Shown here one piece after another: positions 1 through 25,691 of a stretch of DNA of 25,691 nt. A program made the translations under genes and the position numbers. Source of the stretch: a virus; the IMG/VR virus record IMGVR_UViG_3300035145_001975, positions 1 through 25,691 of that record; one strand, 5' to 3'. A model generated the notes under the pieces. It did no database searches. It was not told where the DNA came from and saw only the letters and a list, made by a program, of their open reading frames with translations. Position 1 is the first letter of the stretch. Each line of letters begins with the position of its first letter.

Positions 1-2
1 CT

Positions 3-1130
3 ATCGGTGCTCAAGAACTTATTCTTGATCTCTTGAAAGAGCGAGCAGAGACTGGTCGTGTCTACCTCATGAACATTGACCACTGCAACAGTCATAGTTC
101 TTTCCTGGACAAGGTTAACATGTCTAACCTGTGTCAGGAGATCACTCTACCAACTGACCCCATCCAGCATATCGATGGCGAGGGTGAGATTGCTCTGTGT
201 ATTCTGTCTGCTATCAACGTAGGTAAACTGAAGACACTGGATGACATTGAACCCCTTTGTGATCTTGCTGTTCGTGGTCTGGAAGAACTGATCGACTACC
301 AGGAGTACCCTGTCAAAGCGGCGAGAGAGTCCACACTCAATCGTAGGTCACTGGGTATCGGATACATCGGTCTAGCGCACTTCCTGGCGAAGCAGGGGCA
401 CTCCTACGACTCTCCTGAAGCGGTGAAAGCAGTCCATGATCTGACAGAAGCATTCCAATACTACCTGCTCAAGTCATCCAATCAGATTGCTAAAGAGAAA
501 GGTGCATGTGGATACTTTGATCGCACCAAGTATTCCCATGGAATTCTTCCCATTGATACATATAAAAAAGACGTTGACGAGCTAGTACCACATGACCTTT
601 CGCTTGATTGGGGAGCTCTACGGGAGCAGATCAGACAGCACGGACTACGACATTCAACACTGTCTGCTCAAATGCCATCAGAGAGCAGTTCCGTTGTGTC
701 AAACGCAACAAATGGAATCGAACCACCTAGAGGGTATCTGTCCGTTAAGAAGAGCAAGAAGGGACCGCTTAAACAGATCGTCCCGCAATACCAGACTCTT
801 AAAAACAATTATACCCTTCTGTGGGATATGCCTAACAACACTGGGTATATTAATATTGTTGCTGTGATGCAGAAGTTCTTTGACCAGGCAATTTCTGGTA
901 ACTGGAGCTACAATCCACTGAATTACCCCAACAATGAGATCCCTGTTTCGGTCATGGCACAGGATTTCTTGACTACATACAAGTACGGTTGGAAAACTTC
1001 ATACTATCAAAACACCTATGATGTAAAAGAAGACGACGACAAAGAAGAAGAGAAGAAACAGAGCATCGAAGACCTGCTTACCCAAATCCTAGAAACCGAG
1101 GAAGAAGATTGTGACAGTTGCAAAATTTAG
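3..1130 (+). CDS. nrdA: Class Ia ribonucleotide reductase, large subunit (3' part)
   Basis: C-terminal 375 codons of the catalytic alpha subunit, which reduces NDPs to dNDPs. The reading frame is open from nt 3 and the start lies off the window. Visible family landmarks are NLCQE, which holds the substrate-site Asn, the thiyl-radical Cys and the Glu. NRRSLGIG follows, then KTSYYQNT with the paired Tyr of the radical-transfer path. The C-terminus is acidic and ends CDSCKI, the redox-active Cys pair that is re-reduced by glutaredoxin or thioredoxin. It is followed with overlap by nrdB, the usual phage order. No disruption is seen in the visible part. The two glutaredoxins encoded in this window are plausible electron donors (inference). 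Confidence 0.97.
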   Translation: MGAQELILDLLKERAETGRVYLMNIDHCNSHSSFLDKVNMSNLCQEITLPTDPIQHIDGEGEIALCILSAINVGKLKTLDDIEPLCDLAVRGLEELIDYQEYPVKAARESTLNRRSLGIGYIGLAHFLAKQGHSYDSPEAVKAVHDLTEAFQYYLLKSSNQIAKEKGACGYFDRTKYSHGILPIDTYKKDVDELVPHDLSLDWGALREQIRQHGLRHSTLSAQMPSESSSVVSNATNGIEPPRGYLSVKKSKKGPLKQIVPQYQTLKNNYTLLWDMPNNTGYINIVAVMQKFFDQAISGNWSYNPLNYPNNEIPVSVMAQDFLTTYKYGWKTSYYQNTYDVKEDDDKEEEKKQSIEDLLTQILETEEEDCDSCKI

Positions 1131-2298
1131 AGTCAACGACGACATGCCAAAGAAATCTGTAGACGGCATGACTGTATTCAATACTAATACAGTCAATGCA
1201 TTGAAGCAACCAATGTTTTTTGGTGCCCCTCTGGGAGTACAACGTTATGATCAATTCAAGTATCCTATCTTTGAGAAACTTACTCAACAGCAACTTGGAT
1301 ACTTCTGGAGACCTGAAGAGGTATCACTTCAGAAGGACCGTGCTGACTACCAGACGCTTCGTCCAGAGCAGAAGCACATCTTCACCTCTAATCTTAAGTA
1401 CCAGATCCTCCTGGATTCTGTACAAGGGCGTGGTCCTGGGATGGCTTTTAGTCCTTACTGCTCACTACCCGAGCTTGAGGGTGCCATGAACATCTGGCAG
1501 ACTATGGAGATGATTCATAGTCGCTCGTACACATACATCATTAAGAATGTGTACCCAGATCCTACGGAAGTTCTTGACACTATCATCGACGATGAGAAGA
1601 TCATTGAACGTGCCCAAAGTGTGACCAAGGCATACGATGACTTCATCAATGCTGCACAGGAGTATGGCACTGGTAACTGGTGGAAGGAAGACTGGAAAGA
1701 TTCTCCTAGTGCTGAATGGACACTGCGTGACCTGAAGCGTAGACTCTATCGCGCAGTCATGAACGTGTATATTCTTGAGGGTATTCGTTTCTATGTTTCT
1801 TTCGCTTGCTCCTTTGCTTTCGGTGAACTCAAAGTCATGGAAGGTAATGCAAAGATCATCGGTCTGATTGCTCGTGATGAGTCGCAGCACATGACTATCA
1901 CCATGAACATGATCAAGAACTGGCAGAAGGGTGATGACCCTGACATGCTGAAGATCATTGAGGAGGAAGAACAGAACGTTGTTCAAATGTTCCGTGATTG
2001 TGTAGAGGAAGAGAAGAACTGGGCAGAGTATCTGTTTAGAGATGGTAGCATGATTGGTTTGAATGACAAACTACTCAAGAATTATGTTGAGTGGGTTGCG
2101 AATCGTCGCATGAAGTCTATCAACATGAAGCCTGTCTTTAGTCAACCTATCTCTAACAATCCTCTACCATGGACAGAGCACTGGTTGAACTCCAAGACCA
2201 TGCAAGTGGCACCACAAGAGACAGAAGTTGAGTCCTATGTCATCGGTGGTCTCAAGCAAGATGTTGGTGAAAAAACATTCTCTGGATTTAAACTATGA
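1111..2298 (+). CDS. nrdB: Class Ia ribonucleotide reductase, small subunit
   Basis: Beta subunit carrying the di-iron/tyrosyl radical cofactor, partner of NrdA. Iron ligands and the radical Tyr are recognisable: the Asp in LLDSVQGR, Glu and His in EMIHSRSYTYI (which also holds the radical Tyr), the Glu in ILEGIRFYVSF, and Glu/His in ARDESQHMT. The length of 395 aa is normal. The chosen start is GTG 1111, which sits 9 nt after a GAGG ribosome-binding sequence and overlaps nrdA by 20 nt. T4 NrdB-type proteins begin around TVFNTN, so ATG 1144 or ATG 1168 are real alternatives, and the first 19 residues may not be translated. The stop overlaps the next gene as ATGA, which suggests one transcript. 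Confidence 0.96.
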   Translation: MTVAKFRVNDDMPKKSVDGMTVFNTNTVNALKQPMFFGAPLGVQRYDQFKYPIFEKLTQQQLGYFWRPEEVSLQKDRADYQTLRPEQKHIFTSNLKYQILLDSVQGRGPGMAFSPYCSLPELEGAMNIWQTMEMIHSRSYTYIIKNVYPDPTEVLDTIIDDEKIIERAQSVTKAYDDFINAAQEYGTGNWWKEDWKDSPSAEWTLRDLKRRLYRAVMNVYILEGIRFYVSFACSFAFGELKVMEGNAKIIGLIARDESQHMTITMNMIKNWQKGDDPDMLKIIEEEEQNVVQMFRDCVEEEKNWAEYLFRDGSMIGLNDKLLKNYVEWVANRRMKSINMKPVFSQPISNNPLPWTEHWLNSKTMQVAPQETEVESYVIGGLKQDVGEKTFSGFKL

Positions 2299-2963
2299 CA
2301 AAAGAATGGTGTGCGGTTCACCACAAAAGTGATCCGCCCCAGTCACCATTTGCGCCTCAATGGGACTTCACCATTGGCGAAAAGCAAATTGATATTGACT
2401 GTGATGAACTAACTAAAATTATTCTACAGAAAGAAAAAGAGATCAAAGATCAGTTTCCTGCCAGCAGTGATGGCAATACTGGTCTTGGTCCTAATAGTCT
2501 TACCTCTAGGTTCAGGCATTTCAATGTCTTGACCTGGGGGTTTCCTGCTACAGATCAGTTACATCAGGAGATTAAAAAGTTTCACAAACAATACTATCAA
2601 AGTATTTTTGGTGTATTCAAATCTGTGCCTAGGGTACGTATTAGATGCTGGGCAAACGTGTTGAGGAAGGGAGAGAGGATCAAAAAACATTGGCACTCTG
2701 TCCACCCACATACATACTTGGGAGGGCATCTAACTGTTGCTGCTGTAGACACCAAGACTATCTATACTCATCCATATGATGATATTGGTAGGAACTACGA
2801 AGCAGAGAATGTGCCAGGTAAACTGACACTATTTCCTAACTATCTCCCTCACTATACTACAGTTAATCAACAGGACACTCCTAGAATTACTATTGCTTTT
2901 GATCTTACTCAACTGACTACCATCTTTACAGATGATGATGACAATACGCTTATACCATTATGA
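2295..2963 (+). CDS. 2OG-Fe(II) oxygenase-like protein
   Basis: A 222 aa protein that looks like the compact 2-oxoglutarate/Fe(II) dioxygenases common in cyanophages. A His-rich block spans residues 132-145 (HWHSVHPHTYLGGH), followed by a strand with GKLTLFPNYLPH, in which His186 is a likely distal metal ligand. The block PRITIAFDL follows, whose Arg197 could bind 2OG. This is the H...H...R layout of the 2OG-FeII_Oxy_5 type. It starts inside the nrdB stop (ATGA) and the next gene starts inside its own stop, so it is co-transcribed with RNR. The substrate cannot be read from the sequence. The second oxygenase at 16885 has a cleaner motif; this one is more divergent. Confidence 0.7.
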   Translation: MTKEWCAVHHKSDPPQSPFAPQWDFTIGEKQIDIDCDELTKIILQKEKEIKDQFPASSDGNTGLGPNSLTSRFRHFNVLTWGFPATDQLHQEIKKFHKQYYQSIFGVFKSVPRVRIRCWANVLRKGERIKKHWHSVHPHTYLGGHLTVAAVDTKTIYTHPYDDIGRNYEAENVPGKLTLFPNYLPHYTTVNQQDTPRITIAFDLTQLTTIFTDDDDNTLIPL

Positions 2964-3229
2964 ATCCTGACACTCCTTTGCCTCTGCCGATGCAGGCAGA
3001 TCCAAAACAACCTAGGGCAATCCAGCAATATCTGGAAACCATGAAACAAATTGATCGTAACGAACAATATACGATCTACTGGTGGACTAGGATGAACGAG
3101 GAAGAATTGATGCAAGTTATGCAGAAATTCTGTTGGGATAATAGTATTGATTACAATACTGTTAACTGGGGTAAGTTCTTGCGTGGTGAGAACATCCCTG
3201 GATTCTGGGAGAATCAATCAGAGATATGA
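2960..3229 (+). CDS. Hypothetical cyanophage protein (89 aa)
   Basis: I do not recognise this protein. It has a Pro-rich N-terminus (PDTPLPLPMQ), then a helix-prone middle rich in Glu, Met and aromatic residues (YWWTRMNEEELMQVMQKF), and no Cys pairs, signal peptide or membrane segment. The ATGA overlap with the upstream oxygenase gene places it in the nrdA-nrdB operon. Codon use matches its neighbours. Confidence 0.75.
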   Translation: MNPDTPLPLPMQADPKQPRAIQQYLETMKQIDRNEQYTIYWWTRMNEEELMQVMQKFCWDNSIDYNTVNWGKFLRGENIPGFWENQSEI

Positions 3230-3250
3230 ATATATTTTACAGGTGGTTGC

Positions 3251-3412
3251 ATGACAAAAGAACTTCCCGAATGGAAACGGAGAGCACTCTCGGATCCGAG
3301 TGTGACAGACAAACAAGCGAAGATTATCATGGAGGGTCCGAAGTGTCTCACGGACGCATGGTTCCTCCAAGCAATGCGGTACAAATACCAGATCCGTGGT
3401 TATGAAAACTAG
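3251..3412 (+). CDS. Small hypothetical protein (53 aa)
   Basis: Short reading frame that starts ATG 3251 after AGGTGGTTGC and stops at TAG 3410. The product is charged (MTKELPEWKRRALSDPS at the start) and ends RYKYQIRGYEN. It fills the gap between the preceding stop and the nuclease-like gene and overlaps the latter by 11 nt, as expected for a real small gene in this packing. No domain is recognised. Confidence 0.6.
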   Translation: MTKELPEWKRRALSDPSVTDKQAKIIMEGPKCLTDAWFLQAMRYKYQIRGYEN

Positions 3413-3740
3413 TAGTGCCAAAGCAAAGGGTAGGAACCTACAGAAGTGGGTCCGCCAGAAACTCATTGAGATGTTAGATGTCCACCCAGAGGACATTGAG
3501 TCTCGTAGCATGGGTGCTGGTGGAGAAGATCTTATCATGGCACGAGCAGCTAGACAAAAGTTTCCTCACTCGATAGAATGTAAGAACGTTGAGCGTCTCA
3601 ATGTTTGGGACGCATACGAACAGGCTTGTGAAAATTCTGGTGACTATGAACCCATCGTAGTCATGAAGAAGAACAGAAAGAAACCACTAATTGTGGTGGA
3701 TGCTGAATATTTCATTGGTCTGTTCGAGAACAACAAATAA
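3402..3740 (+). CDS. PD-(D/E)XK nuclease-like protein
   Basis: A 112 aa protein with the layout of a minimal PD-(D/E)XK or Holliday-junction-resolvase-like fold. The parts are a helical N-terminus (KGRNLQKWVRQKL), GAGGED with catalytic-type acids at residues 42-43, the strand IECKN giving the ExK pair (E59, K61), then a helix with QA (Q74) and a final strand KKPLIVVD. The likely role is structure-specific or general DNA cleavage in recombination or host DNA breakdown (inference from motif). GTG 3396 is an alternative start two codons upstream. ATG 3402 is preferred, overlapping the 53 aa gene. Confidence 0.7.
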   Translation: MKTSSAKAKGRNLQKWVRQKLIEMLDVHPEDIESRSMGAGGEDLIMARAARQKFPHSIECKNVERLNVWDAYEQACENSGDYEPIVVMKKNRKKPLIVVDAEYFIGLFENNK

Positions 3741-3743
3741 ATA
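3736..3743 (+). promoter_or_regulatory. T4-late-like promoter box AATAAATA
   Basis: AATAAATA overlaps the TAA stop of the nuclease gene and lies 20 nt before ATG 3764. T4-type late promoters consist of a TATAAATA-like -10 box without a -35. The T position differs here, so this is a candidate only. Confidence 0.4.
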
Positions 3744-3763
3744 TTTCATTGTGGTTTTTGATT

Positions 3764-3928
3764 ATGCCAAGAGGAAGATTGCTCAAGGTTGATGCACTGC
3801 ATCACGTTCTCAAATTAAAGAACGAGATCGGTGATGGAAAATATGACCACAAGAATGATGATTGGCGTTCAGGTGCTGATCATATGTTGAACCGTATGCT
3901 AGACATTCTCAATGAGTATTCTAACTAA
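3764..3928 (+). CDS. Small hypothetical protein (54 aa)
   Basis: ATG 3764 to TAA 3928. The product is basic and His-rich: it begins MPRGRLLKVDALHHVLKLKN and ends in an amphipathic helix (HMLNRMLDILNEY). A late-like box lies 20 nt upstream, and the stop overlaps the next gene by 17 nt. No known domain is recognised. The coding call rests on the tight packing and neighbour-like codon use. Confidence 0.6.
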   Translation: MPRGRLLKVDALHHVLKLKNEIGDGKYDHKNDDWRSGADHMLNRMLDILNEYSN

Positions 3929-4058
3929 AGAGCAGGAACAAGAACTTCGTGCTAGAATGGTAAGAGCAAAAGTTGATCTCCTTATGGAAGAACCTTGCCC
4001 TATCTACGAAGCTACTGAAGAAGACTGGAACGACTTCTGGTACAACGAAGATAAATAA
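3912..4058 (+). CDS. Small acidic hypothetical protein (48 aa)
   Basis: ATG 3912 to TAA 4058, begins MSILTKEQEQELRARMVRAK and ends EEDWNDFWYNEDK. It is a helical N-terminal half followed by an acidic, Trp-rich tail, overlapping the previous gene by 17 nt. The shape (basic helix plus acidic aromatic tail) is common among small phage proteins, but I recognise no family. Confidence 0.6.
   Translation: MSILTKEQEQELRARMVRAKVDLLMEEPCPIYEATEEDWNDFWYNEDK
4050..4057 (+). promoter_or_regulatory. T4-late-like promoter box GATAAATA
   Basis: GATAAATA overlaps the stop codon of the 48 aa gene and lies 20 nt upstream of ATG 4077. It has the same placement as the boxes at 3736 and 4744. Confidence 0.4.
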
Positions 4059-4076
4059 AAATCATTGAGGTATATT

Positions 4077-4748
4077 ATGTTTAAGTATATTTTGTCAGGT
4101 CTGCTCCTCGGAGCAGCACATGGTATGACTGTGCCTGTAGCAGCGGAACCCACCAAGGGTTACCACACTATGGATTCTATGGGATGCATGATGCTACTAG
4201 AGTGTACCGACAATGTTAAACGAGTCACGAGTATTCAAGATATTATCGATTACTATCCCGATAGTGATTATGATTCTGTTGCTAGTGAGTTTAATGACAT
4301 CATCGCCTCTTTTGATAGGGTCGGAGTTAAGGTCTTTCTAGCAGATACAAAATACTTTCCACCAGGACACCGAGGTGTCTATCATACTGTAGGTAATAAC
4401 TTTTTCTTGAACGATGCTTTCATGCATCGTCAAAGCACACTCATGAGTGTCACTAGACATGAAGGGTGGCACGCTGCACAGGATTGTATGGCAGGTACTA
4501 TCAAGAATAGTATGATCGCTATCATCAAACCTGAAGAGGCAGTTCCTACGATCTGGCGCACTATGGCAGAACGCACCTATCCTAAAAATGCAGTCCCTTG
4601 GGAAGCAGAAGCATCCTGGGCAGGTCGCACTGAAGGTATGACTGCTAAAGCATTGGATGCCTGTGCTACTGGTGAGATGTGGAAAGTGTATCCACCCACA
4701 CCACTGACAGGGCAATGGCTAAAAGAAAATGGTTACCTTGCAGACTAA
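4077..4748 (+). CDS. Exported HExxH putative metallopeptidase
   Basis: A 223 aa protein with an N-terminal signal-like segment (residues 1-22, MFKYILSGLLLGAAHG...) and mature Cys residues at about 37, 43, 137 and 193 that could form disulfides. Residues 128-132 read HEGWH, a zinc-protease HExxH motif, followed about 45 residues on by WEAEASWAG, where E176 or E178 could be the third zinc ligand. The likely job is cleavage of an envelope or extracellular protein or peptide (inference). ATG 4077 is preferred to TTG 4065 because GAGG precedes it by 6 nt. The neighbours downstream are membrane-anchored proteins, so lysis or virion-associated envelope work is possible. Confidence 0.65.
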   Translation: MFKYILSGLLLGAAHGMTVPVAAEPTKGYHTMDSMGCMMLLECTDNVKRVTSIQDIIDYYPDSDYDSVASEFNDIIASFDRVGVKVFLADTKYFPPGHRGVYHTVGNNFFLNDAFMHRQSTLMSVTRHEGWHAAQDCMAGTIKNSMIAIIKPEEAVPTIWRTMAERTYPKNAVPWEAEASWAGRTEGMTAKALDACATGEMWKVYPPTPLTGQWLKENGYLAD

Positions 4749-4751
4749 ATA
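4744..4751 (+). promoter_or_regulatory. T4-late-like promoter box ACTAAATA
   Basis: The octamer overlaps the stop codon TAA 4746-4748 and sits 24 nt before ATG 4775. CTAAATA-type boxes are the cyanophage form of the T4 late -10 element. Confidence 0.4.
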
Positions 4752-4774
4752 AAAGTGCCTCAACTATTCCAGCA

Positions 4775-5062
4775 ATGGCAGAAACTCCTGTAAAGGAATC
4801 GCCAGCGAAGAAGGAAAAGTTTGAATGGGCAGACGAAGGTCTGTCTGCATTGGTGCGTGTTATTATTCTTGGGTGGTCAGCAGCAATTCTTACACTTAAT
4901 TATGTAACTGTTCCTGGCATTCCACAACGACAAATCGATCCGACATTTATAGCCAGTGTCTTCACAACGACTTTAGCTACGTTCGGAGTCCAAGCGTCTA
5001 AAAAGAAAGACGAAGATAAAGATAAAAAAAGTGAGGAAAAGAAAGATGCAAAAGGTGATTAA
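4775..5062 (+). CDS. Small membrane protein, holin-like
   Basis: A 95 aa protein: charged N-terminus (MAETPVKESPAKKEKFEW), one clear membrane span (ALVRVIILGWSAAILTLNYV), a second weaker hydrophobic stretch (FIASVFTTTLATFGV) and a highly charged Lys/Asp/Glu C-terminal tail. Two spans with a charged tail are compatible with a class II holin or another small inner-membrane protein; the sequence does not settle which. ATG 4775 is chosen because it follows the upstream stop. An in-frame ATG at 4712 would overlap the protease gene. The next gene overlaps by 17 nt. Confidence 0.65.
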   Translation: MAETPVKESPAKKEKFEWADEGLSALVRVIILGWSAAILTLNYVTVPGIPQRQIDPTFIASVFTTTLATFGVQASKKKDEDKDKKSEEKKDAKGD

Positions 5063-5282
5063 CGTAGTGGCACTACTATCGGGACTAGTATCCCTGACGG
5101 TAGTCGGCACCACTGGATATGTGTACTTGAATAGAGAATCTATTACTGAACGCGCTAGAGAACGTGTTACCAAATCAGTAACAGAAGCAGTGACTAGAGC
5201 ACTGCCTGGTATTGTAGACAAAGCAATGCCAGAAGTACCGAAACTTCCAAGTGCAACAGGTGGTGCTATCCCTCTACCCTGA
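5046..5282 (+). CDS. Small single-span membrane protein
   Basis: A 78 aa protein with an N-terminal hydrophobic anchor (INVVALLSGLVSLTVVGTT), an amphipathic charged helix (ESITERARERVTKSVTEAV) and a Pro-rich end. ATG 5046 has the purine-rich leader GAGGAAAAGAAAG. The gene overlaps its upstream neighbour by 17 nt, and the downstream gene starts in its stop codon. The anchor plus amphipathic helix would suit a spanin-like, holin-partner or virion-anchored role, but no family is recognised. Confidence 0.65.
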   Translation: MQKVINVVALLSGLVSLTVVGTTGYVYLNRESITERARERVTKSVTEAVTRALPGIVDKAMPEVPKLPSATGGAIPLP

Positions 5283-6091
5283 TGGATATACCACAGATTT
5301 CAACAGACACTATTAGGATTCGTGACCTTGACATCGGTCCAATTAACATTTGGACTACTCCAGAGGCACGAATCCCTAGTGTTCCTCCTATCTATCCAGT
5401 TACTAACATGATTGGTGTCCCTGTTGTGGACATGCCTGGATGTGTAGAGGCACACGAACGTGATGACAACAATCAATTAGAGATTGACGATCCGAAAGGT
5501 GTAAAGGTGTACTGTGATGCAGGCACACCATCGTTCACTCCTATGGATTATAATAAAAGAAAGCTAAAGTTTAAACGCGAAGAGTCTATACCTCCTGTTG
5601 CACCTCCACCAGACAGGAAGACACCAGATCCAGCAGAGACACCAAAGAAAACACCAGAAACAAATAAGGAAGTACCAAAGATAGAGTGTCCCACAAAGAA
5701 ACAGGAAGCAGAAGAACCTGTTGGACACATCTTTGACAGTGGTAGGAAAGAAGTCACAGGATATAAACTAGTCGGTACTCAATGTATCAGGGAAGTAAGA
5801 GACGTACCCATCATTGAGCAAGCCATAAATGGAATACCCCCAGCGAGTGTTGTTATCACCACTGGAGGTATTGCTGTTGTTGCTACTACATCTGCACTGA
5901 TTGCTAAACCATTTGCTGACATCTTACTGAAGGTTATCAAACCTACAGTGAAGAAAGTCTTGAAGAAGGTTGCTTCAATCAGGGGGAAACAAATGAAGAT
6001 CTTGTCTGTAAAGGAGCGCCGAGAAGAGCAGAGGGATCGGAATCAAGCGATTGCAAAGCTTCGCGCTGTGAAGGCGAAGACGAAGAAGTAG
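5282..6091 (+). CDS. Putative virion or membrane-associated protein, Pro-rich middle
   Basis: A 269 aa protein. The N-terminal part (1-90) has WTTPEARIPSVPPIYPV and two Cys. The middle (about 100-150) is a Pro/Lys/Glu-rich linker of PETPKKTPE type. A hydrophobic segment (ASVVITTGGIAVVATTSALIA) lies at about 192-212, and the tail is very basic (KVIKPTVKKVLKKV to AKTKK). This resembles proteins conserved in cyanomyoviruses and often listed as structural, but I cannot prove that from sequence. Its last 113 nt overlap, tail to tail, the end of the minus-strand gene at 5979-6917. Confidence 0.65.
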   Translation: MDIPQISTDTIRIRDLDIGPINIWTTPEARIPSVPPIYPVTNMIGVPVVDMPGCVEAHERDDNNQLEIDDPKGVKVYCDAGTPSFTPMDYNKRKLKFKREESIPPVAPPPDRKTPDPAETPKKTPETNKEVPKIECPTKKQEAEEPVGHIFDSGRKEVTGYKLVGTQCIREVRDVPIIEQAINGIPPASVVITTGGIAVVATTSALIAKPFADILLKVIKPTVKKVLKKVASIRGKQMKILSVKERREEQRDRNQAIAKLRAVKAKTKK

Positions 6092-6917
6092 AAGGGATCT
6101 TATGTACGTGTGGAACCATGAAGTTCACACCCTGCACCTGGACATCCTCACATACCTTGGCATACCTAGTACCAGGAGCGAAGCGAATTCCCTCCTTTAA
6201 TAACTGTCCACAATTTTTGAGTCTCGCGATCTCAAAATCTAATCTTTTATTAGCAGCAAGTTGACTGTTCAATTCAATCTGTGTTTGTGCTGCTTTCTTA
6301 CACAGATCCTGTAAGTTTTTATCTGTTGGTGTACTCCATGTCATAGAGAAACCAAGACCTAGACTGTAGTTATCTTTCTGTCCAGTTCTAGTTTTTTTAT
6401 GGAAGAGAATGCGACCAGGATTATCAATAATTCCGTCCCCAATTGCGTTCCCGTCGTCATCGAAGGCACCGTTGTTGTCACTGATATCATATACAGGATC
6501 ATCATAATATGGCTCCCAAGGTTTGGAAGCTGATGCAGTCCCTGTTACATAGGGAGTAAAGTTTCTGGTGGGTCCTTGACATTGAATACCACCACCATAA
6601 GTGTTGGTAATATATGGACCTTGTAATACCTGAATGGCTTGGTTTGTCACCGAGCCAGAGCTATTAGCGATTGGAGATGCTGTTGCACTCACACCGCCCA
6701 CAGTTTCTGCACGAGCAGGGATTACACTTGCAATTTGAGTTAGACATAGGATTACTGGGAGAAAATACTTGTTGTATCTGTTACGCTTGTAACCTCTGTT
6801 GTTCTTTGAATAATTGTATGGTTCTGAAGCCCTGGTCCGCTGTACGTCTCCGTAAACTGGAACGCTGCTCCTGGTGTCGTTTGTGTGAAAGATGGTTTTG
6901 ATCCCACGCCAGTCCAT
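5979..6917 (-). CDS. Exported cyanophage protein (NQAIQVLQGPY family)
   Basis: 312 codons. A signal-like segment (NKYFLPVILCLTQIASVIPARA, cleavage expected after ARA) lies unusually at about residues 49-70. The preceding residues overlap the upstream gene out of frame, and no ATG, GTG or TTG occurs in frame between 6917 and the signal segment. The mature part contains NQAIQVLQGPYITNTYGGG and QCQGPT, which I associate with a protein widely conserved in cyanomyoviruses. A Leu/Ala-rich helical region (LNSQLAANKRLDFEIARLKN) and a Ser-rich tail follow. Function unknown. The last 38 codons overlap the convergent + strand gene. The true start is uncertain. Confidence 0.7.
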   Translation of the reverse strand: MDWRGIKTIFHTNDTRSSVPVYGDVQRTRASEPYNYSKNNRGYKRNRYNKYFLPVILCLTQIASVIPARAETVGGVSATASPIANSSGSVTNQAIQVLQGPYITNTYGGGIQCQGPTRNFTPYVTGTASASKPWEPYYDDPVYDISDNNGAFDDDGNAIGDGIIDNPGRILFHKKTRTGQKDNYSLGLGFSMTWSTPTDKNLQDLCKKAAQTQIELNSQLAANKRLDFEIARLKNCGQLLKEGIRFAPGTRYAKVCEDVQVQGVNFMVPHVHKIPSTSSSSPSQREALQSLDSDPSALLGAPLQTRSSFVSP

Positions 6918-7198
6918 GTTGAATTCACTCCTTCAATTGATACAGAATTACTAGAAGTGCCAGGGGAAAGATTTCCACTAGCAGTTACGCCAGATCCAGT
7001 AGCAGAATATTGATATCCTGTACTATAATCCATGCTATTAATCGTCTCGGTTATTGTCTGTGTTGTCTCTGTGTGGCTCGTCATTGAGCCCTGTGTGAAG
7101 TTTGGGACAACGGGGACTGCTTGGGCGGTGGCACCTGTAAGCAGGATTACCACCGCACTCGTCGCAATATTCCAATAGGTCGATCCAGAAATCGTCAT
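6752..7198 (-). CDS. Exported low-complexity protein (148 aa)
   Basis: It begins MTISGSTYWNIATSAVVILL with a cleavable-type signal ending TGATAQA. The rest is Ser/Thr/Gly-rich with few charges, like a beta-rich surface or virion protein. The block TTPGAAFQFTETY resembles DTAGAAFSFSQSY in the neighbouring 164 aa protein, which suggests divergent paralogues. ATG 7198 has GAGG 11 nt upstream and follows the previous stop; an in-frame TTG at 7213 is less likely. The gene overlaps the next one (6917) by 166 nt in another frame. Function unknown. Confidence 0.75.
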   Translation of the reverse strand: MTISGSTYWNIATSAVVILLTGATAQAVPVVPNFTQGSMTSHTETTQTITETINSMDYSTGYQYSATGSGVTASGNLSPGTSSNSVSIEGVNSTWTGVGSKPSFTQTTPGAAFQFTETYSGPGLQNHTIIQRTTEVTSVTDTTSIFSQ

Positions 7199-7209
7199 TA
7201 CGAACGTCC

Positions 7210-7704
7210 TCAATCAATTACAGTGACCTCGGAGACAAATTGACCCACGGCACTTGTACCAGCTCCACCAGCAGTTACGGTTAGTACACCTGCACTGGTC
7301 ACAGTACCAGCTAGTGAACCAGCAGTTCCAGCTGTGTAAGAAGTAACCGAACCGAAGTTAGGAATATCTCCTACAGTAGCTGCACTAGTTGGAACTGCAT
7401 CGCCTTGGGTATAAGATTGACTGAAACTAAATGCTGCTCCAGCGGTGTCTTGTGTTGCTGCAATAGTTCCTGGAGAATATACACCAGAGGTGATAGTACC
7501 AGCAGAAACTGTGTTTGCAGTCGAACCGTCCGTAGTATCAATATTTGAACCTGAAATACTGAACGAGGAACCGATTCTCGTGGCAGTAGAACGCGCTGCG
7601 TCTACGTTAAGTTGAACACTCGAAGAGTGTTTAGTAACAAGTCCACCAGCCATAGCAGGTGATGTCATCAGAAGCATTCCAAAAGCTGCAATTGCTTTTT
7701 TCAT
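7210..7704 (-). CDS. Exported low-complexity protein (164 aa)
   Basis: First gene of the minus-strand trio. It has a classical signal peptide (MKKAIAAFGMLLMTSPAMA) and then a Gly/Ser/Thr/Ala/Val-rich mature chain with almost no Lys, Arg or Cys, as in beta-rich adhesive or virion decoration proteins. The block DTAGAAFSFSQSY is shared in degenerate form with the next gene. The reading frame is intact and the transcript starts in the 7705-7786 region, which it shares divergently with the gene at 7787. Function unknown; export to the periplasm or cell surface is inferred from the signal. Confidence 0.78.
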   Translation of the reverse strand: MKKAIAAFGMLLMTSPAMAGGLVTKHSSSVQLNVDAARSTATRIGSSFSISGSNIDTTDGSTANTVSAGTITSGVYSPGTIAATQDTAGAAFSFSQSYTQGDAVPTSAATVGDIPNFGSVTSYTAGTAGSLAGTVTSAGVLTVTAGGAGTSAVGQFVSEVTVID

Positions 7705-7735
7705 TTGATCTAAATTTTACCACGTACTATTTAGC

Positions 7736-7764
7736 TTGACAGCTCATGTCTGTTGTGATACAAT
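7736..7764 (+). promoter_or_regulatory. Sigma70-type early promoter TTGACA-N17-TACAAT
   Basis: A perfect -35 hexamer lies at 7736-7741, 17 nt before TACAAT at 7759-7764, in the divergent intergenic region upstream of ATG 7787. It is a near-consensus host-type promoter, expected to work early with host RNA polymerase. Confidence 0.8.
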
Positions 7765-7786
7765 TGTGACCAGTTGCTACTCAACT

Positions 7787-8020
7787 ATGTCTGAAGACTG
7801 GCGCTACAGTGATGACCGTATGGATGCCCGTGCTAGGGTATATGCTATCCTGCTCAAGAAATTTGGATCCGAGCTCAACCCAGATGGATCCCCTGTTCAT
7901 AGTCAGAAAGGTATCATGGAGTGCTGTCATGACTGGGTGTCGCAAGGCAACGTGAGGTCAGATGGCATTGTGGCATACTACAAGGCATATTATGCACCAA
8001 AGACCCTTGACGCTGCATAA
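7787..8020 (+). CDS. Hypothetical early protein (77 aa)
   Basis: It begins MSEDWRYSDDRMDARARVYA, and the middle has HSQKGIMECCHDWV with a Cys-Cys-His cluster. No signal or membrane segment is present. ATG 7787 is chosen because it follows the strong promoter at 7736-7764; upstream in-frame codons would fall inside that promoter. The combination of a small soluble protein and a host-like promoter suggests early expression and possible host takeover (inference). No family recognised. Confidence 0.72.
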   Translation: MSEDWRYSDDRMDARARVYAILLKKFGSELNPDGSPVHSQKGIMECCHDWVSQGNVRSDGIVAYYKAYYAPKTLDAA

Positions 8021-8023
8021 ATA
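8016..8023 (+). promoter_or_regulatory. T4-late-like promoter box CATAAATA
   Basis: CATAAATA overlaps the TAA stop 8018-8020 and lies 33 nt before ATG 8057. Confidence 0.35.
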
Positions 8024-8056
8024 ATCTGGTAACATGACTTCGTTATCACTTCACAC

Positions 8057-8362
8057 ATGACGTATCCTGCTCCCGCTTACCTAGAAGACGATCCCTGGTT
8101 TGGACCTGCATACTACAGTGAGAAGCAGGAGATTATAAAAGCAAAATACGATCTCTGTGTAGCAGAACATCTACTGCTAGCAGAAGAAACCACTGGTGTT
8201 CCTTCTGACATTCACGAAAGAATGTATCAGATTGCCACTGGTGGTGGTAAAACTACTACTCAACTAGACCCCATGCCACAACTTGGTGGTGGATCAGAAC
8301 AGATTCAATCTGGTCCTGGTGGTTGGATGTCTGGGACAGGGTTTCAACAAGTTTCTAGTTGA
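8057..8362 (+). CDS. Hypothetical protein (101 aa)
   Basis: It begins MTYPAPAYLEDDPWFGPAYY. The helical middle (EIIKAKYDLCVAEHLLLAEE) is followed by a Gly/Gln/Pro-rich tail. No signal or membrane segment is present. Its TGA stop (8360-8362) overlaps the -35 of the tmRNA promoter. I recognise no domain. Confidence 0.7.
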   Translation: MTYPAPAYLEDDPWFGPAYYSEKQEIIKAKYDLCVAEHLLLAEETTGVPSDIHERMYQIATGGGKTTTQLDPMPQLGGGSEQIQSGPGGWMSGTGFQQVSS

Positions 8363-8387
8363 CAACCATTGAACACTGTGGTAATAT
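8359..8387 (+). promoter_or_regulatory. Sigma70-type promoter of tmRNA/tRNA block, TTGACA-N17-TAATAT
   Basis: TTGACA at 8359-8364 and TAATAT at 8382-8387 are 17 nt apart. The predicted start (about 8394) lies just upstream of the tmRNA acceptor piece. No other strong promoter is seen before tRNA-Val, so the tmRNA and the first two tRNAs are probably one precursor. Confidence 0.8.
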
Positions 8388-8393
8388 ATACAG

Positions 8394-8653
8394 TGTTCAA
8401 GAGGTTGCAAAGTCTGTTGTACTGGACAGGGGTTCGATTCCCCTCACCTCCACTCATGGGGGTGCCATGGTTTCGACAGGGCAAAAAGGTTGTAACTGTT
8501 GACGGAACAAAACCATAGATGCAAACACATCTGACTCCGCAGCGAACAACATCGTTGCATTCTCCCGCACTCGCGAACTCGCGACTGCCTGAATGGGAGA
8601 TGGGGGATAGATCATCCTTCTAATCCAACTGATCCTTTGGGGTGCAATGCCCC
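8394..8653 (+). ncRNA. ssrA: Circularly permuted two-piece tmRNA
   Basis: Ribosome-rescue RNA with cyanobacterial (permuted) layout. The acceptor piece comes first: T-arm AGGGG-TTCGATT-CCCCT (8428-8444) and the 3' acceptor strand CACCTCC (8445-8451) with discriminator A8452. A 5-nt linker CTCAT follows, then the coding piece starting GGGGGTG (8458-8464), which pairs over 7 bp with CACCTCC (one G-U). The hallmark D-loop sequence GGTTTCGACAGG follows at 8469-8480. The tag frame (8542-8592) reads ANNIVAFSRTRELATA-stop. CTCCC in the tag pairs with GGGAG just after the stop. CCA is not encoded. A hairpin (GGGGT/GCCCC) at 8639-8653 ends the block. The exact mature ends are estimates. The tag start resembles marine Synechococcus/Prochlorococcus tags, which points to host origin. 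Confidence 0.9.
8542..8592 (+). other. tmRNA proteolysis-tag reading frame
   Basis: GCG to TGA gives ANNIVAFSRTRELATA. The preceding in-frame codon is GCA, so the resume codon could be one triplet upstream, which would add an Ala. The ANNIV-FSR start is typical of marine cyanobacterial tags. The C-terminus, which ClpXP-type proteases read, ends ATA instead of the usual LAA, VAA or similar. Confidence 0.85.
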
Positions 8654-8658
8654 TTTAT

Positions 8659-8732
8659 GTCTTGGTAGCTCAGCTGGATAGAGCAACTGTCTTCTAAACA
8701 GTCGGTCGCAGGTTCGAGTCCTGCCCAAGACG
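8659..8732 (+). tRNA. tRNA-Arg(UCU)
   Basis: Complete cloverleaf: acceptor GTCTTGG/CCAAGAC, D-arm GCTC/GAGC, anticodon arm ACTGT-CTTCTAA-ACAGT with anticodon TCT, T-arm GCAGG-TTCGAGT-CCTGC, discriminator G. CCA is not encoded. It reads AGA/AGG codons, which are common in this window. Confidence 0.95.
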
Positions 8733-8736
8733 CCTC

Positions 8737-8810
<74 letters not shown>

Positions 8811-8823
8811 GTGTTAAATCCTC

Positions 8824-9156
8824 ATGAAAAAGAAACTTAAAAGACTTCTGCAGAAACCATTGCGATTCCACCATCAGGATATACACGAAGAGTTAGCACT
8901 AATTAGAGTGGCAATAGACAATGTTAAGTATCAGATGCAAGAATTGCGGGAAGCAATTAGAGAGTCATCCAACAAAGATGAAGAGTTGCGGGTGCCCGAA
9001 CCTTACGAGCATCCGTGGGACCAACATATCAGGGAAGGATCTGTCTCTGGTAGAGATTCTAACGAGTCCCCAAAAGCAAAAGTCTACACCGAGTCTATCA
9101 CCACAAGACTTGGTTTTTCAGGAGGAGAGGCGACAACGCAAGGTCCGACGAATTGA
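8824..9156 (+). CDS. Possible small coiled-coil protein overlapping zinc-ribbon gene
   Basis: 110 codons from ATG 8824, just after tRNA-Val. The first half is basic and then a regular amphipathic helix (LALIRVAIDNVKYQMQELRE). The second half is low in structure and overlaps, in another frame, the better-supported gene at 8921. Either both genes are real with a 236-nt overlap, or only the N-terminal part reflects an ancestral gene. Without the overlap, the 97 nt before 8921 would be non-coding. Confidence 0.4.
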   Translation: MKKKLKRLLQKPLRFHHQDIHEELALIRVAIDNVKYQMQELREAIRESSNKDEELRVPEPYEHPWDQHIREGSVSGRDSNESPKAKVYTESITTRLGFSGGEATTQGPTN

Positions 9157-9172
9157 TTTTGAGGAGCGTTGA
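8921..9172 (+). CDS. Zinc-ribbon-like small cyanophage/cyanobacterial protein
   Basis: An 83 aa protein beginning MLSIRCKNCGKQLESHP, with CxxC then CGC about 15 residues later (KSCGCPN), a plausible metal-binding knuckle. SGKDLSLVEIL and a charged C-terminus (EERRQRKVRRIDFEER) follow. This pattern of an N-terminal Cys knuckle with a C-terminal KVRxxDFE block is one I recognise from small conserved proteins of marine cyanobacteria and their phages; the function is unknown. The gene lies between tRNA-Val and tRNA-Pro. Confidence 0.75.
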   Translation: MLSIRCKNCGKQLESHPTKMKSCGCPNLTSIRGTNISGKDLSLVEILTSPQKQKSTPSLSPQDLVFQEERRQRKVRRIDFEER

Positions 9173-9181
9173 CTCCTTTAA

Positions 9182-9255
9182 CGGGGTGTAGCTTAGCTTG
9201 GTAGAGCGCCCGCTTTGGGAGCGGGAGGTCGTAGGTTCAAATCCTATCACCCCGA
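9182..9255 (+). tRNA. tRNA-Pro(UGG)
   Basis: Acceptor CGGGGTG/CACCCCG, D-region TAGCTTAGCTTGGTAGAGC, anticodon loop TTTGGGA with anticodon TGG on a CCGC/GCGG stem, T-arm GTAGG-TTCAAAT-CCTAT, discriminator A. CCA is not encoded. It lies 9 nt after the zinc-ribbon gene and 30 nt before talC. Confidence 0.95.
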
Positions 9256-9285
9256 TTGGTACACTTACCAACATTTTTACTAATC

Positions 9286-9933
9286 ATGCAAATTTTTCTA
9301 GATACAGCAGACTACAACGAGATTGCTGATCGTTACGTAACTGGTCTCATCTCTGGTATCACCACCAACCCTACGCTTGTGCGTAAATCTGGTGTGAGTT
9401 ACTATGATTTTATTGGAACACTTTCAAAAGACTTTGCCTTTGAAAGTATTTCTGCAGAAGTTGATGGACAGACTGCAGCAGAAATGATCGACAATGCACA
9501 ACGTTATATTGACATTGGTCCTGAAGTTACAATTAAACTGCCTCTCACTAGAGAGGGATTAATTGCATGTAAAGATCTGTCTGGTAAGGGTATCAAAACT
9601 AATGTTACCCTGTGTTTCTCTGCTGCTCAAGCAGCACTTGCTGGTCTTGCTGGTGCTACCTACATCTCTCCATTTGTAGGTCGCATGAACGACAACAGCT
9701 GCAGCGGTGTTGAACTGGTCCGTGCCATCTCTGGTCTGTATTGCACACAGCAAATCGGAACCAAAGTTCTTGCTGCCAGTTTGCGAGATGTCCACCACGT
9801 CTCCCGTTGCTTGCTCTATGGTGCTAGTGTAGTCACACTTCCAACCAAGGTATTTGACAAGATGTATGATCACGTCCTGACTGACGCTGGTCTAAATATT
9901 TTCGCACAAGATTTCCAGAACCTCAAAGCATGA
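9286..9933 (+). CDS. talC: Transaldolase (TalC/fructose-6-phosphate aldolase family)
   Basis: 215 aa, beginning MQIFLDTADYNEIA. Family landmarks are GITTNPTLVRKSG, VTIKLPLT with the Schiff-base Lys (K84), TNVTLCFSAAQA, YISPFVGRMND and AASLRDV. It catalyses dihydroxyacetone transfer in the pentose phosphate pathway. In cyanophages it is an auxiliary gene thought to push host carbon toward NADPH and ribose for dNTP synthesis. It is a compact (about 215 aa) form, not the longer host TalB. The start is ATG 9286; upstream in-frame codons run back into tRNA-Pro. Its stop overlaps the glutaredoxin start. Confidence 0.97.
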   Translation: MQIFLDTADYNEIADRYVTGLISGITTNPTLVRKSGVSYYDFIGTLSKDFAFESISAEVDGQTAAEMIDNAQRYIDIGPEVTIKLPLTREGLIACKDLSGKGIKTNVTLCFSAAQAALAGLAGATYISPFVGRMNDNSCSGVELVRAISGLYCTQQIGTKVLAASLRDVHHVSRCLLYGASVVTLPTKVFDKMYDHVLTDAGLNIFAQDFQNLKA

Positions 9934-10175
9934 CATTCACCATCTATTCAAAGCACGGTTGCCGCTATTGTGAGCAGATCAGATTGCTTTTTGAATTGAA
10001 TGAGTTCAAGTTTGTAGAGTATCGTTTAGGTAGAGACTTCACTGGTGCTGACTTCTATAGTCTGTTTGGGGAGGGAACAACCTTCCCACAAGTTCTTATG
10101 GACAAGAAGCATCTAGGTGGATGCACAGAAACTATCAAGTATCTTCAAGAACAAAATATTTGTTGCAACGTATGA
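9930..10175 (+). CDS. Glutaredoxin (CRYC)
   Basis: An 81 aa protein with the thioredoxin-fold pattern TIYSKHGCRYCEQ (active-site CxxC), a central TTFPQV with the conserved cis-Pro and then GGCTETIKYL matching the GG-DD/E glutathione-binding region. It probably reduces NrdA disulfides or other phage/host targets. It overlaps talC by 4 nt (ATGA) and the next gene by 4 nt. It ends with an extra NICCNV bearing two Cys, which is unusual for a minimal glutaredoxin. Confidence 0.9.
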   Translation: MTFTIYSKHGCRYCEQIRLLFELNEFKFVEYRLGRDFTGADFYSLFGEGTTFPQVLMDKKHLGGCTETIKYLQEQNICCNV

Positions 10176-10396
10176 AACAAGTAGAAGAAATGCGTGAGGT
10201 TAGCGAAGAAGAGTTTCAAGCTAACTTCGATAACTACATGGATCTGATTGAGAATCAGGGTGAGCACTTCCTAGTTCGTCGCCCTGATGGCAGTGCAGTC
10301 ATCGCAGCACCGATCACAGAAGAGATCGAACCACTGCTTGACATTATGCCTGACTTGCCTTATGATGATGACGTTCCTGGAGATCCCTCCTACTAA
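10172..10396 (+). CDS. Phd/YefM antitoxin-like small protein
   Basis: A 74 aa protein from ATG 10172 (ATGA overlap with glutaredoxin). Residues 7-40 follow the Phd/YefM N-terminal pattern: REVSEEEFQANFDNYMDLIE, then GEHFLVRRPDGSAVIAAP. This is the helix, the hinge, and the strand pair with xITRxGxxxAVLxP character. The C-terminal half is very acidic and Pro-rich (LDIMPDLPYDDDVPGDP), unlike DNA-bound antitoxins, and no known toxin lies next to it. It may be an anti-host or autoregulatory protein; assignment is by motif only. Confidence 0.6.
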   Translation: MKQVEEMREVSEEEFQANFDNYMDLIENQGEHFLVRRPDGSAVIAAPITEEIEPLLDIMPDLPYDDDVPGDPSY

Positions 10397-10635
10397 TGAA
10401 AATTCTGCTTGAGCGTTTCCCCTACCGCTACGTTGAGTGTGGTACACTGGAAACCAACGGGATGCCTGACTTTCGTATTCAAAAAGCACACGAGTACACC
10501 AAGCGGTACTCTGACATGTACCTCTGTGACAATGCCATGCAAATGACTATTGCCATGGAAGACTTCGAGTATACGAAGTGGTTGGATCCCGAAACTGTCC
10601 CTTGTTACATCAAAGATAATGTCTCGTCTTACTGA
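10396..10635 (+). CDS. Hypothetical protein (79 aa)
   Basis: It begins MKILLERFPYRYVECGTLET and has a mixed alpha/beta look, rich in Tyr and Met. The start shares one base with the stop of the Phd-like gene, and the end overlaps the next gene by 17 nt. It sits where a toxin partner would be, but I see no RelE, Doc or PIN motif. Function unknown. Confidence 0.7.
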   Translation: MKILLERFPYRYVECGTLETNGMPDFRIQKAHEYTKRYSDMYLCDNAMQMTIAMEDFEYTKWLDPETVPCYIKDNVSSY

Positions 10636-11023
10636 AGCAAAAGAACTAGTGCGCCAGGAACTGCTGGAAGCACTGCAGAACAAGAGTGGTGACTCTGTTC
10701 GTGATCTCTTCGAGATCTATGACAAACTGCGTACCATGGCACCTATCGAAACTGGGATGGTTATCAATTTTCCCAGTGAGTATCCATCTTATGATGAGTC
10801 TGCTTACAACTTCGAGTTGCAGTCTGATTATCTGAATGCTACTAACGTAGAAACCTTTGGTGCTGCAGCTGCTGGTCCTGTCAACATTCCTTTCGGTGGT
10901 ATCGGTGAGGATGTGCTAGACTTTGGTGGTGATACCATCATCTCTGGTGCAGACGGTGTGGATACCATCACCTTCAATACCGATGAGAAGGGTGAGGATA
11001 ACGACACAATTAGTCTTGGATAG
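10619..11023 (+). CDS. Hypothetical protein with Asp/Gly-rich repeated tail
   Basis: 134 aa from ATG 10619. The N-terminal helix is MSRLTEAKELVRQELLEAL. The tail carries three short related strands, GGDTIISG, GVDTITFN and DNDTISLG, which suggests a beta-rich, possibly Ca-binding or structural end; they are not canonical RTX nonapeptides. An in-frame ATG at 10550 lies within the previous gene and is unlikely. The stop falls inside the first copy of the repeat that continues downstream. Confidence 0.7.
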   Translation: MSRLTEAKELVRQELLEALQNKSGDSVRDLFEIYDKLRTMAPIETGMVINFPSEYPSYDESAYNFELQSDYLNATNVETFGAAAAGPVNIPFGGIGEDVLDFGGDTIISGADGVDTITFNTDEKGEDNDTISLG

Positions 11024-11100
11024 ACTCTAAACTTACCCTGGTGGAGCTGGGTAGATTCGTCTGCTGGTCCAGTCTCGGATAGACTATAAACTTGCCCTGG
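11012..11100 (+). repeat. Tandem duplication, two 30-nt copies 59 nt apart
   Basis: Copies at 11012-11041 and 11071-11100 share 27 of 30 positions, with the core GGATAGACT-N-TAAACTT-N-CCCTGG. The first copy spans the 3' end and stop of the preceding gene; the second is non-coding. Each is followed by a small hairpin (AGA-TTCG-TCT at about 11053; GGGTC-CCA-GACCC at 11108-11120). Confidence 0.8.
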
Positions 11101-11239
11101 TCGGGATGGGTCCCAGACCCCTCGGGTTTCTTGCTTCTCCATAAAAGCAAGTGGTGCGGGTGATTGTTGCCGCCTGGTTTCTTGTTTCCAGTGAAAGAAC
11201 AAGTGGCGAGCCTAGGGAGAAGTAACGCTCTCCCACCCT
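11101..11239 (+). other. Hairpin-rich non-coding stretch, candidate structured RNA
   Basis: No plausible gene on the + strand. Successive hairpins: GGGTC/GACCC (11108-11120); CTTGCTT/AAGCAAG (about 11130-11151); CTTGTT/AACAAG (about 11180-11202), a diverged second copy of the preceding one, both within GGTTTCTTG...CAAGTGG; and GGGAGA/TCTCCC (11215-11234). It lies directly upstream of tRNA-Gly. It could be a processed leader, a small RNA or decayed RNA genes. Confidence 0.5.
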
Positions 11240-11311
11240 GCGGAGTTAGTTCAGCGGTAGAACGCTATCCTTCCAAGTTAGATGTCGTCGGTTCGATTCC
11301 GATACTCCGCT
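11240..11311 (+). tRNA. tRNA-Gly(UCC)
   Basis: Acceptor GCGGAGT/ACTCCGC, D-arm GTTC/GAAC, anticodon arm CTATC-CTTCCAA-GTTAG (one T-T mismatch) with anticodon TCC, T-loop TTCGATT, discriminator T. CCA is not encoded. It is separate from the other tRNAs and preceded by the hairpin-rich stretch. Confidence 0.93.
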
Positions 11312-11339
11312 TTAGTGCAGAGAAAGTGTCACAAGGGTA

Positions 11340-11369
11340 TTGACTTTTGTAACTTTTCTGTGCTATATA
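11340..11369 (+). promoter_or_regulatory. Sigma70-type promoter TTGACT-N18-TATATA
   Basis: TTGACT at 11340-11345 and TATATA at 11364-11369, upstream of the exported protein gene at 11401, whose start has AGGA 9 nt before it. Confidence 0.65.
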
Positions 11370-11400
11370 CCTACTGTCCAACAAATTTAGGAAAACAAAC

Positions 11401-11775
11401 ATGATCAAAACTGCTTTCGCTGCTGCCGCTGCAGCTGTTGCTTTCGCTGCTCCTGGTGCTGCCCTGGCAGGACCCTACGTTAACGTAGAGGCAAATTCTG
11501 GTTTCACTGGCTCGGACTACACTGGAACCACGACAGACGCTCACGTAGGCTACTCTGGAACCACTGGTGTGGTTGACTGGTACGTTCAAGGCGGTGCTAG
11601 CTACGTCTCCCCTGACGGTGGTTCTGATGACACCGTTCCTTCTGGTAAGGCAGGTGCATCCATCGCTGCCACCGAGGCACTGTCGGTATATGGTGAGGTC
11701 TCCTTCATCGGATCAGGTGATGACGACATCGATCGTGGTTATGGTACAAAGGTCGGTGCTACCTGGTCCTTCTGA
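11401..11775 (+). CDS. Mini outer-membrane beta-barrel-like protein A
   Basis: A 124 aa protein with an Ala-rich signal peptide cleaved near ALA|GPYV. The mature chain has alternating polar and hydrophobic strands (WYVQGGASYVSP, LSVYGEVSFIG) and ends in Phe (GATWSF), the typical outer-membrane C-terminal signal. It is paralogous to the gene at 11937: YVQGGASYVSPDGGSDDT aligns with YVEGGIGLTAPDAGEDET. The likely location is the host outer membrane or periplasm. At this length it would be half a porin or a small barrel. It has its own promoter upstream and a terminator downstream. Confidence 0.7.
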   Translation: MIKTAFAAAAAAVAFAAPGAALAGPYVNVEANSGFTGSDYTGTTTDAHVGYSGTTGVVDWYVQGGASYVSPDGGSDDTVPSGKAGASIAATEALSVYGEVSFIGSGDDDIDRGYGTKVGATWSF

Positions 11776-11800
11776 TAGTTCCTGTCGATACACACATCTT

Positions 11801-11826
11801 GACCCCCTAACATGGGGGTCTTTTTT
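11801..11826 (+). terminator. Intrinsic terminator
   Basis: GACCCCC-TAACAT-GGGGGTC followed by TTTTTT, 25 nt after the barrel-like gene A. Confidence 0.92.
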
Positions 11827-11833
11827 ATGCCCT

Positions 11834-11893
11834 CTTGGGTAAAGCTTTAACTAACCTTTACCCAAGAAAACCTTAAGCGTGTTAAAATATACC
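11834..11893 (+). promoter_or_regulatory. Pho-box-like element within an 11-bp inverted repeat, plus -10
   Basis: TTTAACTA (11846-11853), 3 nt, TTTACCCA (11857-11864) match the cyanobacterial Pho box direct-repeat pattern YTTAAYYW-N3-YTTAAYYW at 8/8 and 7/8. The region is also a perfect inverted repeat, CTTGGGTAAAG (11834-11844) and CTTTACCCAAG (11856-11866), with an 11-nt centre. A -10-like TATACC lies at 11888-11893 with no good -35, as expected of an activator-dependent promoter. It precedes the barrel-like gene B and pstS. Confidence 0.6.
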
Positions 11894-11894
11894 T

Positions 11895-11914
11895 GGATCA
11901 AAATTCATTGATCC
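11895..11914 (+). other. 5' leader hairpin GGATCAA/TTGATCC
   Basis: A perfect 7-bp inverted repeat with a 6-nt loop just downstream of the predicted start site, 22 nt before ATG 11937. It may protect the mRNA or serve as an operator. No T-run follows. Confidence 0.5.
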
Positions 11915-11936
11915 GTATTTCACAAAGGAATTACAA

Positions 11937-12299
11937 ATGAAAGCAATCGCTCTTGCCGCACTGGCAGCATCTGCACTGGCGACACCTGCCCTTGCAGGAC
12001 CCTATGTAGAGTCCAAGCACGAATTCAAAGGAACTGATGAAGACTTCTCGAAGGCAGTTCATCAGGGTCGTGTTGGTTATGAATTTGAAAAGGTTGGACC
12101 CTTCAAACCATATGTAGAAGGTGGTATTGGTCTGACAGCACCTGACGCTGGTGAAGATGAAACCTTCTACGCTCTGGAAGTAGGTAGTAAGGTTAAAATC
12201 ACTGACAAGTTCAGTGCATATGGTAAGTGGGAAAACATCTTCCAAGAAGATGACACCCGTGACTGGAAAGTTGAAGTCGGCACCAAGTACAAGTTCTGA
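11937..12299 (+). CDS. Mini outer-membrane beta-barrel-like protein B
   Basis: A 120 aa paralogue of the gene at 11401. The signal peptide ends ALA|GPYV, strands such as PYVEGGIGLTAP, YALEVGSKVKI and FSAYGKWENIF follow, and the terminal Phe is in GTKYKF. AAGGAA lies 7 nt before the ATG. It is 10 nt from pstS and under the Pho-box-like element, so a role in phosphate uptake across the outer membrane (porin-like) is an attractive inference. A non-porin barrel or adhesin cannot be excluded. Confidence 0.7.
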   Translation: MKAIALAALAASALATPALAGPYVESKHEFKGTDEDFSKAVHQGRVGYEFEKVGPFKPYVEGGIGLTAPDAGEDETFYALEVGSKVKITDKFSAYGKWENIFQEDDTRDWKVEVGTKYKF

Positions 12300-12309
12300 T
12301 ATCTGAATT

Positions 12310-13275
12310 ATGAAACTCAAAGCAATCGCAGCTGCCCTCTTGGCAGCACCCCTGGTGGTGGCATGTGGTTCCACCGAGAAAGCAGAAACCTTCACCCTTG
12401 ATGGTGCAGGTGCTACGTTCCCTGCTCCCTTATACAATGCATGGTTCGGATCTTTTGCTGAAGAAACTGGCAACAAAGTAAACTACCAAGCAGTTGGTAG
12501 TGGTGCAGGTGTCCGTCAATTCACTGCAAAGACTGTTGACTTCGGTGCCTCTGATGGTGCTGTAAGTGATGCTAAACAGAAACTGCCCATGATTCACATT
12601 CCTATGACGGGCGGTGCGATCGTCCCCGCTTATAATAATCCTGGATGTGATGCCAAGATGACACAGACTGAACTGGCTGATGTCTTCCTTGGTAAGATTA
12701 CTAACTGGTCTGCCTTTGGTTGTGCTGACCAACGCATTCTGACTGTTCATCGTTCTGATGGTTCTGGCACCACCAAAGGATTCACCAACTCCCTGTCAGC
12801 ATTCTCTCCCGAGTGGAAGAAGACTGTAGGTGTTGGCAAGTCAGTCTCTTGGCCAGTTGGTGTTGGTGGCAAAGGCAACTCTGGTGTTGCTGCTACTATC
12901 AAGAATCAACCTGGTTCTATTGGTTATCTGAACTATGGTTATGTTGTTAACAGTGACTTCCAACAAGTAGCACTACAAAACAAGGCAGGTAATTATGTCA
13001 CCGCAAATGCTGAAACATCTGCAGCAGGTCTATCACAGATCGTCTTGGACGATCAGCTTCGTGGTGCTGACGCTAACCCTGCTGGTGCCAATGCGTACCC
13101 TATTGTCTCCCTTACTTGGATCCTAGCGTATCCAGAGTCTGCCTATGGAGTCAAAGAGACCCTCCGTTATATGCTCTCTACAGAGCAGCAGGCAAAGTCT
13201 GATGCCCTAGGTTATGTTCCCCTGCCTGAAGACCTTCGTTTTAAGGCACTTGATGCTGTGAATTCTATTAAATGA
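12310..13275 (+). CDS. pstS: Phosphate-binding protein of ABC transporter
   Basis: 321 aa. A lipoprotein-type signal ends VVAC (lipobox Cys19). Phosphate-loop landmarks are DGAGATFPAPLY, FGASDGAV, MTGGAIVPAYN and HRSDGSGTTKGFTN, plus PGSIGYLNYGY and ILAYPESAYG near the end. It binds periplasmic phosphate and hands it to the host PstCAB channel. Phage copies are known to respond to host PhoB under phosphate limitation, and the Pho-box-like element upstream fits this. It is co-transcribed with barrel-like gene B and overlaps the next gene by 4 nt. Confidence 0.97.
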   Translation: MKLKAIAAALLAAPLVVACGSTEKAETFTLDGAGATFPAPLYNAWFGSFAEETGNKVNYQAVGSGAGVRQFTAKTVDFGASDGAVSDAKQKLPMIHIPMTGGAIVPAYNNPGCDAKMTQTELADVFLGKITNWSAFGCADQRILTVHRSDGSGTTKGFTNSLSAFSPEWKKTVGVGKSVSWPVGVGGKGNSGVAATIKNQPGSIGYLNYGYVVNSDFQQVALQNKAGNYVTANAETSAAGLSQIVLDDQLRGADANPAGANAYPIVSLTWILAYPESAYGVKETLRYMLSTEQQAKSDALGYVPLPEDLRFKALDAVNSIK

Positions 13276-13583
13276 TTCGTTTATTATCTAGAATACCTGA
13301 ACGACACTACTTTCCTATCTTTATTATCATCTCACTGTACTTTATTGTACCCTATAGTGAGTATGTCGTAACTGCACTTGCTCCTCTTTACTTCTTTGTA
13401 TTTGAAAAGCAAGTGCGTGGTTTGGTGGAGAGGATTCCTATCCCTCCCATGTATAAGATTGGTGGTTCAGTTGTGTTCTTCCTAGTCATGATAGATGACA
13501 CCATTTTTTACTTCGCCTTGATCGGTATCGCCTTCTGGTTGTCCCGTCAGGCAAGAAAACAAAATGTCATCGATCAGAAATAA
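13272..13583 (+). CDS. Small multi-span membrane protein
   Basis: 103 aa with three hydrophobic stretches (FPIFIIISLYFIVPY, YVVTALAPLYFFVF and GSVVFFLVMIDDTIFYFALIGIAFWL) and a short basic C-terminus. The ATGA overlap with pstS makes it part of the phosphate operon, so a role with PstS or the host uptake system is possible, but no family is recognised. A terminator follows 7 nt after the stop. Confidence 0.7.
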   Translation: MIRLLSRIPERHYFPIFIIISLYFIVPYSEYVVTALAPLYFFVFEKQVRGLVERIPIPPMYKIGGSVVFFLVMIDDTIFYFALIGIAFWLSRQARKQNVIDQK

Positions 13584-13590
13584 TTATTAG

Positions 13591-13617
13591 AGAGGGGCTT
13601 GACGCCCCTCTTTTTTT
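13591..13617 (+). terminator. Intrinsic terminator with a -35 hexamer in its loop
   Basis: AGAGGGGC-TTGAC-GCCCCTCT then a T7 run. It ends the pstS transcript. The loop is the -35 of the following promoter. Confidence 0.93.
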
Positions 13618-13627
13618 GCTATATACT
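13599..13627 (+). promoter_or_regulatory. Promoter TTGACG-N17-TATACT for hli island
   Basis: The -35 at 13599-13604 lies in the loop of the pstS-operon terminator and the -10 at 13622-13627 follows its T-run. The start site (about 13634) is therefore downstream of the terminator. Drives hli at 13654. Confidence 0.8.
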
Positions 13628-13653
13628 ATGTAACAGTTCTTAACAAAAAGACA

Positions 13654-13857
13654 ATGACCGTAACAACAAATGAATACGGACAAAATAATCTATTCGCTAA
13701 AGAACCCCAGATGGTAGTCGAAGACTACAATCGTAAGGGTCTGTTCTCTCCTATGCAATACAAGGAGATGTACAACGGACGCTGGGCAATGGGTGGAATC
13801 GTTTCTGGGTTGATTTCTTACGCGATTACTGGTAAACTATTCTTTGGTATTTTCTGA
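13654..13857 (+). CDS. hli: High-light-inducible protein
   Basis: A 67 aa single-span chlorophyll-binding-type Hli. The family motif is visible as EMYNGRWAMGGIVSGLISYAITGKLFFGIF (E, N and R residues for pigment and helix pairing). It sits in the thylakoid membrane and dissipates excess excitation or protects photosystem II assembly. The N-terminal 40 residues are hydrophilic. It opens the photosynthesis island and is driven by the promoter at 13599-13627. Confidence 0.93.
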   Translation: MTVTTNEYGQNNLFAKEPQMVVEDYNRKGLFSPMQYKEMYNGRWAMGGIVSGLISYAITGKLFFGIF

Positions 13858-13864
13858 CTAATAT

Positions 13865-14014
13865 ATGCCCAACCCTGACGCTCTTTGGGAAGACATTCAA
13901 AAACTCGACGACATGTACGAGGAGTTGATGTGGCATCCTGATGACGAACTACAATTCTCTCATGATGGAGAGAAGATTATTATCACAAACAAAACTTTGG
14001 AGAACAAAAAATGA
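13865..14014 (+). CDS. Small acidic hypothetical protein (49 aa)
   Basis: ATG 13865 to TGA 14014, beginning MPNPDALWEDIQKLDDMYEE. It is acidic, with a DELQFSHDGEKIIITN strand region near the end. It lies between two hli genes and ends ATGA into the second. No domain recognised; co-expression with the photoprotection genes is clear from the overlap. Confidence 0.65.
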   Translation: MPNPDALWEDIQKLDDMYEELMWHPDDELQFSHDGEKIIITNKTLENKK

Positions 14015-14130
14015 AATTTGGATTCACACCTGAAGCAGAAATTCTGAATGCTCGTGCAGCAATGATTGGTTTCGTTGCAGCAGTAGGTTCTTACCTGACC
14101 ACTGGACAGATCATCCCAGGAGTATGGTGA
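14011..14130 (+). CDS. hli: Short high-light-inducible protein (39 aa)
   Basis: It begins MKFGFTPEAEILNARAAMIG and contains the Hli helix EILNARAAMIGFVAAVGSYLTTG, with the conserved E, N, R and Met-Ile-Gly-Phe. This is a minimal Hli of the type common in cyanophages. The third GR is replaced by AR (NARAAM). GGAG lies 10 nt upstream of the ATG. Its stop shares a base with the next start. Confidence 0.88.
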   Translation: MKFGFTPEAEILNARAAMIGFVAAVGSYLTTGQIIPGVW

Positions 14131-14255
14131 TGTTAGTCCTCGCACTGTCGATGTTTGCAGGGTTCATCTTTGCTGCTGTCCTGACGGGTGGTAGCATCGA
14201 CGATGACGATGACCACGGTGGGGGCATGATGATCCCCGCCACCAACCCTATCTAA
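14130..14255 (+). CDS. Small membrane protein (41 aa)
   Basis: ATG 14130 overlaps the TGA of hli. A hydrophobic helix (MLVLALSMFAGFIFAAVLTG) is followed by an Asp run with His and Gly-Gly-Gly and a short tail. The acidic DDDDDHG stretch could bind metal. Conserved placement between hli and psbA suggests a thylakoid-membrane accessory, but this is inference. Confidence 0.6.
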   Translation: MLVLALSMFAGFIFAAVLTGGSIDDDDDHGGGMMIPATNPI

Positions 14256-14259
14256 TGAG

Positions 14260-14267
14260 TATAAATA
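14260..14267 (+). promoter_or_regulatory. T4-type late promoter TATAAATA upstream of psbA
   Basis: Exact match to the T4 late -10 consensus, 5 nt after the stop of the 41 aa gene and 16 nt before the sigma70-type -35 of psbA. Confidence 0.6.
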
Positions 14268-14282
14268 CTCTACTTTAAAGGC

Positions 14283-14311
14283 TTGACGGATTCCCGAACC
14301 CCTGCTATACT
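14283..14311 (+). promoter_or_regulatory. psbA promoter TTGACG-N17-TATACT
   Basis: -35 at 14283-14288, -10 at 14306-14311. It gives a leader of about 70 nt before ATG 14389. Confidence 0.85.
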
Positions 14312-14324
14312 AAATAAGTAAACA

Positions 14325-14356
14325 AATGTAAAGGACTTTTAAGGAGTCGTTACATT
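14325..14356 (+). other. psbA 5' leader hairpin holding AAGGAG
   Basis: AATGTAA (14325-14331) pairs with TTACATT (14350-14356), with an inner GACT/AGTC. The loop side presents AAGGAG 43 nt before the start codon. No Shine-Dalgarno lies close to ATG 14389, so the leader may control stability or ribosome entry. Confidence 0.5.
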
Positions 14357-14388
14357 GTTTGCATAACTAACGTTCAAAACGCACTACT

Positions 14389-15468
14389 ATGACTGCAACT
14401 CTTTCACGTAAAGGTTCGGTCAGCACTTGGGAATCCTTCTGCGAATGGGTCACCTCTACCAACAACCGTCTCTACGTCGGTTGGTTTGGTGTCCTGATGA
14501 TCCCCACCCTGCTGGCTGCAACCATCTGCTTCATCGTCGCCTTTATCGCTGCTCCTCCTGTGGACATCGATGGCATCCGCGAACCAGTCGCTGGTTCACT
14601 TCTCTATGGTAACAACATCATCTCTGGTGCTGTCGTTCCCTCGTCCAATGCAATCGGTCTTCACTTCTATCCCATCTGGGAAGCAGCATCTCTCGACGAG
14701 TGGCTGTACAACGGTGGTCCTTTCCAACTGGTTATCTTCCACTTCCTGATTGGCATCTATGCTTACATGGGTCGTGAGTGGGAACTCTCTTACCGCCTGG
14801 GTATGCGCCCCTGGATCTGCGTAGCATACTCTGCTCCAGTCGCTGCAGCATCTGCTGTATTCCTCGTCTATCCTTTCGGTCAAGGTTCTTTCTCTGACGC
14901 TATGCCGCTCGGCATCTCTGGCACCTTCAACTACATGTTGGTCTTCCAAGCAGAGCACAACATCCTCATGCACCCCTTCCACATGCTTGGAGTCGCAGGT
15001 GTCTTTGGTGGGTCCCTGTTCTCTGCGATGCACGGTTCGCTGGTTACGTCGTCGCTCGTTCGTGAGACTACTGAAACCGAGTCTCAAAACTACGGTTACA
15101 AGTTCGGTCAAGAAGAAGAGACCTACAACATCGTTGCCGCTCATGGTTACTTTGGTCGTCTGATCTTCCAGTATGCTTCTTTCAACAATTCTCGCTCGCT
15201 GCACTTCTTCCTCGCAGCATGGCCAGTTGTGGGCATCTGGTTTACCGCCCTCGGCGTCAGCACCATGGCATTCAACCTTAACGGATTCAACTTCAATCAA
15301 TCCATTGTTGAGAGTCAAGGTCGTGTTCTGAACACCTGGGCAGACGTTCTCAACCGTGCTGGTCTGGGCATGGAAGTCATGCACGAGCGTAACGCTCACA
15401 ACTTCCCTCTCGATCTTGCTGCTGCTGAAAGCACCCCTGTTGCTCTCACCGCACCTGCAATCGGTTGA
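14389..15468 (+). CDS. psbA: Photosystem II reaction-centre protein D1
   Basis: 359 aa, full length and uninterrupted (no intron). Numbering matches host D1: TyrZ Y161, Mn ligands D170, E189, H332, E333, H337, D342 and A344, H190 partner of TyrZ, H198 for P680. Position 130 is Glu (GREWELS), as in high-light D1 forms. A C-terminal extension after A344 means CtpA processing is expected. It replaces rapidly turned-over host D1 during infection. Promoters upstream: a T4-late box and a sigma70 type; a terminator follows. psbD is 66 nt downstream. Confidence 0.99.
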
Positions 15469-15490
15469 TCGGTTAGTATACAAACACATT

Positions 15491-15514
15491 GGGGGTCATC
15501 CGACCCCCTTTTTT
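15491..15514 (+). terminator. psbA intrinsic terminator
   Basis: GGGGGTC-ATCC-GACCCCC then T6, between psbA and psbD. Confidence 0.94.
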
Positions 15515-15534
15515 AGTCTTTACTGGTTAAATAA

Positions 15535-16590
15535 ATGGTAACATCGACACTACAACAACCAAGGAGGGAATGGTTTGATATCCTTGATGACTGGCTTAAA
15601 CGGGATCGCTTTGTCTTTGTGGGTTGGTCTGGACTACTTCTTTTTCCCACTGCTTATCTTGCAATTGGTGGCTGGCTTACTGGCACTACGTTTGTCACAA
15701 GTTGGTACACCCACGGACTTGCAAGTAGTTACTTGGAGGGTGCTAACTTCCTTACAGCGGCTGTGTCAACGCCTGCTGACGCTATGGGTCATTCTCTTCT
15801 TCTACTTTGGGGTCCTGAAGCTCAAGGAGATTTCATCCGCTGGTGCCAACTTGGGGGACTCTGGGCTTTTGTGGCGCTCCACGGAGCCTTTGCTCTCATT
15901 GGTTTCATGCTTCGACAGTTTGAACTTGCTAGGTTAATTGGCATCCGTCCCTACAATGCGATTGCTTTCTCTGGTCCTATTGCTGTCTTCGTTAGTGTCT
16001 TTCTCATCTACCCTCTGGGTCAATCGAGTTGGTTTTTCGCTCCATCTTTTGGGGTCGCAGCAATCTTCCGATTCCTCCTCTTCCTTCAGGGATTCCACAA
16101 CTGGACCTTGAACCCCTTCCACATGATGGGAGTTGCTGGTATACTAGGGGGAGCATTACTGTCAGCAATCCATGGTGTCACTGTTGAGAACACACTCTAC
16201 CAAGATGGCGAACAAGCAAATACTTTCAAGGCATTCGATTCGACTCAAGAAGAAGAAACTTATTCTATGGTCACAGCGAACCGCTTCTGGAGTCAGATCT
16301 TTGGTATTGCCTTTAGTAATAAAAGGTGGCTTCACTTTTTTATGCTTTTTGTTCCTGTTATGGGTCTTTGGACAAGTAGCATCGGCATTATTGGTCTTGC
16401 TCTTAATCTTCGGGCTTATGATTTCGTAAGTCAAGAGATCAGAGCATCGGAAGACCCCGAGTTCGAGACGTTCTACACCAAGAACATTCTGCTGAATGAA
16501 GGTCTGCGTGCCTGGATGGCACCAGTGGATCAACCGCACGAGCAGTTTGTATTTCCAGAAGAAGTTCTTCCTAGAGGCAACGCACTCTAA
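15535..16590 (+). CDS. psbD: Photosystem II reaction-centre protein D2
   Basis: 351 aa, the D1 partner in the photosystem II core. Landmarks: [23 protein letters not shown] at the N-terminus, [26 protein letters not shown] before the TyrD helix, [16 protein letters not shown] with the chlorophyll-ligand His, [19 protein letters not shown] and a C-terminus ending [10 protein letters not shown]. The N-terminus [12 protein letters not shown] differs from typical host forms. A GTTAAATA late-like box abuts the ATG and no clear Shine-Dalgarno is seen. As psbA has a terminator, psbD needs read-through or its own start. Confidence 0.98.
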
Positions 16591-16619
16591 CTTTTAATAA
16601 GGACTTGTCTTATTAAAGG
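16591..16619 (+). other. 11-bp hairpin after psbD overlapping a promoter -35
   Basis: CTTTTAATAAG and CTTATTAAAGG pair over 11 bp (one G-U) around a 7-nt loop GACTTGT. The -35 TTGTCT straddles loop and right arm. Confidence 0.6.
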
Positions 16620-16633
16620 ATACGTGATATACT
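16605..16633 (+). promoter_or_regulatory. Promoter TTGTCT-N17-TATACT
   Basis: The -10 at 16628-16633 directly abuts a terminator hairpin. The predicted start (about 16640) lies in the hairpin's 5' arm/loop, so its own RNA cannot refold the terminator. Drives 16658 with a very short leader. Confidence 0.65.
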
Positions 16634-16656
16634 AGGGGTCTTCGGACCCCTTTTTT
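16634..16656 (+). terminator. psbD intrinsic terminator with UUCG loop
   Basis: AGGGGTC-TTCG-GACCCCT with a C(UUCG)G tetraloop, followed by a T-run ending 2 nt before ATG 16658. Confidence 0.94.
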
Positions 16657-16657
16657 A

Positions 16658-16888
16658 ATGTCTTACGATCTGATCAAACCAAACGATCCTAGATACTTCA
16701 CGCAGACCTGTGACAAACCATACGACAGGCATCGCTACAGGATTGTGTTCACCAATGGTCAGACAGAAATCTATGATGACTGGCAGGTAGCACACGCACG
16801 ATGGTTCCAGTCTCCTGGGCAGTTCCTATCGCATATGGAAGTGGTTGATGTTAAACCGAAGAAGAAAAGTAAAGGAGGTTTTGCATGA
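16658..16888 (+). CDS. Conserved cyanophage hypothetical protein (76 aa)
   Basis: It begins MSYDLIKPNDPRYFTQTCDK; the middle is beta-like (YRIVFTNGQTEIYDDW) and the C-terminus is basic with KPKKKSKGG. No Shine-Dalgarno precedes ATG 16658, which lies 2 nt after the terminator T-run, so translation may start on a nearly leaderless mRNA. It ends ATGA into the next gene. Function unknown. Confidence 0.75.
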   Translation: MSYDLIKPNDPRYFTQTCDKPYDRHRYRIVFTNGQTEIYDDWQVAHARWFQSPGQFLSHMEVVDVKPKKKSKGGFA

Positions 16889-17469
16889 CCGAATACAATA
16901 CCATGGAGTTGTTTCCGCTCTATATTCATTCTGCATATGATGATGAGTTTGACAACACTGACTTCATGGAATACTTTCAGAAGTGTAGAGACAAGTATCC
17001 ATCTGAAACTGTGAGTAACATGGGTGGGTATCAGTCTGTGTCTGACATTCACCAGGACATTGACTTCATTCCTCTTGCCACTAGACTCTGGAAGATGATC
17101 AAACCATGTGCTGATGAAATTGCACAACAGTTTGCTCACAATGGGTTTGCTGATGTTGCATTGGAAATGGATAGCATGTGGTTTAATGTTAATGGACCAG
17201 GAAACTGGAACGTGACTCACACACATCCACATTGTTTTTATTCTGGTGTGATATGGATTGAAGCTCCTGAAAATTCTGGAGACTTGGTATTCAGATCTCC
17301 ACATGAGCATCAGACCTATGGGTATGGAAGTAACGTACACTTCATAAAACCAGAGAAGGGTAGACTAATCATGTTCCCCTCTCATCTTCTGCACTTGGTA
17401 AAACCAAATGAAAGTGAGGAAGAACGCTATTCAATTTCGTTCAATCTAAAACTTAAAGTTCCAGTATGA
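16885..17469 (+). CDS. 2OG-Fe(II) oxygenase
   Basis: A 194 aa protein of the 2OG-FeII_Oxy_5 type. NVTHTHPHCFYSGVIWI (residues 109-125) contains the His cluster (H112, H114, H116) and the SGV strand. SGDLVF follows, then GRLIMFPSHLLHLVKP with distal His170 and ERYSISFNL with the 2OG-binding Arg181. This is the classical layout of the small dioxygenases abundant in cyanophages. Substrate unknown; nucleic acid or protein hydroxylation are guesses. A strong AAAGGAGG precedes the ATG. It overlaps its neighbours by 4 nt on each side, the downstream one a glutaredoxin. Confidence 0.88.
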   Translation: MTEYNTMELFPLYIHSAYDDEFDNTDFMEYFQKCRDKYPSETVSNMGGYQSVSDIHQDIDFIPLATRLWKMIKPCADEIAQQFAHNGFADVALEMDSMWFNVNGPGNWNVTHTHPHCFYSGVIWIEAPENSGDLVFRSPHEHQTYGYGSNVHFIKPEKGRLIMFPSHLLHLVKPNESEEERYSISFNLKLKVPV

Positions 17470-17723
17470 AAATCGACATCTATACTATTCCTGGTTGCAC
17501 TTACTGTGACAAGGTAAAGATTTTAATGAAACGTGCCAACCTAGAGTATAGTTCTTATGTGGTTGGGCAGGACATCCCAAGGGAGACCATGATCAAGCAG
17601 TACCCCTTGGCAAAAGGGTATCCATATGTTATTATAGATGGTGAACCAGTTGGAGGTCTTGCCCAAACAGCAAAGTATCTACTAGATCATGGTGTTGTTA
17701 TCCCACGCAAGAAAAATGGATGA
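17466..17723 (+). CDS. Glutaredoxin (CTYC)
   Basis: An 85 aa protein with IYTIPGCTYCDKVKILM (active-site CxxC), GYPYVIIDGEPVGGLAQTAKYL containing the cis-Pro-type turn and the glycine pair for glutathione. It is the second glutaredoxin of the window and only loosely similar to the one at 9930, so probably of separate origin or function (for example NrdA reduction versus iron/oxygenase support). ATGA overlap with the oxygenase gene. Confidence 0.9.
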   Translation: MKIDIYTIPGCTYCDKVKILMKRANLEYSSYVVGQDIPRETMIKQYPLAKGYPYVIIDGEPVGGLAQTAKYLLDHGVVIPRKKNG

Positions 17724-17886
17724 TCTCCAGATAAATAAAGGTGTGGAGTTAATGCTTCGTAGGAGGGCGAAAGCACCCCCGCCGCCGAGTGAGCGGGGAA
17801 TCAAGATCAATCACAGTTTAGCTCTCCTAAAAAAAGTATTTCAATTTAAGATTGAATTTACCTGGAGGGAGGAGAGCACTACCTAA
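17716..17886 (+). CDS. Small basic hypothetical protein (56 aa)
   Basis: ATG 17716 overlaps the glutaredoxin stop by 8 nt. The chain has a basic helix (GVELMLRRRAK), a Pro run (APPPPSE) and a hydrophobic-basic end (LLKKVFQFKIEFTWREE). This arrangement resembles small conserved cyanophage proteins, but the function is unknown. Confidence 0.55.
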   Translation: MDDLQINKGVELMLRRRAKAPPPPSERGIKINHSLALLKKVFQFKIEFTWREESTT

Positions 17887-17899
17887 CAGGAGAAGAGCC

Positions 17900-18133
17900 A
17901 TGACGACTGCAGTAATCCTAACCTTTTCGACAATCCTAATGTTTCTCTTTGGAATTGTCGGCGGTCTAATCGGATGGACAGCAAACGATTTTCTTTATGC
18001 TTACATGAATACACGATCAAATCTTCCACAGCATCCAGAAATGTATGATGATGAAGGTATGGTCGTCAACGAAGAACTCTTATCAGTACGTTTCGTAGAC
18101 GAGGAGGATTCCGACGAGGATGGTTATTATTGA
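17900..18133 (+). CDS. Single-span membrane protein with acidic tail
   Basis: A 77 aa protein: an N-terminal membrane helix (AVILTFSTILMFLFGIVGGLIGW) then a soluble tail ending DEEDSDEDGYY. ATG 17900 has AGGAG 9 nt before it. The tail sequence overlaps the RNase H start by 14 nt. The design suggests an inner-membrane protein with a cytoplasmic acidic domain; function unknown. Confidence 0.75.
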   Translation: MTTAVILTFSTILMFLFGIVGGLIGWTANDFLYAYMNTRSNLPQHPEMYDDEGMVVNEELLSVRFVDEEDSDEDGYY

Positions 18134-18983
18134 TATGAATCAGGTTATGATTAGTAACCTGATGGCACAGATCAAACAAAGTGAATTGAATGAGAAACTG
18201 GTGAGACATATGGTGCTCACCAGTCTCCGTTCATACGAGAAACAATACACCGAAGACTATGGTGAAGTTGTTTTAGCATACGATAGCAGACACTACTGGC
18301 GTAAGGACATCTTTCCTTTCTACAAAGCAAGTAGAAAGAAAGCAAGAGCAGAATCATCTCACAACTGGACAGCAATCTTTGAAGTCCTAAACAAAATTAG
18401 AGATGAGATTCGAGAATACTTTCCTTACAAGGTAGTAGAAGTCCATGGTGCCGAAGCAGATGATGTAATCTCTACATTGTGCAAGAACAAAGGACCCAAG
18501 GACAGAATTCTTATTTTATCTGGGGATAAGGATTTCATTCAATTGCAGAAATACCCAGGAGTAAGGCAGTACAATCCAATCACAAAGAGACCTGTATCTC
18601 ATGATGATCCTTGGCAATATATCAAGGAGCATGTGATGCGTGGGGACAAGTCAGATGGTATCCCTAACTTTCTATCTGATGATGATACGTTTGTTGTTGG
18701 TGTACGACAGAAACCTATTAGTCAAAAGAAAGTTGCCAAGTGGATCAACCAGGACCCAGCAGAGTTCTGTACTAGCACACAGCAACTGGCAAACTATCAT
18801 CGCAATCAAAACTTGATTGACTTTGATTATGTTCCAGAAGAGATCGAGGAAAAAATTCTCGATGAATACAACTCCATAAATATCAGTGGAAAGAAAGTTC
18901 CCTTGGAATACTTCAAGGAACATCAACTGAATGATTTGTTGCAGGAATTCTTTTTTCGTAGTTCATCACCCTTTGATAAATGA
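18120..18983 (+). CDS. rnh: T4-type RNase H (5'-3' exonuclease, FEN family)
   Basis: 287 aa. FEN/5'-nuclease landmarks: VIIDMNQ near the N-terminus, VVLAYDSRHYWRKDIFPFYKASRK, EADDVIS, LSGDKDFIQL and RGDKSDGIPN, which together supply the acidic metal site. It removes RNA primers and short flaps from lagging-strand fragments, working with gp32. The length fits T4 RNase H. The C-terminus differs from T4, as usual in cyanophages. It overlaps the next gene by 4 nt. Confidence 0.93.
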   Translation: MVIIDMNQVMISNLMAQIKQSELNEKLVRHMVLTSLRSYEKQYTEDYGEVVLAYDSRHYWRKDIFPFYKASRKKARAESSHNWTAIFEVLNKIRDEIREYFPYKVVEVHGAEADDVISTLCKNKGPKDRILILSGDKDFIQLQKYPGVRQYNPITKRPVSHDDPWQYIKEHVMRGDKSDGIPNFLSDDDTFVVGVRQKPISQKKVAKWINQDPAEFCTSTQQLANYHRNQNLIDFDYVPEEIEEKILDEYNSINISGKKVPLEYFKEHQLNDLLQEFFFRSSSPFDK

Positions 18984-19414
18984 AATTGTTAATCAATGAA
19001 GTGCTCCAAAAAGTGAGCAATGCGAAGACAAAACCAGAGAAGGTCAAACTTCTGAAGGAGTACAACACCAATGCACTTCGCTCGATTCTGATTGCAAACT
19101 TTGACGAGAGCATCGTCAGTCTGTTGCCACCAGGAGAGGTCCCCTACACCCCCAACGATGCCCCTGAAGGGACGGAACACACGGTTCTGGAGAAAGAGTA
19201 CCGCAAGCTCTACCTCTTCTTCAAGGGCGGTAGCAGCACCCTCAAGCAGTCGAAGCGAGAGGAACTGTTCATTCAAATGTTAGAGGGTTTGTCTGAAGGA
19301 GAAGCAGAGGTTCTGATTCTGATCAAAGACAAGAAACTTGGTAAGCGTTGGAAGATCACCAAGGCGTGTGTGGAACAAGCGTTCCCCCAAATTCAGTGGG
19401 GGAGCCGCGCCTGA
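18980..19414 (+). CDS. DUF6433-type conserved cyanophage protein
   Basis: 144 aa, beginning MKLLINEVLQKVSNAKTKPE, mostly helical, with EYNTNALRSILIANFDESIVSLLPPGEVPY and a C-terminal VLILIKDKKLGKRWKIT. I recognise this as the family conserved across T4-like cyanophages next to replication genes; the function is unknown. It follows rnh with ATGA overlap. The base composition of 19080-19260 is more GC-rich than its surroundings. Confidence 0.8.
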   Translation: MKLLINEVLQKVSNAKTKPEKVKLLKEYNTNALRSILIANFDESIVSLLPPGEVPYTPNDAPEGTEHTVLEKEYRKLYLFFKGGSSTLKQSKREELFIQMLEGLSEGEAEVLILIKDKKLGKRWKITKACVEQAFPQIQWGSRA

Positions 19415-19431
19415 TGGGGAAAGGAATTAAG

Positions 19432-19677
19432 ATGATTCACCAAGACTGTGATCCCACTCTGTGTCAAGATCGCAGTCTTCCATACACCGCATACATGGTA
19501 GAGTATTCTCAAGACGGTATCACCAAGTTTGATATCGTGACTGCCAGTAAGAGAGTAGACATCTTCGATCATTACTGGGACCTGTATCGTAACGACTTTG
19601 TTACAATGGTACAAACTGAAGGCAGAGCAAACCCCAAGCTGTGGGTTGATCCTAACGCACCAAAAGAGAAGAAATAA
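19432..19677 (+). CDS. Conserved hypothetical protein (81 aa)
   Basis: It begins MIHQDCDPTLCQDRSLPYTA. There are two Cys and strands (AYMVEYSQDGITKFDIVTASK), then a helical segment and a Pro-rich end. ATG 19432 has AGGAA 7 nt upstream. ATG 19414, which overlaps the previous stop, is an in-frame alternative adding six residues. Function unknown. Confidence 0.7.
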   Translation: MIHQDCDPTLCQDRSLPYTAYMVEYSQDGITKFDIVTASKRVDIFDHYWDLYRNDFVTMVQTEGRANPKLWVDPNAPKEKK

Positions 19678-19698
19678 TAAATGTATCGGATGTTACAG

Positions 19699-19728
19699 TT
19701 GACAAAAGATATATAGTAATGCTATACT
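19699..19728 (+). promoter_or_regulatory. Sigma70-type promoter TTGACA-N18-TATACT
   Basis: TTGACA at 19699-19704 and TATACT at 19723-19728, upstream of a run of five or six tiny genes starting at 19747. A likely early promoter. Confidence 0.8.
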
Positions 19729-19746
19729 ATAGCAATCGTTCATCTT

Positions 19747-19947
19747 ATGTTCAGCATCCTGCTGGCATTGACCCTTGCCCATCATGATGACGGCAACCCT
19801 TATGGGTGGCACATGTCCTGTGAAAGGTTCCTCCAAAGACGAGTAGAGATCCAAGCAGATCCTCACCTAGACCTACGGTCGAAGTTGAATCTAATTGGGT
19901 ATCTCAAGACAAAGGTGGAAGGTCAATGCGACGGGTTGTATACATAA
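19747..19947 (+). CDS. Small hypothetical protein (66 aa), signal-like start
   Basis: It begins MFSILLALTLAHHDDGNPYG: a short hydrophobic start, then His/Asp, a helical charged middle and two Cys. The N-terminus is short for a signal peptide but could be exported. It lies directly behind the promoter at 19699. No family recognised. Confidence 0.65.
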   Translation: MFSILLALTLAHHDDGNPYGWHMSCERFLQRRVEIQADPHLDLRSKLNLIGYLKTKVEGQCDGLYT

Positions 19948-19982
19948 GACGCAAGTAAGTCGCGGAACGGAGCGTTCACCCC

Positions 19983-20153
19983 ATGTTTGAACTTCTATTG
20001 TATTCATCGATGGCATGTCCAGATGCTGATACATTATTGTTCAGGATCAGAAAAAACAGGATGGATCTACCGCCTGAAGTGGTGGTAGAATTAGTAGAGA
20101 CCGTAAAGGAATCTGTACCAGAGTGTTTCGATGTTTGGGGCGCAAACGACTGA
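19983..20153 (+). CDS. Small acidic hypothetical protein (56 aa)
   Basis: ATG 19983 to TGA 20153. It has MACPDADTLLFRIRKNRMDL, then PPEVVVELVETVKESVPEC and the end FDVWGAND. The helix with Pro-Pro-Glu-Val and a terminal Asn-Asp looks like small conserved cyanobacterial/cyanophage proteins. No known function. Coding is supported by neighbour-like codon use and packing. Confidence 0.6.
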   Translation: MFELLLYSSMACPDADTLLFRIRKNRMDLPPEVVVELVETVKESVPECFDVWGAND

Positions 20154-20195
20154 AGGAACGGGGATTAAACCACCCATTCTTTTAGGAGACCTACA

Positions 20196-20363
20196 ATGAA
20201 CACCCTTACTCTCATCAAGAAGCAGATCCAGAAGGCAGCTGCACTGCACGATGCACAGATCACCGCTACCGCATATCGTGGTGTCGAGTATGATCAGCGT
20301 TGCGTAGAAAGCAAAGAAGCTCATGGCACATTCTGCTATCGTGGTCGCACCTACGTTAAGTGA
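20196..20363 (+). CDS. DUF4278-like small protein (YRG repeat)
   Basis: A 55 aa protein with two YRG motifs, AYRGVEY and CYRGRTY, the signature of the small cyanobacterial/cyanophage DUF4278 proteins. The N-terminal helix is LIKKQIQKAAALHDA. AGGAG lies 9 nt upstream of the ATG. Function unknown. A second YRG protein follows at 20473. Confidence 0.75.
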   Translation: MNTLTLIKKQIQKAAALHDAQITATAYRGVEYDQRCVESKEAHGTFCYRGRTYVK

Positions 20364-20368
20364 TCGCC

Positions 20369-20464
20369 ATGCCAGCACTACAATTAGTTGGAGTAACATC
20401 CCTAGGTTGTGCAGCATTCATCGCATTACTTTACGGCGAGCTCGTACTCCTGCAAAAACTGTAG
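20369..20464 (+). CDS. Tiny membrane peptide (31 aa)
   Basis: ATG 20369 to TAG 20464. One hydrophobic helix (LQLVGVTSLGCAAFIALLY) is followed by GELVLLQKL. It lies 5 nt after the DUF4278-like gene and 8 nt before the next. Its size and the lack of a good Shine-Dalgarno make it uncertain, but the gap is otherwise empty and the hydrophobic pattern is coherent. Confidence 0.5.
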   Translation: MPALQLVGVTSLGCAAFIALLYGELVLLQKL

Positions 20465-20472
20465 GGGGAGAG

Positions 20473-20631
20473 ATGCTGAAGATCAGATTTGAATATGATC
20501 TTCCAGACTATGACCCTGCCAAACACGATCCAGATAAAGTCTTTAGATTTTTGACTTATCGTGGTGTATCATATGCCAAGATGGTTTATCTAAAATCGCG
20601 AGGCAAGTCCATCTGGAACGTGAAGCAATAA
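20473..20631 (+). CDS. Small YRG-motif protein (52 aa)
   Basis: It begins MLKIRFEYDLPDYDPAKHDP and contains FLTYRGVSYAKMVYL, one DUF4278-type YRG motif, and a basic end. ATG 20473 has GGGGGAG upstream; longer in-frame starts would run through the two preceding genes. Probably functionally linked to the gene at 20196. Confidence 0.7.
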   Translation: MLKIRFEYDLPDYDPAKHDPDKVFRFLTYRGVSYAKMVYLKSRGKSIWNVKQ

Positions 20632-20651
20632 AACTTAAGACGTTTGTGTGA

Positions 20652-20679
20652 AGAGAGGTCAAGTTACCTCTCTTTTTTT
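20652..20679 (+). terminator. Intrinsic terminator
   Basis: AGAGAGGT-CAAGTT-ACCTCTCT then a T-run (20673-20679). It ends the small-gene cluster that starts at 19747. Confidence 0.92.
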
Positions 20680-20706
20680 GTACTCACACATCGATTATAG
20701 TAAAAT
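20678..20706 (+). promoter_or_regulatory. Candidate promoter TTGTAC-N17-TAAAAT
   Basis: The -35 starts in the last bases of the terminator T-run; the -10 is at 20701-20706. A second -10-like TATAGT follows near 20726. Precedes genes at 20754 and 20806. Confidence 0.45.
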
Positions 20707-20753
20707 CTGCTACCAAATTCTCTATATAGTACAGCACTACATGGAGGTGTGAC

Positions 20754-20840
20754 ATGAACCAAACCCCCTCTCTATATCATGAGTACAATCGAATTGGAGG
20801 TGGAAATGCATACACTACTGTCACGCAGTCAGTTGGATGA
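20754..20840 (+). CDS. Very small ORF (28 aa) with strong RBS
   Basis: ATG 20754 follows ATGGAGGTGTGAC (GGAGG 6-7 nt away). The product begins MNQTPSLYHEYNRIGGGNAY and stops at 20840. It overlaps the next gene by 35 nt in a different frame. It may be a real micropeptide or a leader that couples translation to 20806. Confidence 0.45.
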   Translation: MNQTPSLYHEYNRIGGGNAYTTVTQSVG

Positions 20841-20979
20841 GTGGAGACATCTAGAAGAAACAATGGATGATCTAGCAATAGAGAATCAGAAACTAGATGA
20901 CTACTACGAATGCCTGATTGAATGTGACGCGCTGAATCAGACGCAATGTAAGAGAATCTGCAGACGTATCTTAATGTAA
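20806..20979 (+). CDS. Small helical hypothetical protein (57 aa)
   Basis: ATG 20806 has GGAGG 6 nt upstream and is preferred to ATG 20779, which has none. The chain is a long amphipathic helix (LDEWRHLEETMDDLAIENQ) followed by YYECLIECDALNQTQCKRIC with four Cys in a CX4-pattern, which could form a metal site or disulfides. A terminator follows. Function unknown. Confidence 0.65.
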   Translation: MHTLLSRSQLDEWRHLEETMDDLAIENQKLDDYYECLIECDALNQTQCKRICRRILM

Positions 20980-20983
20980 GACT

Positions 20984-21009
20984 GGGGGGGTTGCAAACCC
21001 CCTTTTTTT
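20984..21009 (+). terminator. Intrinsic terminator
   Basis: GGGGGTT-GCA-AACCCCC followed by a T7 run. A TATAAT at 21019-21024 follows closely and may start the next transcript. Confidence 0.9.
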
Positions 21010-21038
21010 ATGCTACTATATAATTAAAGGGAGGTTTT

Positions 21039-21200
21039 ATGGACAGAGAAAGACTCAAATTAATCCACAAGAATCTTAAATCTTTGCTGAACGCCCTGGA
21101 AGCAGAGATCTATTCAGACCCCGAAGCATATACCAGACAACCAGACGTGTCCGCTGCCTATGCTAGGTATGATGACGACGATGATGGCTATGCAGACTAA
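21039..21200 (+). CDS. Small acidic hypothetical protein (53 aa)
   Basis: ATG 21039 has GGGAGG 4-5 nt before it. The product has a basic helix (RLKLIHKNLKSLLNALEAE) and ends in a run of Asp (YARYDDDDDGYAD). The basic-helix, acidic-tail shape is typical of small phage DNA/protein-binding mimics. No family recognised. Confidence 0.65.
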   Translation: MDRERLKLIHKNLKSLLNALEAEIYSDPEAYTRQPDVSAAYARYDDDDDGYAD

Positions 21201-21217
21201 CCAATCTATGATATAAT

Positions 21218-21490
21218 ATGAAGAAGCTATCAAAAGTCAGGCGACTAAAGAAAGCGATGAAAAACATCAACACAATGACTCCTGAAGAAATTAATTCGGG
21301 AGTCAGTGATTTATATGATGCAATGCTTGAAGAAGCACTAATTAAAAACGCACAAAAACAGAAAGGATTTGGGTATGACATCAGTGAATCTCGTAAGCGT
21401 AACTCCAGAAGCGGAGAAGACGATGGGGTACGTAGCGAGGGTGAGCAATCCAGCGAACCAGGAGAACCCGAAGGTAGCGGGACTCCTTAA
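21218..21490 (+). CDS. Hypothetical protein overlapping thyX (90 aa)
   Basis: The first 52 residues look like a normal basic helical protein (MKKLSKVRRLKKAMKNINTM, then TPEEINSGVSDLYDAMLEEAL). The last 38 residues overlap thyX in another frame and become Arg/Ser/Gly/Glu-rich, as expected of a shadow. A TATAAT immediately precedes the ATG. The gene is probably real with an overlapping tail. Confidence 0.6.
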   Translation: MKKLSKVRRLKKAMKNINTMTPEEINSGVSDLYDAMLEEALIKNAQKQKGFGYDISESRKRNSRSGEDDGVRSEGEQSSEPGEPEGSGTP

Positions 21491-22013
21491 GTATTGCGTA
21501 CAGCATCAGCACTGGTCTGTCTTTGAGCAGGCATACATGACGCTTGAGATAAATACAACACGCGGTGTGGCAGCTCAAGTGCTGCGTCACCGTTCGTTCA
21601 CATATCAAGAGTTTTCCCAACGCTATGCAGATTCATCTCTGTTAGCAGACACAATCCCACTACCTGAACTGCGTCGTCAGGATACAAAGAATCGACAGAA
21701 CTCTATCGATGACATTGATCCTTTCACCAAGCAAGAGTTCCAGATCAAAATGCAACAGCACTTTGCCGCTGGTATGAAACTCTACAAAGAGATGCTCGAT
21801 GCGTCAATCGCAAAGGAGTGTGCTCGTTTTGTACTCCCACTCGCCGTGCCCACAAAAATCTACATGACAGGATCATGTAGGTCATGGATCCATTACATCG
21901 ATCTTCGCTCGGCACATGGTACACAGAAAGAACACATGGACATTGCAGAAGGCGCACGTAAAATCTTTATCGAACAATTTCCTACAGTATCTGAAGCACT
22001 TGGATGGTTATGA
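21375..22013 (+). CDS. thyX: Flavin-dependent thymidylate synthase
   Basis: 212 aa. The ThyX signature is RHRSFTYQEFSQRY (R71-Y84), with Thr in place of the first Ser of the RHRxxSx4SxR motif. HWSVFEQAYMTLEI precedes it and VLPLAVPTKIYMTGSCRSWIHYIDLR near the C-terminus supplies the FAD/dUMP-binding part. It methylates dUMP to dTMP with FAD and methylenetetrahydrofolate, complementing RNR. ATG 21375 is used. The N-terminal 39 codons overlap the previous gene. The ATGA overlap at the 3' end links it to the next gene. Confidence 0.96.
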   Translation: MTSVNLVSVTPEAEKTMGYVARVSNPANQENPKVAGLLKYCVQHQHWSVFEQAYMTLEINTTRGVAAQVLRHRSFTYQEFSQRYADSSLLADTIPLPELRRQDTKNRQNSIDDIDPFTKQEFQIKMQQHFAAGMKLYKEMLDASIAKECARFVLPLAVPTKIYMTGSCRSWIHYIDLRSAHGTQKEHMDIAEGARKIFIEQFPTVSEALGWL

Positions 22014-22240
22014 AACTACTTACACTCGAAGATTATGAAAAGGCAGGCGAAAACTTCTGGCCGAAGTATCGTTACGTTGCCACTGAACTTGGTTCAGATG
22101 CGAGAGCAGAAGATGTTCTCAAAGTTATGGAAGCAATCGGTGGGGTTGCTTTGAAGGTGGCACTAGAAGAGAAACTTACAGGACCATTTGGATTCAACAA
22201 AAAGGAGAAAGAAGATGCCGACGTATCCAGTAATTCATAA
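22010..22240 (+). CDS. Conserved cyanophage hypothetical protein (76 aa)
   Basis: It begins MKLLTLEDYEKAGENFWPKY; helical, with DVLKVMEAIGGVALKVALEEK and an acidic Ser-rich end. It is a small protein I associate with T4-like cyanophages between thyX and phoH. Overlaps: 4 nt with thyX, 26 nt with the next gene. Function unknown. Confidence 0.72.
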   Translation: MKLLTLEDYEKAGENFWPKYRYVATELGSDARAEDVLKVMEAIGGVALKVALEEKLTGPFGFNKKEKEDADVSSNS

Positions 22241-22454
22241 GGAGACAGGGGAGAAGAAAGAACTCTCCATGACAATGAAAGAGTATTGTGAATGGAAGGA
22301 AGCCAACCCCGAGTGGGATAAAGATTGGCAAGCAGGTGTCGCTGGTGTCGGTGAAGCTGGTCACTGGAAAAATAAGATGAGCAAGACTCATCCTGGATGG
22401 AACGACATCATGACTCGTGCATCTAAAGTCCCTGGTTCAACTATTGAGTGGTAA
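22215..22454 (+). CDS. Conserved phage protein (79 aa)
   Basis: It begins MPTYPVIHKETGEKKELSMT and continues KEYCEWKEANPEWDKDWQAG, ending with PGWNDIMTRASKVPGSTI. The start resembles FmdB-type zinc-ribbon proteins, but only one Cys remains, so metal binding is not expected. It is widespread in T4-like cyanophages next to phoH. AGGAG lies 9 nt upstream of the ATG. Function unknown. Confidence 0.78.
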   Translation: MPTYPVIHKETGEKKELSMTMKEYCEWKEANPEWDKDWQAGVAGVGEAGHWKNKMSKTHPGWNDIMTRASKVPGSTIEW

Positions 22455-22457
22455 AAT

Positions 22458-23210
22458 ATGCCTAGAGCAAGAAAGCGTAATCAACCTGACATTAATGGTA
22501 TGTCTACAAAACAAATGAAAAGGAAGAAACCAATTAATTCTTCCTACCTCCTCCCTATCGAACCTCTCACAGATAACCAACGAGTTATGTTTGAAGAGTA
22601 TGGTAAAGGACAAAACATCTATGCTTATGGGTGTGCTGGTACAGGTAAAACATTTGTTGCATTGTACCTTGCATTGCGCGATGTATTAGATGAGAACTCT
22701 CCCTATGATAAAGTTTATATCGTTAGATCCCTTGTCGCAACGAGGGAGATCGGGTTTCTACCAGGAACCCATGAGGATAAAGCATCTCTGTATCAGATTC
22801 CTTACAAAAACATGGTGAAATACATGTTCGAGATGCCTGATGACAACAGCTTTGAGATGCTGTATGAAAATCTGAAGGCACAGGAAACTGTATCGTTCTG
22901 GTCTACATCTTTCTTGCGTGGCACCACACTTGATAATGCTATTGTAATTATCGATGAGTGTCAGAATCTAAATTTCCACGAACTTGATTCAATCATGACA
23001 CGTTGTGGTCAAGACACAAAGATCATGTTCTGTGGTGACGCTCGTCAGTCTGACTTGCAAAAGAGCAATGAACGCACAGGTATCGTTGACTTCCAACGTA
23101 TCTTGCAAGACATGAGTGAGTTCTCTCTAGTTGAATACAACATCGAGGACATCGTTCGTTCTGGTCTAGTCAAATCCTATCTCATTAGTAAAATTAACCT
23201 GGGTCTTTAA
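22458..23210 (+). CDS. phoH: PhoH-like P-loop ATPase
   Basis: 250 aa. Walker A is GCAGTGKT (residues 58-65) and Walker B is VIIDECQN, with MFCGDARQSD as the sensor-like motif and LSQ-type DNRV replaced by LTDNQRVMFEEY before the P-loop. This is the helicase-like PhoH core, common in marine phages; its phage role is uncertain despite the name. The phage form has a basic N-terminal extension (MPRARKRN...). TAATG overlap with the exonuclease-like gene. Confidence 0.93.
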   Translation: MPRARKRNQPDINGMSTKQMKRKKPINSSYLLPIEPLTDNQRVMFEEYGKGQNIYAYGCAGTGKTFVALYLALRDVLDENSPYDKVYIVRSLVATREIGFLPGTHEDKASLYQIPYKNMVKYMFEMPDDNSFEMLYENLKAQETVSFWSTSFLRGTTLDNAIVIIDECQNLNFHELDSIMTRCGQDTKIMFCGDARQSDLQKSNERTGIVDFQRILQDMSEFSLVEYNIEDIVRSGLVKSYLISKINLGL

Positions 23211-23902
23211 TGCATATCTTTAATCATGTGGGTGACATCTCGCCTATTGAAATGAAAGCAGAGATGATTGATGGAAAGAGATACTATCTCACTCCTACTG
23301 GTGGGAAGTATCCTTCTATCACCACAGTGATTAGTAACAATGCAAAGAAGCAAGCAGGTCTTGCCAAGTGGAGAGCACGGGTAGGTAAAGATAAAGCGCA
23401 AGCAAAGACTACTCGTGCAGCAGGTAGAGGCACACGGTATCATAAACTAGTTGAGGACTTCATCAACAACGAACTTGATACCACAAAGTACAAGGACATG
23501 CCACTACCATGGACGATGTTCCATTCTTCTCGTGAAATTCTTGAACGTATAAATAGGGTATACCTACAAGAGGCAGCATTATACTCTGACTATTTACAAA
23601 TTGCAGGACGAGTGGACTGCATTGCAGAGTATGAAGGAGAACTTGCCATCATTGATTTCAAGACAGCAGAAGCACCAAAGAAGGAGCAATATCTTTACGA
23701 CTATTTTGTACAAGAATGTGGCTACGCTTGTATGCTGCAGGAAGTATATGGTTTGTCGGTAAAGAAGTTGGTCACGATTGTTGCTTGTGAAAATGGTGAC
23801 ACTCAAGTGAAAGTGATGCCTCCTAAAAAAGAATATCTTATTAGGTTACAAGAGTACATCCGAGAATACCAGGACAAATATGCTAGACAAACTGGAGGAT
23901 AA
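23210..23902 (+). CDS. PD-(D/E)XK exonuclease (RecB/MGME1-like)
   Basis: A 230 aa protein with RecB-family nuclease motifs: GRGTRYHKLVEDF (conserved His78), GRVDCIAEYEGELAIIDFKTAE (D136, D149, K151) and QECGYACML (Q168, Y172). This matches cyanophage exonucleases related to the mitochondrial genome maintenance exonuclease. It probably processes ssDNA ends or degrades host DNA. PSITTVIS near the N-terminus is also typical. It sits between phoH and the gp33-like gene. Confidence 0.85.
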   Translation: MHIFNHVGDISPIEMKAEMIDGKRYYLTPTGGKYPSITTVISNNAKKQAGLAKWRARVGKDKAQAKTTRAAGRGTRYHKLVEDFINNELDTTKYKDMPLPWTMFHSSREILERINRVYLQEAALYSDYLQIAGRVDCIAEYEGELAIIDFKTAEAPKKEQYLYDYFVQECGYACMLQEVYGLSVKKLVTIVACENGDTQVKVMPPKKEYLIRLQEYIREYQDKYARQTGG

Positions 23903-23906
23903 ATTT

Positions 23907-24125
23907 ATGACAGCTGCGAAATTTTCGCAGGAAGTTGAGAAGATTGCCTTTGATAACTCAATGAACTACATTGATGCAATCGTTTTTTACTGTGAAACCC
24001 ATGAGATCGAGATCGAATCGGTCCCCAAACTTATTAGCAAACCACTTAAGGAAAAACTTAAGTACGATGCACAGAAACTGAACTACATTAAGAAAACTAG
24101 TCGAGCAAAACTACTATTGGTATGA
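23907..24125 (+). CDS. 33: Late-transcription accessory protein gp33-like
   Basis: 72 aa, beginning MTAAKFSQEVEKIAFDNSMN, then YIDAIVFYCETHEIEIESVPKLISKPLKEKLKYDA and KKTSRAKLLLV. This composition and place match the short cyanophage homologue of T4 gp33, which links late sigma gp55 promoters to the sliding clamp through RNA polymerase. Similarity to T4 itself is too low to see. ATG 23907 has GGAGG 9 nt upstream, better than ATG 23880. It fits with the late-like boxes elsewhere in the window. Confidence 0.65.
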   Translation: MTAAKFSQEVEKIAFDNSMNYIDAIVFYCETHEIEIESVPKLISKPLKEKLKYDAQKLNYIKKTSRAKLLLV

Positions 24126-24463
24126 GTGATTTCTTTCAATCCGAGATGGTCCGAGGTGACCTACAAGAACTTGCCAAACTGCAAGAGTATTGCATGAAGG
24201 CAGCAATGACATTCCCTGCACTGTCTCCCGATAGAAAGCTAGAATATTTCGATGTGTTACAGGAGATGATCGAGAAACAGAAAGTCTTTTATACTAGACT
24301 GAAGTTGTCCGATGATCCCGAGGCAACTGACATGGCAGAAAGCATTAAACAAGCTGCTGTCATGTTTGGAGCGTCCGAAAATGAGGACGCTGGTGTAGTG
24401 TTCGATGATCTGGTCGATAAGATCAAGGTCATGAGACAAACACTACTGGCAGAAGGGTCTTGA
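24122..24463 (+). CDS. DUF1825 family protein
   Basis: A 113 aa helical protein beginning MSDFFQSEMVRGDLQELAKL. The pattern FF-SE-V, then a helix with LQEMIEKQKVFYTRLKLSDDPEA, is that of DUF1825, shared by cyanobacteria and their phages; the function is unknown. It overlaps gp33 by 4 nt. Its stop TGA (24461-24463) is part of the -35 of the gp32 promoter. Confidence 0.85.
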   Translation: MSDFFQSEMVRGDLQELAKLQEYCMKAAMTFPALSPDRKLEYFDVLQEMIEKQKVFYTRLKLSDDPEATDMAESIKQAAVMFGASENEDAGVVFDDLVDKIKVMRQTLLAEGS

Positions 24464-24477
24464 CCCTGCCTTCTGCC
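24448..24477 (+). other. 9-bp hairpin containing the gp32 promoter -35
   Basis: GGCAGAAGG/CCTTCTGCC around GTCTTGACCCTG. A competing inner stem AGGGTC-TT-GACCCT is possible. No T-run follows. Confidence 0.6.
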
Positions 24478-24488
24478 TGTGTTATAAT
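24460..24488 (+). promoter_or_regulatory. gp32 promoter TTGACC-N17-TATAAT
   Basis: The -35 at 24460-24465 includes the stop codon of the upstream gene; a consensus -10 lies at 24483-24488. The start site (about 24495) leaves a leader of about 43 nt before ATG 24538. Confidence 0.85.
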
Positions 24489-24537
24489 TCGTTCGTGACA
24501 GGGGTCACACAAGCCACATCCAACATCCAAAACATCC

Positions 24538-25434
24538 ATGTCTAATTTCGCAGAACTTAAGCGCAAGTCCCAGAGCAACTTTGATTTCCTCCAGAAGGAA
24601 CTTCAGAAGTCCACCAATGCAAACAGCAGTGGCGACGAACGACTCTGGAAGCCCGCACTTGATGCTTCTGGCAACGGTTACGCAGTCATCCGTTTCCTGC
24701 CAGCTCCCGAGAACGAGTCTCTCCCCTGGGCAAAGCTCTACAACCACGCCTTCCAAGGTCCTGGTGGTTGGTTGATCGACAACTGCCCCACCACTAAAGG
24801 TGAGCAGTGCCCTGTCTGTGCCGCAAACAACAAACTGTGGAACAGCGGTGTCGAAAGCGACAAGGAGGTCGCCCGCCAACGCAAGCGTAAACTCTCCTAC
24901 TACAGCAACATCTATGTTGTTCGTGACTCTGCTAACCCAGAGAACGAAGGCAAAGTGTTCCTGTACAAGTACGGCAAGAAGATCCATGACAAGATCCTTG
25001 CTGCAATGCAACCCGAGTTCGATGATGAGACCCCTGTCAATCCTTTTGATCTGTGGGAAGGTGCTAACTTCAAACTGAAGATCCGCACCGTTGCTGGTTA
25101 CTGGAACTACGATGCTTCCGAGTTCGCTGCACCTACTGCATTGAGTGCAGACGATGACGAGATGGAACAACTCTGGAAGCAAGCACACAGTCTGGAAGCA
25201 TTCACTGCTGCCGATCAATTCAAATCCTATGATGAGATCGAGAGCCGCATGGGTGCTGTGCTCGGCACCTCTCGCCCTGTCCAACAGGCACAGCAAGAGG
25301 AAGATGAGGATCCGATCCCTACCACTGGTGGGTTCAACGCTCCTGACATCACCCCGTCTGCACCTAGTGTCTCTACCAATGAGACCGACGATGACGATGC
25401 CCTGTCCTACTTCCAGAAACTCGCTGAAGAATGA
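24538..25434 (+). CDS. 32: Single-stranded DNA-binding protein gp32
   Basis: A 298 aa T4-type SSB. The N-terminus is basic (ELKRKSQSNFDFLQKEL) for cooperative binding. The core has a zinc site of T4 type, H70, C83, C91 and C94 (within NCPTTKGEQCPVC), and YSNIYVVRD...FLYKYGKKI in the OB-fold. An acidic C-terminal tail (NETDDDDALSYFQKLAEE) serves partner contacts. It coats ssDNA in replication and recombination. It has its own strong promoter and a hairpin after the stop. T4 gp32 represses its own mRNA; the leader here is short with no obvious pseudoknot. Confidence 0.96.
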   Translation: MSNFAELKRKSQSNFDFLQKELQKSTNANSSGDERLWKPALDASGNGYAVIRFLPAPENESLPWAKLYNHAFQGPGGWLIDNCPTTKGEQCPVCAANNKLWNSGVESDKEVARQRKRKLSYYSNIYVVRDSANPENEGKVFLYKYGKKIHDKILAAMQPEFDDETPVNPFDLWEGANFKLKIRTVAGYWNYDASEFAAPTALSADDDEMEQLWKQAHSLEAFTAADQFKSYDEIESRMGAVLGTSRPVQQAQQEEDEDPIPTTGGFNAPDITPSAPSVSTNETDDDDALSYFQKLAEE

Positions 25435-25445
25435 GGTGGACCTAT

Positions 25446-25467
25446 GAGAGGGTCTGCTTGACCCTCT
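25446..25467 (+). other. Hairpin after gp32 holding a -35
   Basis: AGAGGGTC-TGCTT-GACCCTCT, 12 nt after the gp32 stop, without a T-run. It may mark or stabilise the gp32 mRNA 3' end. Confidence 0.6.
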
Positions 25468-25487
25468 TGGTTATTGCAACATATTAT
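25458..25487 (+). promoter_or_regulatory. Candidate promoter TTGACC-N18-TATTAT
   Basis: The -35 at 25458-25463 lies in loop and arm of the post-gp32 hairpin, the -10 at 25482-25487. The only thing downstream on this strand before a terminator is about 40 nt with a small hairpin (CTACTT-TTC-AAGTAG, 25491-25505). Confidence 0.5.
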
Positions 25488-25508
25488 GCACTACTTTTCA
25501 AGTAGATA

Positions 25509-25533
25509 CGGGGGGTCAAACCCCCGTTTTTTT
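25509..25533 (+). terminator. Intrinsic terminator downstream of gp32
   Basis: CGGGGG-GTCAAA-CCCCCG then T7. It overlaps the stop codon of the convergent minus-strand gene. Confidence 0.9.
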
Positions 25534-25691
25534 AAGCTTATTTGAGATGTAGTCAGAAGATTTACCGTAGGCATTCTTGCCTCGGAACTCTTCGATAAAT
25601 CTACTGATCAGATCGTTCCTTAATGTATAGATGGTTCTTCTGTTATCATTCTCTCTTTGCTCATGCTCGAAGGCAGTGATCGCTCTACTCA
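25516..25691 (-). CDS. Partial minus-strand gene, C-terminal 57 codons
   Basis: The frame is open from the right edge to TGA at 25518-25516. The visible C-terminus has TAFEHEQRENDNRRTIYTLR, then NDLISRFIEEFRGKNAYGKS and ends SNKLKKTGV: a charged helical tail. The last codons lie in the gp32-side terminator. Family not recognisable from this fragment; the start is outside the window. Confidence 0.6.
   Translation of the reverse strand, partial: SRAITAFEHEQRENDNRRTIYTLRNDLISRFIEEFRGKNAYGKSSDYISNKLKKTGV

Follow-up and report, generated by a model that had tools for sequence, protein, structure and literature searches.

The window, i.e. the whole stretch of 25,691 bases that was analysed, is an IMG/VR virus record with the gene content of a T4-like cyanophage. 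Genes of this kind in the window encode a ribonucleotide reductase small chain, a transaldolase, a phosphate-binding-like protein, a photosystem reaction-centre protein, T4 RNase H, PhoH and gp32; across the 6-kb neighbourhood, the closest isolates are the Synechococcus phages S-CAM1 and S-CAM3. At positions 8394-8653, this T4-like marine cyanophage carries a tmRNA gene that is complete and of the circularly permuted (two-piece) type. The features of the locus are as follows.

8359-8387, plus strand: sigma-70-like promoter TTGACA-17-TAATAT, 10/12 consensus matches, TG before the -10
8369-8400: perfect inverted repeat of 11 bp, TTGAACACTGT/ACAGTGTTCAA, extending over the -10; putative operator (sequence)
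8394-8452, plus strand: acceptor (tRNA-like 3') piece, 5' end placed from the promoter; ends in the discriminator A; CCA not encoded
8403-8410, plus strand: 5' strand of P2 (inter-piece helix, outer part), GGTTGCAA, pairing with 8490-8497 (Rfam alignment)
8428-8444, plus strand: T-arm AGGGGTTCGATTCCCCT (Rfam alignment, position check)
8445-8451, plus strand: 3' acceptor strand CACCTCC, carrying U70 of G3-U70 (position check, relatives)
8452, plus strand: discriminator A (A73; position check)
8453-8457, plus strand: intervening sequence (linker) CTCAT, removal expected (tRNA-Tyr at the equivalent site in the syntenic relative L258)
8458-8656, plus strand: coding piece, mRNA-like plus 5' acceptor (ARAGORN, Rfam, position check)
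8458-8464, plus strand: 5' acceptor strand GGGGGTG, 7/7 pairs, one of them G3-U70
8469-8480, plus strand: D-loop signature GGTTTCGACAGG (Rfam alignment)
8490-8497, plus strand: 3' strand of the inter-piece helix, TTGTAACT (Rfam alignment)
8516-8533, plus strand: resume-codon hairpin TAGATG-CAAACA-CATCTG (fold; covariation in 46 phage sequences)
8521-8592, plus strand: tag reading frame ANTSDSAANNIVAFSRTRELATA and stop codon (ARAGORN, host comparison, position check)
8521-8541, plus strand: phage-specific seven-codon insertion ANTSDSA at the tag start, absent from sampled hosts
8539-8558, plus strand: second hairpin GCAGCGA-ACAACA-TCGTTGC over the ANNIV core (fold; T-A/A-T exchange)
8572-8583, plus strand: hairpin CGCG-AACT-CGCG within the last tag codons (fold; covariation)
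8639-8653, plus strand: 3' terminal hairpin GGGGTGCAATGCCCC, then a T-rich run (Rfam alignment, sequence scan)
8659-8734, plus strand: tRNA-Arg(TCT), directly downstream of the tmRNA (ARAGORN)
8737-8808, plus strand: tRNA-Val(TAC), after tRNA-Arg(TCT) (ARAGORN)

The acceptor 3' strand and T-arm (8428-8451) precede the 5' acceptor strand and tag (8458-8592), which is the permuted order. The initial annotation had proposed a complete phage-encoded permuted tmRNA and a search with cyanobacterial and permuted covariance models as its check. Both models matched above their gathering thresholds in Rfam cmscan: RF01851 (cyano_tmRNA) at 8376-8653 over the full model 1-288 (128.2 bits, E 7.7e-35; threshold 70) and RF04321 (tmRNA_permuted) at 8403-8592 (91.4 bits, E 1.1e-16; threshold 47). 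ARAGORN likewise predicted a permuted tmRNA at 8363-8683, and in 121 relatives the acceptor helix is retained together with G3-U70, A73 and an open tag. The finer claims also stood: by position check, the acceptor strands pair at seven of seven positions with CTCAT between them, the D-loop signature is present, and the tag frame is open, as ARAGORN also found. The proposed bounds fit, 8394 being close to the start expected from the promoter and 8653 the end of the 3' hairpin. The G3-U70 pair is the alanine determinant of charging.

Relatives were collected by three viral scans followed by ARAGORN, which gave 122 cyanophage-type permuted tmRNAs including the window and six isolate loci, or 84 distinct coding pieces. 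The acceptor strands pair 7/7 in all 122 copies, which between them use seven different sets of pairs; G3, U70 and A73 are each kept in 122/122. In an unrooted tree built from 36 host genes and the 84 distinct phage genes, one side of a branch with 100/100 support holds the hosts and the other side all phage genes, the window's among them; this speaks for no recent exchange in the sample, while the direction of the first transfer is left unset by an unrooted tree. Recent capture from a host is thus unsupported. The same gene is present in S-CAM1, S-CAM3, Sf-FS3, S-SSM7, S-SSM6a and AG-345-P14, whose records either leave it without annotation or place hypothetical CDSs over it; in the public records of S-CAM3 (L157, 2985-3125) and S-SSM7 (L160, 2984-3202), the hypothetical CDSs AOV58709.1 and ADO98091.1 overlap the unannotated tmRNA.

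The near-consensus promoter of the initial annotation was borne out by its 10 of 12 matches and by a footprint kept in nine relatives: in the 10 aligned sequences (window included) TTGAC and TAnTATATA are invariant while the spacer sequence drifts. The inverted repeat over the -10 has shorter forms in some relatives and is missing from L019 and L027.

The very short linker had been considered notable, which did not hold up. Where no tRNA is present, phage linkers measure 4-11 nt, apart from one of 220 nt, and 5 nt is the commonest length (39/84 distinct genes); Prochlorococcus host linkers measure 5-9 nt in many cases, those of L069 and L140 exactly 5 nt. A short linker is therefore ruled out as a novelty. 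Linkers of other picocyanobacteria are mostly 11-39 nt.

Of the 122 copies, 24 carry an intact tRNA-Tyr or tRNA-Asn gene inside the linker, a few bases from the acceptor strand; these copies represent 14 of the 84 distinct genes and 10 distinct inserts. Such genes lie at 13582-13664 in L293, 1886-1968 (minus strand) in L258, 1471-1553 (minus strand) in L274, 2331-2406 in L326, 2878-2949 in L290, 1412-1486 in L260 and 2411-2483 (minus strand) in L292, and the Rfam tmRNA match extends across the nested tRNA in L274, L326, L290 and L260. The window's own linker holds no tRNA; its nearest neighbour in the tree is L293, a carrier. Since L258 and the window share the gene order o8057, tmRNA, tRNA-Arg, tRNA-Val, o8824, talC, the tRNA-Tyr of L258 occupies exactly the site of CTCAT. 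L293 and L274, whose tmRNAs are of different lineages, carry identical nested tRNA-Tyr genes, and the nested gene of L258 agrees at 82 of 84 columns with a tRNA-Tyr that stands free in L298; from these matches, tRNA genes seem to have entered phage tmRNA linkers more than once. A search of known phage isolates with a tRNA-bearing query found no nested tRNA. The nested tRNAs demonstrate that the linker can vary freely, a point relevant to the processing of two-piece tmRNA, and replacement of the linker by a whole tRNA gene fits its removal in the mature RNA. Host tmRNA of the cyanobacterial permuted type consists of two molecules on northern blots (PMC1242208); by analogy, and from the tRNA-tolerant linker of the relatives, cleavage of the window's tmRNA into two pieces is a well-supported expectation. 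The phage permuted tmRNA of L339 (6018-6252, minus strand) has an intervening segment of 221 nt, discriminator included, that consists of repeated TTAGTATTCA/AATACTC-like units and holds no tRNA.

The tag predicted for the window, ANTSDSA-ANNIVAFSRTRELATA, has 23 residues and ends in ATA, and thus departs from the host type of 16 residues with an Ala-Ala end. Tags of the sampled permuted-form cyanobacterial hosts, ANNIVRFSRQ(A/T)APVAA or ANKIVSFSRQTAPVAA, show little change and end in VAA or IAA. With ANTSDSA-ANNIV, the window belongs to a long-tag lineage that carries a seven-codon insertion A(N/K)....A before ANNIV. The insertion is present in nearly all phage copies, is exactly seven codons long in all 115 that have it and never contains an in-frame stop; its codons 1 and 2 (GCN AAN) vary at third positions only. 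Because one viral scan used a tag pattern, these counts were redone on a subset of 44 copies, those retrieved through the tRNA-like part or with blastn, of which 37 have the insertion, again with third-position changes only in codons 1 and 2. One version of the insertion reads ANNIDTA-ANNIVAF, and the sequences suggest an origin from a duplicated tag start.

Tag ends vary, with AA on 14 and TA on 22 of 50 distinct phage tags; in the unselected subset, AA ends 9 of 18 distinct tags and VAA is found in 26 of 44 copies. Loss of Ala-Ala is thus not general among phages, and some tags keep VAA. The predicted tag sequence is ANTSDSAANNIVAFSRSTVAA in S-CAM1, with the end STVAA, and AKSSDTAANNIVAFSRILTREFARTDELVTA in S-SSM7; that of the window ends in RELATA. 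In E. coli, the terminal Ala-Ala of the tag matters most for ClpXP (PMC7652416). In L245 (11162-11461) and L260 (1318-1695), a psbA gene directly follows a phage tmRNA whose tag is short and Prochlorococcus-like (ANNIVSFSRQ..), and a further phage group without the insertion (L021, L028, L223, L259) has tags ANNIVSFRRTAVAV or ANKIVKFERAVVAV, ending in AV.

The Rfam tmRNA models assign no pairing to the tag at its resume codon, and hairpins within the tag were therefore tested by script. Around the first Ala codon lies a hairpin of five pairs with changes in both of its strands (AGATG/CATCT, ATCTG/CAGAT), with 0.88 of cells paired against 0.76 in shuffled data and 18 two-sided changes against 3.9. 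The hairpin in the last tag codons occurs with the pair sets CGC..GCG, GAC..GTC and AGC..GCT (0.82 paired against 0.70; 18 two-sided changes against 7.0), so that the amino acids R..A, D..V and S..A change together. For each of these two hairpins, 0 of 2000 shuffles scored as high, in pairing as in two-sided changes; the shuffles keep the relatedness of the sequences, hence these counts are supportive and are not probabilities. Host tags also have a potential hairpin from the resume codon (GCGAAC..GUUCGU in Synechococcus, GCUAAC..GUUAGU in Prochlorococcus; e.g. L084, L041), which may lie behind the R/S difference between host tags.

The best explanation of these observations, taken as a whole and given a probability of about 0.8, is that the gene is a functional phage version of the two-piece tmRNA of marine cyanobacteria, with a long tag, used for trans-translation with host SmpB; this explanation includes long residence of the gene in cyanophages and evolution of its tag separately from that of the host. 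The gene's own strong promoter would yield one precursor transcript, from which host tRNA-processing enzymes would excise the five-base linker; CCA would be added to A73, and the host alanyl-tRNA synthetase would charge the RNA via G3-U70. Host SmpB would then deliver the charged phage tmRNA to ribosomes stalled on broken mRNA; SmpB was not found in seven phage records (four complete isolate genomes and some fragments), and the host protein is therefore presumed. Translation would resume at GCA 8521 and not at the codon that matches the host's first tag codon, which gives 23 residues in place of 16, with seven extra codons and LATA in place of the host's PVAA. The phage would most likely use the tmRNA to keep ribosomes free while host mRNA is destroyed, and proteolysis of the tagged product is possibly weakened or redirected in lineages without the terminal Ala-Ala. 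Truncated mRNAs stall ribosomes, and a rise of RNase E upon infection would thus give a phage reason to need a tmRNA. Induction of RNase E by a T7-like cyanophage has been described in Prochlorococcus, where it was read as breakdown of host transcripts (PMC10989914). Ribosome rescue by the phage tmRNA in infected cells is likely; selective tagging of host proteins found no support in the analysis.

The point of resumption could instead be the second Ala codon (8542), which would give a host-length tag ANNIVAFSRTRELATA and leave the 21-nt insertion as a structural leader only. This second copy closely matches the host tag start, and the covarying hairpin formed by the insertion supplies a structural reason for its conservation. 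Yet the insertion stays in frame, with its seven codons in 115/115 copies, and GCN AAN changes at wobble positions only even though most of these bases fall within the loop of the hairpin; further, the usual resume-codon context is resembled just before the first Ala and not before the second, and ARAGORN places the tag start at the first. The pattern at codon 7 adds less, as it is partly explained by the hairpin and, in the larger set, by the tag search pattern, so that the idea that this codon varies only because it is coding is weakened. Resumption at the first Ala is accordingly the start predicted from context and codon pattern, and a start at the second is rather unlikely.

Rescue by the phage RNA has to be weighed also against a decoy that, rather than perform trans-translation, would block that of the host by binding host SmpB or ribosomes. 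A precedent is the DS6A-type mycobacteriophage RNA, which consists of a tRNA-like domain only and can inhibit tmRNA (PMC4131195; PMC11915505), and the lack of SmpB in the seven phage records searched would suit a decoy as well. A decoy needs no tag, however, whereas the tag frame, stop codon and in-tag hairpins are conserved across the 122 copies and the charging determinants are invariant; we consider it improbable. Still less credible is a functionless passenger, be it an att copy or a recent stray pick-up of a host gene. It is true that tmRNA genes often serve as integration sites in bacteria, as Williams is said to have described in 2002 (cited in PMC3037559). Copies at att sites are usually fragments, and the present gene is complete, old in phages and under its own conserved promoter, with constrained pairing and codons; completeness and promoter together rule out an integration-site fragment.

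Two-piece phage tmRNA as such is already known in kind. The survey of Buchholz et al. 2022 counts tmRNA in 402 phages, 53 of them two-piece and 50 of these marine or aquatic, and proposes as roles an aid to hijacked translation or the tagging of host proteins (PMC9004378); a tmRNA database of 2025 lists 79 phage tmRNAs (PMC11915505). The two-piece tmRNAs of Melnitz, Mosig and AG-345-P14 listed there are likewise permuted and from marine myophages, that of Melnitz being, unlike the window's, of alphaproteobacterial origin and riboswitch-linked; in the passages of the survey that were located, no discussion of tag sequence, tag insertion or linker content was found (PMC9004378). AG-345-P14 and the window carry genes of one and the same phage lineage. 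With the two-piece tmRNA of Prochlorococcus and Synechococcus (RF01851), the window shares gene order, acceptor and T-arm, inter-piece helix, tag core ANNIV.FSR, 3' hairpin and the lack of an encoded CCA; it differs in its separate phage lineage, the seven-codon insertion, LATA instead of PVAA and the sigma-70-like promoter, and the 5' hairpin of the host gene is not retained in its lineage. The tmRNAs of the mycobacteriophages Bxz1 and Wildcat are one-piece molecules. They are also phage-encoded, but not of the cyanobacterial permuted type, and the DS6A RNA with its tRNA-like domain is phage-encoded and, unlike the window's, without a tag (PMC4131195). A tRNA-Ala lies in the intervening sequence of the permuted tmRNA of GCA-2688965, resembling the nested tRNAs of 24 relatives of the window; this is one nominal archaeal MAG, described as "unique" by its authors, whereas the phage contigs are many and carry tRNA-Tyr or tRNA-Asn (PMC11915505). 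As far as the open-access literature was checked, the phage-only lineage, the seven-codon insertion with covarying hairpins, the altered tag ends and the nested tRNAs are apparently new.

More tentatively, the lineage might constitute an old, private trans-translation channel of cyanophages, with a tag that spares or reroutes rescued proteins and a linker that serves as a slot for co-processed tRNAs. If so, the altered tag would avoid the Ala-Ala-dependent protease of the host, and tRNAs would be freed together with both tmRNA pieces by the same enzymes. Being confined to viruses and having a lengthened tag with non-standard ends, the lineage offers a direct test of why lytic phages carry tmRNA; if the phage tags proteins and these tags escape host-like degradation, the outcome would be rescue without disposal. 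S-CAM1, S-CAM3, S-SSM7 and Sf-FS3 are usable for such study at once, and their annotation needs correcting. Elsewhere in the window, a wcaG RNA motif (RF01761, 79.5 bits) is present at 11122-11217, just upstream of a tRNA-Gly gene (11240-11311).
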